From: Nesterenkonia alba DSM 19423
Lineage (GTDB): Bacteria > Actinomycetota > Actinomycetes > Actinomycetales > Micrococcaceae
NCBI RefSeq assembly: GCF_000421745.1
Contig: NZ_ATXP01000001.1
Location: 186,001-250,000 of the forward strand
Length of the DNA: 64,000 nucleotides
Direction of reading: 5' to 3'
The notes beneath the pieces are model-generated. The model saw only the letters and a program-made list of their open reading frames with translations, did no database searches and had not been told where the DNA came from. This document shows positions 1 to 64,000 of the stretch, piece after piece. A program made the translations under genes and the position numbers. Within the stretch, counting starts at the first letter, position 1. The number at the start of each line of letters is the position of its first letter.

Positions 1-512
1 CCTTGGTGCAGAAGTTCCAGCTTGAGCAGGTCCGCAGCACCTTCGAACAAAGCGACTGGGCCAATCGGCGAGCCTTCGACGTCGAACTTCCCTTTGCTCT
101 GGCCCTGGCCGGCACCACGGTGCGTGGGCAGATCGACGCGATCTTCGGCGTCGGCGACGACGGCCGCGAACTCACCGTCCGGGACCGCAAGTTCTGGTAC
201 GGGCTTCCCACCGCCGAACGCAATGCCCATATGCAGTCAGCGCGGCACTGGCACCTGGTCGATTGGAAGACCGGCGCGGTCCCCGCCGATCGGGACACCC
301 TGCAGCACCGGTTGTTGCAGCTGGCGGTGTATAAACACGCTTTCGCCGAAACCTTCGGGGTAGACCGGGAGAACATCACCGTCTCCTTCTACTACGTCGA
401 ACACGGGGTGACGAAGACCCACCCCAGTGAGGAGATGGACGGCATTGACTTCCCCGACTCCCGGCAGGCCTTAGAGGAGACTCTGCGGGCCAATATCCGC
501 GCAGCCCTGTGA
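1..512 (+). CDS. adnB: C-terminal end of AdnB-like helicase/nuclease (5' partial)
   Basis: Only the last 169 or so residues lie in the window; the gene begins upstream. The visible part carries a RecB-like PD-(D/E)XK nuclease core: a GQIDAIF strand supplying an acidic residue, then a V-D-W-K-T-G motif about 90 residues in, and the downstream Q-L-A-V-Y helix typical of RecB/AdnAB nuclease domains. In the family this domain sits at the C terminus of a UvrD-like helicase that resects double-strand breaks as the AdnA-AdnB heterodimer. Assignment to AdnB rather than AdnA rests on it being the last gene before the uvrD2 block, as in mycobacteria; this is inference because the helicase part is not visible. 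Confidence 0.7.
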   Translation, partial: LVQKFQLEQVRSTFEQSDWANRRAFDVELPFALALAGTTVRGQIDAIFGVGDDGRELTVRDRKFWYGLPTAERNAHMQSARHWHLVDWKTGAVPADRDTLQHRLLQLAVYKHAFAETFGVDRENITVSFYYVEHGVTKTHPSEEMDGIDFPDSRQALEETLRANIRAAL

Positions 513-637
513 CAGCGACCGCAGCGAGATCACCCATCGGTGCGGTAGCCCGATGAAGCGAGGCTGTGAAGAGACCCTGATGAGGATGTCAGCCCCGAGC
601 GGTACCGTGAGAGCACAGCTGCTAACGGGAGGTCGAC

Positions 638-1402
638 ATGGCGAGCAAACAAGCGTGGATCCGGCGGTACACCGACACTCTGACCCGGCACTTCGGCTGG
701 GAGGTGGAGGCCGATAACACCGGGGACTTACTGGTCACCACTCCGGATTGGAAGTACGTGGTAACCAACTACGCCGAATCCGACCCGGAGTACATGGAAC
801 TCAATATCTACCTGCGCATCACCCCGGGGGATCGAGACACCTTGGAGGCCATCGCCTCCAAGATCACCAAACAGATCAAGGCCGTGAAAGTCATTGTGCT
901 CGACGACGACCGGACCCGATTCGTCGTCGGCATGGTGCTTGCACCCCAGGACACACTGCCGCTGCCGCGGACCATCATCGACATTCTGCCCCGGGCCCGG
1001 AAGCTGCTCGGCTCCGCGGTGCGGGACTTCACCACCGAGTCCGAACTGGCCGGTATCGCAGCGGCCTCCCAACAGGAGGACCTCGAGGACAGGCCCGCGC
1101 CACCCACCGAGGACGGCCAAGAGGACGAAAGCATCCGCCACCCGGAGAACGGCCACGCCGGAGCGGCGCGCGGCTCCATGACCCCGGAGGAGACCGAAGC
1201 CGCCGCACAGCAGAGCCCCGAGGCTGTCGGAGAGCCGGAGGAATCCGACCAGCTGCCCGATGAGGACCCCGCCTCGGAAGACTCCAGTACCGCCGAAGAC
1301 GCCAGTTCCGAAGCCCCGGATTCCGACGACCAGCGTTCTCCAGACTCCAGTGCAGAAGGCCACGGTTCTGAGGACCCCAGCTCGGAGGATCCCGGCCGCT
1401 GA
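638..1402 (+). CDS. YbjN-like domain protein with long acidic tail
   Basis: A 254-residue soluble protein. Residues 1-150 form a compact alpha/beta region that resembles YbjN/type III secretion chaperone-like folds (W-rich N terminus, alternating strands, a conserved-looking L-P-L-P turn near residue 105). Residues 150-254 are almost entirely Glu, Asp, Ser, Pro and Ala and are predicted to be disordered. The ATG start is supported by a GGGAGG ribosome binding site nine bases upstream. It lies 125 bp after the AdnB-like gene on the same strand, with a possible independent promoter. No enzymatic motif is seen and the function is unknown; the YbjN assignment is tentative. Confidence 0.6.
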   Translation: MASKQAWIRRYTDTLTRHFGWEVEADNTGDLLVTTPDWKYVVTNYAESDPEYMELNIYLRITPGDRDTLEAIASKITKQIKAVKVIVLDDDRTRFVVGMVLAPQDTLPLPRTIIDILPRARKLLGSAVRDFTTESELAGIAAASQQEDLEDRPAPPTEDGQEDESIRHPENGHAGAARGSMTPEETEAAAQQSPEAVGEPEESDQLPDEDPASEDSSTAEDASSEAPDSDDQRSPDSSAEGHGSEDPSSEDPGR

Positions 1403-1430
1403 GACCCCGGTGCCCTGCGCTGCCCTACCC

Positions 1431-2759
1431 CTATACGGGCAGCCCGCGCCGCTTGGTCAGCCAGATGGCGTACAGGCAGATGGCGATCCCCAGCCCGGCG
1501 GCGATGGCACCGGCGTAGGCGGGGGCCCGCAGGCCGAACCCGGCGTCGATGACTACCCCGCCGAGGATCGCGCCGATCGCATTGGCACTGTTGAACGCCG
1601 AGTGTTGGAAGCTCGCGGCCAGTTGCGGTGCCCGTGGCGCGGTGTCAATCAGGTGGGTTTGCATCGCCGGCCCCAAGGCACCGGCGGCCGCGCCGATGAG
1701 GAACAGCAGCACCACCATCACAGGTCCCAGTTGGGCCAGCAGCCCGAACAGCGTCATGAACGTGGCCACCAAGACCGTGGCCACCAGCACGGTGCCGAGC
1801 ACGGACTTATCAGAGAACCACCCTCCGGCGAAGTTGCCGATGACATTGCCCAACCCGAACATCAGCACCACGAACCACAGCCAGCGTTCGCCGATGCCAG
1901 CGACATCGACGGCAATGTGGGAGATATATGAGTAGATGGCGAACATCCCGGAGAAGCCCACAATGACCAGAGCGATGCCCACCCAGAGCCGCTGATTGGC
2001 CAGGCCCTTGAGCTCCCCGCGGATCGAGGAGCCCTCCGGCGGTTGCATCCGGGGCGCACAGTAGGCCACCGCCACCATGGTGATAATCGCCAGCACGGCA
2101 GTGATGAGGAACATCAACCGCCAGCCGAACTGCTGCCCAGCCCAGGTCACCGCCGGTACCCCCATCAGGTTGGCGATTGCGATTCCGGACAGCACCACCG
2201 CAATCGCCCGAGCCCGCTTAGTGGGGCCGGCCATTTGCGCGGCCATCAGTGCCGCAGTGGCGAAGTAGGCCCCATGCGGTAGGCCAGAGAGGAACCGACC
2301 GAACAGCAATGCCTCAAAGGTGGGTGCGAAGTAGCTGAACACATGGGCGAAGGCGAAGATCCCCAGCAGGAACAACCCGTAGGTTTTCCGTTCCCGTTTG
2401 GCACCCATCAAGGAGAGAATCGGCGCGCCAATGACCACCCCGGCGGCATAAAAGGTGATGAGCAGCCCGCCCTCGGAGTAACTGGTCAGCGCCAACTCCT
2501 GGACCGCCTCACGCTGCAGCCCCATAATGGCGAACTCAGTCACCCCAATGGCGAACCCGCCCAGGGACAGGGCCAAGATCGCCACCGCCACCTGCCGTGG
2601 TGAGTACTGCGGCTGCTGGTGATCCGCACTGACGGCACGCATCGTGCCGGTCACCACCGGGATCGAGCCGCTGAGCACCTGGATGGGGCTGGTCATCGGC
2701 CCGATGGGGGAAGAGGTTGCCTCCTCGTAGTCGGGGACGCGGTCAGTCTTCTGGCTCAT
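1431..2759 (-). CDS. MFS transporter, AraJ/SotB-type exporter (copy 1)
   Basis: A 442-residue polytopic inner-membrane protein with about 12 hydrophobic segments after a roughly 60-residue hydrophilic N terminus. The first membrane segment holds the G-x-T-E-F-A-I-M-G-L signature typical of AraJ/SotB sugar and drug efflux proteins, and the loop between segments 2 and 3 has the MFS A-motif region (GAKRERKT). The start at 2759 is chosen over an upstream in-frame one because GAGGAG lies nine bases before this ATG. It is followed upstream on the same strand by a close paralogue (2869-4131), so the two form a tandem duplication. The substrate cannot be told from sequence. Confidence 0.85.
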   Translation of the reverse strand: MSQKTDRVPDYEEATSSPIGPMTSPIQVLSGSIPVVTGTMRAVSADHQQPQYSPRQVAVAILALSLGGFAIGVTEFAIMGLQREAVQELALTSYSEGGLLITFYAAGVVIGAPILSLMGAKRERKTYGLFLLGIFAFAHVFSYFAPTFEALLFGRFLSGLPHGAYFATAALMAAQMAGPTKRARAIAVVLSGIAIANLMGVPAVTWAGQQFGWRLMFLITAVLAIITMVAVAYCAPRMQPPEGSSIRGELKGLANQRLWVGIALVIVGFSGMFAIYSYISHIAVDVAGIGERWLWFVVLMFGLGNVIGNFAGGWFSDKSVLGTVLVATVLVATFMTLFGLLAQLGPVMVVLLFLIGAAAGALGPAMQTHLIDTAPRAPQLAASFQHSAFNSANAIGAILGGVVIDAGFGLRAPAYAGAIAAGLGIAICLYAIWLTKRRGLPV

Positions 2760-2868
2760 GGCTGAAGCCTCCTCACACGCAGTTGACCTCCTATGCTCCA
2801 CGGTGCAGATGAACCGAATGTGACAGACGGTGGTGATGGGGCGTCGTCGTGCGCTCTTCGGCGGCGGT

Positions 2869-4131
2869 TCAGACCTTCAAGCCTCGCCGCCGAGTCAGCC
2901 AGACCGCGTAGAGAGCGATCAGCACCCCGCACCCGGCAGCGATGGCACCAGCGAAGGCCGGGGCCCGCAGTCCGAATCCGGCTGCGATCACCCACCCGCC
3001 CATCATCGCGCCCAGTGCATTGGCGGCATTGAACGCCGAATGATGGAAGCTCGCCGCCAGCTGTGGGGCCTTCGGCGCCGTGTCGATCAGATGGGTCTGC
3101 ATCGACGGGCCCAGGGTGGAGGCCGACACCCCAACGAAGAACAACAGCACGATCATCGGCACCAAGAGATGAGCCAGAGCACCGAAAGCCGCCATGAACA
3201 CCGAGACCATCGCCATGGCCCCCACCACGGTACCCAGCACCGACTTGTCGGAGAGCCAGCCGCCCAAGAAGTTGCCGAGTACCATCCCCACACCGAAGAC
3301 GAACACCACCAGCCACAACCACGACTCCTCGATCCCTGCAACCTCCACGGCAATATGCGAGATGTAGGAATAGATGGCGAACATACCGGAGAACCCCACG
3401 ACAGCCAGCGCTATTCCAACCCACAACCGTTGGTTGGCCAGGCCCTTCAGTTCCCCGCCCATCGAGGTGCCAGCCGGAGGGTGTTGCCGTGGAGCGCACA
3501 GCGCCACCGCCACCATGGTGACCACCGCCAGCGCCGCGACGACGGCGTACATCCACCGCCAGCCGAACTGCTGTCCCAGCCACGTCACCGCTGGCACCCC
3601 GGTCACATTGGCGATGGCCAACCCCGAGAGCACCACGGAGATCGCCCGGGCCCGTTTGGCCGGGCCCGCCATCTGCGCGGCCATCAGGGCAGCCACTGCG
3701 AAGTAGGCCCCATGGGGCAGCCCGGAGAGGAACCGGGTGACCAGCATCGTTTCGAAGGTCGGAGCGAAGAAGCTGAGCACATGGGCCACCGCAAAGATGC
3801 CCAGCAGCACCAGCCCGTAGGTTTTCCGTTCCCGTTTGGCTCCCAGCAGGGAGAGGATCGGCGCCCCGACCACCACACCGAGCGCGTAGAAGGTCACCAG
3901 CTGCCCGCCCTGTGGCACCGTGATATCCAGGTCTGCAACGGCCTCCCGCTGCAGCCCCATGACCGCGAATTCTGTCACCCCCACGGCGAACCCACCCAGG
4001 GAGAGCGCGAGAATCGCCACTGCGATCTGCCGCCGAGAGTACTCCGGGGCGGGATTGTCCACCAGGGGGACACCGCCGGTGGCGGGATGGCTGGTCTGTG
4101 GCCCGGTGACGGGCTTTCCTGGGCTGCTCAC
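2869..4131 (-). CDS. MFS transporter, AraJ/SotB-type exporter (copy 2)
   Basis: A 420-residue MFS protein that aligns along its whole length with the product of 1431-2759: same TEFAVMGL signature in segment 1, same GAKRERKTYGL loop, same GLRAPAFAGAIAAG segment and the same basic C terminus. The nucleotide sequences also match over stretches of more than 20 bases. The start is GTG with GAGG seven bases before it. The hydrophilic N terminus is shorter than in copy 1 by about 40 residues. The two genes are 109 bp apart on one strand and could be co-transcribed. Probably exports small hydrophilic or amphipathic compounds; the substrate is unknown. Confidence 0.85.
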   Translation of the reverse strand: MSSPGKPVTGPQTSHPATGGVPLVDNPAPEYSRRQIAVAILALSLGGFAVGVTEFAVMGLQREAVADLDITVPQGGQLVTFYALGVVVGAPILSLLGAKRERKTYGLVLLGIFAVAHVLSFFAPTFETMLVTRFLSGLPHGAYFAVAALMAAQMAGPAKRARAISVVLSGLAIANVTGVPAVTWLGQQFGWRWMYAVVAALAVVTMVAVALCAPRQHPPAGTSMGGELKGLANQRLWVGIALAVVGFSGMFAIYSYISHIAVEVAGIEESWLWLVVFVFGVGMVLGNFLGGWLSDKSVLGTVVGAMAMVSVFMAAFGALAHLLVPMIVLLFFVGVSASTLGPSMQTHLIDTAPKAPQLAASFHHSAFNAANALGAMMGGWVIAAGFGLRAPAFAGAIAAGCGVLIALYAVWLTRRRGLKV

Positions 4132-4231
4132 AGGCGCCTCAACTCACGGCTCTGGCAGTTCATTCCCACTGAGGCGTTTTAAGCTGACCGGAAGGGCAGA
4201 TGGTAGCAGGTAGCAGGCGACCGGGCCTGAC

Positions 4232-6016
4232 TCAGCGGCCCGGTGGACGCAGACCCGGGTGCCGGTCGTAGATGGAGCTCCCCGATGAGGACGACGACGC
4301 CGGTTTGGCCCCTGAATTGCGCCCGCTCGTCTGAGCGGGGCGCTCAGCAGGGCTCTGAGCGGAACCGGTGGAGGAACCCGCCGGCGAGGGGGCTGAGGGT
4401 GCCGAGGATCCAGAGGGCGCCGACTGCGCTGAGCGAGCAGACCCTGCTGAGCGAGCAGACTGTGCGGATTGAGCAGACTGTGCGGATTGAGCAGATTGGG
4501 CCGACTCCGCGGAGCGAGCCGAGGACGCTGAGGCGGGGAAGAAGTGCTTCTGCTTGGCCCGCTGCTCACTTTCACTGGTGGGCTGGATGGGAAGTTCCCC
4601 GGTGCTGGGAACAGGTTCCGAGCCGACGTCGAACTCCCGGTCGTCATCGACAAACGCTGGCAGATCCGCCGAACCGGCGGTCCTGCCAGACGGTGATGGG
4701 CTACCGGTGGGCACCTGAGCCGGCTGCCGTGGCCTCAGGGGAGTGACCTTCCCGGTGGGATCATCATCCGCCGGCACAGGCGCGGGGACCTCCCCGGTGA
4801 GTTCTTCACCGTCGAGGTCGTCGTCGATGTCATCGCCCTGACCGAGGTCATCCTCAGCGAAGGGACCGGCCGAGTGCGTCTGCCCGACGGCGCCTGCTGT
4901 CTGTGGGGTCCCCGGCTGAGGGGAGGAGGCTGCCGCGGAGGCGTCGGTGATGACCGCCGGCTCGCCGTCGTCGTCGGGTTCATCCCATCCCACCACTTGG
5001 GCGGCGGCACCGGCACGGATGACCGGCTTGGAGTCCTGATCCCCAGCGGGGGTGCGGACTTGCTCACCCTCCATAGGGGTCACCGAAATGTCCCGGCCCC
5101 CGTAGGTCTCGATATCCGACGCGAGCTGGCTCAGCAGTCCTTTGGCTTCGGTGACCATCTGGTGGTTCTCCGAGGCATGGCCGCGCACCAGCCACTGGGC
5201 CAGCGCGAACTCAGCGGCCAATGCGGCTCGGCGCAGAATGTGCTCATCGGCTTCGGTGGTGCGATGCCGGCGGTAGGCGGCGACGACGGCGTCGGCGAAC
5301 CCCTGCCGCGGGGAACTGACCAGCCAGGCCAGGTCATCGGCCGGATCGCCCAGATGTAGATCCGTCCAGCCGGTCACCGCCACCACACGGTCCCCGTCGA
5401 TGAGCAGGTTGTCCTCATGCAGGTCTCCGTGCACCACGGTGGGGGAGAACTCCCAGAGCTGTTTGTCCTCCATGGCGTGTTCCCACCGGCGCAGCAGGAG
5501 TGGGGGGATCTGGCCGGTGGCCGCCGCTGCATCCAGCTCGTTGAGACGGCGCTGACGCAGCCGCTCGGCACTGTAACGGGGCAGCTCAGCATGATCGACC
5601 ACGGACTCGGCCAGGTCGTGAACCGCGGCGATGGTGCGGCCGATGTCATCGATGAGTTCGGCAGAAGCTCCGGGGGTCTCCTCCGTACCGGCCAATTCCT
5701 CCAGCGGCAGCCCGGCGCCGGGAAGGTGGTTGTAGACGAAGACCCGCATCTCCTCGACCCGGGTTGCTCCAGCCACGCTGGGCACGCGGAAGGGAAGCTC
5801 CGCGCGGATCGCAGTGGAGAAACCTCGCAGCACCTGGACCTCGGTCTCCAAGCGCATGGCGGCCTGGGAGTGCTGGGGTGCGCGGACCCGCCACCGGTTC
5901 CCGGCGCCGTCGACGACCACCGCGGAGGTGAAGTCCCGGGCGTCATCGGCGGCCGCGGCCACCGCCGTGGGGGACAAGCCCGGCACAGCACGGGTGGCCA
6001 GAGCCGCCAGTTCCAT
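4232..6016 (-). CDS. APH-family phosphotransferase with disordered Ser/Ala-repeat tail
   Basis: 594 residues. The first 320 form an aminoglycoside/macrolide-phosphotransferase-type kinase fold: the catalytic loop H-G-D-L-H-x-D-N is followed by a metal-binding region in which the usual I-D-W is replaced by T-G-W-T-D before L-G-D-P-A-D-D-L. Residues 330-594 are acidic and then a Ser-Ala-Gln/Arg-rich low-complexity stretch made of near-identical SAQ/SAR triplets. A kinase of this type next to uvrD2 is a recurrent arrangement in Actinobacteria. The start at 6016 is the first ATG that gives the expected kinase N terminus; the RBS is weak and an in-frame GTG five codons upstream is possible. The substrate is unknown and a resistance role should not be assumed. 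Confidence 0.75.
   Translation of the reverse strand: MELAALATRAVPGLSPTAVAAAADDARDFTSAVVVDGAGNRWRVRAPQHSQAAMRLETEVQVLRGFSTAIRAELPFRVPSVAGATRVEEMRVFVYNHLPGAGLPLEELAGTEETPGASAELIDDIGRTIAAVHDLAESVVDHAELPRYSAERLRQRRLNELDAAAATGQIPPLLLRRWEHAMEDKQLWEFSPTVVHGDLHEDNLLIDGDRVVAVTGWTDLHLGDPADDLAWLVSSPRQGFADAVVAAYRRHRTTEADEHILRRAALAAEFALAQWLVRGHASENHQMVTEAKGLLSQLASDIETYGGRDISVTPMEGEQVRTPAGDQDSKPVIRAGAAAQVVGWDEPDDDGEPAVITDASAAASSPQPGTPQTAGAVGQTHSAGPFAEDDLGQGDDIDDDLDGEELTGEVPAPVPADDDPTGKVTPLRPRQPAQVPTGSPSPSGRTAGSADLPAFVDDDREFDVGSEPVPSTGELPIQPTSESEQRAKQKHFFPASASSARSAESAQSAQSAQSAQSAQSARSAGSARSAQSAPSGSSAPSAPSPAGSSTGSAQSPAERPAQTSGRNSGAKPASSSSSGSSIYDRHPGLRPPGR
4430..4535 (-). repeat. Short tandem repeats encoding (Ser-Ala-Gln/Arg)n
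   Basis: In the 3' part of the phosphotransferase gene the DNA repeats units such as gagcgagcaga and gcggattgagcagactgt, encoding a run of Ser-Ala-Gln and Ser-Ala-Arg triplets. The repeats are imperfect and in frame, so they can change length by slippage without breaking the gene. Confidence 0.75.
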
Positions 6017-6063
6017 CGAAGTCCATCGCACGCAGCTCAGCCTAGAATCCGAGCGGCAGTGTG

Positions 6064-6081
6064 CCCCGCTGAAACGCGGGG
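6064..6081. promoter_or_regulatory. Small GC-rich hairpin between divergent genes
   Basis: CCCCGC and GCGGGG arms of 6 bp around a 6-base loop lie in the 138-bp gap between the divergent phosphotransferase and uvrD2 genes. It could shape the 5' end of either transcript. No function is shown by the sequence. Confidence 0.35.
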
Positions 6082-6141
6082 ATGGACCCAACCCGTGTGC
6101 CGGCTGTGGAAAACGCCTGCGGGGTTCTCACCACCGGCGGC

Positions 6142-6147
6142 TACCGT
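6142..6147 (+). promoter_or_regulatory. Candidate -10 element (TACCGT) for a leaderless uvrD2 transcript
   Basis: TACCGT matches the actinobacterial TANNNT -10 pattern and ends seven bases before the uvrD2 ATG, where no good ribosome binding site is seen. This is the geometry of a leaderless transcript. No clear -35 is visible. Confidence 0.35.
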
Positions 6148-6154
6148 AGAGACC

Positions 6155-8320
6155 ATGAACGACGCCGCCGAGACGGTCCTCGAAGGGCTCGACGCCGAGC
6201 AGCGCGCCGCCGCTGCCACCCTGACCGGGCCGCTGTGTATCCTCGCCGGGGCCGGTACCGGAAAGACCCGGGCCATCACTCACCGGATCGCCTACGGGGT
6301 CCGTGCCGGGGTCTATGATCCCCACCGGGTGTTGGCGGTGACGTTCACCGCCCGCGCCGCCGCAGAGATGCGCTCCCGGTTGACCTCCTTAGGAGCTCCC
6401 GGAGTGCAGGCGCGAACATTCCACGCCGCGGCCTTACGGCAGTTGCAGTACTTCTGGCCGGTGTCCGTGGGTGGTCAGATGCCCACGATTGTGCAGAACA
6501 AGATCCGGCTGATCGCCGAGGCGGCTAAGCGCCTGCGGCTGACGACCGACCGGGCCTCCTTGCGGGACTTCGCCTCAGAGATCGAATGGGCCAAAGTCTC
6601 CACCATCACTGCCGCCGACTACCCCGCCCGAGCCGCCGGACGCCCGGCCCCGGCGGGGGTGGAACACACCAGTTTCGCCAAGCTGTATGAGGCCTATGAG
6701 GACTTAAAGACCGATCGGCATGAGATGGACTTCGAGGACGTACTGCTCTTCACCGCTGGGATGCTCACCGAAGATGAGAAGGTCGCCGCTCAGGTCCGGC
6801 AGCAGTACCGGCACTTTGTGGTCGACGAATACCAGGACGTCTCCCCCCTGCAACAGCGGCTGCTGGACCTCTGGCTCGGCGGGCGTGAGGAGATCTGCGT
6901 CGTCGGTGATGCCGCCCAGACCATCTACTCCTTCACCGGGGCCAGGCCTGACTACTTACTTCAGTTCCGCAGCCGCTACCGGCACGCCGAGGTCATCAAA
7001 CTGGTCCGCGACTACCGTTCCACCCCCGAGGTAGTGCGTCTGGCCAACTCTCTGCTGGCTGACCGCACCGCCGAAGACGAACAGATCGCCCGCCGGGCTG
7101 CAGCCCGCAAGCGTGCCGGGGAGAACACCGACACTCAACCTCCCCCGTGGCCGGCACCGCTGACGCTGATCTCCCAACGGGACCACGGCCCGGTCCCACA
7201 GCTGACTCAGCACCCCGACGACGACGCCGAAGCCGACTGGATCGCCGAAACCATCAGTCAGCTCGCCTCCAGTGGAGTGGCACTGAGTGAGATCGCAGTG
7301 CTCTACCGCACCAACGGCCAGTCTCAGACGTTCGAGCAGGCGCTGAGCTCCCGCGGAATCTCCTACCAGCTACGCGGCTCCGAACGGTTCTTCTCCCGCC
7401 GCGAGGTCCGGGAGGCTATCGCGGCACTGCGCACCTCATCCCTGGTGCAGACCGAAGAACCGGTCCCCGAGGCCGTGCGAGCTGTGTTGTCCTCGATCGG
7501 TTGGTCCCGCACCGCCCCCGAATCCACCGGGGCTGTGCGGGAACGATGGGAGTCCCTGGCCGCCCTGGTCTCCTTGGCCGACCAACTTGCCGCCGAACGA
7601 CCGGGGCTCACCGTGCGTCAGTTCCTCGCCGAGCTGGAAGAGCGCTCCGCAGCTCAGCACGCACCCACAGTGGAAGGTGTCACCCTGGCCTCGCTGCACT
7701 CGGCCAAAGGCTTGGAATGGGATGCGGTCTTCCTCGCTGGGTTGTGCGAAGGGCTGATGCCCATCACCTTCGCTCGCACCCAACGGGAGATCGATGAGGA
7801 ACGCCGCCTGCTCTACGTAGGGATCACCCGGGCCCGTACCCACCTCTACCTTTCCTCCGCTGCGGCACGGCACACCGGGGGACGTGGCCGGCGGAAACCC
7901 TCCCGGTTCCTCGCCCCCCTGCGCCGTGAACTGGGAATGGAAGAACCCGTACGGAGAATCGCACCGGGGTCAGGTAAGCCCAGTCCGAATGCCTCGTCCC
8001 GGCGCAGCACGGTGACCTGTGCGACCTGTGGGGCAGCGTTGACGGTGGCCAGCCACATTCGACGTCAGCGCTGTGAGAACTGCCCGCCGCGATATGATGC
8101 CGCCCTCTACGAGGCGCTGCGGACTTGGCGGCTCGATTACTCCAAACAACTGGGGAAACCGGCGTTCATGGTCTTCGCTGATGCCGAACTCGAAGTCCTC
8201 GCCGAGCGCAAACCAGCGCCGGTGGATGAGGAACTGCTCAAGATCCCCGGTATCGGGCAGAAGAAACTCCAAGCCCACGGGGAAGGGCTCAAACAGGTGC
8301 TCCGCGAACACAGCAGCTGA
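6155..8320 (+). CDS. uvrD2: UvrD2-type ATP-dependent DNA helicase with HRDC domain
   Basis: 721 residues. A superfamily 1 helicase: Walker A at residues 31-38 (AGAGTGKT), the D-E-Y-Q-D motif II, G-D-A-A-Q-T-I-Y motif III and the R-R-L-L-Y-V-G-I-T-R-A motif VI. The C-terminal 110 residues carry a C-x-x-C...C-x-x-C tetracysteine module and then an HRDC domain (ending around P-G-I-G-Q-K-K). This domain order defines UvrD2 of mycobacteria, which unwinds 3'-tailed DNA. The ATG at 6155 is chosen because the motif spacing fits and a longer upstream reading has no domain content. It is divergent from the phosphotransferase gene. Confidence 0.93.
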   Translation: MNDAAETVLEGLDAEQRAAAATLTGPLCILAGAGTGKTRAITHRIAYGVRAGVYDPHRVLAVTFTARAAAEMRSRLTSLGAPGVQARTFHAAALRQLQYFWPVSVGGQMPTIVQNKIRLIAEAAKRLRLTTDRASLRDFASEIEWAKVSTITAADYPARAAGRPAPAGVEHTSFAKLYEAYEDLKTDRHEMDFEDVLLFTAGMLTEDEKVAAQVRQQYRHFVVDEYQDVSPLQQRLLDLWLGGREEICVVGDAAQTIYSFTGARPDYLLQFRSRYRHAEVIKLVRDYRSTPEVVRLANSLLADRTAEDEQIARRAAARKRAGENTDTQPPPWPAPLTLISQRDHGPVPQLTQHPDDDAEADWIAETISQLASSGVALSEIAVLYRTNGQSQTFEQALSSRGISYQLRGSERFFSRREVREAIAALRTSSLVQTEEPVPEAVRAVLSSIGWSRTAPESTGAVRERWESLAALVSLADQLAAERPGLTVRQFLAELEERSAAQHAPTVEGVTLASLHSAKGLEWDAVFLAGLCEGLMPITFARTQREIDEERRLLYVGITRARTHLYLSSAAARHTGGRGRRKPSRFLAPLRRELGMEEPVRRIAPGSGKPSPNASSRRSTVTCATCGAALTVASHIRRQRCENCPPRYDAALYEALRTWRLDYSKQLGKPAFMVFADAELEVLAERKPAPVDEELLKIPGIGQKKLQAHGEGLKQVLREHSS

Positions 8321-8380
8321 CGGCGTCGGCCCGTGCTCCTGGCATTCCTGCCCGGGGTTTCGGCTCCTGCTCCAGGGGGT

Positions 8381-8569
8381 TTACTGCTCCGGTCGGCCGA
8401 AGAGTCGGCCCTTGAGCCAGTTCAGCGCGATGATGACCAGCGCGCAGATCCCGATGGCCCCGGCCATGGCCAGCAAGTGCAGCCACCACGGTGCTGGGTC
8501 CCCCTCGGGCTCGGAGTCAGCGACCACCACGGCGGTGGTCAACAGCAGCAACACAGTGGGGTGAGTCAT
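8381..8569 (-). CDS. Small single-pass membrane protein
   Basis: 62 residues: a hydrophobic N-terminal stretch that could be a signal sequence (residues 5-17), a short acidic linker, a transmembrane segment at about residues 28-50 and a basic C terminus. The start at 8569 has AGG nine bases upstream. It is convergent with uvrD2. No family is recognised. Confidence 0.5.
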   Translation of the reverse strand: MTHPTVLLLLTTAVVVADSEPEGDPAPWWLHLLAMAGAIGICALVIIALNWLKGRLFGRPEQ

Positions 8570-8628
8570 CGCAGGCATCCTATCGGCTGATCTCGTTGCG
8601 GCTGTGCCTGTGGTGACCGGACTGATGC

Positions 8629-9219
8629 TTACAGGCCCTCGGATGCAGGCCCCCCGGGCGCCGGGCGGGGCAGTTGTCCGCCGTCGAGATGTTGTTCGGC
8701 CCAACTGACCCCCTCAAGGAAGGCATCAGCCTCTCGGGTTCGGGGGTAGCGGGCCACCAGCTGCTGAAACGCCGGACCGTGGCCGGGTTCGATCAGATGT
8801 GCTAGCTCGTGGACCAACACCGCATCCACCACCCAATCCGGCATGGTGCGCAGCCGGGCGGAGAGTCGGATGGTTCCGGTCGAGGAGGTCGCCGACCCCC
8901 AGCGGCGTAATTGTTGCTGGGACCACCGCACCGAGGTCGGCTGCGGTATCCCGTCGAGATACTGCGCGGATAACTGCTGGGCGCGGTGCTGAAGCTGGGC
9001 GTCCCCGCCGCCGGAGCGGGACTGGCGGGCCTGTAGTTTACGTCGGAAAGCCCGGGCGTGGCGGCGCACCTCCGCTTCGGGGAGCCGGGCAGGCACCTGG
9101 ATACGAAGCATCCCACCGACCAGATCCGCGGTGACGGTACGGCGCCGACGGGCAGACCGGACCACGATGATCTCCTCACCGTCAACGTCCAGACGGTGTT
9201 CAGTGCGGGCAGCAGCCAT
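8629..9219 (-). CDS. YgjP/SprT-like zinc metallopeptidase (DUF45)
   Basis: 196 residues. The C-terminal half holds the zinc-binding signature H-E-L-A-H-L followed nine residues on by G-H-G-P-A-F, the arrangement of YgjP/DUF45 peptidases. The N-terminal half has the R-R-x-R-T basic strand region usual in this family. It lies in the uvrD2-UPF0182 block where such a peptidase is common in Actinobacteria. The ATG at 9219 removes an unlikely 19-residue extension. Substrate unknown; a housekeeping proteolytic role is inferred from the family only. Confidence 0.8.
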   Translation of the reverse strand: MAAARTEHRLDVDGEEIIVVRSARRRRTVTADLVGGMLRIQVPARLPEAEVRRHARAFRRKLQARQSRSGGGDAQLQHRAQQLSAQYLDGIPQPTSVRWSQQQLRRWGSATSSTGTIRLSARLRTMPDWVVDAVLVHELAHLIEPGHGPAFQQLVARYPRTREADAFLEGVSWAEQHLDGGQLPRPAPGGPASEGL

Positions 9220-9323
9220 GACCCTCGAGCTTACCTGTGGAAAACCACCACCGCCCGGGAGCGAATCCAGCCACAATGGAGATCAGCGTTCAGATCAGAC
9301 GAGGACCGTCAGGAGGACCACCG

Positions 9324-10034
9324 ATGCCCCCTTCTGCTGAGACTGCTGTGGCCGCAGCGCGGCGTCACCTGGCCACTGTACTGATCGACACCCTGAACCC
9401 GGTGGGCGTGCAGTTGGCCGAGCACCTGGCGCAGGCTCAGGTGGGCACGCTGTTGCTGCGTGATGAACGCGAAGTCTGTGAAGCCGACGTCGGACGCGGA
9501 TTCCGGCGGCTCCACGTGGGGTTCAGCCGTGCTGAGGCGGTCCGCTCAGCGGTGATGAGTGCCGAAACCGGCACCACCGCCGCTGAGGTCCCTGCCGGAG
9601 CGGGAACCCGAGGGGTCGATGTCCACGTGCTCACCGGGGTCTGCGCAGCTGATCTGGACCTGGTGCGGCAGGCGGCAGAGACCGCCACGCGGACCCTGGT
9701 GGTGAGCATCACCGGCTCCGGTATTCGTCTGGGGCCGCTACTGGGGTCAGGGACTCCGCTCTGCGCGGAATGTTGTGTGGTGCTTGGTCTATTGCCTGAG
9801 CACCGGCAGGAACACACCGCACCGCAGCTGGAGGCCCTCGCCGCCGCGGCCGCGGCCCACCAAGTGCTAGCGCTCATCGACGCCGGTCAGCCGGTGTCCA
9901 CTGAATCGGCGGTGCTCACCGCGCAGACCTCTGGAGTGATCCACGTAGAGCCGGTGAAGCCGGTGCCGGACTGTCGGTGCATCGCCGAGATGGGGCCAAC
10001 CCCCAGCCACGCCCGATACCCTGGGGCACTATGA
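9324..10034 (+). CDS. Degenerate ThiF/E1-like Rossmann protein
   Basis: 236 residues. The N terminus has the beta-alpha-beta shape of ThiF/HesA/MoeB proteins, but the nucleotide loop G-x-G-x-x-G is replaced by L-N-P-V-G-V and the catalytic Arg/Asp residues of E1-like adenylyltransferases are not seen. A C-x-x-C pair near residue 150 and a C-terminal D-C-R-C probably rebuild the structural zinc site of the family. The start at 9324 is fixed by AGGAGG seven bases upstream; longer starts lack this. Its stop overlaps the next ATG by four bases, so it is translationally coupled to the DUF2342 gene. Probably a non-catalytic relative; function unknown. Confidence 0.6.
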   Translation: MPPSAETAVAAARRHLATVLIDTLNPVGVQLAEHLAQAQVGTLLLRDEREVCEADVGRGFRRLHVGFSRAEAVRSAVMSAETGTTAAEVPAGAGTRGVDVHVLTGVCAADLDLVRQAAETATRTLVVSITGSGIRLGPLLGSGTPLCAECCVVLGLLPEHRQEHTAPQLEALAAAAAAHQVLALIDAGQPVSTESAVLTAQTSGVIHVEPVKPVPDCRCIAEMGPTPSHARYPGAL

Positions 10035-11602
10035 GCGACAACGGCGACCGCAGCGGCGAGAACCCGAACGAGCAGGACCCCGAAGAGATGCTTCGCAGAC
10101 TCTTCGGGGAGGCCTTCGGGAACACGGACGACGACGCCGACCCCGAGGCAGACGACACCCCGGAGGAGGAGAAACCCTCCGCTTCCCGTGGCCCTTCCAT
10201 GGGGTTCACCGGTGATCCTCGCTCCAGCTCGTCCTCCCAGGATGACGACTCCGGCCAGGCCGGCGGGTTCCCCGGCTTCCCGCCCGGCTTCGATCCCGGC
10301 ATGCTCGGACCCCTGGGTGCAGACCCTCAAATGCTCCAGCAGATCATGGGCCAGGTCCAGGCGATGTTCTCCGCGATGCAGAGTGACGACGAGGGATCCG
10401 CGGTGAACTGGGATGTCACGATGTCGGCTGCCCTCTCAGCGGTCCAAGATGATGACCCCCCGATGACTCCCTCGGATCAGCACCACGTGGACTCTGCGCT
10501 GCGGTTGGCCGAAATGTGGCTCGACGAGGCCACCAGTTTCGACGCCCTGGGGCAGATCGGTCAGGCGCTGACCCGGCGGAAGTGGATCGAGCAGACTTTT
10601 GAATCGTGGAAGCAGCTGACTGAACCAGTCGCGGTCTCGGTGGGCAAGGCGATGGCTCAGGTGGTCCGCCAACAGCTCGAAGAGGGCGAAGGTGCCGGTA
10701 TCCCCGAAGAACTCCGCGGCATGCTTCCCCCGGAAGCCATGGGACAGTTCGCCACCATGATGGAACGGATGGGCGGTGTTGCCTTCGGAGCCCAGATCGG
10801 CCAGGCGATCGGCGAACTGGCCAGTGAGGTGCACTCCGGATCAGATATCGGTTTACCGATGGCCGGGCAATCCTTGGCGCTGGTGCCGTCCAATATTCGT
10901 GACTTCGGTGACGGGCTGCAGGTGGAGGATGAAGAAGTCCTGCTCTACCTGGCCCTGCGGGAGGCTGCCCGTATTCGGTTGTTCGCCCACGCCCCGTGGC
11001 TGGATGATGACCTCTTCAACGCGGTCGCCCAGTACGCCGCGGGCATCCACATCAACATGGACCGGATTGAGGAAGCCGCAGCGAATATCAACCCCCAGGA
11101 TCCGGAGGCGGTCGAGGCGCTCTTCGGGGAGGATCTCTTCACTGCGGACCGCACCCCCTTACAGGAAGCTGCCCTGCGGCGCATCGAGACCACACTGGCG
11201 CTGGTGGAAGGGTGGGTCGACGACGTCGTCTCCCAAGCGGCCGCGCATCTTCCCTCCCTGGAGCGGCTGCGGGAGACGATGAACCGGCGTCGTGCCACGG
11301 GCGGCCCGGCCGAGCAGGCCTTCGCTGCCCTGGTTGGCTTGGAGCTGCGGCCCCGCCGGCTGCGGGACGCTGCCGCGCTATGGAAGCACCTGCGGGAGAC
11401 TCTCGGGGTATCCGGCCGCGATGAGGTGTGGTCTCACCCGGATGTTCAGCCCGATGAGGCCGATCTCGACGACCCGGAGGGCTTCCAGGCCCGCCGTAGT
11501 CAACGGGAACAGGCCTCTGCGGAGATGGACGATGAGCTGAAGAAGCTGCTCGACGGCGACTACGGCTCCACCGGGGAGGACAACGGCGGGGACGCCCGGT
11601 GA
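10031..11602 (+). CDS. DUF2342 protein (putative zinc-dependent metalloprotease family)
   Basis: 523 residues. The first 90 are acidic and disordered; then comes a mainly helical domain matching the actinobacterial DUF2342 family (Rv3195 position). Members of one branch are called zinc-dependent metalloproteases, but here the helix that would carry H-E-x-x-H reads L-R-E-A-A-R-I-R-L-F, so metal-dependent proteolysis is doubtful. The C terminus is charged. The start overlaps the ThiF-like stop (ATGA) and its own stop overlaps the next GTG (GTGA), so it sits in the middle of a tightly coupled operon with a PDZ/Lon-like protease. Confidence 0.8.
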   Translation: MSDNGDRSGENPNEQDPEEMLRRLFGEAFGNTDDDADPEADDTPEEEKPSASRGPSMGFTGDPRSSSSSQDDDSGQAGGFPGFPPGFDPGMLGPLGADPQMLQQIMGQVQAMFSAMQSDDEGSAVNWDVTMSAALSAVQDDDPPMTPSDQHHVDSALRLAEMWLDEATSFDALGQIGQALTRRKWIEQTFESWKQLTEPVAVSVGKAMAQVVRQQLEEGEGAGIPEELRGMLPPEAMGQFATMMERMGGVAFGAQIGQAIGELASEVHSGSDIGLPMAGQSLALVPSNIRDFGDGLQVEDEEVLLYLALREAARIRLFAHAPWLDDDLFNAVAQYAAGIHINMDRIEEAAANINPQDPEAVEALFGEDLFTADRTPLQEAALRRIETTLALVEGWVDDVVSQAAAHLPSLERLRETMNRRRATGGPAEQAFAALVGLELRPRRLRDAAALWKHLRETLGVSGRDEVWSHPDVQPDEADLDDPEGFQARRSQREQASAEMDDELKKLLDGDYGSTGEDNGGDAR

Positions 11603-12690
11603 GCAGTCCTGGGCCGCTACGGCTGGCGGTTCAGCTGGTCTCCGGTGTGGTGGTACTCCTGGGGGCCTTCGGTGCGCTCTTTTTGCCCGCGCCCTATCTG
11701 ATGGAGTCCCCGGGCCCGACTTTCGACACCACCGGGGAAATCGAACGTGAAGACGGCGAGGAACTACCGGTTATCACTGTCTCCGGGGCGGATACCTACC
11801 CCACTGAGGGCCAGTTGGCGCTGACCACGGTCTACGTCAGTGGGGCGCCGACGTCGACCGTCAGCGGCTTCGAAGCACTCTCGGGCTGGATCTCTCCGAC
11901 CGTAGATCTGACCCCGCATGAGTTGGTCTACCCCTCGGGCACCACGGAGCAGGAGGTCCGAGAACGCAATGAGGCGGCGATGACCTCCTCACAGGAGCTG
12001 GCTTTCGCCGCGGCGCTGGACCAGCAAGGCATCGACTACGCGGTGACCCTTTTTGTGGCGGGCTTCACCGAGGAGGCCGAGGCCGCGGGGGTGGCCGATC
12101 AACTCCGCGTTGACGATCAGATCCTCGCCGCCGCAGGTGAGGAAATCACCGGTATCGAAGGGCTGCGTTCGGCGGTCAATGAAGCTGCCGGTGAACCGAT
12201 AGAATTGACGGTGCTGCGTGACGGCGAAGAGCTCACCGTTGAGGTTCCCACTTACCAGGAAGCCGACGGCGAGTACTACGTCGGCATTCTGCTCGGCAGT
12301 GAGTTCGACTTCCCCTACGGCATCGATATCCGGCTCTCGGAGAACGTCGGCGGCCCCTCAGCGGGTCTGATGTTCGCCCTGGGCATCATCGACACGATGA
12401 CAGAGGAGTCACTGACCGGCGGGGAGCACTGGGCCGGTACTGGCACCGTCGACCCGGATGGCACGGTCGGGCCAATCGGCGGGATTCCTCAGAAGATCGT
12501 CGGTGCGCGGGACGAAGGGGCAGAGTACTTTTTGGCCCCGCGGCAGAACTGTGGTGAGCTGGAGGGCAGACGTGTAGACGGACTTGACGTCTACGGAGTC
12601 GACGACGTCGACGAGGCGGTCAGCGTCGTCGAAGCCGTCCGGGACGGCGACACCGAATACCTTGAACAGCTGCCGGCCTGCGGCAGCTGA
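11599..12690 (+). CDS. Membrane-anchored PDZ and Lon-like (S16) protease
   Basis: 363 residues beginning with GTG inside the stop of the previous gene. One N-terminal transmembrane segment (about 8-30) is followed by a PDZ-like domain (about 140-215) and a C-terminal Lon-type proteolytic domain. The catalytic serine lies in G-G-P-S-A-G and the lysine in G-I-P-Q-K-I, the expected Ser-Lys dyad of S16 peptidases. This corresponds to the YlbL family and the Rv3194c position of mycobacteria. The domain would face the outside of the membrane. It probably processes an envelope substrate; that is inferred. Confidence 0.88.
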   Translation: MSSPGPLRLAVQLVSGVVVLLGAFGALFLPAPYLMESPGPTFDTTGEIEREDGEELPVITVSGADTYPTEGQLALTTVYVSGAPTSTVSGFEALSGWISPTVDLTPHELVYPSGTTEQEVRERNEAAMTSSQELAFAAALDQQGIDYAVTLFVAGFTEEAEAAGVADQLRVDDQILAAAGEEITGIEGLRSAVNEAAGEPIELTVLRDGEELTVEVPTYQEADGEYYVGILLGSEFDFPYGIDIRLSENVGGPSAGLMFALGIIDTMTEESLTGGEHWAGTGTVDPDGTVGPIGGIPQKIVGARDEGAEYFLAPRQNCGELEGRRVDGLDVYGVDDVDEAVSVVEAVRDGDTEYLEQLPACGS

Positions 12691-12749
12691 AGACCGCATA
12701 GAAGCGGTCGCCCCTTGATGAGTGACAAACAGAGATTAAGGACGAACGC

Positions 12750-15700
12750 GTGAGCTCCAACCCGGGATTCGGCTCCCAGAACCCCTTCGGCGGCGGGATC
12801 TTCGGCCCCGGCCCAGGCGGGCCCGGCGGCGATGACACCCCGCGCGGCCCCGGCGGGGGAGGAGGTCCCTCTGAACCCGCAGGGCCACGTCCCAGCGGTG
12901 GTTTCCGGCGGCCCTCAGCCCTGCTCATCACCATCATCATCATTGTGGCTCTGCTGGCGGCCTTCGTGGTCTTCTCCGGGTTCTACGCGGAGATCATGTG
13001 GTACTCCCACCTCGGTTTCTCAGAGGTGTTCTGGACCGAGCGCCTGACCCGGCTAGCCGTCTTCGCTGCGGCGTTTCTGGTCATGGGGCTGCTGGTCTTT
13101 ACGAGTCTGTGGTTCGCCTTCCGTGCCCGACCCGAACGTGCCGGCCCGCAGCTGGATGACAATGTCGCCCGCTACCAGAAGTCGCTGACGTCCATGCGGC
13201 GCTTGCTGCTGTTCGGACTGCCGGTGCTGCTGGGATTGTTCGCTGGCACCGCCGCCCAGGCCAACTGGGACGGGGTGTTGATGTTCTTCCACCAGGAGCC
13301 CTTCGGCGACACCGACCCGGAGTTCGGCCTGGACTACGCCTTCTACGTCTTCACTCTGCCCTTTTTGGGCTTTATCACCGGCTTTTTGATCTCCGCGGTG
13401 CTTGTCGCTGGGATCGCAGGCATCCTCTGCCACTACCTGTTCGGCAATATCCGCATCGAATCCACTGGCAAGTTCGTCGTGGAGAAGGCGGCCCGTTGGC
13501 ACATTGCGGTGGCCGCTGCGGTCTTCCTGCTGTTGCAGGGCATCAACTGGTGGCTTAACCGGTACGCCACTTTGCAGGACCAGGGCGGTAACTGGGCCGG
13601 TGCCATGTACACCGACGTCAATGCGGTCATCCCTGCGCAGACCATCTTGGCCATCGCCGCAGTCATCGTGGCCTTGGCATTTATTCTTACTGCGATTACG
13701 GCCCGCTGGCGGTTCTCGGTGATCGGAACGGCCATGCTGGTGGTCACTGCCGTCGTCGGTTCTGGGATCGTGCCGTTCCTGGTTCAGGAGTACCAGGTGG
13801 GACCCACCGAGCAGAGCCTCGAGCGGGACTACATCCAGCGCAATATGGAGCACACCAGTTACGCCTATGGGCTGAACGACATCGAGAAGCAGAACTACAA
13901 CGCGGTGCCGCAGGCTGAAGAGGGTGCGCTGGCCGATGACACCCACAACATCGAGAACATCCGTCTGCTGGACCCCAACCTGGTCTCCGCTGCTTACCGG
14001 CAGTTCCAGCAGTTCCGTCCCTATTACCGGTTCCCGGACACCTTGAGCTTTGACCGCTACGAGATCGACGGCGAGACCCGCGACACCGTCATCGCTGCCC
14101 GTGAGGTCAACGCCCCGGAGGGCTCCTGGGTCAACGAGCACCTGATCTACACCCACGGGTACGGGTTGGTCGCTGCGAACGCGAATACTGTCACCCCGGA
14201 GGGCCGGCCCCAGTTCACTCTGCACGGCATGCCCACCACTGGTGAGCTGGCCAGTGACGAGGACTACGAGCCGCGGATCTACTTCGGTGAGAACTCCCCG
14301 CAGTACTCCATCGTTGGTGCGCCGGAAGGTGCCTCTCCCATGGAGCTGGACCGCCCGGCCACCCAGGTCACTGAAGACGACGAGGGCGATGGTGAGGCCG
14401 ACGACGGCGAGGATGCTCAGTACACCTTCAGCGGTGACGGTGGCCCTTCCGTGGGCAACATGTTCAACCGACTGGTCTACGCTTTGCAGTTCCAGTCCCC
14501 CGAGATCCTCCTGTCCGGTGACATGAACGAGGAGTCCCAGATCCTCTACGACCGCCACCCTCGGGAGCGTGTGGAGAAGGTCGCACCTTTCCTGGAGGTC
14601 GACCAGAACATTTACCCGGCCATTGTTGACGGGCGGGTGAAATGGATCGTAGAGGGTTACACGACCTCCAACGCTTTCCCCTACTCCACTCAGCAGCAGC
14701 TGGAGTCGGCAACCACTGACGCGCTGACCCAAGGTGGTCCCCAGCTGACTGGGCAGGTCAACTACATCCGCAACTCGGTCAAAGCCACTGTGGATGCCTA
14801 CGACGGTTCGGTAGACCTCTACGCCTGGGATGATGAAGACCCCATCCTGAAGACCTGGGAGAACGTCTTCCCGGAGTCATTGCAGTCTTATGAGGAGATG
14901 AGCGCCGAACTGCTGGACCATGTCCGCTATCCCGAGGACATGTTCCGAGTCCAACGTGAGCTGCTGACCGAGTACCACGTCGACGACGCCGGCACGTTCT
15001 ATGAGGGCAATGACGCGTGGTCTGTGCCCTCTGACCCCACCAGTGGGGACGGCGTGGCTCAGCCGCCGTACTACATGACCCTGCAGATGCCCGAGCAGGA
15101 GGAGGCCACCTTCCAGTTGACCTCCACGTTCATCCCCGCCACTGAGGCTGACGGGCAGCAGCGCAACGTACTCTACGGTTTCCTTGCCGCCAGCGGTGAC
15201 GCCGGCACCGGTGAGGACGGAGTGAAGAACGAGGACTACGGTCAGATGCGGTTGCTTGAGCTGCCGCGTGACACCGCGATCCCCGGCCCGGGCCAGACTC
15301 AGGCGAACTTCGACGCTCACTCCCAGGTCGCCCAGCAGCTCAATGTGCTGGAGATCGGTGGGTCGAATGTGATCCGAGGCAATATGCTCTCGATCCCCGC
15401 CGGCGACGGCATCCTCAACGTCCAGCCGGTGTATGTGCAGTCGGCCGGTACTGACGCCGCCTATCCGGCCCTGCGGATGGTGCTGGTCGCCTTCGGTGAG
15501 GAAGTCGGCTACGGGGACACCCTGCAGGAAGCGCTCGATATGATCTTCGACGGTGACGCCGGTGTTGAGGCGGCCGAAGGGGCTGGGGTTGATGCCGAAG
15601 CCGTCGAGGACGAGGTCGACATCGACCCGGACGAGACCGAAGAAGCCACGGTCGAGGACGAGGAAGACGACGAACCGGAAGAGACCGAGGAGGCCGAGGC

Positions 15701-15887
15701 CCCGACTCCGGCTCCCACCGAGTTCGACGGTGATCTCTACGAGTTGGCTCAGCAGGCCCGCGAGCTGATGAATGAAGCTCAGCAGGCTCTGGAAGATGGC
15801 GACTGGGCCGCTTATGGCGAGGCTCAGGAAGAGCTTGACGCCGTGCTGGAGCAGATGGTCGAGCTCCAGGAGGAGCAGGAGGACTGA
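12750..15887 (+). CDS. UPF0182 family large membrane protein
   Basis: 1045 residues. A Gly/Pro-rich N terminus (1-50) is followed by about seven transmembrane segments to residue 335, then a large soluble domain to about 930 and an acidic Glu/Asp-rich linker with a helical C-terminal tail. This layout is that of the UPF0182 family found in most Actinobacteria (Rv3193c position). GTG start at 12750 with AAGGA eight bases upstream. It follows the PDZ/Lon-like gene by 59 bp and ends before a strong inverted repeat, so it probably closes the operon. No biochemical function is established for the family. Confidence 0.9.
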   Translation: MSSNPGFGSQNPFGGGIFGPGPGGPGGDDTPRGPGGGGGPSEPAGPRPSGGFRRPSALLITIIIIVALLAAFVVFSGFYAEIMWYSHLGFSEVFWTERLTRLAVFAAAFLVMGLLVFTSLWFAFRARPERAGPQLDDNVARYQKSLTSMRRLLLFGLPVLLGLFAGTAAQANWDGVLMFFHQEPFGDTDPEFGLDYAFYVFTLPFLGFITGFLISAVLVAGIAGILCHYLFGNIRIESTGKFVVEKAARWHIAVAAAVFLLLQGINWWLNRYATLQDQGGNWAGAMYTDVNAVIPAQTILAIAAVIVALAFILTAITARWRFSVIGTAMLVVTAVVGSGIVPFLVQEYQVGPTEQSLERDYIQRNMEHTSYAYGLNDIEKQNYNAVPQAEEGALADDTHNIENIRLLDPNLVSAAYRQFQQFRPYYRFPDTLSFDRYEIDGETRDTVIAAREVNAPEGSWVNEHLIYTHGYGLVAANANTVTPEGRPQFTLHGMPTTGELASDEDYEPRIYFGENSPQYSIVGAPEGASPMELDRPATQVTEDDEGDGEADDGEDAQYTFSGDGGPSVGNMFNRLVYALQFQSPEILLSGDMNEESQILYDRHPRERVEKVAPFLEVDQNIYPAIVDGRVKWIVEGYTTSNAFPYSTQQQLESATTDALTQGGPQLTGQVNYIRNSVKATVDAYDGSVDLYAWDDEDPILKTWENVFPESLQSYEEMSAELLDHVRYPEDMFRVQRELLTEYHVDDAGTFYEGNDAWSVPSDPTSGDGVAQPPYYMTLQMPEQEEATFQLTSTFIPATEADGQQRNVLYGFLAASGDAGTGEDGVKNEDYGQMRLLELPRDTAIPGPGQTQANFDAHSQVAQQLNVLEIGGSNVIRGNMLSIPAGDGILNVQPVYVQSAGTDAAYPALRMVLVAFGEEVGYGDTLQEALDMIFDGDAGVEAAEGAGVDAEAVEDEVDIDPDETEEATVEDEEDDEPEETEEAEAPTPAPTEFDGDLYELAQQARELMNEAQQALEDGDWAAYGEAQEELDAVLEQMVELQEEQED

Positions 15888-15899
15888 GGTTTTCTGCGG

Positions 15900-15933
15900 C
15901 ACGTGGTCGCCCGGTGCGCTGGGCGACCACGTG
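15900..15933 (+). terminator. Strong inverted repeat after the UPF0182 gene
   Basis: Perfect 13-bp arms (CACGTGGTCGCCC and GGGCGACCACGTG) around an 8-base loop, 12 bases after the UPF0182 stop. A T-rich run follows only loosely. Read as the transcription terminator of the upstream operon. Confidence 0.7.
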
Positions 15934-15942
15934 ACCGTGATT

Positions 15943-15970
15943 TTGTCCGCCGTTCACCTGCATGTAAGAT
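15943..15970 (+). promoter_or_regulatory. Promoter of the initiator tRNA gene
   Basis: TTGTCC (15943-15948) and TAAGAT (15965-15970) are spaced 16 bp and lie 43 bp before the tRNA, a good sigma-A-type promoter for a stable RNA. Confidence 0.6.
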
Positions 15971-16013
15971 AGACAAGGCCCGGAAACGGGCAGAGGGCAT
16001 TGTTGCCCAACGG

Positions 16014-16087
16014 CGCGGGGTGGAGCAGTTCGGTAGCTCGCCGGGCTCATAACCCGGAGGTCGCAAGTTCAAATCTTGCCCCCGCAA
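16014..16087 (+). tRNA. Initiator tRNA-fMet (CAT)
   Basis: A 74-base cloverleaf with CAT anticodon. The acceptor stem begins with C that cannot pair with the A at position 72, and the anticodon stem has three consecutive G-C pairs (CGGG/CCCG): both are hallmarks of the initiator tRNA. The T arm AAGTTCAAATCTT is canonical. CCA is not encoded (CGA follows). Confidence 0.95.
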
Positions 16088-16091
16088 CGAT

Positions 16092-16138
16092 GAAGGGCCG
16101 CTGACGAGGAGTTTTTCTCCAGTCGGCGGCCCTTTCCC
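16092..16138 (+). terminator. Terminator of the tRNA gene
   Basis: AAGGGCCGCTGAC pairs with GTCGGCGGCCCTTT with one mismatch, with an inner GGAG-TTTTT-CTCC stem, four bases after the tRNA, followed by T/C-rich DNA. Confidence 0.75.
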
Positions 16139-16159
16139 TTTCCCTTTCCCTCAGACCCC

Positions 16160-16189
16160 CTGACACAGACCCCGGGTTAGGGTTATCGG
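16160..16189 (+). repeat. Left copy of a 30-33 bp direct repeat flanking the IS region
   Basis: CTGACACAGACCCCGGGTTA then GGGTTATCGG. A near copy with three extra bases stands at 17943-17975. The two copies bracket the whole IS/SdpI segment. Each runs into the terminal sequence of the IS, so they may be copies of an element end plus flank rather than target-site duplications. Confidence 0.6.
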
Positions 16190-16203
16190 AACAAATGTGT
16201 GTA
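16180..16203 (+). repeat. IS terminal inverted repeat, left
   Basis: Reads GGGTTATCGGAACAAATG then TGTGTA inward. Its reverse complement recurs at 17916-17939 with two mismatches and at 17068-17091 with four. Confidence 0.65.
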
Positions 16204-16216
16204 TGGTCCGGGCGTG

Positions 16217-17014
16217 TCATCCCCGTCCTGCCCAGCCTGAACGGGCCCAGAGTCCTTCTTCAGCGGTAGCTTCGGTGCCGTAGGTCTCCGGGCCAAGTGG
16301 TTCCTCCTCGACCCTCTTCGGACGTGCTGTTCTCTGCGCCTGTTTCAGGTGTCGCTGTGCCAGGGTCCATGGGTCGTGTGGATGTTCTGTGAGGCTGTTC
16401 AGCAGCCAGTCGACTGCCTTGCGGGCGTGGTCCTCGGTCATGCCCCGGTGGTGGCGTAGCAGGTGCTTGATCGCGTTATTGGGCCCACCCTCCAGCCGTG
16501 AGGTCACTCGTTCCACGGTGCGGGCCGCACCGTCGCAGTAGTCCTCCCCCAGCCAGGTAAACAGGGAGTCATCCCTGATGAGTTGCCGGTAGAGGCCCTG
16601 GACTCTGCGCAGCCGGATATGGGTGTACCACCACTGTTGGTTCGGTTTGGCCCAGGCGGGCCGCTCCAGTCCTTTCTTGGCGTAGGTGCGTTGTTTCAGG
16701 AAGGACTCCCATTTCGCTTCCCAAGAGGCGTAGGCACCCATCCACTTCGCAGCGGCATCAAGGTCCCATACCTGCATAAGGCCCTTGGTCAGCTCAAGGA
16801 TCTCTTGGCCTGCCTCCAGCCGGGGGTTCAAGGTGGTGTGCTTACGAACGGCTGCTCGGATATGGAAGTAACACCGCTGAATCCTCGTTGCCGGCCAGTG
16901 CTGGTCCATCGCAGCACGTAGTCCTCGACCACCATCGGTGACCACCACATCAGGGGCGGGGAATCGCTTCAGTGTGGGGTGATTCCGGGGATTAGTCACT
17001 GAACATGCTTTCAA
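16217..17014 (-). pseudogene. N-terminally truncated IS256/IS1249-family transposase
   Basis: The surviving 265 residues correspond to the C-terminal two thirds of an IS1249-like MULE/IS256-superfamily transposase. Visible are the V-V-T-D-G-G segment carrying the second catalytic Asp, the C-Y-F-H-I helix after it, and R-L-E-G-G carrying the probable catalytic Glu. The zinc-ribbon N terminus and the first catalytic Asp are missing. The frame closes with TAG six codons upstream of the first possible start (TTG at 17014), which lies inside a perfect palindrome (16999-17025). This looks like a deletion or fold-back junction, so the gene is judged dead. Confidence 0.75.
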
Positions 17015-17025
17015 AGCATGTTCAG
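16999..17025. repeat. Perfect 27-bp palindrome at the transposase break point
   Basis: CTGAACATGCTTT and AAAGCATGTTCAG form 13-bp arms around a single C. Transposase homology stops here. Such a snap-back repeat often marks a rearrangement junction; it could also be an operator. Confidence 0.7.
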
Positions 17026-17067
17026 CCCTCTACTTCCCTGCTATATCAACGATCCCCAGCCGTTCTG

Positions 17068-17091
17068 TACACACATTTTGGCCTATAACCC
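17068..17091 (-). repeat. IS terminal inverted repeat, inner right end
   Basis: TACACACATTTTGGCCTATA then ACCC. It matches the reverse complement of the left end at 20 of 24 positions and lies 54 bp upstream of the broken transposase start, giving a 912-bp deleted element with the left end. Confidence 0.6.
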
Positions 17092-17501
17092 CCAACAGTG
17101 GGGAGGTGACCGGTCGGTCACCGAAAGGCATGGGGGAGAACACGCCTCCACCAGGGAGGGGACGATGCTTCACGGGCGGGCGCCCTGCGGTTTGAATCCG
17201 TAGTTGTCGGCAGGGGAGCTGTCTTCCGAAACACCAGGTCACACGGTGTTTAGGCACGGCTAACATGAGTAACAAGTCTGCTTTTGATGTGGGGTAACTC
17301 ACCTGAGACAGCAGTAGTTCGATCGCCGTAGTAGAGCGGATAGAGACTGAAGCGCGTGCGACATGGTGACTGGAGCCGACCGAGTTCACATTCGGGTCCC
17401 GATTTGCCCCGGTCGTGTTCACGAAACATAGCCGTCGTTATGGTGTTCACAACTCAGTGTTCAGCGTGCATTAAGGGTCATCCGCCGGAGAGGAGCATTA
17501 G
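17092..17501 (+). other. 410-bp gene-poor leader of the SdpI-like gene
   Basis: No convincing coding sequence. It contains an 8-bp inverted repeat at 17105-17122 (GGTGACCG-GT-CGGTCACC), shaped like a TetR-type operator, and three direct GTTCAC hexamers at 17384, 17417 and 17445 just upstream of the SdpI-like gene. The latter could be binding sites or chance. The rest shows nothing recognisable. Confidence 0.4.
17105..17122. promoter_or_regulatory. Palindrome resembling a TetR-family operator
   Basis: GGTGACCG and CGGTCACC arms with a 2-base spacer, next to the inner IS end. No TetR gene is in the vicinity, so the binding protein is unknown. Confidence 0.35.
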
Positions 17502-17888
17502 ATGATCTTCATCGCCCCCCTCGTGGGTTACCTGTCGCTGGCTGGGTTCACCTTGTTCATGCGTACAGCGGTGCAACGAAATTGGATGACTCCGCAGATG
17601 CGGATGGGGCTGGCCACAGAGGAGACCACGCGTACAGACCAGGTATGGCGGGCAAGCCACGCCCACGTAGATGGCCATCTACGAGCGGTAGTGGTGATCG
17701 GTCTCCTATGGGCGGCAGCTTTGGCTCTTGGCATGTGGGTGAACTTTCCCCGCACCGCTATGGATCTGATCGCCGTATCCGGTCTGGTGCTCATCGGGGT
17801 GCTTATGCACCGGGCCCGGGCCCGAGCTCATGCCTTTGCTCAAAAATTCAATGTCCACCATCACCTGATAGAGGAGGAAACGAAATGA
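17502..17888 (+). CDS. SdpI-family membrane protein
   Basis: 128 residues with three hydrophobic segments (about 3-20, 62-82 and 87-106) and, between the first two, the N-W-M-T-P-x-M-R-M-G...W-R-A-S-H signature of the SdpI domain. In Bacillus SdpI is both immunity protein and signal receptor for the SdpC toxin; in Actinobacteria such proteins are widespread with unknown partners. Strong RBS (GAGGAG six bases upstream). Its stop codon overlaps an ATG (ATGA) that opens a truncated second gene. It lies between two right-hand IS ends, so it may be passenger DNA or a surviving piece of a disrupted operon. Confidence 0.75.
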   Translation: MIFIAPLVGYLSLAGFTLFMRTAVQRNWMTPQMRMGLATEETTRTDQVWRASHAHVDGHLRAVVVIGLLWAAALALGMWVNFPRTAMDLIAVSGLVLIGVLMHRARARAHAFAQKFNVHHHLIEEETK

Positions 17889-17908
17889 AGAAGATCCTTG
17901 CGAGGTGA
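17885..17908 (+). pseudogene. Start of a second gene, broken after seven codons
   Basis: GAGGAGG, seven bases, then ATG followed by Lys-Lys-Ile-Leu-Ala-Arg and a stop. The excellent ribosome binding site, four-base overlap with the SdpI-like stop and Lys-Lys-hydrophobic opening look like the start of a secreted protein or peptide. The IS end begins eight bases after the stop, so the rest of the gene was probably removed by the insertion. A genuine seven-residue peptide is possible but less likely. Confidence 0.45.
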
Positions 17909-17915
17909 TGGTGTA

Positions 17916-17939
17916 GACACACATTTGTTCCTATAACCC
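17916..17939 (-). repeat. IS terminal inverted repeat, outer right end
   Basis: GACACACATTTGTTCCTATA then ACCC; matches the reverse complement of the left end at 22 of 24 positions. The last ten bases also pair perfectly with 17957-17966, giving a hairpin. Confidence 0.65.
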
Positions 17940-17942
17940 CTC

Positions 17943-17975
17943 CTGATACAGACCCCGGGTTATAGGGGTTATCGG
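17943..17975 (+). repeat. Right copy of the direct repeat flanking the IS region
   Basis: CTGATACAGACCCCGGGTTA, TAG, GGGTTATCGG. Differs from the left copy (16160-16189) by one substitution and a three-base insertion. Confidence 0.6.
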
Positions 17976-18001
17976 CCCAGGCGGTTGGGCTCTTGCGGGG
18001 G

Positions 18002-18700
18002 TCAGCGGCCCTGCTGTTGGTGGCTGCGGGCCAGGACCGCCGCCTGCATCCGTGAACTCAGGTGCAACTTGGCCAGCACACTGGAGACATGCGACTTCAC
18101 GGTTGCTTCAGTGATGAACAGTTCCGCGGCGATCTGCGCATTACTCAACCCCCGTCCTAAAGCGGTGAGTACTTCACGTTCCCGTGGAGTCAGTTCGGCC
18201 AGGTCTCCCTCAGGGGTGAGGGTCTGGTCGGGTTGCTGTGCAGATGTGTCTCTGACGAAGGTATCCAACACCTTACGGGTCACTTCAGGAGTCACGACGC
18301 TGTCCCCGGCAGCTACCCGACGGATGGCAGTAATCAGGTCACCGGGTTCAGCGGACTTCAGCAGGAACCCGGCAGCTCCGGCGCGCAGCGCACCGAAGAC
18401 CACCTCGTCCAGGTCAAACGTGGTCAGCATGAGCACCTGCGTTTCTCCCGCTGAGACGATGCGCCGAGTCGCGACGATTCCATCGGTGCCTGGCATCCGG
18501 GCGTCCATCAGCACCACATCGGGTTGCAGGGCCATCACCTGATGCACAGCAGCCTGCCCATCTGCGGCCTCACCGATCACCTCAATACCTGCCGCTGTCT
18601 CCAGGAGCAGCCGCAGGCCCGCCCGCACACTGGAATGGTCATCGGCGAGCAACACCGTAATGGGCGCCGCCGCTGCCGCGTCGTCCGGCTTGCAGTTCAC
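18002..18700 (-). CDS. NarL/FixJ-type response regulator
   Basis: 232 residues. A receiver domain (about 13-130) with the acidic pair D-D at 20-21, phospho-acceptor Asp66 in V-L-M-D-A-R-M-P-G and the conserved Lys in F-L-L-K, then a LuxR-type helix-turn-helix (about 165-225, L-T-P-R-E-R-E-V-L). The GTG at 18700 is chosen because AAGGA stands six bases upstream and because it overlaps the kinase stop by four bases, the usual coupling of such pairs. It acts with the kinase gene just upstream. Targets unknown; the divergent Sap-like membrane protein gene is an obvious candidate. Confidence 0.88.
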   Translation of the reverse strand: MNCKPDDAAAAAPITVLLADDHSSVRAGLRLLLETAAGIEVIGEAADGQAAVHQVMALQPDVVLMDARMPGTDGIVATRRIVSAGETQVLMLTTFDLDEVVFGALRAGAAGFLLKSAEPGDLITAIRRVAAGDSVVTPEVTRKVLDTFVRDTSAQQPDQTLTPEGDLAELTPREREVLTALGRGLSNAQIAAELFITEATVKSHVSSVLAKLHLSSRMQAAVLARSHQQQGR

Positions 18701-19911
18701 TCTGAATCCTTCTGAGGTGTCTGGCTGGTGCGGGCCAGCGGGATCTCGGCTTGAACCCGCCACAGCCCCTGATGTGCTCTCGCTGTCACTGTTCCGTTGA
18801 GGCTTCGCGCTCTCTCCTGCATGGCGATGATCCCGGTCCCGCTCCCTGTCACCGTGGGTTCTTCCGCATCTTCTCTGGGTGGTGAGTCGACCGTCAGTTC
18901 CAGCTTTCGCGGCGTGGCTCTGAGGCGAACCTCCGCTGTGTTTGCGCCGTGACGGTGGGCGTTGGTCAGCGCTTCCTGCAGAATGCGCAGCACTACTCCG
19001 CGTTCTGTTGGAGTCAGGTCTGCAGGGGGGTGGCCATGAACGTCTACATCCAAACCGCCGTTTCTGGCCCGCTGAAGTACCTGATCCCAGGTGGTTTCGG
19101 TGAGGAGGCCCGTGGCGTCGTCGTCGTCCTGTCCTTGACCCCGCAGCACTTGAACCATCTGGCGCAGCTCATCCATGGCGCTGAGACTGGTCTCGCGGAT
19201 CGTGCGCAGTGCTCGTCGGTCACGCTCGGCATCCGGTTCGGCATTCAACACCGCACCGGAGGTCAGGGCAATGGATGCCACGTGGGAGGAGACCACGTCA
19301 TGAAGTTCTCGGGCCATCCGGCGTCGTTCCCGATCCACGGCGCTTCTGCGCCTGCGTTCCTGCTGTGCGACCACCTCCGCATGCTGCTCCTGTTCCAACC
19401 GCTGCCTGATGCGGTCCTCCACGAATGAGGGATAGCCACGCCGCACCTCACCGGCCCACCAGGCCGGAACCATGAGCACTGCAAGAGCCAACAGCCCGAC
19501 ATTCACTGCGGTGAACAGCGAGTCGATGAGCACCGCCCCACCTGCGAGCAGAAGAACAACGCCGCCGAGGAGTCTTTCAGACGCCTTAGCCCGGTCAGCC
19601 GGTGCTCGGATTCCGTGGTTGTAGATGAGATCCGTCAAACAGATCAGAATTCCCACGCTGAAGCCGAAACTGAGGTCCATCAGGACACACAGACCACCGA
19701 GCAGGAGGGCGAAGGTGGGGCGCTGGACCTTCAATAGCATTGCCGCACCCATGGCACCCAAGGTCACCACGTGCCACCAAGGCTGGGGGTCCCCGGGAAG
19801 CCACTGCCACCAGGGCAGATCAGTAGGGCCGGCCCAGCCCACCAGAACTGCTGCTACACCCAAGGCCAGGTAGGCGGCAGTCTGCAGATGAGCGCGGTAG
19901 TTGCGGTCCAC
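18697..19911 (-). CDS. NarL-type sensor histidine kinase (HisKA_3)
   Basis: 404 residues from the GTG at 19911; an in-frame GTG at 20013 would add 34 residues without recognised content. Five to six transmembrane segments occupy the first 170 residues, a coiled-coil follows, then the HisKA_3 dimerisation helix with the phosphorylated His in R-R-M-A-R-E-L-H-D-V-V and a HATPase_c domain (N box A-L-T-N-A-H-R-H-G, G box G-S-G-T-G-I). It has no large extracellular sensor, so it may sense the membrane itself, as DesK-type kinases do; that is inference. Coupled to the response regulator gene. Confidence 0.85.
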   Translation of the reverse strand: MDRNYRAHLQTAAYLALGVAAVLVGWAGPTDLPWWQWLPGDPQPWWHVVTLGAMGAAMLLKVQRPTFALLLGGLCVLMDLSFGFSVGILICLTDLIYNHGIRAPADRAKASERLLGGVVLLLAGGAVLIDSLFTAVNVGLLALAVLMVPAWWAGEVRRGYPSFVEDRIRQRLEQEQHAEVVAQQERRRRSAVDRERRRMARELHDVVSSHVASIALTSGAVLNAEPDAERDRRALRTIRETSLSAMDELRQMVQVLRGQGQDDDDATGLLTETTWDQVLQRARNGGLDVDVHGHPPADLTPTERGVVLRILQEALTNAHRHGANTAEVRLRATPRKLELTVDSPPREDAEEPTVTGSGTGIIAMQERARSLNGTVTARAHQGLWRVQAEIPLARTSQTPQKDSE

Positions 19912-20039
19912 ACCGCTATTCGACCACAGTCTTGGTGGTGACAGCCTCCGTCGAAAGAGGGAGGACGAGCCAGAATCGTCTGATGGTTTCCATCCTTTAG
20001 CCGATGCGCACACCTCGTGCAGGCGCCAGGATCGAGTCC

Positions 20040-20840
20040 ATGACGGAACTGGACATCACCGCACTGCTCGGTGACGGCGCAGACGGTCCCTGGGCTCTGC
20101 TGGGAATCCTGGCAGTGCTGGCGTTGATCGACTCCACCAGCTTCGGGACCCTGCTGATCCCGGTGTGGCTGCTGATGGCGCCAGGCCGGCTGCGGGCGGC
20201 ACGACTTGTGATGTATCTGGGTGTGGTCGCGGGAGCGTATGCGGTGATCGGCGTGGTGCTGCTGGCCGGACTGCTGCTCTATGGGGACCAGGTGCTCTCT
20301 TCGGTCAGCGCTGCACAACAGTCCCAGCCGTTCCTCATCGGTCAGGCTGCTCTGGCCGCAGTACTGATCTGGTACAGCATGCGGTTGGACCCCTGGACAG
20401 AGGCAGGCAAAGAGAAGAAACGTCGGCGCGAGGCAGCCCGGGGCACTGCGGACCGGGTGGGTCGGTTCCGCAACCGAGCTGTAGGTGAGGGCGCCCAAGG
20501 TGGTTTAGGGGCCCTGTTGGCGTTGGCTTTGGCGGCAGTGGGCCTGGAGATTGCCACACTGATTCCGTATCTGGCGGGCATCGGACTGGTCTCGACTGCT
20601 GCGCCGGAACTTCCCGGATCCGTGCTGATGATCTTGTTCTACTGCGCGGTGATGATCTCCCCGGCGCTGGTGTTGCTACTCGGCCGGGTGGTTGCTCACC
20701 GCCTGCTGGAGCGTCCTCTAGCCGCGCTGGAAAGCTTCTTGAGTCGGCACGCCAATGGCACTATTGCTCTGATTCTGTTCCTGCTGGGGCTCTTCCTGGG
20801 ACTTAACGCCCTAGAGGGTCTGCAGGACCCCGGTCTCTGA
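20040..20840 (+). CDS. GAP/Sap-family membrane protein
   Basis: 266 residues with about six transmembrane segments and a charged cytoplasmic loop rich in Lys/Arg near residues 118-150. The I-D-S-T-S-F-G-T-L-L-I-P-V-W-L-L first segment and overall layout match the GAP/Sap family (Pfam SfLAP), named after the mycobacterial sulfolipid-1 addressing protein; LysE-like transport is proposed for the family. The ATG at 20040 has AGGA upstream and gives a clean N terminus. It is divergent from the two-component genes. The substrate here is unknown; sulfolipids are not expected in this organism. Confidence 0.75.
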   Translation: MTELDITALLGDGADGPWALLGILAVLALIDSTSFGTLLIPVWLLMAPGRLRAARLVMYLGVVAGAYAVIGVVLLAGLLLYGDQVLSSVSAAQQSQPFLIGQAALAAVLIWYSMRLDPWTEAGKEKKRRREAARGTADRVGRFRNRAVGEGAQGGLGALLALALAAVGLEIATLIPYLAGIGLVSTAAPELPGSVLMILFYCAVMISPALVLLLGRVVAHRLLERPLAALESFLSRHANGTIALILFLLGLFLGLNALEGLQDPGL

Positions 20841-21026
20841 CCCCACCGGCTCTGCGAGCGCCCCTTCACCGCCGGCATCGAACCTCACATCACAACGCTG
20901 GACGCCATCCACCTCGCCGCAGCGAAACTCTCAGGCCTTCCGCTGACCATAGTCACGCACGACGCCACCATGAAAACCGTGGCCCAACACCTCGGCCTAA
21001 CGACCTGTGACCCCCTGGCGCCTTAA
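20841..21026 (+). pseudogene. C-terminal remnant of a VapC-type PIN-domain toxin
   Basis: Directly after the Sap-family stop, in the same frame, about 60 codons read into a typical PIN-domain C terminus: T-L-D-A-I-H-L-A-A-A with its catalytic Asp, then L-P-L-T-I-V-T-H-D with the last acidic residue, M-K-T-V-A-Q-H-L-G-L and a final Pro-rich end. No start codon in a suitable place and no N-terminal catalytic Asp are present, and no antitoxin gene is next to it. Read as the relic of a lost vapBC pair. Confidence 0.75.
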
Positions 21027-21059
21027 GCGCTTGCCCACTCAGCTCTGACGAATGACCCG

Positions 21060-21461
21060 TCAGTGATGATCCCGGCCAATAGTGCCGAGGTGAGTGTGAC
21101 GGAAGGGGCCCAGCTTCAGTCCGTAGCCCAGGGCACGGTCCACCGCCACGTGGAAAGCCCAGCATGCTGCCACCAGCGCCAGCCATCCGGCCTCGATCTC
21201 GACCAGCCGCAGCCCCGCCCAGATGGTCAGCAGCATCGCTGGTGCCGTGTAGTTGTGCACCAGGTTGTAACAGAAGGCCCCGGCCCGCTGGCCGAGCAGA
21301 TACCCCAGTGCCGAGAGGTCAAACGCGAGGAATGCTGCGAACAGCACCCACCACAGCTCGCCTAAGGCGATGACTACCAGCAGGATCCCCACGGCGAGCG
21401 CCGTATTCTCGATCCGCTGCCAGATGAAGGCCTGGCGTTCCCCAAGGGGTTCTGTAGTCAT
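21060..21461 (-). CDS. DUF4260 family membrane protein
   Basis: 133 residues with four hydrophobic segments. The Y-L-L-G-Q-R-A-G-A...Y-N-L-V-H-N-Y signature in the middle and the C-terminal H-V-A-V-D-R-A-L-G-Y-G-L-K...T-H-L-G motif are those of DUF4260. ATG start with GGAAGG nine bases upstream. Family function is unknown. It stands alone, divergent from the next small membrane protein gene. Confidence 0.85.
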   Translation of the reverse strand: MTTEPLGERQAFIWQRIENTALAVGILLVVIALGELWWVLFAAFLAFDLSALGYLLGQRAGAFCYNLVHNYTAPAMLLTIWAGLRLVEIEAGWLALVAACWAFHVAVDRALGYGLKLGPFRHTHLGTIGRDHH

Positions 21462-21590
21462 GGGCGTGGGCCTTCCAATTCAGCGGAGTGTGTACCCCGT
21501 GACACTACGGACCTGACATCTTCACCGAATCCCCCTTGGGGATGATCTAGGACGCTGACCCACTGACAGGAGCTGTCCAGGCGGAATGCA

Positions 21591-21596
21591 TAGGCT
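21591..21596 (+). promoter_or_regulatory. Candidate -10 element (TAGGCT)
   Basis: TAGGCT lies 33 bases before the ATG of the small membrane protein gene at 21630. The same hexamer stands before hpf and before the glutamate dehydrogenase gene. No good -35 is seen. Confidence 0.35.
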
Positions 21597-21629
21597 GGTC
21601 AGGACCGCGAGACAAGAGAGGAACTTGTC

Positions 21630-21923
21630 ATGAGTCAGGACCCCGACCGCACCGAACCGGAGCCCGCCGAGGACGCCGGACTGCGTGAACCAGCTGCTGA
21701 ACCCGGCCCGCAGAACTACCCGGAGACCCCTGCACAACCCACTGGGCCCGCAGGCCAGGCCTCCCATGATCCTGGCGTCGACGGGATGTCCACCCCGCCC
21801 GGACCAGCTGGCAATGCCCCAGCAGGCCGAGGTGCTAACACCTCATCCATCGTGGGGATCGTTGCCGTGGTGCTTGCTGCGATCCTCGGAATCGTGCTGC
21901 TGGTGAGCTTCTTCTTCGTGTGA
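21630..21923 (+). CDS. Small tail-anchored membrane protein
   Basis: 97 residues: an acidic, Pro/Gly/Ala-rich disordered N terminus of about 70 residues and one C-terminal transmembrane segment (about 74-96) ending in F-F-F-V. GAGAGGA stands eight bases before the ATG. No family is recognised. It is convergent with the next gene, 15 bp away. Confidence 0.65.
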   Translation: MSQDPDRTEPEPAEDAGLREPAAEPGPQNYPETPAQPTGPAGQASHDPGVDGMSTPPGPAGNAPAGRGANTSSIVGIVAVVLAAILGIVLLVSFFFV

Positions 21924-21938
21924 CACCAGCGGCTGCAG

Positions 21939-23009
21939 CTAATCCCAGCTGTAGAGGTCGTACTCCCCACGGGAGATGTGGAAACCATCCCCGTGTTCGG
22001 TCGACCAGCACTCGGTGCCGGTGAACTGTGACACACAGGCGAAGTCGCCTTCTGTGGCTGCTTCGTCATAGTCCAGCACTGTGCCCTGCTGACTGACCTC
22101 CGCCCCACAGGTCATCTCGGTGGCCCCGGAGGCATCCACATGCAGGGTCACCGGGTCATCGCAGCCATCCGGTCCATCGAAGTCATAGTCCTCGATGGTG
22201 CAGCTGACCGTGCCGCCGCCGAACTGGCAGTGAATATTGCCCGTGGGAGTGGAGAACCCACCGATCTGGCGGGCATCATCCGGGGCGGGGCGGGCCTCGC
22301 CGTCCTCCTCCTCGTCCTCAGGAGAGGGCTCGGGGGAATCTTCCGGCTGCTGGTCTTCTTCGGCCTCATCCTGGGGCTCTTCGACTTCCTCGGGTACCGG
22401 TGCCGGCTCGGGCTCGTCGTCACCGCCGCCGAGGAGCAGGAAATACACCGCGGCCAGCCCTGCGGCCAGCAGCAGCACAAGCATCAGGAGGATGACGCAG
22501 AATCCCGCTGCCCCGCCGCCGCGGCGCTCCGAGCGCTCTGGTTCGGTCTGCACCCACTGCTGCTGCGGATACTCGGCCACCGGAGGGGGTGCGGGGTAGT
22601 AGCCCTCATCAGCCGGCTGCTGCGGCGTGGGCTGGTGGGGGCCCGCCGAGTAGACCCGATCGAAGAAGTCCGAGGAGTCCTGCCCCTGCCGTACCGCGCC
22701 GAATTCCTGCTCCCGTTGTGCGGCCGAGAGCGGACGAGTGGGATTGTCGCCCGGGGGAGGCTGTGGGGGAATAAACGCGGTGGGCTCGTCGGTGTCACCG
22801 GTGCCGTGACGGCGTGCCAGTGCGGCATCAACCCGCGGATCTCCCTGCTTGGCCAGCCAGTCAAGCAGGCCCTGGTAGGTATTCGGGTTCTCCGCAATGA
22901 GCGGGCGCACCTCCGGGTGGTCCGCTGCCAGCAGGTAGAGCTCTCGCTGAGACGTGGCGGGGTCCGCCGCGCGGCGCCGGAGTTCGTCCTCGCTTGGTCC
23001 CTGAGTCAT
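21939..23009 (-). CDS. Membrane protein with LRV-type N terminus and secreted DUF6636-like domain
   Basis: 356 residues. The first 70 resemble the variant leucine-rich repeat (LRV) module common in Micrococcales (A-A-D-P-A-T-S-x-x-E-L...A-x-x-H-P-x-V-R). A Pro/Gln-rich linker, one transmembrane segment (about 167-190) and a very acidic spacer follow. The last 110 residues (F-S-T-P-T-G-N-I-H-C...C...C-G...C...C-W-S) form a cysteine-rich extracellular domain like DUF6636. AGGGGA RBS before the ATG. A cytosolic protein-interaction module is thus linked through the membrane to an exported domain; function unknown. Confidence 0.75.
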   Translation of the reverse strand: MTQGPSEDELRRRAADPATSQRELYLLAADHPEVRPLIAENPNTYQGLLDWLAKQGDPRVDAALARRHGTGDTDEPTAFIPPQPPPGDNPTRPLSAAQREQEFGAVRQGQDSSDFFDRVYSAGPHQPTPQQPADEGYYPAPPPVAEYPQQQWVQTEPERSERRGGGAAGFCVILLMLVLLLAAGLAAVYFLLLGGGDDEPEPAPVPEEVEEPQDEAEEDQQPEDSPEPSPEDEEEDGEARPAPDDARQIGGFSTPTGNIHCQFGGGTVSCTIEDYDFDGPDGCDDPVTLHVDASGATEMTCGAEVSQQGTVLDYDEAATEGDFACVSQFTGTECWSTEHGDGFHISRGEYDLYSWD

Positions 23010-23076
23010 GGTTCCCCTATGGGTCGGTGCTGTGCCGAAGGCTTATCGGCACCACATCATGCCAGAGAAACGTCCC

Positions 23077-23664
23077 TCAGCGGGCAAGTTCGGTGAACAA
23101 TTGGTGTAAACGAGCATCTCTGGTGAGCTCAGAGTGGAAGCTGGCGCCCAAGATCCGGCCCTGCCGGACGGCCACCGGATGCCCCGCCGCCTCGGCAAGT
23201 ACCTCGACGCCGTCAAGGACCTCCTCGATGATCGGAGCTCGGATGAACACCGCCGGAAGCGGTTCGGCGAGTCCGGCGACGTCGAGATCCGTGGTGAAGG
23301 AATCCAGTTGGCTGCCATAGGCGTTCCGCCGCACAACGACATCGAGTCCGCCAATGCGGTCATACCCCTGAAGGGCCTCAGCGTCAGAGACGGTATTCGC
23401 GGTGAGGATGAGCCCGGCGCAGGTGCCGAAGAGGGCCATGCCTTCCTCGTGGCGGGCGCGAATCGCGGGCATCAGACCCACCGGTGCCGCTAGCCGGGCC
23501 ATGGCGGTGGACTCCCCGCCGGGGATGACCAGCCCATCGAGACCCTCCAGCTCCGCAGGGCGGCGGACCGTACGGACCTGCGCCCCCACTGAGCGCAGTG
23601 ACCGTTCGTGCTCGGCGACCGCGCCCTGCAGTGCGAGCACACCGATCTGTGGCGCGGCGGTCAC
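23077..23664 (-). CDS. pdxT: Pyridoxal 5'-phosphate synthase glutaminase subunit PdxT
   Basis: 195 residues, the usual length. It is a class I glutamine amidotransferase that releases ammonia from glutamine for PdxS. Visible are the P-G-G-E-S-T oxyanion region, the nucleophile Cys in F-G-T-C-A-G-L and the C-terminal His-x-Glu pair in S-F-H-S-E-L. The GTG start overlaps the pdxS stop by four bases (GTGA), so the two subunits are translationally coupled. The cell makes vitamin B6 by the deoxyxylulose-phosphate-independent route. Confidence 0.96.
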
Positions 23665-24572
23665 CAGCCGCGTTCAGCCAGCCGGTGCGGAGCCGGCACA
23701 TCAGCGACGTTGAGACCCACCATCGCCTCGCCGAGACCCCGCGAAACTTCAGCGATGACAGCTGGGTCGTCGTAATACGTCGTGGCCTTCACGATGGCCT
23801 CGGCACGTGCGGCCGGATTGCCAGACTTGAAGATGCCAGAGCCGACGAAAACGCCGTCAGCACCCATTTGCATCATCATCGCCGCATCGGCCGGCGTGGC
23901 TACTCCACCGGCAACGAACAGCACCACAGGCAGGCGGCCGTCCTTGGCGACCTGCTTGACCAGGTCATAGGGGGCCTGCAGTTCCTTGGCCGCCACATAG
24001 AGTTCGTCCTCATTGAGCGCGCTCAGACGAGCGATCTCCGCATTGATGGTGCGGATGTGCTTCATCGCCTCGGAGACATCGCCGGTACCGGCCTCACCCT
24101 TGGAGCGAATCATGGAGGCGCCTTCGGTGATCCGCCGCAGCGCTTCACCCAGGTTCGTGGCCCCGCACACAAACGGCACTTTGAACTTCGACTTGTCGAT
24201 GTGGTGGACATAATCAGCCGGGGAGAGGACCTCGGACTCGTCGATGTAGTCCACTTTCAGGTGCTCGAGCACCTGTGCCTCCACGAAGTGGCCGATCCGG
24301 GCCTTGGCCATCACGGGAATAGAGACGGCATCGATGATTCCGGCGATCAAATCCGGGTCGCTCATCCGGGCGACACCTCCGGTGGCCCGGATATCAGCGG
24401 GAACGCGCTCAAGTGCCATGACTGCCACCGCACCGGCCTGCTCAGCGATCTTCGCCTGGTCGGGGGTCACCACGTCCATGATGACCCCGCCCTTGAGCAT
24501 GTGGGCCAGGCCGGTGTTGACTGCCGTGGCACCGGTTTCCGGGGTGCCGTTGGAGTGCTGGGTCGTGGTCAC
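23661..24572 (-). CDS. pdxS: Pyridoxal 5'-phosphate synthase subunit PdxS
   Basis: 303 residues. It condenses ribose 5-phosphate, glyceraldehyde 3-phosphate and ammonia to pyridoxal phosphate as a dodecameric (beta-alpha)8 barrel. The highly conserved [21 protein letters not shown], the catalytic-lysine strands (including [13 protein letters not shown]) and G-S-G-I-F-K-S motifs are all present. GTG start with GAGGAG nine bases upstream. Upstream lies a perfect 37-base palindrome (24609-24645). Operon with pdxT. Confidence 0.97.
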
Positions 24573-24608
24573 AGGTGGAGTCTCCTCGTTGCAAATGCGT
24601 TGGGTACA

Positions 24609-24645
24609 GATAATGGGGAGCTGAACAGTTCAGCTCCCCATTATC
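24609..24645. terminator. Perfect 37-bp palindrome between the SDR gene and pdxS
   Basis: Two 18-bp arms, beginning GATAATGGGGAGCTGAAC, around a single base. It lies 41 bases after the SDR stop and 36 bases before the pdxS start. It could end the upstream transcript without a U tract, or be an operator or attenuator for pdxST. Its perfect symmetry with a one-base loop is more like a double-stranded binding site than a typical hairpin. Confidence 0.55.
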
Positions 24646-24686
24646 TCAGATTTCCGGCGGGGGCTACAGGCCCGCTGGAAGGCGGA

Positions 24687-25442
24687 TCACACTGCGGTGT
24701 AACCGCCATCAACCAGGTGGTAAGACCCGGTGATGAAAGAGGCCTCATCCGAGAGCAGGAACCGGGTCAGGGAAGCAACTTCTTCCGAGGTCCCCAGCCT
24801 GCCCAGCGGGTGCTTGGTCTTCAGCACCTCGATGGTCTGCTCGTCCAGGTTGTTCTCCAGCAGCGGGGTCCAGATGTAACCAGGGCCGATGGAGTTGATG
24901 CGCAGCCCCTGCGCGCCGTACTCCGCCGCTGCGTTCTTGGTCAGCCCCACCACTCCGTGTTTGGATGCGGTGTAGGCTCCGTTGCCGGGGGCGGCCACCG
25001 AGCCGTGGATGGAGGCCATGTTGACAATGGCGCTTTCGGAGGCACCGGCCTGCAGCATGGCCGGGATCTGATACCGCATTCCGTAGAGCACGCCGTTGAG
25101 GTTGATGTTGATAACCCGCAGCCAGTCGTCTAAGTCCACTTCCCCGGCGGGGGCCGGGTTGCCGCCGATACCGGCGTTGTTCACCGCATAGTTCAGCTTG
25201 CCGTAGGTCTCCACGGCGAAATTCACGGCACCTTCGTTACCCTCCGGAGTGGAGCTGTCCGCCACGAAGGACGCCGCCTCACCACCGGCGGCAGTGATCT
25301 CCTCGACCACATGCTGAGCCGAATCAGCGGAAATGTCTGAAACGACCACTTTGGCTCCGCGAGAAGCGAGATCCTTGGCGCAGGCGGCACCGATGCCGGA
25401 TCCGGCACCGGTGATGAGGGCTACTCGTCCTTCAAATGACAC
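24687..25442 (-). CDS. SDR-family NAD(P)-dependent oxidoreductase
   Basis: 251 residues, the classical short-chain dehydrogenase length. T-G-A-G-S-G-I-G forms the cofactor loop, N-N-A-G follows, and the catalytic Ser and Tyr-x-x-x-Lys are in N-M-A-S-I-H-G and Y-T-A-S-K. D-I after the second strand (V-V-S-D-I) favours NAD over NADP. GTG start with AAAGGAG six bases upstream. Substrate cannot be told. It is separated from the PspA-like gene upstream by 18 bp and may be co-transcribed with it. Confidence 0.88.
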   Translation of the reverse strand: MSFEGRVALITGAGSGIGAACAKDLASRGAKVVVSDISADSAQHVVEEITAAGGEAASFVADSSTPEGNEGAVNFAVETYGKLNYAVNNAGIGGNPAPAGEVDLDDWLRVININLNGVLYGMRYQIPAMLQAGASESAIVNMASIHGSVAAPGNGAYTASKHGVVGLTKNAAAEYGAQGLRINSIGPGYIWTPLLENNLDEQTIEVLKTKHPLGRLGTSEEVASLTRFLLSDEASFITGSYHLVDGGYTAV

Positions 25443-25460
25443 GACAGTCTCCTTTGACTT

Positions 25461-26267
25461 TCAACTTTTATCTTTTTCGGTTTCTAGGTTGGCGAAGTCA
25501 GCCTCAGTTACTCCGGAGGAGGACTCGCTCCCGGTGCCAATGGCTGCAGGCTCGGAGGCCCCGCCACGCAGGGCAGCCAGCCGGGCTTCGACCTCAGCCT
25601 GTTCGCCGAGGTCCTCAAGCTGCTCGAACTGAGAGTCCAGGGAGGAGGCGGCCAGTTCGTTCTGTCCCCGGACCCGGGCCTCCTCCCGGCGGATCTTCTC
25701 CTCAAAGCGACCCACCTCCGAGGTGGGGTCCATGATGTCAATGGCTTTGACGGCGTCGTGCACCTGAGACTGGGCGTGAGCCGCCTTGGAGCGGGCCACT
25801 AGCTCATCCCGTTTGGAGATCAGTTGCTGACGCTTGGTCTTCATCTGCTCCAAACCGGTGCGCAGCCGCTCGACGATCTCCCGCTGGGACTGAATGGTTG
25901 GCTCAGCGTTCTTCGCGGAGTTCTCCGCATCGATCTGACGCTGAATGGCAACCTTGGCGAGATTGTCGAATTTCTGAGCATCCTGCTCATGACCCTCGGC
26001 CCGGAACTCATCGGCCTTGCGGGATGCCGCCAGTGCCTTCTGCCCCCAGGAACGGGCGGTGTCCAGATCCTCTTTGTAGTCGTCCTCCATCATCCGCAGA
26101 TTGCCGATGGTTTGGGCGACTGCCTCTTCTGCTTCACGGATGTTGTTGGTGAAGTCCCGGATCATCTGATCCAGCATCTTCTCCGGGTCTTCGGCACGGT
26201 CCAGCATCGCGTTGACATTGGCGCGAATCAACTGGGACATCCGTCCGAAAATGGACTGCTTCGTCAC
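25461..26267 (-). CDS. pspA: PspA/IM30 family membrane-associated protein
   Basis: 268 residues. The N-terminal amphipathic helix (Q-S-I-F-G-R-M-S-Q-L-I-R-A-N-V-N) and A-E-D-P-E-K-M-L-D-Q-M-I are the PspA/IM30/ESCRT-III-like hallmark, and residues 25-225 are a long coiled coil; the tail is acidic. Proteins of this family polymerise on stressed membranes. The GTG at 26267 is preferred over one three codons upstream because GGAAAGG then stands eight bases away. It lies downstream of a coiled-coil membrane protein gene (26397-27935) that is a regular neighbour of pspA in Actinobacteria. Confidence 0.9.
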   Translation of the reverse strand: MTKQSIFGRMSQLIRANVNAMLDRAEDPEKMLDQMIRDFTNNIREAEEAVAQTIGNLRMMEDDYKEDLDTARSWGQKALAASRKADEFRAEGHEQDAQKFDNLAKVAIQRQIDAENSAKNAEPTIQSQREIVERLRTGLEQMKTKRQQLISKRDELVARSKAAHAQSQVHDAVKAIDIMDPTSEVGRFEEKIRREEARVRGQNELAASSLDSQFEQLEDLGEQAEVEARLAALRGGASEPAAIGTGSESSSGVTEADFANLETEKDKS

Positions 26268-26396
26268 GGTGATCACCTTTCCTTACAGGGGCGTCGACGG
26301 CGTACGGACGATCACCCCTCCGATACTAGTCACTGAGGTGGACATCGCATCAGTCCCTAGGGGGAGATTTCCTCCTGCTGTGACAGCATGCACGGA

Positions 26397-27935
26397 TTAG
26401 AACCGCCGTCCGCGGTGTGCCATCCGGCCCATCCGCATGCCGGTACGGGCGGCCCGACCCATGCCGTAGCCACCGGGACGGCGCCCATAGCCATACCCGT
26501 ATCCCATCCCACCGAAGCCACCACCGGTGCCGTAGTGGCCACCGCCGATGACGACCTGCCCACCGTGCGCCAGATTGCCCTCGGCGATTTCCCGCTGGGC
26601 GATCTGGGCCGCCTGGGCGGCCAACTGACCGGCCTGCTGGGCGTAGTCCAGGGCACGGGCAGGTTCACCCTCTGCCCGCTCGTGGGCCTCGGCCAGGCAG
26701 CGTTGCGCCTCGGCCATCCGGGTCCGGGCGGTGGCGGAGATCCCGTACCGGCGGGCTCGCAGATAGTCGGCAGCGGATTCGACCTGATTGCGGGCGGAGA
26801 CGAGCTCGTGGTCGAGCACCTCCCGGGCGCGGCGGTCCTTGGCCTGCTGATCCCGGATGGCGTTCAGCGGTTCGTCCAACTCCCGGTGGGCGATCTCCAG
26901 AGAATGCAGCACGCGTAAGGGGTCGATGCGTTCCTGGGTCTGCAGGACATCGCGCACCTGGGCGACGGCCTGCTCGGCCGCGGCGATCGGGCCGGCCAAC
27001 TCCTCCCGATGGGTACCGGTGCGCAGCGCCTTGGCTTGGGCGATGTCCTGCTCGGTCTGGGTGATCCCGATCTCGATGTTCTTCCGTGCCTGGGCCAGCC
27101 GGTCTTCGGTCTGCTCCATGGACTCCACCAGCCGCTGGACATCGGCGGCGGCCTGCTCCCCGGAATGCAGCGCCACCACCGCCGCGGCAGTATCGCCGGC
27201 CTGCACCGCCTCGGCGGCACGACGATGTTCCTGCTCAGCGGATTCAAGGGCCCGCTGAGATTGGGTGAGATTGTCCCGATACTGGGCGAGGGCGTCGTCG
27301 TCGTACTTCTGCGCCATGGTCTCCAGCGCGTCCTCAGCGGTACGACGACGCCGGCTGAACTCATCGATCCGGGTCTGCAACTGTTCCAGGGCCGGAGTGG
27401 GATCCCGCTCCAGGCTGCGCAGCCCCTCGAATTCCTCCTGATGCGCAGTCAGCGTCTGATCGAGTTGCTCACAGTGGTGGATGATGCGCTTGTAGAGATC
27501 ACGGATCTCATCCTGTTGGTCTTGTGGGGTCTGGTCAGCCTGTTGCTGGAGGGAAAACGACTGGCGCAGGTGGCGTGTGGCTTCTTCGAGATCCTGCTGG
27601 AAGGGTTTGATCCGCTCCTCACCGTAGGAGGCCTGGGCGAAGAGCAACTCCTGCTCCGAGGAGGAGACCGCATTATCTGCGGCCACGAGAACCGAACCGG
27701 CCCGCAGACGCAGCTCATCGGTGCTCAGCTCATCCAGCGGATCCCGTTCCGCCTCGGGCTGTTGGGCGGCTTCCACCTGCTGCCGCTGCCAGCCGGCGCG
27801 GATCCGTGCTGAGCGTCGCTGGCCTCCGGCGAGCCAGACTGCCCCGGCCCCTACGAGGGCGAGCACCGCCGCAGCGATGATGAGCGGGCCCACGATCGAG
27901 GCCCCCAGCAAGAGCACAGCCACCTCTGGCACCAT
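26397..27935 (-). CDS. Coiled-coil membrane protein related to TPM-domain proteins but lacking TPM
   Basis: 512 residues. One N-terminal transmembrane segment (about 10-36) is followed by some 400 residues of coiled coil, including a L-H-S-L-E-I-A-H-R-E-L-D-E-P region, and a Gly/Tyr/Arg-rich C terminus. In related Actinobacteria this part follows an exported TPM (YgcG-type) domain in a protein encoded beside pspA. Here the ATG is preceded in frame by a TAG four codons upstream, so the TPM part is absent. TAGACT six bases before the ATG suggests a leaderless message. Probably anchors or organises PspA at the membrane; inferred from linkage. Confidence 0.7.
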   Translation of the reverse strand: MVPEVAVLLLGASIVGPLIIAAAVLALVGAGAVWLAGGQRRSARIRAGWQRQQVEAAQQPEAERDPLDELSTDELRLRAGSVLVAADNAVSSSEQELLFAQASYGEERIKPFQQDLEEATRHLRQSFSLQQQADQTPQDQQDEIRDLYKRIIHHCEQLDQTLTAHQEEFEGLRSLERDPTPALEQLQTRIDEFSRRRRTAEDALETMAQKYDDDALAQYRDNLTQSQRALESAEQEHRRAAEAVQAGDTAAAVVALHSGEQAAADVQRLVESMEQTEDRLAQARKNIEIGITQTEQDIAQAKALRTGTHREELAGPIAAAEQAVAQVRDVLQTQERIDPLRVLHSLEIAHRELDEPLNAIRDQQAKDRRAREVLDHELVSARNQVESAADYLRARRYGISATARTRMAEAQRCLAEAHERAEGEPARALDYAQQAGQLAAQAAQIAQREIAEGNLAHGGQVVIGGGHYGTGGGFGGMGYGYGYGRRPGGYGMGRAARTGMRMGRMAHRGRRF

Positions 27936-27941
27936 GGTGCG

Positions 27942-27947
27942 AGTCTA
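27942..27947 (-). promoter_or_regulatory. -10 element (TAGACT) for a leaderless transcript
   Basis: On the minus strand TAGACT ends six bases before the ATG at 27935, where no ribosome binding site exists. The same hexamer at the same distance is found before the sigma/anti-sigma gene and the chorismate mutase gene. Confidence 0.5.
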
Positions 27948-27995
27948 ATACGCAGTACCCGTCCCTCACGCCGAGCAAGGAGCTTCAAGGACGTC

Positions 27996-29756
27996 ATGGC
28001 ACAGGACGATAACGGCGAGCAGCACCGGCACGATCACGACGACGCCACCCGCCCCCTTCCCCCGCACCAGCAGCAGCCTCAGCAGCCCGAACGGGGTCAG
28101 CCGCAGACCGGAGATGAGCCGCCGCGCCAGCCGGAGCAGCACCGGCCTGAGCCGCGTCAGCCCCAGCCCGGGGAACCGACCCCGGGGTGGGGTAGCCGAC
28201 CGCCGGTACCGCCGTCGTTCCCCGGGGCCGGCTCCCAGCCGGGTCAGTACCGTCCCGGCGGGGACTCCCATCAGCCGCAGCGGCCAGGGCAGTATTCCCA
28301 GCCTGGTTCCCACCGTTCCCCATCCGCCCACCCGGCTGGACCCTCGTTGTCAGCTGGGCAGTCACCATTCGCTCAGCCTGGGGCAGGCGGCCACTCCGGT
28401 GGGGGGTACGGCGGGACTCCGCAGCCTTCTCCACAGCCCGACCGGCAACCCAATCAGTGGACCAACCCTCCGGAACCGGCGCAGCGGCAGCGTCGGCGCG
28501 GTGTCGGCATCGGGGTGTTGCTGGTGTGCATGGTGCTTGCTGGACTGCTCGGCGGGGGTGTGGCTGCCGGTGCCCTGACCCTGGCCAACTGGGCCACCGG
28601 GCCGCAGGCGGGGGAGGTGGAGGAGACCATCGATGAGCCCGGCGACGGGGTGGAAGTCAACGACCCGGACAGCGCGACAGTGGTCACCGCTGCGGCCGCA
28701 GAGGCCTCGCCGTCGGTGGTGACTCTGGCCGTGGGCGCTGAGGACGGCGCCGGTTCAGGCTCGGGCATCATCCTGGATGAGGAGGGGCACGTGCTGACCA
28801 ATACTCACGTGGTGACCCTCGGTGGAGCCACCGCTGAACCAGAGATCTACGCCCGCCTGGCCGATGGCCGGACCTCCTCGGCTCAGATCGTGGGCCTGGA
28901 CCCGCTCAGTGACCTGGCGGTCATCCGACTCGATGACGCCGAAGACCTCACCCCGGCCGAACTGGGCAGTTCCTCCGACCTCAATGTGGGGGACCGGGCG
29001 ATCGCCATCGGCTCCCCCTTAGGTCTCTCCGGCACTGTGACCGACGGGATCATCTCCACCCTGGACCGGACCATCCAGGTGGCCTCTGCCGCCGTGGAGG
29101 ATGAACCCGGCATCGAACAGCCCGAAGAGGACGACGGCGGGGAAGGCTTCGAGTTCTACTTCCCCGACCAGGAGGAAACCCCGCAGACCCAGGGGCAGAT
29201 CTACCTCAACGTCATTCAGACTGATGCCGCCATCAACCAGGGCAACTCCGGTGGGGCGCTGGTCGACTCCGAAGGCCGGGTGATCGGCGTCAACGTGGCC
29301 ATCGCCTCCACCGGGGGCATGTTCGGTGAAGGAGCCGGCAACATCGGGGTGGGGTTCTCCATCCCGATCGACTACGCGCAGCGGGTCGCCCAGGAGCTCA
29401 TCGAACACGGGGAGGCCAGCCACGGACTACTCGGGGTCACCGCCACCACGGCGACCCCCGACCCGGAGCTCAATGAGGAGATCCTCGAGGCTTTCCTCAA
29501 TGAGGACCCCGATGTGCCCATGCCTGAAGGATTCCCCGCCGGGGCCCTGGTCACCCAGGTCTCCGATGAGGCCCCCGCGGCGGAGGGCGGGATTCAGCCC
29601 GGAGACGTCATTACCGAGGTGGAAGGCCGCCATGTGGAGGACCAGATCGCACTGACTGCGATCATCCGTGAGTACGCCGCCGGAGAGACTGTCACCATCA
29701 CCGTGCAGCGGGATGGCGAGGAGTACTCCACCGAGGTCACCCTCAGCGGGATGTGA
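27996..29756 (+). CDS. HtrA/DegP-type serine protease with PDZ domain
   Basis: 586 residues. Residues 1-165 are a Pro/Gln/Gly-rich cytoplasmic tail, 169-195 the membrane anchor, about 225-440 a trypsin-like domain with catalytic His271 (T-N-T-H-V-V), Asp306 (S-D-L-A-V-I) and Ser418 (G-N-S-G-G-A), and about 490-580 a PDZ domain. An acidic 35-residue loop is inserted around 368-402 before the serine. The layout matches mycobacterial PepD/HtrA proteases, which handle misfolded envelope proteins. AAGGA before the ATG. Its last codon overlaps the PIG-L gene. Confidence 0.92.
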   Translation: MAQDDNGEQHRHDHDDATRPLPPHQQQPQQPERGQPQTGDEPPRQPEQHRPEPRQPQPGEPTPGWGSRPPVPPSFPGAGSQPGQYRPGGDSHQPQRPGQYSQPGSHRSPSAHPAGPSLSAGQSPFAQPGAGGHSGGGYGGTPQPSPQPDRQPNQWTNPPEPAQRQRRRGVGIGVLLVCMVLAGLLGGGVAAGALTLANWATGPQAGEVEETIDEPGDGVEVNDPDSATVVTAAAAEASPSVVTLAVGAEDGAGSGSGIILDEEGHVLTNTHVVTLGGATAEPEIYARLADGRTSSAQIVGLDPLSDLAVIRLDDAEDLTPAELGSSSDLNVGDRAIAIGSPLGLSGTVTDGIISTLDRTIQVASAAVEDEPGIEQPEEDDGGEGFEFYFPDQEETPQTQGQIYLNVIQTDAAINQGNSGGALVDSEGRVIGVNVAIASTGGMFGEGAGNIGVGFSIPIDYAQRVAQELIEHGEASHGLLGVTATTATPDPELNEEILEAFLNEDPDVPMPEGFPAGALVTQVSDEAPAAEGGIQPGDVITEVEGRHVEDQIALTAIIREYAAGETVTITVQRDGEEYSTEVTLSGM

Positions 29757-30541
29757 TGAGAGCCCCGGTGACACGGCACGCCCCGGTCAGAGAGTCCACC
29801 CCGGCAGAGCTCATCGACCAGCTCGGTATCCGACGGGTGCTGGCATTCGCTGCCCATCCCGACGACGTCGACTTCGGCGCCTCCGCCACCCTGGCCGCTC
29901 TCAGCGACCACGGTGTGGAGGTCACCCTCTGCTTGCTCACCGCCGGGGACGCGGGAGGCTTCGATCCTGCCCGCTCCCCGGAGGAGACCGCGCGAATCCG
30001 AGCTGAGGAGCAGCGAGCCGCCGCTGAGGTCGTGGGGATCTCCGAGGTGGTGCTGCTCACCGAGCGGGACGGGTTCGTCGCCCCGACCTATGAGCTGATC
30101 GGTGAGGTGGTGCGGCAGATGCGCAGGGTGCGCCCCGACGTCGTGCTCTCATCCCACCCAGAACGGGCCTGGGACCGGCTGCAGAAGTCCCACCCCGACC
30201 ACCTCGCCTGCGGGGAGGCTGTGGTGCGCGCCGCCTACCCGGCAGTGGAGAACCCCTTCGCCTACCCGGAGCTGACCGGCCAGGGGCTCGAGGCGTTCAA
30301 AGTCCGGCACCTGTTGCTCATGGGCGCGCCCGCCGAGCGGGTGAACCTCACCGTGGATGTTGGCGGCTTCGAACAACGCAAGCTTGAGGCCCTGGATCGG
30401 CATTTCACGCAGCACCGCGACGCCGAACGGATGCGCGGATTCGTCCTGGACCAGTTGCGCACCACGCACGCCTCAGGCGGATACGCCGAGGCGTTTCACC
30501 ATGTGGTGGTCAATGACGAGGACACCATCTCCGGCTTCTGA
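29756..30541 (+). CDS. PIG-L/LmbE family deacetylase
   Basis: 261 residues. The zinc-binding A-H-P-D-D-V-D-F-G motif is at 33-41 and the third metal ligand lies in H-P-D-H about 110 residues later. PIG-L enzymes remove acetyl groups from N-acetylglucosamine-type sugars; MshB and Mca of the mycothiol pathway belong here, but this member cannot be placed safely in either group. ATG overlaps the protease stop by one base (TGATG); a GTG one codon earlier is possible. Convergent with the sigma/anti-sigma gene, one base apart. Confidence 0.85.
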   Translation: MRAPVTRHAPVRESTPAELIDQLGIRRVLAFAAHPDDVDFGASATLAALSDHGVEVTLCLLTAGDAGGFDPARSPEETARIRAEEQRAAAEVVGISEVVLLTERDGFVAPTYELIGEVVRQMRRVRPDVVLSSHPERAWDRLQKSHPDHLACGEAVVRAAYPAVENPFAYPELTGQGLEAFKVRHLLLMGAPAERVNLTVDVGGFEQRKLEALDRHFTQHRDAERMRGFVLDQLRTTHASGGYAEAFHHVVVNDEDTISGF

Positions 30542-30542
30542 G

Positions 30543-32306
30543 TCAGGCGTCGTCGGGATCCTCGGGGAGCCCTTCTTGTAACGGCAGGTCAGCTACGGAT
30601 TCGCCGGTGGGACGTTCCTCACCGCGGATCTGCTCCACGGTGACCTGCAGGTACTGGTACTGGGCGATGTTGTGGATATCCACGCCCTCTTCTTCGAGCT
30701 CTTCGGGTGTGAAATTCCCCAGGGAGGAGGGGAGGGAATCGTCCACAGGCAGCAGCCACAGCTGGTAGGTGGCGTTTTCGTTCTCCAGATCCGGCACATC
30801 GCTGAACTCCACGAAGGCGACGTCCTCTTCGGCGGAGATGACCGCGTGGATCTCACCGCCCTCATGCATGGGGTGCCCTTCGATGACCACGGCGTTCTCA
30901 TCCGCCTCGGCAATGGCCTGGGTGTCCTGCCCGCGGCTGATGCCCCAGATGACCACCGCGCCGATGGCAACGACGGCCAGGAACCCGGCCACCAGCATCC
31001 ATCGTTTGGCCTTGGGCTTCTGCCGTTCGGTCTCCTCGGTCTCGGCACCGAAGCTTTCGACCATGCTCATACCAACTTCCTGCTGGCTCTCGGCGACCGT
31101 GCCGAGGATTTCATCGAGCAGGCCCGAAGGCGGGGGCACCGGGTGGGCGGCGAAGATCTCAGCGAGGGTACGGCGGGCCGCTAAGACGCGGGTATCCCAC
31201 TGCTGGGCCTGGTCGGCAGAGGCCGTCAGCGCGGCTTCCTCCAATAAGGCGCGTTCGCGGTCATCGATGGCGTCCAAGGCGTAGAGCTCAGCCAGCTCGG
31301 TGAGGAGTCCCTTGTCCAGGTCCGCTGCAATCTCCGGGGTGAAGTTGCGGTTGACTCCGCTGCCGCGGGTGACGTCATCCTTAGTCACCGCCGCCCGCAG
31401 GATCGGATCGGGCTCGGCTTCACGTTCGGTCCGGGCCGCGTGCAGCCGGGCCATGGCATCGCGCAACCGGGACTTCACCGACGGGATCGCAGCACCGACG
31501 GTCTCAGCCACCTGCTGGTGAGTCTGACCGGTCAGGTACGTCAGGGCCAGTGCCTGGACCTGCGAGTCAGACAGGGGGATGAGATCTTCGATGACCTCTT
31601 CGGGCAGACCGGCCACCCCGCCGCCCTGATTCTGCGGAACAGGGGAGAGCGGGATGGGCTCGGCGAGGCCTTCGCGGAAGCGTTCGACGACGATCCGATG
31701 GACTAAGGGAACCAACCATTCCAGCACGAGCTCGTACTCATTGGGTCGGTAGCTGGCATCTTCACCGGCAGTCTGATCCGCAGCCGAGGGGTCCGCTGGG
31801 GAGGCATCCTGCGCCTGGGTGGTCTGCGGGCCCGGACCGGCGAACTCATCAGTGAGCAGCTGGGAGGTTTGGGTCTGCACGCGCAGGTCCCGGGCTCGGG
31901 CATCGGCCTGGTCCCACAGGTGCTGGTAGACCGCTGTGGTGGCAGCAGCGGCACCTTCGGCGGTGGCGTGCATCAGCAGGGTCAGCCCATAGACGACATC
32001 CGAGGTCGCCTCGTAGAACGCGGAGAAGCTCGCCGAGTGGCCACGGGCGGTGCCGGTGAGCAGATCCGCCAGGGTGGGGTTCTCCGGCAGCGCGGCGAGG
32101 TCCGGGGCTTCACCCTCAGCCTCATCGTCTTCTGTTTCTGTAGGTTCGGTGCTGTCCGGGTCGCCGGCGACGTCATCGGCCTCGGGGTACTCCCCGGATG
32201 CGTGCTGTAAGTCAGCATGCTCCCAGCCAGTCGCCTCCGGCTCTACGGGCTCGGGGGCGTCGTCGGGGGAGTCCTCAGGGTGGCGTCCGCCGGCGGGGGT
32301 CGTCAT
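30543..32306 (-). CDS. Fused ECF sigma factor and RskA-like anti-sigma factor
   Basis: 587 residues in one uninterrupted frame. 1-80: acidic and disordered. 88-214: sigma region 2 (F-Y-E-A-T-S-D-V-V-Y-G and V-Y-Q-H-L-W, then V-H-R-I-V-V-E-R-F-R), split by an acidic insertion at about 136-188. 243-290: sigma region 4 helix-turn-helix (L-S-D-S-Q...L-T-G-Q-T-H-Q-Q-V-A-E...S-V-K-S-R-L). 333-405: RskA-like N-terminal sigma-binding helices (L-L-T-E-L-A-E-L-Y-A-L-D-A-I). 436-457: transmembrane helix. 471-580: the extracytoplasmic RskA domain (Y-Q-L-W-L-L-P). Sigma factor and inhibitor are normally separate adjacent genes (SigK/RskA). Here the sigma part is tethered to the membrane. TAGACT seven bases before the ATG suggests a leaderless message. 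Sigma region 2 is divergent, so activity is uncertain. Confidence 0.8.
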   Translation of the reverse strand: MTTPAGGRHPEDSPDDAPEPVEPEATGWEHADLQHASGEYPEADDVAGDPDSTEPTETEDDEAEGEAPDLAALPENPTLADLLTGTARGHSASFSAFYEATSDVVYGLTLLMHATAEGAAAATTAVYQHLWDQADARARDLRVQTQTSQLLTDEFAGPGPQTTQAQDASPADPSAADQTAGEDASYRPNEYELVLEWLVPLVHRIVVERFREGLAEPIPLSPVPQNQGGGVAGLPEEVIEDLIPLSDSQVQALALTYLTGQTHQQVAETVGAAIPSVKSRLRDAMARLHAARTEREAEPDPILRAAVTKDDVTRGSGVNRNFTPEIAADLDKGLLTELAELYALDAIDDRERALLEEAALTASADQAQQWDTRVLAARRTLAEIFAAHPVPPPSGLLDEILGTVAESQQEVGMSMVESFGAETEETERQKPKAKRWMLVAGFLAVVAIGAVVIWGISRGQDTQAIAEADENAVVIEGHPMHEGGEIHAVISAEEDVAFVEFSDVPDLENENATYQLWLLPVDDSLPSSLGNFTPEELEEEGVDIHNIAQYQYLQVTVEQIRGEERPTGESVADLPLQEGLPEDPDDA

Positions 32307-32313
32307 AGGCTCG

Positions 32314-32319
32314 AGTCTA
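32314..32319 (-). promoter_or_regulatory. -10 element (TAGACT) of the sigma/anti-sigma gene
   Basis: Minus-strand TAGACT ends seven bases before the ATG at 32306. No ribosome binding site is present, so a leaderless transcript is likely. Confidence 0.45.
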
Positions 32320-32359
32320 CTGATCGGCCGTGGTGCAACGGGGGAACCGCTGCGGCCTG

Positions 32360-32833
32360 TCACGCTGCACCGTGGAAGTCCTGTTGCCGCCAGGCCTCGT
32401 AGACGGCAACCGAGACCGCGTTAGCCAGGTTGAGGCTACGCCGAGCTGGCAACATCGGGATACGCACCTGCTCGGTGATCCGAGGGTCGTTTTTGACGGT
32501 GTCATCCAGCCCGGTGGACTCCCGCCCGAAGAGCAGCACATCACCGTCGGCATAGCTGATCTCGGTGTGGGTGCGGCTGCCCTCAGCGGTGAACGCGAAG
32601 ATACGCTGAGGCCGCAGGTGAGTATAGGCGGCCTCCAGGCTGGTGTGTTCGGTCATCACCGCCAGGTCGTGGTAGTCGAGTCCAGCGCGTTTGAGCCGGG
32701 CGTCGGAAAACTCGAAGAGCGTCGGTCCGGCGATGTGCAGCCGGAAACCGGCTACTGCCGCCAGGCGGATGATGTTACCGGTATTGCCGGGGATCTCCGG
32801 CTGGTCGAGCACCACGTGCAGGTTCAGGCTCAT
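32360..32833 (-). CDS. trmL: tRNA (cytidine(34)-2'-O)-methyltransferase TrmL
   Basis: 157 residues, the compact size of TrmL. It is a SPOUT methyltransferase that 2'-O-methylates the wobble base of tRNA-Leu. E-I-P-G-N-T-G-N-I-I-R at residues 13-23, L-L-F-G-R-E-S-T-G-L and the knot motif I-P-M-L-P-A-R-R-S-L-N-L-A-N-A-V-S are all present. ATG start lies one base after the stop of the J-domain gene, so the two are probably co-translated. Confidence 0.93.
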   Translation of the reverse strand: MSLNLHVVLDQPEIPGNTGNIIRLAAVAGFRLHIAGPTLFEFSDARLKRAGLDYHDLAVMTEHTSLEAAYTHLRPQRIFAFTAEGSRTHTEISYADGDVLLFGRESTGLDDTVKNDPRITEQVRIPMLPARRSLNLANAVSVAVYEAWRQQDFHGAA

Positions 32834-32834
32834 C

Positions 32835-33857
32835 TCAGCTGGCCTCCGGTGCGGCGAGCTGGGTACGCAGAGCGGCCATGAGATGCCGGTCGACCAGGTT
32901 GGCCCGCTCAGAACTGCTCAGGGCGTTAGCGATATGCCCCACAGCCCGCCCGGCGGCCAGCGGCGGGTCGGCGTAGCGCCCCTGCCCCTGGGTCTCCACC
33001 ACGGGGTGGAACAGGTCACCATCTGCGGCATGGAGGATGAGCTGGGAACTGACCTTCACACCCGCACCAGCGGGGGATCCTTCTGGCAGCAACCCCGCCA
33101 ATGTGGTGCGGAGCTTGGCGGCCTGAGCGGCGAGATTCGGCGGGGTGATGCGCCGGCCGGCCACCCGCAGGGCCCGTCCGTCCCAGGCCGCTGCGGTGGC
33201 GGGGACTTCCAAGGCGGCCACCACGACCAGCGAGGTCCCTGCGATGACCACATGCTCAGCGCGTTCGCCCCCCTTGGGGTGCTGCAACCGACCTTTGCGG
33301 TCACGCCCCGGGGGACCGAGATGAACGTCGTTGAACAGCCGGGCAGCCGGAAGCTGCTCGAGCAGATGCCGTTGCAGCAGTTCCACGGTCCGTGTGTGCA
33401 GCCGCTGGCTTCGGCCTGCGCCGAAGAGCCCGCTGCGCCGGAACTCGCCGTGGACTTTCTGGCTGGTCAGGGTCAGCGACAGCGGCTGCGGTTCAGACAA
33501 CGGGGGCTGGTAGACCGGTGGCTGGTCAGCTGCTGCGGAGCGGCGCTGCTTGCGATCACCGGTGCGTGGGGCCGGCCGGCGGGTGGCGGTACTGCGCGAG
33601 TAGGTAAAACCTGAGCCTTCCTCCGTGGGAGCTGAGGGCGACTCCTCAGAGGTGCCGCTGCGGCGTCGTCGGTCGTATTCAGCCCGGGTGCTCTCCTCGC
33701 CGAGGACTTCCCAGGCGGCTTGGACGTGGTGGAACTCCTCGGCCGAACCGCCATGGTCGGGGTGAGTCTGGCGGGCACGACGCCGGTAGGCAGCGCGAAG
33801 GGTCGCAGCATCGGCATCGGCGGGCACACCGAGGATGGCGTAGAGGTCATCACTCAT
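32835..33857 (-). CDS. J-domain protein with NERD-like C-terminal domain
   Basis: 340 residues. A J domain (1-60) has the intact H-P-D motif (Q-T-H-P-D-H-G-G), so it should stimulate an Hsp70. There is no Gly/Phe region or zinc finger, so it is not DnaJ proper. After a basic linker the C-terminal 190 residues (about V-H-L-G-P-P...A-E-H-V-V-I-A-G-T-S-L-V-V-V-A-A-L) look like a divergent NERD/nuclease-related fold in which the usual catalytic D/Q-x-K is not seen; this second assignment is tentative. The start is set by the J domain. Coupled to trmL. Confidence 0.7.
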   Translation of the reverse strand: MSDDLYAILGVPADADAATLRAAYRRRARQTHPDHGGSAEEFHHVQAAWEVLGEESTRAEYDRRRRSGTSEESPSAPTEEGSGFTYSRSTATRRPAPRTGDRKQRRSAAADQPPVYQPPLSEPQPLSLTLTSQKVHGEFRRSGLFGAGRSQRLHTRTVELLQRHLLEQLPAARLFNDVHLGPPGRDRKGRLQHPKGGERAEHVVIAGTSLVVVAALEVPATAAAWDGRALRVAGRRITPPNLAAQAAKLRTTLAGLLPEGSPAGAGVKVSSQLILHAADGDLFHPVVETQGQGRYADPPLAAGRAVGHIANALSSSERANLVDRHLMAALRTQLAAPEAS

Positions 33858-33890
33858 CAGAGGCCCCAGCTTACCGAGACATCCCCGGCG

Positions 33891-33896
33891 TAGAAT
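33891..33896 (+). promoter_or_regulatory. -10 element (TAGAAT) of the cysteine desulfurase gene
   Basis: TAGAAT ends eight bases before the GTG at 33905, with no ribosome binding site between, as expected for a leaderless transcript. Confidence 0.45.
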
Positions 33897-33904
33897 CGCC
33901 TGCC

Positions 33905-35098
33905 GTGAGCACACGCTACTTTGACCACGCCGCCACCACCCCAGTGAAACCCACAGCAGTGCGCGTCCTCACTGAGCAGATGCCGGCGATGGCTAATCCT
34001 TCGTCGCTGCACAGCGCGGGACGGCGGGCCCGCTTGGCGGTGGATTCGGCCCGTGAACAGGTGGCCACCAGTGTGGGGGCACACCCCTCGGAGGTGATCT
34101 TCACCTCAGGGGGAACTGAGGCAGACAATCTAGCGGTCAAAGGGCTGTATTGGCAGCGCCGGGCCGAGGACCCCGCTCGGCGTCACGTGCTGCTGCCGGG
34201 GATTGAGCACCATGCGGTCTTGGACACGGCCGAGTGGCTCGAGGCCCACGAGGGTGCGGAACTCATCATCATTCCGGTCAATGCCGACGGCGTGGTGGAT
34301 ACGGTGGCCTTCCACCAGTTGCTCCAGCAGTATGCGGCCACCACCGCGCTGGTGACGGTGATGTGGGCCAATAATGAGACCGGCGCGGTCCAACCGGTGG
34401 CTGAGATCGCTGCGCAGTGCACCGCCGCAGGTGTGCCTTTCCACACCGATGCGGTGCAGGCCTTCGGGGCCCTTGAGGTGGACTTCGCTGCCTCGGGGGC
34501 CTCCACGATGGCGATCAGTGGACACAAGATCGGCGCACCGGTGGGGATCGGTGCACTGCTGGTCCGTCGGGATGTGAAGCTGACCCCCACCCAGCACGGC
34601 GGTGGACAGGAGCGCGATATCCGCTCCGGGACCCTGGATGTGGCGGGGATCTGCGCTTTTGCTGCGGTAGCTGAGGAAGTGATCGCCCAGCGGGAGGAAG
34701 AATCCGCCCGACTGGCGCGGCTGCGCAATGAGCTGCTGGAGGCCGTCGACGGGCTGGAGGGTGTGCACCTGCGGGGACCCGACCCGCGGGTCACCCCGGA
34801 ACAGCGACTGCCGAATAACCTGCACATCACCGTCGATGGTGCTGAAGGTGATTCGCTGTTGTTCATGTTGGATATGGCCGGCTTCGACACCGCGACCGGC
34901 TCAGCGTGTACCGCGGGGGTGCCGCGGCCTTCTCACGTACTGCTGGCCATGGGGCTCTCTGAGGCGCAGGCCCGCGGGGCGCAGCGATTCAGCCTGGGAT
35001 GGACCACCACCGACGACGACGTCGCCGCCCTGGCTGAAGCGCTTCCAGGAGTCATTGCCCAGGCCCGCTCAGCCGGTCTAGCCGCCGACCGACGCTGA
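33905..35098 (+). CDS. Cysteine desulfurase (IscS/NifS class)
   Basis: 397 residues. A PLP enzyme that moves sulfur from cysteine to an active-site cysteine. Y-F-D-H-A-A-T-T-P at the N terminus, the PLP lysine in S-G-H-K-I-G-A-P-V-G and the catalytic cysteine in T-G-S-A-C-T-A-G are visible. Its likely client is MnmA, encoded 540 bp further on the opposite strand; sulfur for tRNA 2-thiouridine, and possibly Fe-S clusters, would pass through it. No scaffold genes (iscU, sufBCD) are nearby. GTG start, TAGAAT -10 just upstream. Confidence 0.93.
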   Translation: MSTRYFDHAATTPVKPTAVRVLTEQMPAMANPSSLHSAGRRARLAVDSAREQVATSVGAHPSEVIFTSGGTEADNLAVKGLYWQRRAEDPARRHVLLPGIEHHAVLDTAEWLEAHEGAELIIIPVNADGVVDTVAFHQLLQQYAATTALVTVMWANNETGAVQPVAEIAAQCTAAGVPFHTDAVQAFGALEVDFAASGASTMAISGHKIGAPVGIGALLVRRDVKLTPTQHGGGQERDIRSGTLDVAGICAFAAVAEEVIAQREEESARLARLRNELLEAVDGLEGVHLRGPDPRVTPEQRLPNNLHITVDGAEGDSLLFMLDMAGFDTATGSACTAGVPRPSHVLLAMGLSEAQARGAQRFSLGWTTTDDDVAALAEALPGVIAQARSAGLAADRR

Positions 35099-35133
35099 GC
35101 GCCTGGCGCTATGGCTGTCACTCTTGAAGCGGG

Positions 35134-35517
35134 TTAGTCTTTCGAGGCCCAGTCGAAGGGCGCATTCGGGTCCCGGGGTTCAGCGGAGGTGGAGTCATTG
35201 ATCGCCTGGTGGTGGCGAATCACCTCTTCGATGATGAAATTGAGGAACTTCTCGGCGAACTCGGGGTCCAGCTGGGCCTCCTCGGCGAGACGCTTCAACC
35301 GGGCGATCTGGTTCTTCTCCCGCTGGGGATCCGCCGGCGGCAGCTTGTGCTTGGCTTTGAGAACCCCCACCCGCTGGGTGGCTTTGAACCGTTCAGCCAG
35401 CAGATGCACCAAAGCGGCGTCAATGTTGTCGATGCTTGAACGCATAGACAACAGTTCATCGAGGATCTCAGGGTCTACGTAGTTCGCCGCCTCACCGGCC
35501 CGCGGGTCCGTGCTCAT
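35134..35517 (-). CDS. Chorismate mutase, AroQ class
   Basis: 127 residues. It converts chorismate to prephenate for Phe and Tyr synthesis. All-helical AroQ fold: L-L-S-M-R-S-S-I-D-N-I-D-A-A-L-V-H-L-L-A-E-R (first helix with active-site Arg), then V-G-V-L-K-A-K-H and P-x-R-E-x-x-Q-I-x-R-L. No signal peptide, so cytosolic. The N-terminal extension and C-terminal W-A-S-K-D tail are variable in the family. TAGACT six bases before the ATG suggests leaderless expression. Confidence 0.92.
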   Translation of the reverse strand: MSTDPRAGEAANYVDPEILDELLSMRSSIDNIDAALVHLLAERFKATQRVGVLKAKHKLPPADPQREKNQIARLKRLAEEAQLDPEFAEKFLNFIIEEVIRHHQAINDSTSAEPRDPNAPFDWASKD

Positions 35518-35523
35518 GGGACG

Positions 35524-35529
35524 AGTCTA
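35524..35529 (-). promoter_or_regulatory. -10 element (TAGACT) of the chorismate mutase gene
   Basis: Minus-strand TAGACT, six bases before the ATG at 35517, no ribosome binding site between. Confidence 0.5.
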
Positions 35530-35635
35530 GAGTCTTGCGGGCTGGTTCGGACAGCATGTCACCGGTGGAGTCATCATGGCCTCGGAGGCTTCTGGCTCCT
35601 CGGCGCGATGCGGTGACGCGCCGGTTATGCGCCGG

Positions 35636-36766
35636 TTATGCGGGCTGGTAGTGCCGTGAGCGGGCGGTGTCGATGGTGGCCTGGCCCAGTACGCGGGTGC
35701 CCTGATACATCACCGCGGTCTGTCCCGGGGCGACCCCCTGGAGAGGTTCCTCCAACTCGACAACCAGACGGGCGTCGTCGTGCTCAGTGTGGTCCTTCTG
35801 CACCCGGGCGCGGGCCGGAACGGGGTCGGCGTGCGCCCGGATCTGCAAGTCGATGCCGAACCACTCACCTGTAGCTTCTTCGGCGACGGGTGCCCCGGCC
35901 CAAGACAACCGGATCCCGGTGATGTCATCAACCGCTAAGAGTTCGCGTGGACCCGCCACCACAGTGTTCTCCTTGGGGCGGATTTCCAACACGAATCGGG
36001 GCTTACCATCTGCGGCCGGGCGACCCAGCTTCAGCCCGCGGCGCTGCCCCACTGTGTAGGCCTGAGCTCCGTCATGTTCACCCAGCTGTTCACCGTCGGG
36101 GCCCACGATCGGCCCGGATTCCATCTCGATCTGTTCGGCCAACCAGCCGCGGGTGTCCCCGTCGGGGATGAAACAGATGTCATGAGAGTCAGGTTTTTGC
36201 GCCACGGAAAGACCCCGCTCAGCGGCCTCAGCGCGCACCAGATCCTTCGAGGGCGTATCCCCTAAGGGGAAGTAGCAATGGGCGAGCTGCTCGGCGGTGA
36301 GCACCCCGAGCACATAGGACTGGTCCTTTGTCCAGGTGGCCGCCCGGTGCAACTCGCGTCCACCGGGCCCGTCGATGATCTTGGCGTAGTGACCGGTGGC
36401 CACGGCATCGAACCCCAGACTGATCGCCTTATCCAACAGGGCTTCGAATTTGATCTTCTCGTTGCAGCGCATACACGGGTTCGGTGTGCGGCCGGCGGCG
36501 TACTCACTGATGAAATCGTCGACGACGTCGGCTTTGAATCGCTCCGAAAAATCCCACACGTAGAACGGGATGCCCAGCTTCTCACAGGCCCGCCACGCGT
36601 CTGAGGAATCCTCAATAGTGCAGCAGCCCCGGGAACCAGTCCGCAGGGTTCCGGGCATGCGGGACAGCGCCAGATGCACCCCGACCACATCGTGACCGGC
36701 GTCCACGGCGCGTGCTGCGGCGACGGCGGAATCCACTCCGCCGGACATAGCTGCTAAGACTTTCAC
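35636..36766 (-). CDS. mnmA: tRNA-specific 2-thiouridylase MnmA
   Basis: 376 residues. It adenylates and thiolates U34 of tRNA Lys, Glu and Gln. PP-loop S-G-G-V-D-S at 8-13, catalytic Cys98 in N-P-C-M-R-C-N, second Cys in D-I-C-F-I-P-D-G-D, and the G-H-Y-A-K and V-G-Q-R-R-G-L motifs. GTG start. Uses sulfur that the neighbouring cysteine desulfurase can supply. Confidence 0.96.
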
Positions 36767-36829
36767 AGTGCTACCAGCGTACGCGGCAGCGCTGATATTC
36801 CGCCAGGGACGTCTCGCGGCAGGGGATGC

Positions 36830-38128
36830 CTAGAGGCGGCCCAAGGCCTTGAGGTGGATGTAGGCGTCAGCCAGTGCGGCCGGTAACTGGTGGGGTCCCG
36901 CTTCGACGACCTCTACGCCCACGGTGGCCAGTTCAGCCTTCAGCACCGCCGATTCCAGCAGCGAACGTTCGGCCGCTGCTGCGGAGTACACCTCACCGAC
37001 CGTGCTGCGGGCCCGGGCCAACTGTTCCAGGTGTGGATCCTGTACGGAGGCCAGCAGGACGGTGTGCCGGCTGGTCAGTGCCGGCAGCACCGGCAGCAGT
37101 CCTTCCAGGACTGAAGCCGACTCCAAGGAGGTCAGCAGCACTACCAGGCTGCGCTGCGAGGTGATCCGGCTGAGTTCAGTCGGCAGTCGAGAGAAATCGG
37201 CCTCCACCAGGGCGGGCTCCACGGCGGTGAGCCGCTCACCGAGCAAGTGGGTGAAGTCCCCTTTCTCTGCGGAGGAGACCCGTGCAACGGTGTGGCGATG
37301 GAAGGCGAGGAAGTCCGTTCTGTCCCCGGCCGAAGCGGCCAAGGAACCCAGCAGCAGGGCGGCCTCGATCCCGGTCTCTAAGCGAGGCTCGCCGTCGTCG
37401 TCGTCACCAATCCGCGCCGCCGAGGTGCGCGAAGCGTCCAGGCAGAGGATGACCCGCCGGTCGCGTTCTGGTCGCCAAGTACGGACCACCAGGTGCTGAC
37501 GCCGGGCAGTGCCGCGCCAGTCAATGGAGCGGGCGTCATCGCCGTGGACGTAGTCCCGCAGGGAGTCGAATTCCGTCCCCGCACCCCGGGTCTGTACCGC
37601 GGAGGCGCCATCGAGTTCCCGTAGCCGTTGTTTCTTCGACGGCAGATGCTTGCGGGAACGGAACGGTGGCATGACCCGCTGGGTGTGTTCCACCCGATGG
37701 GTGACCTGCCGTCCGGCAACCCCCAGGACTCCCAGGCTGCGGACGCTCAGATGTGCGCTGCGCAGGGCACCACGGCGGCGAGGTGTGAGCTGGACTTCGA
37801 TGCGCTGGGCTGACGCTGGCCGGATGCGCACCGGCTGTAGCGGATTCGCGGCACCGGCTGAAGGCTGCCACCCGTCCCGGACGGTACCCCGCAGCGTGCG
37901 GGATCCCAGATTGTGCACCACAGAGGCCACAGTGGTGGTGGTCTCCAGGCGCACCGGACGGGTCGGCTCCCGTTCGATCCGCACTCGCCGCGGGGACGCA
38001 GCGGTGAGCAGATCGACGACGACGAGAACCACCACCAGCCCCGCCCACCAGCCGATGAGCTCAGGGGCGAGTACCACACCGGCGGCAAGCACCAGCGCCA
38101 CCCACAGCAGCCGCCAGGTCAGCACCAT
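36830..38128 (-). CDS. DUF58 domain membrane protein
   Basis: 432 residues. Two N-terminal hydrophobic segments (about 4-40), then the DUF58 core: Y-V-H-G-D-D-A-R-S-I-D-W-R-G-T-A-R and a von Willebrand A-like strand with V-I-L-C-L-D-A-S. DUF58 proteins are partners of MoxR-type ATPases and act in envelope or metal-protein maturation; no activity is proven here. It follows the MoxR gene by 12 bp and closes the five-gene operon. Confidence 0.87.
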   Translation of the reverse strand: MVLTWRLLWVALVLAAGVVLAPELIGWWAGLVVVLVVVDLLTAASPRRVRIEREPTRPVRLETTTTVASVVHNLGSRTLRGTVRDGWQPSAGAANPLQPVRIRPASAQRIEVQLTPRRRGALRSAHLSVRSLGVLGVAGRQVTHRVEHTQRVMPPFRSRKHLPSKKQRLRELDGASAVQTRGAGTEFDSLRDYVHGDDARSIDWRGTARRQHLVVRTWRPERDRRVILCLDASRTSAARIGDDDDGEPRLETGIEAALLLGSLAASAGDRTDFLAFHRHTVARVSSAEKGDFTHLLGERLTAVEPALVEADFSRLPTELSRITSQRSLVVLLTSLESASVLEGLLPVLPALTSRHTVLLASVQDPHLEQLARARSTVGEVYSAAAAERSLLESAVLKAELATVGVEVVEAGPHQLPAALADAYIHLKALGRL

Positions 38129-38140
38129 TGCAGCAGCGCC

Positions 38141-39118
38141 TCAGCGGGGGACCGGTGTGGAGGCCAGCACCCCGGTGAGGACATCATCCGGGCTGACTCC
38201 GTCCATGGCGGCCTCGGCGGTCAGCGAGACGCGGTGGCGCAGCACCGGCAGGGCCAGGGCCTTGACGTCATCGGGGGTGACGAAGTCCCGTCCGGTCAGC
38301 CAGGCCCAGGCCTTGGCCGCGTTGAGCAGTGCCGTGGCTCCACGCGGGGATGCCCCCAGCTGGAAGCTAGGGGACTGGCGGGTGGCCCGGGCTAAGTCCA
38401 CGATGTAGCCGGCCACCTCATCGGAAAGAGTCACCGTGGACACTGCGTGACGGGCCGCGATGATGTCCTCAGCTGTGGCCACCGCTGAGACCCCCGCCGC
38501 AGCAAGGTCGGAAGGATTGAACCCCTCGGCGTGCCGGCGGATCACTTCGATCTCGTCGTCGCGTTCGGGCAGATCCAGGTTGACCTTGACCAGGAAACGG
38601 TCCAACTGGGCTTCCGGCAGAGGGTAGGTGCCCTCGTACTCCACCGGGTTCTGCGTGGCGGCGACGAGGAACGGGTCGGGCAGCTTCCGGCCCAGCCCGT
38701 CCACGCTGACCTGACGTTCCTCCATCGCCTCCAGTAGCGAGGCCTGGGTCTTCGGTGGAGTGCGGTTGACCTCATCGGCCAGCAACAAGTTGGTGAACAC
38801 CGGGCCCTCCCGGAAGGCGAAGTCCGAGGTGTGGGAGTCATACACCAGCGAGCCGGTGACATCCCCGGGCATCAGATCCGGGGTGAACTGCACCCGCTTG
38901 GCCTGCAGGCTCAATGAGGCCGAGACTGCCCGCACCAGCAAGGTCTTGGCGACCCCGGGGACTCCTTCTAGAAGCACATGCCCGCGTACCAGCAAGGCGA
39001 TGACAATACTGGAGACCGCACTGTCTTGGCCGACGACGGCTTTGCCCACCTCATCGCGGACGGCGGAGAGTTTCTCCCGTAGCTCATCGGCTGCCGGTGC
39101 GGGGTGTTCGTCCGTCAC
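38141..39118 (-). CDS. MoxR-type AAA+ ATPase
   Basis: 325 residues. Walker A in E-G-V-P-G-V-A-K-T, Walker B in L-L-A-D-E-V-N-R-T-P, sensor 1 in A-T-Q-N-P and the C-terminal lid domain of MoxR proteins. MoxR ATPases work as chaperones for VWA/DUF58 partners. GTG start overlaps the DUF4350 stop by four bases, so it is translationally coupled. One of five genes of the cluster 36830-42090. Confidence 0.93.
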   Translation of the reverse strand: MTDEHPAPAADELREKLSAVRDEVGKAVVGQDSAVSSIVIALLVRGHVLLEGVPGVAKTLLVRAVSASLSLQAKRVQFTPDLMPGDVTGSLVYDSHTSDFAFREGPVFTNLLLADEVNRTPPKTQASLLEAMEERQVSVDGLGRKLPDPFLVAATQNPVEYEGTYPLPEAQLDRFLVKVNLDLPERDDEIEVIRRHAEGFNPSDLAAAGVSAVATAEDIIAARHAVSTVTLSDEVAGYIVDLARATRQSPSFQLGASPRGATALLNAAKAWAWLTGRDFVTPDDVKALALPVLRHRVSLTAEAAMDGVSPDDVLTGVLASTPVPR

Positions 39119-40359
39119 TGGTGTTCCTCCCGGTTGCGGTCTGTGCTGGTCATGCCGGCGCCGGTGACGCTGCGCCGGAGATCTTCTTCAAGCTCCTGCA
39201 GCCTGCGAGCATACGACACGAGCTCTGCGTTGGTCCTGACACGCGGTGTGGAAAGCAGTTGGCTCAGCTGGTGCCGGTCGGTGCCGGTCTGCCGGTGTGC
39301 CGCCTCGATGACCGCTTCAGGGTCAGGCCGTTGGCCGAGTCGGAGGATCCCGGCCACACGCAGCACAGTGGCGCTGCGCAGGGTTCGGGCGGCAGTGTCA
39401 CTGGCGTTGGCGTGCTGGTAGAGCCGGCCGCGACCCAGCGCCACTTCCCCGGAGGGCACCTGCACCGGCAGGGGCTCAGTCACCACCGGGCCCGTTCTGC
39501 GGCCCGCCACCAGACAGGCGATCAGACCACAGGCCAGTAACCACCAGCCCAGCGGCACCATCCAGTCGGAGAGCAACTCCACCGGGTCAGCCCAGGCTTG
39601 ATCCTCGACGACGTCGCCAGGGGTGGGGGAGTACCAGATGATCTCCTCAGTGCCTCCGGTGGTGAGAAGATTCAACGCCAGGGAGGCGTTGCCTGCGGAG
39701 GTGATGTGCCGGTTCGTGAAGGCCTCCGGCGCACTGAAGACAGTGCCCGCCTCCGTGGAGACCAACGGGTAACTGTCCCCGCCGACGGGGAAGCATCCGG
39801 ACTCGGCGATGAGTGTCTCCCCGGGGGCCTGGAGGGTCTGCGCCGCGGCCCCGGAGTCCAACTGGCAGTCATCGGCCTGCAGAGTCATCGCAGTCCCTGC
39901 CGCACCTTCGGGGATGGAGTAGCCCGGTTCAACGTCGTCGAGTAGCCCTGCGAGCAGTTCCGCTTCTGGCGAGATCCAGATGACCTCCCGGTCGGTCTGC
40001 GCCAGGTGATCGAGGAAATCCGGTTCCGGCTCCCAGGGGTCGATCATGATGACCACCGTGGCGTCGTCGTGCTCTTCGGTCAGCTGGCGAGCCTGCTCAG
40101 CGGAGGCCGTACGGTGCAGGGTGACCCCCTCATCCTGGAGTACTTCGGCCAGGGCCGCGTACCCGGAGAGATCCGTGTTGCCCAGACCGTAGCGTTCGGC
40201 CTCGCTGTCATCGAGCAGGTGCATCGCCACAGCGGTGACCAGGCACACCACTGCCAACGCGAACCAGAAGGAACCCCGGCGCAGGGCCGAGCGGCCCATA
40301 TCCGCTGCACTTGTCGCTGTGGGGGTGTGCTGTTCAACAGTGGCGGTGCTGGTGCTCAT
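39115..40359 (-). CDS. DUF4350 domain membrane protein
   Basis: 414 residues. A transmembrane segment at about 30-46, an extracytoplasmic DUF4350 domain (G-Y-A-A-L-A-E-V-L-Q-D-E-G-V onward, a GATase1-like alpha/beta fold) and a second membrane segment near 270, with a helical cytoplasmic tail. Start overlaps the upstream DUF4129 stop by four bases. Consistently found with MoxR/DUF58; function unknown. Confidence 0.85.
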   Translation of the reverse strand: MSTSTATVEQHTPTATSAADMGRSALRRGSFWFALAVVCLVTAVAMHLLDDSEAERYGLGNTDLSGYAALAEVLQDEGVTLHRTASAEQARQLTEEHDDATVVIMIDPWEPEPDFLDHLAQTDREVIWISPEAELLAGLLDDVEPGYSIPEGAAGTAMTLQADDCQLDSGAAAQTLQAPGETLIAESGCFPVGGDSYPLVSTEAGTVFSAPEAFTNRHITSAGNASLALNLLTTGGTEEIIWYSPTPGDVVEDQAWADPVELLSDWMVPLGWWLLACGLIACLVAGRRTGPVVTEPLPVQVPSGEVALGRGRLYQHANASDTAARTLRSATVLRVAGILRLGQRPDPEAVIEAAHRQTGTDRHQLSQLLSTPRVRTNAELVSYARRLQELEEDLRRSVTGAGMTSTDRNREEHQ

Positions 40360-40988
40360 CGCGGTGCCACCAGCCTCGCAGTGCCGGTGGTGGTCTCGTG
40401 TGTCGGCGGAGTCTGGGTCAGCTGTTCGTCGAGTAAACAGATATCGGTGTAGTCCTGTTCACTCAGGGCACCGCCGCCGTAGAGGGAGAGATTGAACAGG
40501 TCCGCGCAACGGCGCAGCTCGGTTGCGTGCCCAGTGAACTGCCGCCCCAAGGCCAGGGCGATTTCGGTGGCGGTCCCGCCGGCTTGAGTCCGCAGCACCC
40601 CGCGCTCCTCTGCCGCCCGGGTCAGTGCCCGGAACATGTCCCGGAAGGCCTCGTCCGTTTCACCGGCGGCAGCGTGTCGGCCTGCTCGTTGCCGCAGTGC
40701 TGCTGAGGTGATGTCCCGTTCGATGCGCACCGGATCCTCGGCGCGCCGGGCACGTTGCAACCGCGGACGCACAATGAGCAGACAGGCCACCAACGCGGCA
40801 ACGAGCAGCAGCAGGATAATGACCGGTCCGAAGGGGACATCCACCGGGCCGGTGCCGGTGACCTGGCCATCCAACCAGGAGAGGAACCGGTCGATGGCTT
40901 CTCGGATCGGTCCGGTGAACTCCCGCTGGTAGCGGGGATCCTCCAGCTCGTCTTCGAGCAATCGGCGGGCGGGATCAGGTGCGTACAC
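40356..40988 (-). CDS. DUF4129 domain protein
   Basis: 210 residues from a GTG that has GGAGG five bases upstream; longer in-frame reading lacks support. One transmembrane segment (about 53-74) and a cytoplasmic helical DUF4129 domain with A-F-R-D-M-F-R-A-L-T-R-A-A-E-E-R and a C-terminal L-F-N-L-S-L-Y-G-G segment. The gene overlaps the upstream membrane protein gene by 14 bp. DUF4129 occurs at the C terminus of many transglutaminase-like envelope proteins; here it stands alone. Confidence 0.83.
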   Translation of the reverse strand: MYAPDPARRLLEDELEDPRYQREFTGPIREAIDRFLSWLDGQVTGTGPVDVPFGPVIILLLLVAALVACLLIVRPRLQRARRAEDPVRIERDITSAALRQRAGRHAAAGETDEAFRDMFRALTRAAEERGVLRTQAGGTATEIALALGRQFTGHATELRRCADLFNLSLYGGGALSEQDYTDICLLDEQLTQTPPTHETTTGTARLVAPR

Positions 40989-42090
40989 GCTGACCTCCAG
41001 CGAAGGGGGCGGCAGGCACAGCGGCCTGTGGGGAACGTGCCTCGGAGAAATACGCGGCGGTGTGCTGCGGAGACCCGGGTACCAGGTCACCGGCATCATC
41101 ACTGGAGTAGGGCTTATCCGCAGCGGCTTCCAGCACGGTATCCAAGGCTTCCTGACGGAACCGGGCGTTGAGATAGAGCACGGAGATCACCACACCCATC
41201 AGCGCCAGGATCAGCGCGGTGAGCACACTATCGGTCAGTTGCACGCCGATCAGCAGCGAGGTGGTCAGCCAGGTGGCGTCCTCCGGGAGTCCATCGACCG
41301 TTCCGGCACTGATCCCGAGCAGTGCCCCCAGCGGCAACATGGTGGCGAGCATCACGATGAGCCCAACCACGAACAACACGCCCACGGCCACCATATGTTT
41401 TACCCACAGGCCCTTATTCAGCTGGAACGACCGGCCCACTGCGGTAATGGCGTCCCGACCTTCGACCACAATCACCACCGGGGCGTGCATCAGCGCCACA
41501 GTGGTCCACAACAGCCCCAGCAGCATGGCGGGTACCACCACAAAGACCCCCACCAGCAGGGTGAACGCCACGATGAGCGCAGCGATGAGCATCACCACGG
41601 AGAACACGGTTGAGAGCACCACGAGTACTAACACCACGTGCAACACCAGCCACCCGAGCCGCTTACGAGTGATCTGTAGGGTCTGCCACGGCCCGGTACC
41701 CAACCCGTAGACCGCACGCAGGGTAGCCACCGGGATCAGCGCTGCCGCAACGTAGAGCAAGACCCAGCTGAGGAAACTCGTCACCGACATCAGCAGCAGC
41801 ACCCACAGGTCGGAGAACGCCGCCAAGGCGACTTCATCGTCTTCGAAGGCTGCCGGCTGGGTGTACAACCGCAGGAAAGTATCCGTCGGGGCAATCAGCA
41901 TCAACCCGGTGGTGAGCACAAAGTTGACCGCCGAGGCGATCACCGGCAGACCGATCACCGCTCGCGGAGCGTGGCGCAGCACCGCCAAGGCCGAGGAGAA
42001 AACCTCATCCTGGTTCATTGGGCGTAGCGGGAAGACCGAACCGGCACGTGAGGGCGCCGGTGCAGCAGCCCCGCTGACACGGCTGTCCAT
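40975..42090 (-). CDS. Polytopic membrane protein, first gene of the MoxR cluster
   Basis: 371 residues with about six to seven transmembrane segments, resembling the glycerophosphodiester phosphodiesterase membrane-domain type of protein (no catalytic domain attached). The start at 42090 has GGAGG eight bases upstream. It is divergent from mtrA with a 112-bp gap, and begins the operon with DUF4129, DUF4350, MoxR and DUF58. Function unknown. Confidence 0.78.
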   Translation of the reverse strand: MDSRVSGAAAPAPSRAGSVFPLRPMNQDEVFSSALAVLRHAPRAVIGLPVIASAVNFVLTTGLMLIAPTDTFLRLYTQPAAFEDDEVALAAFSDLWVLLLMSVTSFLSWVLLYVAAALIPVATLRAVYGLGTGPWQTLQITRKRLGWLVLHVVLVLVVLSTVFSVVMLIAALIVAFTLLVGVFVVVPAMLLGLLWTTVALMHAPVVIVVEGRDAITAVGRSFQLNKGLWVKHMVAVGVLFVVGLIVMLATMLPLGALLGISAGTVDGLPEDATWLTTSLLIGVQLTDSVLTALILALMGVVISVLYLNARFRQEALDTVLEAAADKPYSSDDAGDLVPGSPQHTAAYFSEARSPQAAVPAAPFAGGQRVRT

Positions 42091-42202
42091 CGGCTTGCCC
42101 TCCATACACCCTTGACGTTGGCCCGCGCCCACCTTACCGCTCTCATATATCCTGGGCATTCAGTACAGAGTGCGGCCCGCCGAGGAAGGATCTCCCCCAC
42201 CG

Positions 42203-42886
42203 ATGAAAGCCAGGATTCTGGTTGTTGACGATGACGAGGCCCTCGCCGAGATGATCGGCATCGTGCTGCGCAACGACGGCTTCGAGCCGACGTTCTGCGC
42301 CACCGGCGACGGCGCCCTGGAGGCATTCCGTGCCTCCGACCCGGACCTGGTGCTGCTGGATCTGATGCTGCCGGGTAAAGACGGCATTGAAGTGTGCCGC
42401 GAGATCCGTGAGGAAGCCGATACCCCGGTCATCATGCTCACCGCCAAGTCGGATACCGCCGACGTCGTCCGGGGACTCGAAGCAGGCGCCGATGACTATG
42501 TGCCCAAGCCCTTCAAGCCCGCTGAACTGGTGGCCCGCGTCCGGGCCCGCCTGCGGCCCAGCGACACCTCCGGCAAACAGGACTCCGGCACCCTGACCAT
42601 CGGGGATCTGACCATCGACGTCGCCGGTCATGAAGTCCGCCGTGGCGACACCAAGATTCCGCTGACCCCCCTGGAATTCGATCTGCTGACCACCTTGGCG
42701 AAGAAGCCAGCCCAGGTCTGGCAGCGCGAACAGCTCCTTGAGGAGGTCTGGGGGTACCGTCACCAGGCCGACACCCGGCTGGTCAATGTCCACGTCCAGC
42801 GCCTGCGCTCCAAAGTTGAACGCGACCCCGAAAACCCGGAGATCGTCCAGACGGTCCGCGGTGTGGGGTATAAGGCCGGAGGATAG
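42203..42886 (+). CDS. mtrA: Response regulator MtrA
   Basis: 227 residues. OmpR/PhoB-type: receiver domain with acidic pair at 9-11, phospho-acceptor Asp53 in L-L-D-L-M-L-P-G and Lys in V-P-K-P-F-K, then a winged-helix DNA-binding domain (E-V-W-G-Y...D-T-R-L-V-N-V-H-V-Q-R-L-R). MtrA controls cell-wall hydrolases and division genes in Actinobacteria. Start at the ATG giving the standard M-K-A-R-I-L-V-V-D-D-D N terminus. Operon mtrA-mtrB-lpqB as in mycobacteria. Confidence 0.96.
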   Translation: MKARILVVDDDEALAEMIGIVLRNDGFEPTFCATGDGALEAFRASDPDLVLLDLMLPGKDGIEVCREIREEADTPVIMLTAKSDTADVVRGLEAGADDYVPKPFKPAELVARVRARLRPSDTSGKQDSGTLTIGDLTIDVAGHEVRRGDTKIPLTPLEFDLLTTLAKKPAQVWQREQLLEEVWGYRHQADTRLVNVHVQRLRSKVERDPENPEIVQTVRGVGYKAGG

Positions 42887-42942
42887 GAGCGCCGACCATT
42901 CCGGCAGACGACAAACAGCGGAAGGGCTTCCAACTCCACCGA

Positions 42943-44592
42943 GTGTGGTCCCGTTCGCTGATGTTCCGGGCGGTGTTCTTCACCGGCCTGCTCACCGTGC
43001 TCGGCACCGGGTTGATCTCCTATTTCCTGGTCACCCAGGTCACCAGCGGGCTGTACCAAGAACGCTTCGACCAGGTGGAGATCGAGGCCACCAGCGGGCT
43101 CTCCCAGGGCCGCCAGGAGCTGCAGAACATCCCGTCCGGTGAACGTTCGGAGGTGGAGGCCGCCGTGCGTGAGCAGATGCAGCAGATCGCCGAAGGCGGC
43201 AACCCCCAGGAACGTGACGAGCTGTTGGTGCCCCTAGAGGACGGCGACAATATCTTCATCACCGATCGGGGTGGCCGGTTCATCGAAGACACCGACGAGG
43301 TCCTCAGTGATGAGCTGCTCGAGGCGGTGCGCTCGGGCTCAGGGCAGTACTACCAGCCGGTGAGTTTTACGAACGCCCAGGGCGACGTCGTCCCCGGTGT
43401 GGTCTTCGGAGTGCGGGTCTCCACCCTGCCGCCGGGGTATAACTATGGGCTGTTCTTCGTCTATGACTTCTCCTCGGTGCAGGACAACGTCGACTTCGTG
43501 TTCCAAGCGTTCCTGGTCGCCTCGGCGGTCATCTTGTTGATGAACATCCTCATCGCCGCCTGGGTCACCCGGACCGTGGTCCGGCCGGTCTCCCAGGCCG
43601 CTGAAGTCTCCGAACGCATTGCCGACGGTCAGCTCGACCAGCGTCTGGCCGTCGTCGGGGAGGATGAGATCGCCCGGCTGGGCCAGTCCTTCAACCGGAT
43701 GGCCTCCACCCTCCAGGATCAGATCACCCAGTTGGCCAATCTGTCGAAGATGCAACAGCGGTTCGTCTCCGATGTCTCCCACGAGCTGCGCACCCCGCTG
43801 AGCACGGTTCGCATCGCCGCCGATGTGCTCCACGAGTCCAAGGACGACTTCGACCCGGTCAGCCAACGCTCCGCAGAGATCCTCCACCACCAGGTGGAAC
43901 GGTTCCAGGCGTTGCTCTCTGACCTGCTGGAGATGTCCCGGTTCGACGCCGGCGCCGCCGAACTGGCCTTAAGCGAGGTCGACCTGCTGGAACTGTCCAA
44001 AGAGGTGCTGGCCACCGCCAAACCCTTAGCCGACCGCAACGGCACCCCGCTGTACTTGGTTGTCCAGGGTCAAGCGGACCAACCAGGCGGGTTCACCGCG
44101 GAGGTGGACCGCCGGCGCATCGACCGGATTCTGCGTAACCTGGTCAATAACGCCATCGAACACTCCGAATCCCGACCTGTCGACGTCGTCATCGCTTCCA
44201 GTCCCACAGCGATCGCGATCGCGGTGCGTGACCACGGGGTGGGGATGGATCCGGCGGAGGTCGCCCACGTCTTCGACCGGTTCTGGCGCGCTGATCCGGC
44301 CAGGGCGCGGACCACCGGCGGTTCTGGGCTGGGGCTGTCCATCGCCACCGAGGACACCCGCCTGCACTCCGGCAGCCTGGACGCTTGGGGACAGAAGGGC
44401 CAGGGGGCCTGCTTCCGTGTGGTGTTGCCGCGGCGGCAGGCTGAGCCCTACCGGGCCTCCCCGCTGGCGTTGCCGCCCACGTATAACCCTGAAGACCGGC
44501 AGTCGATCACCGAGGACGATCTGCTGCCCGGCCACGAGGTCGCCTACGATCGTGTGCACGAACAGGCGCTCTACCGGAAGGAGAGCAGCTGA
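42943..44592 (+). CDS. mtrB: Sensor histidine kinase MtrB
   Basis: 549 residues from GTG 42943. Two transmembrane segments (about 10-30 and 190-210) flank an extracellular domain, then HAMP, HisKA (S-H-E-L-R-T-P-L) and HATPase_c (N-N-A-I-E-H, G-S-G-L-G-L). It phosphorylates MtrA. The GTG has no ribosome binding site. An in-frame ATT at 42898 has GGAG eight bases upstream and would add 15 mostly charged residues in front of the first membrane segment, so the true start may be that ATT. Stop overlaps the lpqB ATG. Confidence 0.94.
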   Translation: MWSRSLMFRAVFFTGLLTVLGTGLISYFLVTQVTSGLYQERFDQVEIEATSGLSQGRQELQNIPSGERSEVEAAVREQMQQIAEGGNPQERDELLVPLEDGDNIFITDRGGRFIEDTDEVLSDELLEAVRSGSGQYYQPVSFTNAQGDVVPGVVFGVRVSTLPPGYNYGLFFVYDFSSVQDNVDFVFQAFLVASAVILLMNILIAAWVTRTVVRPVSQAAEVSERIADGQLDQRLAVVGEDEIARLGQSFNRMASTLQDQITQLANLSKMQQRFVSDVSHELRTPLSTVRIAADVLHESKDDFDPVSQRSAEILHHQVERFQALLSDLLEMSRFDAGAAELALSEVDLLELSKEVLATAKPLADRNGTPLYLVVQGQADQPGGFTAEVDRRRIDRILRNLVNNAIEHSESRPVDVVIASSPTAIAIAVRDHGVGMDPAEVAHVFDRFWRADPARARTTGGSGLGLSIATEDTRLHSGSLDAWGQKGQGACFRVVLPRRQAEPYRASPLALPPTYNPEDRQSITEDDLLPGHEVAYDRVHEQALYRKESS

Positions 44593-46343
44593 TGACTCGA
44601 GGAACCGGCCTGGCCGCTGCCGCCGCCTGCGCTGCGGTGTTGTTAACCGCCTGCGCACCCAGCGTGCCCGATGACGGTCCCGTGGGGGTCTCCGAGGTTC
44701 AGCCCGAGGAGGAATACACCTACGTGGCCAACCCTGATCCGCCCCAGCCGGGAGCCGAACCGGAGGAGATCATCCAGGGCTTCCTCGCCGCTGGGGTCGG
44801 GGTCCAAGACGATTACGCCGTGGCCCGCGAATACCTCACCGACGAGGCCTCTCAGGCGTGGGTGCCGGAGCAGACCACCTGGATCCACACTCAGGAACCG
44901 GAGATCACCGCCCGAGGCGAGGACGCCTTCGATATGTCTGTGGTCGTCGACTCCCGGGTTGACGAATCCGGCACAATGACCCGACCGGAGGCTGTAGAGA
45001 GCTTCGTTTTCGAACTTGAGCAGCAGGACGGTCAGTGGAGGATCGCCACCCCACCCGAGGGCACAGTACTCAGTGAGGACGCGTTCAATAACGCCTACCA
45101 GGACCTCACGTTGTACTTCTTCGACCCGGAGCTGCGTTACGCAGTGCCAGATGCCCGGTGGTTCGTCAACCAGCCGGGGCTGCCGGCCGAGATCGTCAAC
45201 GAACTGGTCGCCGGCCCTGCCCAGTGGCTCTCCGAGGCGGTGGTCTCCGCGTTCCCCGAGGACCCTGAGCTCACCGTCTCCACCGATGTTGACACCGAGA
45301 CCCAGACCGCCCAAGTGGACCTGGACCCGGTGATGGCTAGTGGGCTCGACGACGCCGAATTGCTCCTCATCGAAGAGCAGCTCACCTTGGTGCTCACCCA
45401 GTTGCAGGGGGTCACCAGTGTGGAGATCACCGCCGGGTCTGTAGAACTAGACATCCCAGACGAGGATGAGGTACCTACCGAGGACCGTCCGGACATCGAA
45501 GTCAATCCGGTGACCTCGGACACCCAAGTGGGCATCCTCGAGGGTGAACTCGCCCGGCAGCAGGGCACCACGACCTTCGCCGCCGAAGGGGTACCTGAAC
45601 TCAATGAGTACAACCCGCGTCTGCCGGCCACCCCGGCGGCCGCCGAGGGGGAGGTCTTCGCCTTCGTGGGGGACAACGAGGACGGCGAGGAAGCGCTCTT
45701 CCACGTCAGGCCCGAAGACGAGGCCCCCGATGAGGTCGTCGAAGCCCCCGGTATGACCCGCCCCTCGATGGATAACTTCGGGTGGACCTGGGTTGCCGCG
45801 GATAACGGCGACGACCAGGTCATCCATGCGGTGCCCTATGACGACTCCGCCGGTTCGGCCACCCAAGTCAGTGCCGAATGGCTCGAAGGCCGCACAGTCA
45901 CCTCGATGCGGATCGCCCAGGACGGAACCCGGGCAGCCCTGGTGGTCGATGACGCCGGGGAGCGAATGGTCGTCATCGCGCCGGTGATCCGGAACTCAGA
46001 AGGAGTCCCGCGGCTGCTCGGACCGCCTCTGCTGCTGGAGGACAGCGGCTCCATGGACGAGGTGCGCTGGTCGGAGAACGACGCCGTCATCACCTGGCAG
46101 CGCCAAGACCCCGATGAGCCGGTGGAAGTGATGAGCATCCGAGAGATCCAACTCTCTGGAGAAATTGAGGAATACACCTCGGTGGCCGGACTGCTCAACG
46201 TTTCCGCCGGCGAAGGGCAGGACGCCATCTACGCGGAGAACCCCGATTCGGCTTATTACCAACTCATCGGGGACAGCTGGCAGCCCAATGCCAATGTCGA
46301 TGACCACCAGATCGAGATCCGCGACTACGCCTACCCGGGGTGA
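44592..46343 (+). CDS. lpqB: Lipoprotein LpqB, MtrAB accessory protein
   Basis: 583 residues. Signal peptide with lipobox L-L-T-A-C (Cys21), a GerMN-like domain (about 140-280) and a C-terminal beta-propeller-like LpqB domain. LpqB contacts MtrB outside the membrane and modulates MtrA phosphorylation in mycobacteria. ATG overlaps the mtrB stop by one base (TGATG), so all three are translated as a unit. Confidence 0.94.
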   Translation: MTRGTGLAAAAACAAVLLTACAPSVPDDGPVGVSEVQPEEEYTYVANPDPPQPGAEPEEIIQGFLAAGVGVQDDYAVAREYLTDEASQAWVPEQTTWIHTQEPEITARGEDAFDMSVVVDSRVDESGTMTRPEAVESFVFELEQQDGQWRIATPPEGTVLSEDAFNNAYQDLTLYFFDPELRYAVPDARWFVNQPGLPAEIVNELVAGPAQWLSEAVVSAFPEDPELTVSTDVDTETQTAQVDLDPVMASGLDDAELLLIEEQLTLVLTQLQGVTSVEITAGSVELDIPDEDEVPTEDRPDIEVNPVTSDTQVGILEGELARQQGTTTFAAEGVPELNEYNPRLPATPAAAEGEVFAFVGDNEDGEEALFHVRPEDEAPDEVVEAPGMTRPSMDNFGWTWVAADNGDDQVIHAVPYDDSAGSATQVSAEWLEGRTVTSMRIAQDGTRAALVVDDAGERMVVIAPVIRNSEGVPRLLGPPLLLEDSGSMDEVRWSENDAVITWQRQDPDEPVEVMSIREIQLSGEIEEYTSVAGLLNVSAGEGQDAIYAENPDSAYYQLIGDSWQPNANVDDHQIEIRDYAYPG

Positions 46344-46418
46344 TGTCCATCCAGGGTGGTTTCCACAGACCGGCGATCCCCGGTGGTCAGGTGCCATCGG
46401 GCGCGGCAGCATAGAAGC

Positions 46419-47291
46419 ATGCTGGAGAGGACACGGCTACACAGAACCCCAGACCCGCAGGGCCAGGCGACTCGAGGCCCGCGGACCCTGCCAGACGTCC
46501 TGGACTGGATGTGGTTCTCCTCCACCGGCAGGCACCTGCGGCACGGGCTTCAGGCTGCTGCTGATCTGATGGCACCCAGCTGGTGTGTGGGGTGCGGTGC
46601 CGAGGGCACCGATCTGTGCCCGGAGTGCACTGACGACCTGCGGTTGTTGACTCGGCGTCCTGTCGCTGCGGAAGCCGGTGCCGATGCCCTGCCGGTGATC
46701 GATGTGACCGACGACGACCTGCGTGTGCTGCCAGTCTTCGCAGCGGGGTGGTACCGCACCCTGGTGGCTGATGTCGTGGTCGCTTTCAAGGAACACGAAC
46801 GGGTCGGCCTGCGCAGAGTTCTCGCTCCGGCCCTGCGGCGGGCGATGACCACCGCCGCCGATCACCTCGTACCGGCCGGGGTGCCGGTGGTGCTGCTCAG
46901 ACCCCCGCCAAGCCTGGCCGCCCACGTGCGCCGCGGACGTGACCCCCTCGATGAGCTCCTACAGGGGGCACTGCCCGTCGAGGGTTTCACCCGAGGTGAC
47001 CACCTCATCACTCGCCGTCCAGTCACCGAGGTGGCAACCGCCGTCGTCGGCGGTGCCAGCCAGAAAACCCGCGGCAGTGCAGCCCGCCGGCAGGCCCACG
47101 AGCAGCTGCAGCTGGCCGCCGGTGCGCAGGCGCAGCTGGCCACCACCGAGGTGCTACTGGTCGACGATGTCCTCACCACCGGCTCCACACTGCGTCGGCT
47201 CTACGAACTGGCCTCCGCCGCCGGTGCCCACGTCTGCGGTGCCGCTGTTGTGGCGGCCACACCCCGGGGTGATACCCCAGGTCAGCGCTGA
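46419..47291 (+). CDS. ComF family phosphoribosyltransferase-like protein
   Basis: 290 residues. N-terminal zinc finger C-V-G-C...C-P-E-C, central ComF region, and a C-terminal phosphoribosyltransferase motif V-L-L-V-D-D-V-L-T-T-G-S-T-L. Linked in other bacteria to DNA uptake and recombination-dependent repair. The ATG at 46419 is chosen for length; the ribosome binding site is weak. Position between lpqB and hpf matches mycobacteria (Rv3242c). Confidence 0.88.
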   Translation: MLERTRLHRTPDPQGQATRGPRTLPDVLDWMWFSSTGRHLRHGLQAAADLMAPSWCVGCGAEGTDLCPECTDDLRLLTRRPVAAEAGADALPVIDVTDDDLRVLPVFAAGWYRTLVADVVVAFKEHERVGLRRVLAPALRRAMTTAADHLVPAGVPVVLLRPPPSLAAHVRRGRDPLDELLQGALPVEGFTRGDHLITRRPVTEVATAVVGGASQKTRGSAARRQAHEQLQLAAGAQAQLATTEVLLVDDVLTTGSTLRRLYELASAAGAHVCGAAVVAATPRGDTPGQR

Positions 47292-47305
47292 ATCGTCGAG
47301 GCGAC

Positions 47306-47335
47306 TTCACGCCGGGCTGTCATGTGGCATAGGCT
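47306..47335 (+). promoter_or_regulatory. Promoter of hpf
   Basis: TTCACG (47306-47311) and TAGGCT (47330-47335) spaced 18 bp, 100 bp before hpf. The leader would include the hairpin at 47374-47398. Confidence 0.45.
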
Positions 47336-47373
47336 GAAGTATGGGTACCTGATAAAGAGTCCCATCGCAGCAG

Positions 47374-47398
47374 CGGTGGACTCTGAAGACGTCCACCG
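47374..47398 (+). promoter_or_regulatory. Hairpin in the hpf leader
   Basis: CGGTGGAC and CCACCG-containing GTCCACCG arms (8 bp) around a 9-base loop, 27 bases before the hpf ribosome binding site. Could tune translation or stability of the hibernation-factor mRNA. Confidence 0.4.
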
Positions 47399-47434
47399 GA
47401 AGCTGTGCGTACGCTACGGACTGAAGGAGGACGC

Positions 47435-48169
47435 ATGACCCTGCAGGTCACCTACACCGGCCGCAACATCACGATCCCCGACGCCTTCAAAGAGCACGTG
47501 GAGGCCAAAAGCGAGAAGGCTGAGGCCCTCGCCGATAAGGGGCAGCGGCTCGAGGTCAAAGTCTCCAGCCAGCACGGCCACCGAGCCGCCGAAACCACGA
47601 TCACCGTGGAGCTCACCGTGGTGGGTCGCGGGAAGGTCATCCGCTCCGAGGCCCAGTCCGATGACAAATTCGCCGCCTTCGAAATTGCCTGGGACAAACT
47701 GTGTGAACGGCTCCGCCGGGCTCGCGATAAGAAGAAGTCGCGCGCTCGGGCCAACGGCAACGCTCAGGCCCCGGCCTCACTGGGCCAGGCACTGGCCGGA
47801 TTGACCCCGGTGGACCCGGACACCCCCCTGTACGAGCAGGTGCTTGACGCCGAGGCGGCCGATGACGTTCCCCCGGCTGAGGATGAGTGGACCGAGCCGA
47901 TCAAGATCCGCCGCAAAGTCTTCCCCGCTGAGCCGATGAGTGTCGACGCCGCCGTCGACGCCATGGAACTGCTCGGCCACGACTTCTACCTCTACCTCGA
48001 CGCCGAGACCGGCCAGCCTTCGGCGGTCTACCGGCGCCGCGGATGGACCTACGGAGTGATCTCCTTGGACACCGAAGCCGGGGAAGGCCCCCAGACCGAG
48101 GAGCGGGACTATCGCCCGGATAACGGAGCAACGTTGAACACTCTGGGCTCCCGCCAACAGGCGGCCTGA
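47435..48169 (+). CDS. hpf: Ribosome hibernation promoting factor, long form
   Basis: 244 residues. N-terminal S30AE domain (1-110: V-T-Y-T-G-R-N-I-T-I-P-D-A-F, basic helix at R-L-R-R-A-R-D-K-K-K) that enters the decoding region, an acidic linker and a C-terminal dimerisation domain (about 155-225, ending Y-G-V-I). Long HPF drives 100S ribosome dimers in stationary phase. AAGGAGG before the ATG. Between comF and secA as in mycobacteria. Confidence 0.95.
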   Translation: MTLQVTYTGRNITIPDAFKEHVEAKSEKAEALADKGQRLEVKVSSQHGHRAAETTITVELTVVGRGKVIRSEAQSDDKFAAFEIAWDKLCERLRRARDKKKSRARANGNAQAPASLGQALAGLTPVDPDTPLYEQVLDAEAADDVPPAEDEWTEPIKIRRKVFPAEPMSVDAAVDAMELLGHDFYLYLDAETGQPSAVYRRRGWTYGVISLDTEAGEGPQTEERDYRPDNGATLNTLGSRQQAA

Positions 48170-48306
48170 GTCCTCAGCACCCACCATCATCCGCCGGTTC
48201 CCGCGTGCAGCGCCGCCGCGGGAGCCGGCGTAGGTGTGGCCGCAGACGGTCAGGAGCCTTACACTGACAAGTTGACGCTGTTGATAACCCCACGGAGATG
48301 CTAGCT

Positions 48307-50894
<2,588 letters not shown>

Positions 50895-50898
<4 letters not shown>

Positions 50899-51416
50899 CC
50901 GAGCTCCATGGCCACCACCTGCCACCGGCGACGGTGCGCCTGCAGCCGCAGCGCACAGGCCCTGGCCCGGTGTCCGTCGGTGAAGACCAGTGCCACCTCC
51001 CACACCGTCGCGCGCACCCGGTCTGCCCGAACGCTGAGGAATGTCACCCGCTGGGGTTGAGCCCGACCCCCGACGGTGTGGTGAACCAGTTCGGCACGCT
51101 GGGCGATCTTCTGCTGAATGGCCGGTGCGCACCAGCGCTGCATCTGATGAGCCGGGCGCAGACCGGCCAAGGTCTCCAGTGCCGCCTGACAGACCACGCG
51201 GCTCACCGCGACAATCTGCCGCCGCTCCTCGGCGAAACCGGCCAATTCCACCGGACGCTGCCGGTCGGTGTCCTCGCTGGCTTCAGCGGCGAGTTCCGGA
51301 TGTCCCATCCGCCGCAGCATCCGGGGCACCTCCGCCTCCCGGTGGAGCCGGAAAGGCCTACCGGGTGCGGGTGCAGAAGACTGTTCCACAGTGGGAGCTT
51401 CAACGGTGGCGGTCAT
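50895..51416 (-). CDS. Rv3235-family protein
   Basis: 173 residues, basic, with the compact W-x-V-x-L-V-F/A...R-A-R-A-C-A-L-R-L strand pattern of Rv3235-like (DUF6459-type) proteins found near secA in Actinobacteria. The N-terminal 40 residues are variable. A strong GAGGAGAGGAG-type ribosome binding site lies upstream, overlapping the end of the LysM gene region (four-base gap), so it is co-transcribed with that gene. Function unknown. Confidence 0.75.
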
Positions 51417-51420
51417 TGGC

Positions 51421-52161
51421 TTATCTCCTCTCCTCGGGCGGTGTCAGTATGGTTCCAGGCTGCAGGAGCGCAGGGTCATCACCGATGACGGTCCGGTTGG
51501 CCTCATACCACCGGGGCCAGTGACGGGCTATCTCCCAGTCGGTGGCTTGGGGTCCCAGATGCTCGGCGGCGATCGTCCACAACGAATCCCCGGGTTTGAC
51601 CGTCACCTGTGTGCTCTCCTGGCTTTCCCGCTGGGGGAGCTGCAGGTGGCGCTCGGCGCTGGGTGAAGGAATGTGCGGGGTGAACAGGGGGCCTTTCACC
51701 GTCTCCTCCTGGAGGGTTTCTGATGAGTTCTCGGATGCGGTGGCAGTGAAGACAGGTGCCTCGATCCTTTCAGCGGGGTAGGGGGATGTGTCGGCCGCTG
51801 CAGGTGTCGCCGAGGCCGCCAGGCCGATGCCGAGCACCAGGGCGGCGGTGCGCCGCATGAATCCAGGGGCCAGGTGTGGCAGCCGGCCTCGGCGTCGGGG
51901 ACTGCGATGCTCGAGCACGACGCTGAGGCAGGTCACGGCAGCGCAGAGGCACCACCACAGGCTCAGGGCCGCTCCAGTGCCGGCGGCAAGGAGCCCGACG
52001 CCGTACTCGGCGGCCCGAGCATCGTGGCTTTCTAAGGTGTGCAGGATCCCGGCGCTCGGAACACCGCCGAGCAGGTGACTGGCGCAGAAAAGCAATACGG
52101 GGCCAGCAGCGGTGAAGATCCCGGTGAGGACCAGGTCCTGAACACGGTGAGCGACTCTCAT
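51421..52161 (-). CDS. LysM-domain membrane protein
   Basis: 246 residues. Two or three hydrophobic segments (about 10-30, 52-80 and a signal-like 105-122 ending in A-T-P-A-A-A) and a C-terminal LysM domain (V-K-P-G-D-S-L-W-T-I-A...R-W-Y-E-A-N-R) that binds peptidoglycan. Conserved near secA in Micrococcales together with the Rv3235-like gene and the small HTH gene. Its upstream DNA has three phased CATTTGATGT-type repeats (52191-52250). Confidence 0.85.
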   Translation of the reverse strand: MRVAHRVQDLVLTGIFTAAGPVLLFCASHLLGGVPSAGILHTLESHDARAAEYGVGLLAAGTGAALSLWWCLCAAVTCLSVVLEHRSPRRRGRLPHLAPGFMRRTAALVLGIGLAASATPAAADTSPYPAERIEAPVFTATASENSSETLQEETVKGPLFTPHIPSPSAERHLQLPQRESQESTQVTVKPGDSLWTIAAEHLGPQATDWEIARHWPRWYEANRTVIGDDPALLQPGTILTPPEERR

Positions 52162-52190
52162 CTCACGAGCACCTCAAGAGTCAAACGTTT

Positions 52191-52250
52191 CATTTGATGT
52201 CATTTGGTGATCTGTGATCGATCTGAAGAGTACACGATCTCATTCGATGT
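52191..52250 (-). promoter_or_regulatory. Phased CATTTGATGT repeats upstream of the LysM gene
   Basis: CATTTGATGT (52191-52200), CATTTGGTGA (52201-52210) and CATTCGATGT (52241-52250) are spaced by 10 and 40 bp, i.e. on the same helix face. The 16-mer TTTGATGTCATTTGGT (52193-52208) is repeated exactly at 53225-53240. Probable binding sites of the small MerR-type HTH protein encoded at 52986-53207. Confidence 0.6.
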
Positions 52251-52341
52251 GTGAAGTGTGCAGCGGTTGATCCCAGAGGCAGGGTGCGAAGAGTGCATGA
52301 CCAGACATAATGGATCCGTGCTCTTACCCCGAGAGAGATGA

Positions 52342-52911
52342 GTGTCTGTTCTCAGAACGACCCAGGAGGCCCTCGTGCGCTGGGATGCGCTCTTTGCCGA
52401 TATGGAAGCCCAACTCGCCGCCGAGCGGCAGGGTGAGTTCCGAGCTGAGGTTGCTGAAGCCTCTGCGGTGGAGCGATCCAGGCTCCAGCTGGCGGATCGG
52501 CTGCGTGTCCACATCGGAGAACTGGTCACTGTCCACTTGCTCTCCGAAGGGCCGGTGCAGCTGAGGCTGCAGGCGCTCGGGGCGGACTGGATGGCCGGCT
52601 ACGCTGCCGGTCGTGGAGTGCTGATCCCGTTGGCGGCGGTTCTGGGGGTAGATGATGTAGCCCCCAAAGGGCAAGCGGAGTCATCGGTGACCCGGCAGCG
52701 CCTGGGTATCGCTGCAGTGATCCGCCGCCTCGCCCAGCAGCGTGCAGAGGTGACCGTCCATGCGGCCGGTCGGCAGGTGGCTGGCGGAATCGTGCTCGGA
52801 GCCGGAGCTGACCACTTCGACCTCGGGGTACGCGGTGAGCGGGCTCGGCGTCGGAGCGTCCTGTTTTCCTCGGTGGAGCTGATCCGCAGCCGCGATCCGA
52901 TCCAGTTCTGA
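52342..52911 (+). CDS. Conserved hypothetical protein next to LysM/HTH genes
   Basis: 189 residues from GTG 52342, with GAGAG in front. A helical N terminus (1-45) rich in Ala, Glu and Arg is followed by a beta-rich region with V-T-V-H-L-L and V-L-I-P-L and a C-terminal strand pair (D-H-F-D-L-G-V-R-G). No membrane segment and no catalytic motif. Genes of this kind lie between the HTH and LysM genes in related Micrococcales. It is divergent from the LysM gene and shares the repeat-containing intergenic region. Confidence 0.6.
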   Translation: MSVLRTTQEALVRWDALFADMEAQLAAERQGEFRAEVAEASAVERSRLQLADRLRVHIGELVTVHLLSEGPVQLRLQALGADWMAGYAAGRGVLIPLAAVLGVDDVAPKGQAESSVTRQRLGIAAVIRRLAQQRAEVTVHAAGRQVAGGIVLGAGADHFDLGVRGERARRRSVLFSSVELIRSRDPIQF

Positions 52912-52985
52912 CCCCAGGACTCCATGGACTCAATGTGAACGCAGGCCTTCAGAGGGTTTGGGGGGCAGCCGAGCCGGATGAAGGG

Positions 52986-53207
52986 TTAGCTGCCCTGCTC
53001 TTCGCGTGCGCGGGCTGCACGGGCCTCGCGCTGCACGGCGTACTGACGTTCGATGAACTCGTCGAGTTTGGCCTCTTCGACGCGCCATTGACCCCGCCCG
53101 CCGATCTGAATGCCTTCGAGTTCTCCACTGCGGATCAGCGCGCGCGTCTGGGACATCGAGATATTGAGGGCTTCAGCAACGTCGGGGAGTGTGTAGAACC
53201 GGCGCAT
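52986..53207 (-). CDS. Small MerR/excisionase-type DNA-binding protein
   Basis: 73 residues. Winged helix-turn-helix of the HTH_17/BldC type: Y-T-L-P-D-V-A-E-A-L-N-I-S, R-A-L-I-R-S-G-E-L (recognition helix) and I-G-G-R-G-Q-W-R-V (wing), then a basic tail. GAGGAG seven bases before the ATG at 53207; a GTG one codon earlier has poorer spacing. The 16-bp repeat shared with the LysM promoter begins 18 bp upstream, so autoregulation and control of the LysM gene are likely. BldC-type proteins bind head-to-tail on direct repeats, which fits the repeats seen. Confidence 0.8.
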   Translation of the reverse strand: MRRFYTLPDVAEALNISMSQTRALIRSGELEGIQIGGRGQWRVEEAKLDEFIERQYAVQREARAARAREEQGS

Positions 53208-53222
53208 CACTCAACTCCTCGT

Positions 53223-53242
53223 CGTTTGATGTCATTTGGTTC
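53223..53242 (-). promoter_or_regulatory. Second copy of the LysM/HTH repeat
   Basis: CGTTTGATGT and CATTTGGTTC in tandem; TTTGATGTCATTTGGT is identical to 52193-52208. It lies 18-35 bp before the HTH gene start, in the divergent promoter region that also serves the CpaB-like gene. Confidence 0.6.
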
Positions 53243-53373
53243 TATTCTTGCATGTCTCATAGTGAAAGCTCCACATCAGTGTGCGAAGTCGCTCACCGGT
53301 GGGCTAATCTATGCTCCGTCGCGCACCACCGCGCTCCATTCTCTTCACAACAGTGTGACGCAGGAGGGGACGT

Positions 53374-54054
53374 ATGGCAGTGAAAGTGCCCACGACAGTA
53401 GCGGAACCCGGACAACGCCCGCCGGATCACCATGAGCCAGCCGCCCGGCTGCGCAGGCCTTCGTGGCGGGACCCCAGGCTTCTGGCCGGGGTGCTCCTGG
53501 TGCTGGTCTCGGTGACTGGCACTGTGGCGCTGGTGGCCTCCCAGGACCAGACCACCCCGGTCTATACCGCAGCGCGCAGCCTCACACCGGGGGAGCAGAT
53601 CACCCCGGAGGATCTCACCGTCACCCAGGTGAGGATCGACGACGCCGTAGACACCTACCTCAGTCCGGAGTCCTCCCTGCCGGAGCGTGCTCAGGTGGTC
53701 ACCCGTATCGAAGAGGGGGAGCTGCTGCCGGTTCGAGCCGTGGCCGAGGCAGATCCAGCTGGACGGCAAGCGATTACGGTAGAGATCCACCACGAGCTGG
53801 CCCGTGCCGTTTCTCCTGGCAGCGCCGTGGACGTCTGGGCCGCCCACGCACCGGGACCTGAAGAGGATGCCGAGGTGGACCGGCTCGTGCTCGCCGCCGA
53901 AGTTGCCGACGTCCGGGAGTCGGAATCGGCCTTCGGTGCACATTCTGCCCGGACCGTCGAACTGCTGGTGGACCCCGAGGAGGTCTCCGGGCTGCTCTCC
54001 GCCACCGGTACGGGAGCTGAGCTCTCGGTCTTGCCAGCGGGGGAGACCCCGTGA
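53374..54054 (+). CDS. SAF-domain (CpaB/RcpC-like) membrane protein
   Basis: 226 residues. A short cytoplasmic N terminus, one membrane segment (about 36-56) and an exported SAF domain (about 62-130: Y-T-A-A-R-S-L-T-P-G-E-Q-I-T-P-E-D-L). SAF domains are found in CpaB, which assembles Flp/tad pili. GGAGGGG before the ATG. Its stop overlaps the next GTG by four bases. No pilin, CpaF or TadB genes are in the window, so the pair may have another role. Confidence 0.8.
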   Translation: MAVKVPTTVAEPGQRPPDHHEPAARLRRPSWRDPRLLAGVLLVLVSVTGTVALVASQDQTTPVYTAARSLTPGEQITPEDLTVTQVRIDDAVDTYLSPESSLPERAQVVTRIEEGELLPVRAVAEADPAGRQAITVEIHHELARAVSPGSAVDVWAAHAPGPEEDAEVDRLVLAAEVADVRESESAFGAHSARTVELLVDPEEVSGLLSATGTGAELSVLPAGETP

Positions 54055-55490
54055 ACCGGTGCTCGGTCATCACTACCGGCCAGCTGAGCACCGATCACAT
54101 CGCCGGGCTGGAAGGTCTGCAGGGTCCGGTGACGGTGGATCGGCGCTGCACAGATCTCGTCGAGTTGCTCACCGCTGCTCGCCACGGTCGAGCCGATGCG
54201 GCACTCATCATCGGTGAAACCGCGGATCTCACCGCCAGTGTGCTCTCCGAGCTCACCGCTGAGAGCCTCACTGTGGTGGTGATCTCCGATGTTCCCGCTG
54301 AACGGGAGCGGCTCACCGCACTGGGGGCAGTCTGCTTTCCCGACGACGTCGCCGCCGGTACGCTCGCCGCCGCACTGCAGAACATCAGTGCCTCTCCGGC
54401 GGAGAACACCGACGCCGAGTTCAGCTCCCTGCTGCAAGCCAACGGGCTTGACCTTGACGACCACAGACGCGTTGAGCAGCACAGACCGACCGAGCAGCAC
54501 AGACCGACCGAGCAGTACAGCTCAGTTAAGCAGTCTAGCCCAGTCAAGCAGCACAGCCCCGTTGAGAGGGGAGCTGAGCAGGACACGATCGGTGAGCCCA
54601 CTGACGAGGAGTCCGCTGACGGGCCGGGCGATGCGGGAGGGCTCATCGCGGTGTGGGGCACTGCCGGGGCGCCCGGGCGGACCACCACGGCGGTTAACCT
54701 CGCCGCCGAATTGGCGATCTCTGGGGCACAGGTGCTCCTCATCGACGCCGACACCACAGCGGCCAGCGCCGCAGTGCATCTCGGGTTGCTCGAGGAATCG
54801 GCCGGCATCGCTCAGGCTTGCCGTGCCGCCGATTATGGCACCCTGGATGCTGCCGCCCTACGCCGGGCCGTGGTGACCGTGGAAACCCGCGGAACCACGT
54901 GGCATGTGCTCACCGGATTGCCCCGGGCTGATCGCTGGGCCGAGCTCCGTCCTCAGGCGGTGCAGACCGTGCTTGACTGTGCCACTGAAGCCTACGACCA
55001 CGTCGTCGTCGATCTGGCCAGCGGGCTTGACCCGGCCGATGACCTCAGCTTCGAGCACATCCCCCAGCGCAGTGACACTGCGGCCACTGTGCTGCAGGCC
55101 GCCGACACCGCCCTGGTGTTGGGAACAGCCGACCCGGTGGGATTCTCCCGGCTCATCAAGACCGTGGAGGACTATCGCAGCATCCTGCCCGAGGCGGTGG
55201 CACCTACGGTGGTCGTCACGCAGGTGCGCCGTGACGTCGTCGGACGCTCTCCTCGTCGCCAGCTCGACGACGCCTGGAACCATTACAGCACCGGGCAGTC
55301 GATCAGCGCCTTCCTTCCCGATGACCGGCCCAGCTGCGATACCGCCCTGCGGCGGGGCGAGGTGCTGGCCGAGGCGGCACCCCAGAGTCCCCTGCGGCTC
55401 AGCATTGCCGGCCTTGTGGGGGTAGAGCTGGCACCACGGTCGCCGCGGCTGCGCTCGCGCAGACAGAAGACCTCCCGGGCGATAGGCTGA
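54051..55490 (+). CDS. CpaE/MinD-like ATPase with receiver-like N terminus
   Basis: 479 residues. An N-terminal pseudo-receiver-like domain (1-120), a repetitive linker (about 140-175, units T-E-Q-H-R-P and V-K-Q-H-S-P) and a ParA/MinD-type ATPase. The deviant Walker A reads A-P-G-R-T-T-T in place of K-G-G-x-G-K-T; the signature Lys before the Gly-rich loop is not evident (A-G-A-P), so ATP use is uncertain. L-L-I-D-A-D-T-T and V-V-V-D-L-A-S-G are the following motifs. Domain order matches CpaE, the localisation factor of tad pili. GTG start coupled to the SAF-domain gene. Confidence 0.75.
   Translation: MNRCSVITTGQLSTDHIAGLEGLQGPVTVDRRCTDLVELLTAARHGRADAALIIGETADLTASVLSELTAESLTVVVISDVPAERERLTALGAVCFPDDVAAGTLAAALQNISASPAENTDAEFSSLLQANGLDLDDHRRVEQHRPTEQHRPTEQYSSVKQSSPVKQHSPVERGAEQDTIGEPTDEESADGPGDAGGLIAVWGTAGAPGRTTTAVNLAAELAISGAQVLLIDADTTAASAAVHLGLLEESAGIAQACRAADYGTLDAAALRRAVVTVETRGTTWHVLTGLPRADRWAELRPQAVQTVLDCATEAYDHVVVDLASGLDPADDLSFEHIPQRSDTAATVLQAADTALVLGTADPVGFSRLIKTVEDYRSILPEAVAPTVVVTQVRRDVVGRSPRRQLDDAWNHYSTGQSISAFLPDDRPSCDTALRRGEVLAEAAPQSPLRLSIAGLVGVELAPRSPRLRSRRQKTSRAIG
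54470..54565 (+). repeat. In-frame tandem repeats in the CpaE-like linker
   Basis: Repeats of gagcagcacagaccgacc and related gt(t/c)aagcag(c/t)(a/c)cagccc units encode T-E-Q-H-R-P and V-K-Q-x-S-P. Imperfect, about 18-24 bp long, length could vary by slippage. Confidence 0.65.
55483..55488 (+). promoter_or_regulatory. Candidate -10 element (TAGGCT) for the glutamate dehydrogenase gene
   Basis: TAGGCT overlaps the end of the CpaE-like gene, 40 bases before the ATG at 55529; same hexamer as in front of hpf. No convincing -35. Confidence 0.35.
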
Positions 55491-55528
55491 AGAACGAGTC
55501 TCAACCCACCCGGAACCGCGAGGATGCG

Positions 55529-58500
55529 ATGGCCCAGCAGAAGACCCTCTACACCCGAGACGACCCGCAGCTGGACCGCCTCAGCCAGGCCTATTACGCC
55601 CATATTGCCGAAGAGGACCTCGCCCAGGTCAGCGCTGAACAGCAGCGTGAACGGCTCACCGCCCACCTGAAACTGGCCGAGGCTCGTACCCGCGGCGAAG
55701 CGGCTATCGATGTCACCACGGTGGGTCGGCGCAGCATCGTCATGGTAGTCACCGACGATATGCCCTATCTGGTGGACTCCGTCACCGCGGAAATCACCCG
55801 GCAGCGCCACGCCATCGCCTTGGTGGTCCACCCCATCCTGCTGACCTCCCGCAGTAGCGACGGCACCCTGAAATCCGTCAAATCCTTACCCACGCAGGGG
55901 CGCTCGCTCTCCTCTGGAGATACTCAGGCGATTCCCTCCTTGTCGGCACTCATCGACGCCGATGACCGGGCCGGAGTGGAGTCCTGGATCGCGGTAGAAC
56001 TCACCTCCGCGGTCACCGATGAGCAGGCCGAACAGCTACGCTGCGGGCTGCGGAGCATCCTCGGCGATGTCGAAGCCTCCCAACGGGACCAGGACGCCAT
56101 GGTCGCCGAGGCCTACCAAGCGGCCACCGACGTTCGTCGTCTCGATGATGTGCCCGAACGTAACGAGACTGCCGAGCTGCTCGAATGGATGGGCTCGGGG
56201 CACTTCCTCTTCCTGGGGTACCGGGAGTACGCCCTTGAGGAGGACACCGGCTCGGCCCAGCTGCGTCCGATTCCCGGCACCGGACTGGGCATCCTCGCCG
56301 ATGTGGACGGCACACCCATCGATGCGCGAGCCTCTGAGCTTTCCCCACCGGCCGAAGACGCGTCCCCGAAGCCACGGTTGCTGGTCATCACCAAAGCCGA
56401 CACCCGCTCCACAGTGCGGCGGCGCACCTATATGGACTACGTGGCGGTGAAGACCTTCGACGCCGCCGGTCGTCCGAGGGGGGAACGTCGGTTCCTGGGG
56501 CTGTTCAGTCAGCGGGCCTACACCCAGTCGATCACCACCATCCCGCTGTTGCGCTCCCGGGCCAAGCAGCTGCTGGCGCGCTCCGGGTTCAGCCCGGATT
56601 CCCATTCCGGGGCGGACTTGATGCAGATCCTGGAGACCTATCCGCGCAATGAGCTGCTGCAGATGGATATCGAGGAGATCGAAGACGTCGCCTGGCAGAT
56701 TCTGCAGTTACAGGAGCGCCGGCGGGTCAAACTCTTTCTCCGCCGCGACCACCACAGCCGGTTCATGACGGCGCTGCTGTTCTTGCCCCGCGACCGGTAC
56801 AACACCGCGGTGCGGCAGCGGGTGGAGCAGGAGCTCATGGCCCACATCGACGCCGAATCCATCGACTTCAACGTCCGTCTCTCCGACTCGGTCCTGGCCC
56901 GTGTGTTCTTCCGCCTGCGGCTGAAGCCTGAGGCCGAACCCTTACGCATCAGCGCCACTGAACTGCAGGAGAAACTCGCCCGGGCAGTGCGTTCCTGGGC
57001 TGAGGGAATCGCCGAAGAAGCCGCCGTCCGCTACACCGCCGAGCGAGCTGAACGGATCGGCCAGCGGTGGGGGGAGGCCTTCCCCGCCGACTACCGGGTG
57101 CTCTACGAAGTCACCGACGCGCTCGACGACGCCGCCCAGTTCGAGACACTTCAGGCCGAACCGGAGGCCGGTCCGCGGATCTCCTTCTACCCCCCGGGCC
57201 CAGGTGACGATGCTCACCTGCGTCTCAAGCTCTACTTACGCGACCCCAAAACACTCACCGACACCCTGCCGATCATTGACGACTTCGGTCTGGCCGTGCT
57301 CGACGAGCGGGCCTACACCGTGCGGCCTGAGAGCACCGAACACGGCGCTGAGCCGGCCTCCTACTACCTTTACGACCTGGGCCTCTGCTACCCGGCGGGA
57401 GTGGATCCCCAGGCCAGTATCGAGCTGTTCAAGGAGGCCTATCACCAGGTCCTCACCGGGCGGGTGGAATCCGATGTCTTCTCCCGGCTGGTGCTCCACC
57501 ATCGGTTGAGCATCCGGCAGGTGACTGTCCTGCGGGCCTATGCGAAGTACATGCGTCAGCTCGGCAGCGCGCACTCCTACGACTTCCTCGCCGAGGCGCT
57601 GTTGGAGAATCCCGACGTGACGGCGTCGTTGATTGCCTACTTCACTGCCAAATTCGACCCCGAGATCGAACAGGCCCGCACTGAGGCCATCCGCGCCTGC
57701 CGCGAGAGTGTGACCACAGCCCTGGACACGGTGACCACTCTCGACGCCGACCGGGTACTCTCCGGCTTCCTCACCCTGATTGATGCCACCGACCGCACCA
57801 ACCTCTACCAGGGGCACGAGTGGGTGTCGATGAAACTGCGTCCGGGAGATATCGACGCCGCCCCAGAGCCCCGTCCCGCCCACGAAATCTGGGTCTACTC
57901 GCCGCAGGTGGAAGGCACCCACCTGCGGTTCGACACTATCGCCCGCGGCGGATTGCGCTGGTCCGACCGGCAGGAGGACTTCCGCACCGAGGTGCTGGGC
58001 CTGGTCAAAGCGCAGATGGTCAAAAACGCCGTCATCGTGCCCTCCGGGGCCAAGGGCGGGTTCTACCCCAAACAGCTACCCGATCCGCAGCACGACCGCA
58101 GTGCCTGGTTCGAAGCCGGCCGGGAAGCATACAAGACCTTCATCCGTGGCCTCCTTGATGTCACCGACCGGCAAATTCCCGGTGACGACGCCGGCGGGGC
58201 CGAACCGCAGATCGTTCCCCGGGAGAACATCGTCCGTCACGACGGCGATGACGCCTACCTAGTGGTCGCTGCGGATAAGGGCACTGCAACGTTCTCCGAC
58301 ACCGCCAATGAGATCAGCGCCGAGTACGGCCACTGGCTCGGTGACGCGTTCGCCTCTGGCGGGTCGGCTGGTTATGACCACAAGGAGATGGGCATCACTG
58401 CTCGGGGGGCCTGGGAGTCGGTGAAGTCCCACTTCAAAACCCTGGGAGTCGACACCCAAAGCGAGGACTTCACCGTAGTGGGTATCGGGGATATGGGTGG

Positions 58501-60370
58501 TGACGTCTTCGGTAATGGGATGTTGCTCTCCGAGCACATTCGGCTGGTGGCCGCCTTCAACCACCTGCACATCTTTATCGACCCGGATCCCGACCCGGCA
58601 GCCTCCTTCACTGAACGAAAGCGACTCTTCACCGCGGAGAAACGCGGCTGGGATGCCTACAACACCGACCTCATCTCAGCCGGCGGTGGGGTCTTCTCCC
58701 GCGAGGCTCGCAGCATCCCCATCAGCGAGCAGATGCGCGACGTCTTCGACATCGACCCTGATGTGAAGACCATGACCCCGCCGCAGCTGCTCCACACTCT
58801 GCTCACCGCACCGGTGGACCTGCTGTACAACGGCGGTATCGGCACCTACGTGAAGGCCAGCACGGAGACCCATGAACAGGTCGGCGACCGGGCGAATAAC
58901 GCGCTGCGCGCTGATGGCCGGCAGTTGCGGGCCAAAGTCGTCGCCGAGGGCGGCAATCTGGGCCTGACTCAGGCCGGACGGATCGAGGCCGCCCAGCAGG
59001 GCGTGCTTCTGAACACCGACGCCATCGACAACTCCGCCGGTGTGGACTGCTCCGATCATGAGGTCAACATCAAGATCCTGCTGGATCAGCTCATCGACTC
59101 TGGCATGCTGCAGGCCGAAGAACGCAACGAGCTGCTGGCCGAGATGACCGAGGACGTCGCCCAGCTGGTGCTACGCACCAATGAAGACCAGAACGTGCTC
59201 CTTCTGACCGATCGGCAGCGGCTGACCGAATGGTCTCCCAGCTTCGGGCGGCTCATCAGCTTCCTTGAAGAGACTGCCGGCCTGGACCGGGACCTGGAAG
59301 TGTTGCCCTCGGCCGAAGAGCTTGTCACCCGGACAGAGAATGGCATTGCCCCGTTGACCGCGCCGGAACTGGCGGTCTTGGTGGCCTACGCCAAGATCCA
59401 GCTGAAATCGGCCTTGGCTGACTCCGACCTGCCCGCTGACCCGTGGTTCCGCGGCACCTTGGAGGAATACTTCCCCGAACAGATCACCTCCCGGTACGCC
59501 GACGAGCTAGCACGGCATCCGCTGGCCGAGGAAATCATCGCTAACGACGTCGCCAATGACGCCATCAATATGGGTGGGGCCACTTTCGTCTTCCGCACCA
59601 TGGAGGAGACTTTCGCTTCAGAGGAGCAGGTCGTCCGGGCATTCGTGGTCGTGCGTGAACTCTTCGAGCTCGACGCGTTCGACGCAGCCATGCGCCGGTT
59701 GCCGGCCAGCTTCCCCACGGAACTGTGGGCCCCGGTGTACGTGGATATGCGCCGGCTGCTGGATCGGGCGGTGCGGTGGTTCGTCAACCACGGGGGCCCG
59801 GCGTTGTCCATCTCCGAGGAGATCACCGCCTACGCGGAACATATCGGACCCCTCTACCGCCGGGTGTTTGACGTGTTGGGAGAGAAGGACCGGGCCCGGG
59901 TCGCCGCCCGACGTGAAGACGCGATCGGCTACGGCATGTACGAGGAACTCGCCGGCTGGTACGCCGAACTGTTCGAGTCCTTCTCTCTGCTCGATATTGC
60001 TGAACTCGCCCGGCAGCTGGAGTTGGATTCCCGCGAAGTTGCCGGGGTCTACTATCAGGTCTACGCGGAGTTCGACGTCGACGACCTGCTCGAGAAAATC
60101 ACCACCTTGCCGCGGACTGATAAATGGCAGGCCCTGGCCCGGGGTGCTCAGCGCGACGAGCTGTACTTCGCGGTGCGGGAAATCACCGAATCGGTGCTCA
60201 CCACCACCGAGCCCGACGACGCCGCCGCGCGGCTTGACCAGTGGAAGCAGGAACACACCACCAAGCTGGCGCGCACCGAGCGGCTCTTCGCCGAACTCGA
60301 CGACGGAGATAAGACCATGGCTTCGCTGACCGTGCTGCTGCGCCACCTGCGCGGCCTGATCGGAACATAA
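55529..60370 (+). CDS. NAD-specific glutamate dehydrogenase, large type
   Basis: 1613 residues, the size of the L-180 class. It oxidises glutamate to 2-oxoglutarate and ammonia. A long N-terminal regulatory region with ACT-like segments (about 1-700) precedes the catalytic core: R-G-G-L-R-W-S-D-R-x-E-D-F-R-T-E-V-L-G-L-V-K-A-Q, the substrate Lys in K-N-A-V-I-V-P-S-G-A-K-G-G-F, and a Rossmann-type domain after G-I-G-D-M-G-G-D-V-F-G-N-G-M. GAGGA before the ATG. In mycobacteria the enzyme (Rv2476c) is controlled through GarA; no such gene is in this window. Confidence 0.96.
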   Translation: MAQQKTLYTRDDPQLDRLSQAYYAHIAEEDLAQVSAEQQRERLTAHLKLAEARTRGEAAIDVTTVGRRSIVMVVTDDMPYLVDSVTAEITRQRHAIALVVHPILLTSRSSDGTLKSVKSLPTQGRSLSSGDTQAIPSLSALIDADDRAGVESWIAVELTSAVTDEQAEQLRCGLRSILGDVEASQRDQDAMVAEAYQAATDVRRLDDVPERNETAELLEWMGSGHFLFLGYREYALEEDTGSAQLRPIPGTGLGILADVDGTPIDARASELSPPAEDASPKPRLLVITKADTRSTVRRRTYMDYVAVKTFDAAGRPRGERRFLGLFSQRAYTQSITTIPLLRSRAKQLLARSGFSPDSHSGADLMQILETYPRNELLQMDIEEIEDVAWQILQLQERRRVKLFLRRDHHSRFMTALLFLPRDRYNTAVRQRVEQELMAHIDAESIDFNVRLSDSVLARVFFRLRLKPEAEPLRISATELQEKLARAVRSWAEGIAEEAAVRYTAERAERIGQRWGEAFPADYRVLYEVTDALDDAAQFETLQAEPEAGPRISFYPPGPGDDAHLRLKLYLRDPKTLTDTLPIIDDFGLAVLDERAYTVRPESTEHGAEPASYYLYDLGLCYPAGVDPQASIELFKEAYHQVLTGRVESDVFSRLVLHHRLSIRQVTVLRAYAKYMRQLGSAHSYDFLAEALLENPDVTASLIAYFTAKFDPEIEQARTEAIRACRESVTTALDTVTTLDADRVLSGFLTLIDATDRTNLYQGHEWVSMKLRPGDIDAAPEPRPAHEIWVYSPQVEGTHLRFDTIARGGLRWSDRQEDFRTEVLGLVKAQMVKNAVIVPSGAKGGFYPKQLPDPQHDRSAWFEAGREAYKTFIRGLLDVTDRQIPGDDAGGAEPQIVPRENIVRHDGDDAYLVVAADKGTATFSDTANEISAEYGHWLGDAFASGGSAGYDHKEMGITARGAWESVKSHFKTLGVDTQSEDFTVVGIGDMGGDVFGNGMLLSEHIRLVAAFNHLHIFIDPDPDPAASFTERKRLFTAEKRGWDAYNTDLISAGGGVFSREARSIPISEQMRDVFDIDPDVKTMTPPQLLHTLLTAPVDLLYNGGIGTYVKASTETHEQVGDRANNALRADGRQLRAKVVAEGGNLGLTQAGRIEAAQQGVLLNTDAIDNSAGVDCSDHEVNIKILLDQLIDSGMLQAEERNELLAEMTEDVAQLVLRTNEDQNVLLLTDRQRLTEWSPSFGRLISFLEETAGLDRDLEVLPSAEELVTRTENGIAPLTAPELAVLVAYAKIQLKSALADSDLPADPWFRGTLEEYFPEQITSRYADELARHPLAEEIIANDVANDAINMGGATFVFRTMEETFASEEQVVRAFVVVRELFELDAFDAAMRRLPASFPTELWAPVYVDMRRLLDRAVRWFVNHGGPALSISEEITAYAEHIGPLYRRVFDVLGEKDRARVAARREDAIGYGMYEELAGWYAELFESFSLLDIAELARQLELDSREVAGVYYQVYAEFDVDDLLEKITTLPRTDKWQALARGAQRDELYFAVREITESVLTTTEPDDAAARLDQWKQEHTTKLARTERLFAELDDGDKTMASLTVLLRHLRGLIGT

Positions 60371-60381
60371 TCCGCGCCGCC

Positions 60382-61896
60382 GTGCTGACCGACCGCCTCG
60401 ACACCAACTGCCACCTGCGCCCTGATGACATCGAGTGGCTCCACGCTCTGGTGGGGGACTGGCAACTGCTCTCCGACCTGGCTTTCTCTGACCTGGTGCT
60501 GTGGTTCCCGCATACCGCCGACGGTGTGGTCTCCGCGCAGGGACGGTCCTTCGTCGCTCTGGCCCAGGCACGGCCCTCCACGACCCAGACCATCATCCAC
60601 CGCGACGTCGTCGGCGACCGGATCCGAGCCGATCTCAAACCCATGGTGGAACGCGCCTGGGAGCACCAGGTGGAGACGAACTCCTCCGATCAGGGGCAAC
60701 CCTCACCGGCCCGGATGCGGGTCACCGCAGTGCCGCTGGTGCGCTCCGGACGTACCGTGGGGGTCATCACCATGCATTTCGCGGTCTCTGCCCTACGGGC
60801 CCCCTCCACCCTGGAGCTGACCTACCGGCGCTGCGCTACCGACTTACTGGAAATGGTCTCAGCCGGTCAGTGGCCGGATCCGGCTCAGGAGTTCACCGGC
60901 TACTCCGGTGCCCCCCGGGTGGGTGATGGGCTGCTGCGGCTCGATGCCACCGGCAAGATCACTTTTGCCAGCCCGAACGCCGTCTCGGCCCTGCTGCGCC
61001 TAGGAGTCAACGAGACTCTGGAAGGTCGGTCCCTGGCCGGTATCGGCGCGGAGCTACAGCGGGCCACCGGGGTGGCCGTGGACGAATCTCAACCGATGAT
61101 GCTCACCGGCCGCCGTGCTCAGCGTAGCGAACTCGAAGCCCACGGAGCCACGGTGACCCTACGTTCTATTCCGCTGTACCGTGACGGCGAACGCTTCGCC
61201 GCACTGGTGCTCTGCCGGGACGTCACAGAGCTGCGCCGCCGGGAGAAGCAGCTCATGAGTAAAGATGCCACCATCAAGGAGATTCACCACCGGGTGAAGA
61301 ACAATCTTCAGACAGTCTCGGCACTGCTGCGGATGCAGGCCCGCCGGATGGACTCCGAAGAGGGTCGCTCGGGACTCACCCGGGCCATGCGGCGAGTGGA
61401 AACTATCGCCATGGTCCACGACTCGTTATCTGCCGGACTCGATGAAACCGTTGACGTCGACGAACTCATGAGACGTCAGCTGCACCTGGCCGCTGAGATG
61501 GCCGAATCCGAAGGCTCTGCGGTGACCCGACTCGAGGGCAGCTTCGGCCACCTTCCCACCGGGATGGTGACACCACTGGCCTTGGTGGTCACCGAGGTGG
61601 TCGCTAACGCCGTAGAGCACGGGTTGAAGCCCCTGACGAACCAGCAGGAGGAAGCCGCCCACCTTACCGTGGTGATGAGTGTGCAGCGACACGTCGACGC
61701 CGCCGGCCGCCAACGCCTCGACGTGGACATCACCGACGACGGGGTCGGACTACCAGAAGGTCACTGGGAACCCGGTCTTGGGTTGCAGATTGTGCGCACC
61801 TTGGTGCGCGGAGAACTGCACGGCTCTATCGAATGGGGACCCGGCGAAGGTGGGCGCGGCACACGGGTGAGGCTGCGGGCACCCATCCTGGGGTAG
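60382..61896 (+). CDS. pdtaS: Sensor histidine kinase PdtaS
   Basis: 504 residues, no membrane segment. GAF-like (about 20-160) and PAS (about 185-290) domains, then a HisKA_2 helix with the phospho-His in K-E-I-H-H-R-V-K-N-N-L-Q and HATPase_c (E-V-V-A-N-A-V-E-H-G; D-D-G-V-G-L). It signals to the RNA-binding ANTAR regulator PdtaR, encoded elsewhere. Beside whiB1, as in M. tuberculosis (Rv3220c/Rv3219). GTG start 11 bp after the glutamate dehydrogenase stop and no RBS; the start is moderately certain. Confidence 0.92.
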   Translation: MLTDRLDTNCHLRPDDIEWLHALVGDWQLLSDLAFSDLVLWFPHTADGVVSAQGRSFVALAQARPSTTQTIIHRDVVGDRIRADLKPMVERAWEHQVETNSSDQGQPSPARMRVTAVPLVRSGRTVGVITMHFAVSALRAPSTLELTYRRCATDLLEMVSAGQWPDPAQEFTGYSGAPRVGDGLLRLDATGKITFASPNAVSALLRLGVNETLEGRSLAGIGAELQRATGVAVDESQPMMLTGRRAQRSELEAHGATVTLRSIPLYRDGERFAALVLCRDVTELRRREKQLMSKDATIKEIHHRVKNNLQTVSALLRMQARRMDSEEGRSGLTRAMRRVETIAMVHDSLSAGLDETVDVDELMRRQLHLAAEMAESEGSAVTRLEGSFGHLPTGMVTPLALVVTEVVANAVEHGLKPLTNQQEEAAHLTVVMSVQRHVDAAGRQRLDVDITDDGVGLPEGHWEPGLGLQIVRTLVRGELHGSIEWGPGEGGRGTRVRLRAPILG

Positions 61897-61901
61897 AAAG
61901 A

Positions 61902-61919
61902 GCAAAGCCATTGCTTTGC
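61902..61919. terminator. Hairpin between convergent pdtaS and whiB1
   Basis: GCAAAGC-CATT-GCTTTGC, perfect 7-bp stem with a 4-base loop, just after the pdtaS stop. No U tract. Could end either convergent transcript. Confidence 0.5.
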
Positions 61920-61959
61920 AGGGAACCCGGCTCAGTCGCTGACGACGAGCGCCGGCGTT

Positions 61960-62208
61960 TTACGATGCTCGCCGCGCACGCGCGGCTCGCCGTTTGAGGG
62001 CCCGGCGCTCGTCTTCGCTCATGCCGCCCCAGACGCCGGCGTCCTGGCCGGTGTCCAGCGCCCACTGCAGACAGGTGTCCATCACCGGGCACCGGCGGCA
62101 GACACTCTTGGCTTCCTCGATCTGCAACAGGGCAGGACCGGTGTTGCCGACGGGGAAGAACAGCTCCGGATCCTTGTCCAGGCAGGCTGCTCGGCTGCGC
62201 CAATCCAT
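61960..62208 (-). CDS. whiB1: WhiB1 iron-sulfur transcription regulator
   Basis: 82 residues. Cys9, Cys37, Cys40 and Cys46 bind the 4Fe-4S cluster, and G-V-W-G-G plus the basic C-terminal K-R-R-A-A-R-A-R-R form the DNA-binding part. Spacing and sequence match M. tuberculosis WhiB1, an essential NO-responsive repressor that binds sigma-A region 4. The ATG at 62208 gives the standard M-D-W-R start; a GTG three codons upstream has the RBS too close. Its long upstream region carries a CRP-type site. Confidence 0.95.
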   Translation of the reverse strand: MDWRSRAACLDKDPELFFPVGNTGPALLQIEEAKSVCRRCPVMDTCLQWALDTGQDAGVWGGMSEDERRALKRRAARARRAS

Positions 62209-62518
62209 GGCGATCACTACTCCTTGGGTGGCCTCCGCCCGGAATGTGCATCACAGTGCAGGGGCCACTATGCTCGGGTGCGTGCGGGAACACGTCAGAG
62301 CCTTCTCCCGCTGCGGCGTGTGGTGCGAATGACAGGCGCTGCTCAGGCGCTTCAGCCGCGGGGAGAAAGGCCTCTTGCCCCGCCTTACTACACATTCAAG
62401 ACTGACATGTGACGCAGAGGTTAACAAGACCTTACGTGTCGCAAATTCGGCGATAAGATGTGTTATTCATCACATTACATTGTGTGTCGTCGTCGCTACC
62501 CATGTTTGAATATGGGAC
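62209..62518 (-). promoter_or_regulatory. whiB1 upstream region with promoter and CRP-type site
   Basis: 310 bp without a gene. Minus-strand TTATCG (62451-62456) and TAAGGT (62429-62434), 16 bp apart, form a plausible promoter that gives a leader of about 215 bases. The CRP-type site (62459-62474) is centred about 44 bp before the expected transcription start. The rest shows no further clear signal. Confidence 0.5.
62459..62474. promoter_or_regulatory. CRP/GlxR-type operator
   Basis: TGTGTTATTCATCACA matches the palindromic consensus TGTGA-N6-TCACA at nine of ten defined positions. whiB1 of M. tuberculosis is known to be controlled by its CRP homologue. It may also act on the divergent membrane protein gene at 62519. 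Confidence 0.6.
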
Positions 62519-62938
62519 ATGTCCGCATCCCCTGGCCCCGGCCCTGCTCGCCCCTTTTCCGTGTGGCTGCTCTACCTGATTCACTTTGTTCAGGGGGCGG
62601 CCGTGATCTTCGCGACGGTCTCGGAGGTACTGCTCTCCGATGCCGAAGTACTTGACACTGCCGGCCAGATCGCGTTGTTAGTGCTTTACCTGCTGGCCGG
62701 TGTCGTTCTCATTCTGCTGGGGTTTCGGCTTTTCTTAGGTTCCGCTGCAGCGCGCACCCCAGCCATGGTGCTGCAATTGCTCATGGTGGTGCTGTCCTTC
62801 AGCTTCTTCGCCGGGGGAGTGTGGGTCGTCGGGCTGACCTTCCTCGTCCCGGCAGCCGTTGCCCTCGTGTTGCTGTTCATCCGGCCCACCCAGCAGTGGC
62901 TGGAGGGCACCGCCGAACCGGACCAGCAGTCGGCTTAA
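62519..62938 (+). CDS. Small four-helix membrane protein
   Basis: 139 residues with four hydrophobic segments (about 15-38, 50-70, 80-100, 103-122) and short polar ends. No family motif recognised. TTGAAT seven bases before the ATG could be a -10 for a leaderless message; no RBS is seen. Divergent from whiB1 and convergent with the DUF1844 gene (one base apart). Confidence 0.65.
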   Translation: MSASPGPGPARPFSVWLLYLIHFVQGAAVIFATVSEVLLSDAEVLDTAGQIALLVLYLLAGVVLILLGFRLFLGSAAARTPAMVLQLLMVVLSFSFFAGGVWVVGLTFLVPAAVALVLLFIRPTQQWLEGTAEPDQQSA

Positions 62939-62939
62939 G

Positions 62940-63317
62940 CTAATTCACCGGGCCAGTCCACTTCTCCCCGGGGCCCTTGCCCGGTGGGTCGGGAATGATT
63001 GATTCTTCACGGAATGCCAGCTGCAAAGAACGCAGTCCGTCGCGTAGCGGGGCAGCGTGGGTGGAGCCGACTTCCGGGGCTGCGGCAGTGACCAGTCCCG
63101 CTAAAGCGGAGATGAGTTTGCGGGCCTCATCCAGATCTTTTAAGTCCTCGGCGTCGGGCCCCTCGGCGAGCCCGGTTTTCACGGCAGCGGCACTCATGAG
63201 GTGCACCGCCACGGTATTGATGAGTTCCACTGCTGGCACTTCGGCGATATCGCGTGCCTGGGCGGCCGCTGCAGCGGCGGCATCTTCGGGATGTGGGGTG
63301 TTCTGCGCAGAGTCCAT
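62940..63317 (-). CDS. DUF1844 family protein
   Basis: 125 residues, helical and soluble: [21 protein letters not shown] and the downstream [11 protein letters not shown] are DUF1844 hallmarks. The gene stands divergently in front of infC, its regular place in Actinobacteria. ATG start. Function unknown. Confidence 0.88.
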
Positions 63318-63410
63318 GCTGGTAAGCTTGTCACAGTCTCAACTGGCCGCAATGCTGCGTGCCGGCAGACACATCATCAGACCATTGCCGTCGAAGCAGG
63401 AGCAGGACAG

Positions 63411-64000
63411 ATCAGCGAACCACGCATCAACAACCGTATCCGTGTGCCGGAAGTCCGCCTGGTGGGTCCCCAGGGGGAACAGGTGGGAATCGTGCGTATT
63501 GAAGACGCACTGAGACTGGCATCGGAGGCTGATCTGGATCTGGTGGAAGTGGCCCCACAGGCTAAGCCTCCGGTCTGCAAGCTGATGGATTACGGCAAGT
63601 GGAAATACGAGGCCGCCGTTAAAGCCCGCGAGTCGCGGAAGAATCAGGCCACCACCACGCTGAAGGAAGTCCGCTTCCGCCTGAAGATCGATGACCATGA
63701 CTACGAGACCAAGGTCGGCCACGCCCGCCGGTTCCTCGAAGCCGGGGACAAGGTCAAAGCAATGATCCAGTTCCGTGGCCGCGAGCAGCAGCGGCCGGAA
63801 ATGGGTGTGCGCCTGTTGCAGCGATTCAGCGAGGATGTCGCTGATCTTGGCCAAGTGGAATCTGCGCCCCGTCAGGACGGACGGCACATGGTCATGGTGG
63901 TGGGGCCCCTGCGCACTAAGGCCCAGCAGGCCAAGAGTGGGGACACCCCCTCGGATAACGAGGACAACAAGGCGCGTACGCGAGAGAAGAACGAACGCCG
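63411..64000 (+). CDS. infC: Translation initiation factor IF-3 (3' partial), ATC start inferred
   Basis: The frame is open to the window end (about 196 codons seen). The start region reads [19 protein letters not shown], the usual actinobacterial IF-3 N terminus, and continues through [17 protein letters not shown] and [12 protein letters not shown]. No ATG, GTG or TTG is in place: ATC at 63411 has AGGAG eight bases upstream, and an in-frame ATT at 63384 lacks one. infC of E. coli uses ATT, by which IF-3 represses its own translation. GTG 63438 inside the domain would truncate it. Confidence 0.92.

Follow-up and report, generated by a model that had tools for sequence, protein, structure and literature searches.

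In Nesterenkonia alba DSM 19423 and its relatives within the Micrococcaceae, a SigK-type sigma factor and its RskA-type anti-sigma factor are joined in a single open reading frame, the sigma half of which has lost key residues and the promoter typical of sigK while evolving under strong purifying selection. The fusion, its distribution, these losses and the selection are direct results of the computational comparisons. With a confidence that stops just short of an even chance, the sequences are best explained by a membrane-anchored ex-sigma module on which the anti-sigma domain of the same chain would keep hold, the two genes having been fused once and the sigma half dismantled.

Gene and domain organisation

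The fused gene occupies positions 30543..32306 of the window (the whole stretch of 64,000 nucleotides analysed here), as already given in the preliminary description, to which the minus strand is added here, and encodes 587 aa from an ATG at 32306. An alternative in-frame GTG upstream at 32363, overlapping the trmL stop codon as GTGA, would give a protein of 606 aa. The proposed fusion of a sigma and an RskA-type anti-sigma factor in a single frame is borne out, the order being SigK-like sigma2, sigma4, RskA anti-sigma domain, one transmembrane helix and RskA_C. In a Pfam scan of the N. alba protein, RskA_N (1.2e-8) and RskA_C (1.3e-11) both score above cut-off and flank the single transmembrane helix as in RskA proteins, Sigma70_r4 lies exactly at cut-off (2.6e-5) with the helix-turn-helix of region 4 present, and Sigma70_r2 has no Pfam match at E<=1. 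The NCBIfam models for the anti-sigma factor (2e-25, 90.1 bits) and for SigK (5e-20, 71.9 bits) match below their cut-offs of 100 and 226, respectively, and PDB sequence matches are obtained to the SigK chain 4nqw_A (3.2e-8) and the RskA chain 4nqw_B (1e-4). When aligned to unfused SigK by hhalign, even the divergent sigma2 part alone yields a single-comparison E-value of 8e-15 (probability 98.4), and the sigma4 part one of 5e-18.

All parts of the gene lie on the minus strand. The protein begins with a strongly acidic and fast evolving tail (residues 1-74, 32085..32306; 24 D/E, 1 K/R; dN/dS 0.74), followed by the remnant of sigma region 2.1-2.2 (residues 78-135, 31902..32075), in which the core-binding Q/E is lost and hydrophobic positions are kept. 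The insertion of about 50 residues previously noted in region 2 is indeed present, comprising a Nesterenkonia-specific RARDLR segment and insert (residues 136-186, 31749..31901; dN/dS 0.47), but it is only mildly acidic (8 D/E, 3 K/R), and the other genera with the fusion lack it or have a short version. The remnant of region 2.3-2.4 (residues 187-222, 31641..31748) is the most constrained part (dN/dS 0.18), and region 4 (residues 241-292, 31431..31586) keeps the recognition-helix residues K278, S279, R280, R282 and D283. A linker between the two former genes (residues 293-330, 31317..31430), assigned from an alignment that leaves out loci L008 and L009, leads to the RskA-type anti-sigma domain (residues 331-405, 31092..31316). 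The one hydrophobic segment suited to a transmembrane helix, as judged by hydropathy only, spans residues 438-456 (30939..30995), and the predicted extracytoplasmic RskA_C domain comprises residues 459-578 (30573..30932; Pfam match 444-569). No cysteine is found in residues 75-587.

The gene is preceded on the same strand by what we take to be a trmL-type methyltransferase gene (32360..32833) and a gene for a DnaJ-domain protein (32835..33914), both of which are also found in 14/14 other fused and 11/13 unfused loci. On the plus strand, presumed genes for a PIG-L deacetylase (29753..30541, convergent) and an HtrA-type serine protease (27996..29756) are likewise present in 14/14 other fused loci and, within reach, in 8/13 and 7/13 unfused loci, respectively. 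For Nesterenkonia this synteny was read in the 64-kb window, and the counts refer to loci of other genera.

Distribution and probable single origin of the fusion

Instead of residing in a separate gene adjoining sigK, RskA is encoded in the same frame in all 30 sampled Nesterenkonia loci, each being one open frame from about residue 71-79 to 566-587, and the fusion is also found in 14/14 loci from five further Micrococcaceae genera (g2, g4, g14, g16, g21). A sequencing or assembly error joining two genes is thus ruled out. Elsewhere in the family, the separate neighbouring halves sought in related genomes were found as adjacent sigK and rskA genes at 13 loci from eight genera (g5, g10, g18, g25, g26, g28, g31, g32), all the unfused loci among 20 regions examined. 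In 7/8 of these genera and 11/13 fetched loci the pair follows the same trmL gene. The assignment to the SigK/RskA type is supported. The counts leave aside L002-L006, which duplicate other loci.

In a SecA tree, the fused rows all lie on one side of a single branch (SH-aLRT 98), and in an outgroup-rooted RskA tree the fused proteins form one clade with a support of 100 (20 of the 44 fused proteins, 10 RskA, i.e. those unfused loci for which the RskA half was extracted, and 8 outgroup rows, among which long branches were flagged). Both trees fit a single fusion event. The fused group represents one evolutionary event, so that counts over its 44 proteins are not independent. Among the matches listed for 396 genomes of the order, stop-free frames across both halves were confined to the family; one match in family f13 covers both with a stop inside. 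Since four candidates were scored per genome, rarer fusions could escape this search. A further nine Micrococcaceae genera carry at this locus a protein of 182-244 aa that has RskA_C and a single segment of strong hydrophobicity, and neither a sigma gene nor RskA_N. This survey, with g29 left aside, found no RskA_C frame within ~1.5 kb of trmL in g13, g15, g19 and g24, where the neighbours are rearranged or were not found.

Loss of sigma-factor features

Losses at the level of profile, residues and cysteines strongly support the earlier suspicion that region 2 may have stopped being that of a true sigma factor, and the fused sigma part is, judging from its sequence, probably no longer a sigma factor. 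While three SigK proteins from unfused loci match Pfam Sigma70_r2 at 5e-17 to 6e-17, the best value among seven fused proteins is 0.017, and none of the seven reaches the cut-off (0/7), so that the profile expected of a SigK-type sigma factor is missing. In region 2.2, Q112 is kept in 2/44 and E113 in 1/44 fused proteins, as opposed to 13/13 unfused SigK each and 16/16 and 14/16, respectively, of the two-gene paralogues found in Nesterenkonia; from sigma70 work we take this Q/E to be core contacts. Further positions kept in 16/16 paralogues are likewise nearly or fully lost in the fused proteins (T138 1/44, R143 0/44, D146 1/44). Of the region 2.4 motif HRRAVDKVR, A144, K147 and V148 are also missing throughout (0/44 each), leaving H141 (41/44), R142 (30/44), V145 (30/44) and R149 (40/44). 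Identity to SigK is similar in fused proteins (34%) and in the paralogues (37%), which keep the key positions.

The sigma2-sigma4 linker is lost as well, and so is the redox cysteine pair (133/183; 0/44 fused versus 13/13 unfused), although such cysteines are not universal in SigK, being absent from a Nocardia SigK according to an excerpt of PMC7509140. The overall retention of region 2.2, however, is not much lower in fused proteins (35%) than in paralogues (41%), and some residues of region 2.4 remain; therefore, residual or altered sigma activity may persist. Within Nesterenkonia, the substitutions D to E and K to R in region 2.4 are mild.

Loss of the autoregulatory promoter and the putative regulon

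The SigK-type autoregulatory promoter CCATCC-N15-CCGAAT, with at most one mismatch in the 400 nt upstream, is found in 0/44 fused but 13/13 unfused loci, the strict form in equal 400-nt windows in 0/44 and 10/13, respectively. The best fused case has two mismatches at one locus, and with control spacers of 12, 14, 16 and 18 every unfused locus has at least three. A housekeeping-type -10 element, TAGACT (32314..32319, minus strand), lies 7 nt before the ATG; in actinobacteria, a -10 element so close to the start is customarily read as leaderless, and TAGACT may by analogy be the promoter of a leaderless transcript. In 42/44 fused and 13/13 unfused loci, an in-frame start is preceded at 5-10 nt by such a TANNNT, and its being a replacement of the SigK-type promoter is rejected because the unfused genes carry both, the fused ones having lost only the distal one.

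At the level of whole genomes, the signal for N15 sites is clear in the unfused genus g10, with 109 sites in 23 genomes versus 48 for two control spacings; when one site per genome was fetched, 19/23 loci lay outside predicted coding sequence, three of them immediately preceding fasciclin genes. Of the N15 sites fetched in g32, 3/7 are inside coding sequence. The scan of Nesterenkonia is ambiguous (20 N15 sites in 23 genomes versus 12 for two control spacings), and across 30 genomes 19/23 sites fall within predicted coding sequence. Fasciclin (PF02469), which we assume to be of the MPT70/83 type, is present in 19/48 genomes of the fused clade versus 29/32 unfused ones and absent from the N. 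alba DSM 19423 genome. SigK-like paralogues were fetched from 16/30 Nesterenkonia genomes, each with its own adjacent RskA, and in 13/16 of these loci a Nesterenkonia fasciclin gene lies beside this other two-gene pair. A loss of the regulon is thus suggested rather than proven. The N. alba genome keeps the fused gene but contains no SigK paralogue that is close, the best one having 31% identity (E 9e-11).

Retained features and selection

The hydrophobic pattern of the sigma half is kept, and so is the recognition helix of sigma4 (K, S and R in 41/44, R and D in 44/44 fused proteins). It is degenerate in 3/3 proteins of g14, and DNA binding therefore cannot be a role common to all fused proteins. 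In Nesterenkonia, dN/dS is lowest in sigma2 and sigma4 (0.18-0.23), followed by the anti-sigma domain (0.28), and reaches 0.49 in RskA_C (377/406 pairs of 29/30 sequences, L008 being left out; dS 0.15-1.2, and high in many pairs). Such close conservation indicates that the fused protein probably has a new job.

A contact between sigma4 and the anti-sigma domain (ASD) has been described for SigK L177 and RskA L18 (excerpt of PMC7406223), the equivalents of which are hydrophobic in 39/42 fused proteins on the sigma side and in 41/42 on the ASD side. RskA_N scores above cut-off in both Nesterenkonia fused proteins scanned and below cut-off or not at all in 5/5 fused proteins of g4, g2, g16, g21 and g14, which weakens the case for docking in cis in those genera.

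Possible roles of the fused protein

These observations might be reconciled as follows. An ancestral sigK-rskA operon would have been fused once, in the ancestor of six Micrococcaceae genera, after which the sigma half would have been stripped of the core-binding Q/E of region 2.2, the bulk of region 2.4, the linker between sigma2 and sigma4, its redox cysteines and its autoregulatory promoter, while the hydrophobic pattern and the recognition helix of sigma4 were preserved and purifying selection stayed strong. This would yield a single-pass membrane protein with the ex-sigma module and the anti-sigma domain in the cytoplasm and RskA_C outside, the module presumably docking in cis on the anti-sigma domain. 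Tethered to the membrane, the module might serve regulation by contacting DNA or RNA polymerase via sigma4, whether or not proteolysis releases it, and would not itself start transcription. That a sigma/anti-sigma pair was in this way rebuilt under strong selection into a one-piece membrane regulator, controlled by RskA_C as sensor and no longer recruiting RNA polymerase to promoters, is a real possibility rather than a probability.

An alternative hypothesis assumes that RskA_C is the useful part and that the cytoplasmic sigma-ASD portion is a structural relic, a stable cap kept for folding. In favour of such a relic are the nine genera that keep just the RskA_C protein at this locus, the degenerate sigma4 helix of g14 and the weak or absent RskA_N outside Nesterenkonia; it is nevertheless unlikely, as the sigma-derived regions are the most and RskA_C among the least constrained in Nesterenkonia, and recognition-helix residues are kept in 41/44 proteins. 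Rather improbable, too, is a still functional sigma factor of altered promoter specificity, silenced at the membrane and released by intramembrane proteolysis like IutY, given the loss of the core-binding Q/E, the linker and most of region 2.4 where equally diverged paralogues keep the key positions, and given the missing autoregulatory promoter, the lack of a Sigma70_r2 match above cut-off in seven fused proteins and the predominantly coding location of the Nesterenkonia N15 sites. It could draw on the precedent of fused membrane-anchored sigma/anti-sigma proteins (excerpts of PMC5411451 and PMC8999054), on the residues kept in sigma4 and region 2.4, on the excess of N15 sites over control spacings in Nesterenkonia, and on the site-2-type protease (PF02163) encoded by N. 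alba. This protease, however, turned up in 14/14 tested genomes as well as in 14/14 controls, and its presence does not discriminate.

By analogy with PhyR, whose sigma-like domain can act as a mimic despite degenerate promoter and core contacts (excerpt of PMC8103513), the pseudo-sigma might also be a decoy in cis, the displacement of which would free the anti-sigma domain to inhibit a different sigma factor. The SigK-like paralogues of Nesterenkonia would offer a target, but all 16 have an adjacent RskA of their own and N. alba keeps its fused gene in the absence of a close one, so that such partner switching is very unlikely. The chance that two genes were joined artefactually is virtually nil in the face of a single frame in independent genomes from six genera.

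Relation to known sigma/anti-sigma fusions

Fused sigma/anti-sigma proteins have so far been discussed as sigma factors with a built-in switch. In line with the preliminary description, such proteins are on record, namely IutY and members of ECF48, ECF52, ECF53 and ECF36 (excerpts of PMC5411451 and PMC8999054). Like the N. alba protein, IutY of Pseudomonas putida (ECF243) combines sigma and anti-sigma in one membrane-anchored polypeptide (excerpt of PMC5411451); it acts in iron-starvation cell-surface signalling, its working sigma domain being released by Prc and RseP, whereas the N. alba protein belongs to the SigK/RskA type and has probably ceased to be a sigma factor. The actinobacterial ECF48, ECF52 (SCO4117) and ECF53 share a C-terminal membrane-bound anti-sigma-like extension (excerpt of PMC8999054), which carries a zinc-finger (likely ZAS) domain, in contrast to the RskA-type, cysteine-free residues 75-587 described here.

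With SigK-RskA of Mycobacterium tuberculosis (4NQW), the fused protein shares both families, the domain order, the anti-sigma helices, the single transmembrane helix and RskA_C. There, two genes encode a functional sigma factor, which has the cysteines 133/183 and controls mpt70/mpt83 among other genes (excerpt of PMC7509140), and its counterpart; here, one chain has lost the cysteines and has region 2 dismantled. In PhyR of the alphaproteobacterial general stress response, a sigma-like domain is also kept though its core and promoter contacts are degenerate (excerpt of PMC8103513), but activated PhyR titrates the anti-sigma factor NepR, while the degenerate sigma-like domain of N. alba shares its polypeptide with a membrane anti-sigma domain, to which, from the kept contact residues, it may bind. 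Within the literature covered, to which a large ECF re-classification paper does not belong, neither a SigK-RskA fusion with a dismantled sigma2 nor a case from the Micrococcaceae was found.

One family thus presents, at one syntenic place, two genes, a fused gene with a dismantled sigma2, or an RskA_C membrane protein only, which makes the fate of a sigma factor once permanently bound to its inhibitor a testable question. The names "SigK" and "anti-sigma factor" on such genes may be incorrect, and the loci of the third kind suggest a role for RskA_C that needs no sigma factor.

Domain organisation and distribution of the fused gene

The fused gene occupies positions 30543-32306 of the window on the minus strand and encodes 587 aa from the ATG at 32306. 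A Pfam scan of the translation recognised Sigma70_r4 (residues 245-288), RskA_N (residues 335-382) and RskA_C (residues 444-569) and did not find Sigma70_r2; the single hydrophobic segment (residues 438-456) lies C-terminal to the anti-sigma domain. Among solved structures, a sequence search hit 4NQW, the SigK-RskA structure of Mycobacterium tuberculosis, with both its SigK and its RskA chain. Residues 75-235, taken as a Nesterenkonia profile, align with an unfused SigK profile at E 8e-15, so that region 2 is evidently homologous to SigK despite its weak match.

The gene is present in one copy in the window's genome and forms one open frame in 30/30 sampled Nesterenkonia genomes; the five named relatives found comprise four Nesterenkonia, one of them a MAG, and Garicola koreensis. 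From a sample of 295 genomes of the Micrococcaceae, in which Nesterenkonia is placed, seven loci of genus g4 and 20 further regions were taken. All 14 loci in genera g2, g4, g14, g16 and g21 are fused, and adjacent separate sigK and rskA genes occur in g5, g10, g18, g25, g26, g28, g31 and g32 (13 loci). In two species of g31 (L051:3760-3800; L052) the two genes share a frame with a lone TGA between them; read-through might yield some fused product there.

The window gene is preceded by genes which we take to be dnaJ (DnaJ-domain) and trmL and followed by presumed PIG-L and HtrA genes, all four being found at the 14 other fused loci. Within the fetched stretches of the unfused loci, dnaJ and trmL were present in 11/13, PIG-L in 8/13 and HtrA in 7/13. 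As none of the four occurs at g10 locus L053 or g5 locus L057, orthology by place applies to seven of the eight unfused genera.

Origin of the fusion

In a SecA tree of 31 rows from 30 of 32 genera, built by a quick method, one branch separates all seven fused rows (SH-aLRT 98), a grouping matched by 0/500 shuffles; having no outgroup and a midpoint root among the fused rows, this tree gives no direction. In an RskA tree, likewise built by a quick method and rooted on eight outside RskA rows whose long branches were flagged, 20 fused rows form one clade (support 100) beside ten separate RskA. Both trees fit a single fusion. One outgroup row came from family f13 (L188, G477:C25:120003-121325), where a sigma-RskA match (857-aa frame) extends over both halves and contains one stop, possibly another near-fusion outside the Micrococcaceae.

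Losses and constraints in the sigma part

Retention was scored at positions where no more than one of the 13 unfused SigK deviates. For the 44 fused proteins it amounts to 61% for region 2.1, 35% for 2.2, 38% for 2.3-2.4, 10% for the sigma2-sigma4 linker, 35% for 4.1 and 51% for 4.2. The control consisted of 16 SigK-like paralogues, one per genome from 16 Nesterenkonia genomes and each adjoining its own RskA gene; their distance from SigK is similar (37% identity, as compared to 34% for the fused proteins). They retain 47%, 41%, 65%, 40%, 40% and 59%, respectively. A clear difference in overall retention is thus confined to 2.3-2.4 and the sigma2-sigma4 linker. The greatest contrast lies in which positions are kept: Q112, G130, T138, R143, A144 and D146 are found in 16/16 paralogues and in 2, 0, 1, 0, 0 and 1 of 44 fused proteins, respectively, E113 in 14/16 and 1/44, and V148 and L106 each in 15/16 and 0/44, whereas R142 and R149, also present in all 16 paralogues, persist in 30/44 and 40/44. 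Conversely, A122 (44/44 vs 4/16), H141 (41/44 vs 2/16), T111 (38/44 vs 2/16) and V145 (30/44 vs 3/16) are better kept in the fused proteins; D109 is poorly retained in both (8/44 and 0/16).

The redox cysteine pair of SigK is present in 13/13 unfused and 0/44 fused proteins. These cysteines are important for the activity of M. tuberculosis SigK, but a Nocardia SigK lacking them is still active (PMC7509140); cysteine loss alone therefore decides nothing.

Within Nesterenkonia, dN/dS in the sigma part is 0.18 for region 2.4, 0.23 for 2.1-2.2, 0.24 for the sigma2-sigma4 linker and 0.23 for sigma4, followed by 0.28 for the anti-sigma domain, 0.36 for the fusion linker, 0.47 for the insert, 0.49 for RskA_C, 0.51 for the transmembrane segment and 0.74 for the N-terminal tail. 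Because it is, the insert excepted, the most constrained part of the protein, the sigma part appears to have been rebuilt, not abandoned. The sigma4 recognition-helix residues are kept in 41/44 fused proteins, the exceptions being the three g14 proteins (L047-L049), in which this helix is lost as well (KSR replaced by RTL), one step further along the same path.

As most fused proteins retain the hydrophobic pair by which SigK sigma4 contacts helix 1 of RskA (39/42 and 41/42), we infer that in Nesterenkonia the sigma module likely docks on its own anti-sigma domain in cis. RskA_N was below cut-off or absent in 5/5 fused proteins scanned from outside Nesterenkonia, where the anti-sigma domain itself is weak.

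Promoters and expression

When one mismatch was allowed, CCATCC-N15-CCGAAT was found in the 400 nt ahead of the start at 13/13 unfused loci (7 exact) and 0/44 fused loci, the best fused match being one locus with two mismatches; control spacers of 12, 14, 16 and 18 gave three mismatches at best in unfused loci. As this SigK-type promoter is gone while TANNNT 5-10 nt ahead of the start stays in both kinds (fused 42/44, unfused 13/13), expression of the fused gene is, we infer, probably now independent of SigK.

In g10 (L063-L085) the SigK-type motif precedes genes of fasciclin lipoproteins and genes which we take to be DUF4383-like and oxidase-like, a readable SigK regulon. No fasciclin gene was found in the window's genome; in many Nesterenkonia (L128-L138, L140, L141) one, of the MPT70/83 type, adjoins another, two-gene SigK-like/RskA pair, as if this pair had inherited the regulon that SigK controls elsewhere.

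Possible role of the fused protein

The fusion, its spread, the lost residues and promoter and the selection are computational observations. Because it lacks defining features that were tested, the fused protein is placed outside the SigK sigma factors. The best supported reading, tentatively preferred here, is a membrane-anchored regulatory module whose tethered part is an ex-sigma factor. Set beside the constraint on the sigma part, a structural relic is rather doubtful; a working sigma factor of the IutY type, to be weighed with both the kept recognition helix and the depleted region 2.3-2.4, is somewhat less probable still, and a decoy is improbable.

Sigma factors fused to a membrane anti-sigma are already known from IutY (PMC5411451) and as ECF48/52/53/36 (PMC8999054), and PhyR is a precedent for a sigma-like domain that has degenerated and taken on another role (PMC8103513). 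A SigK/RskA fusion with dismantled sigma2, kept genus-wide, was not found by full-text searches of open papers, a collection from which many subscription papers are absent.

Reduction of the locus in other genera

Nine other genera (g8, g11, g12, g17, g20, g22, g23, g27, g30) have an RskA_C-only gene between trmL and PIG-L (ten loci: L207:2087-2635, L208:2035-2595, L210:2032-2616, L211:2020-2631, L213:2046-2594, L214:803-1372, L215:2164-2787, L220:819-1553, L221:771-1406, L222:914-1468). The products, small membrane proteins of 182-244 aa, have one strongly hydrophobic segment and match RskA_C with E-values between 1.5e-19 and 2e-6, the two poorest matches falling slightly short of the Pfam cut-off; these loci hold no RskA_N and no space for a sigma gene. 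Between trmL and a nearby PIG-L or HtrA, nothing was recognised in g6 (3/3), g7, g9 and one of two g3 genomes. Given these RskA_C-only and empty loci, SigK loss at the trmL locus is recurrent and RskA_C is able to persist without a sigma factor, and its role seems to be independent of one.
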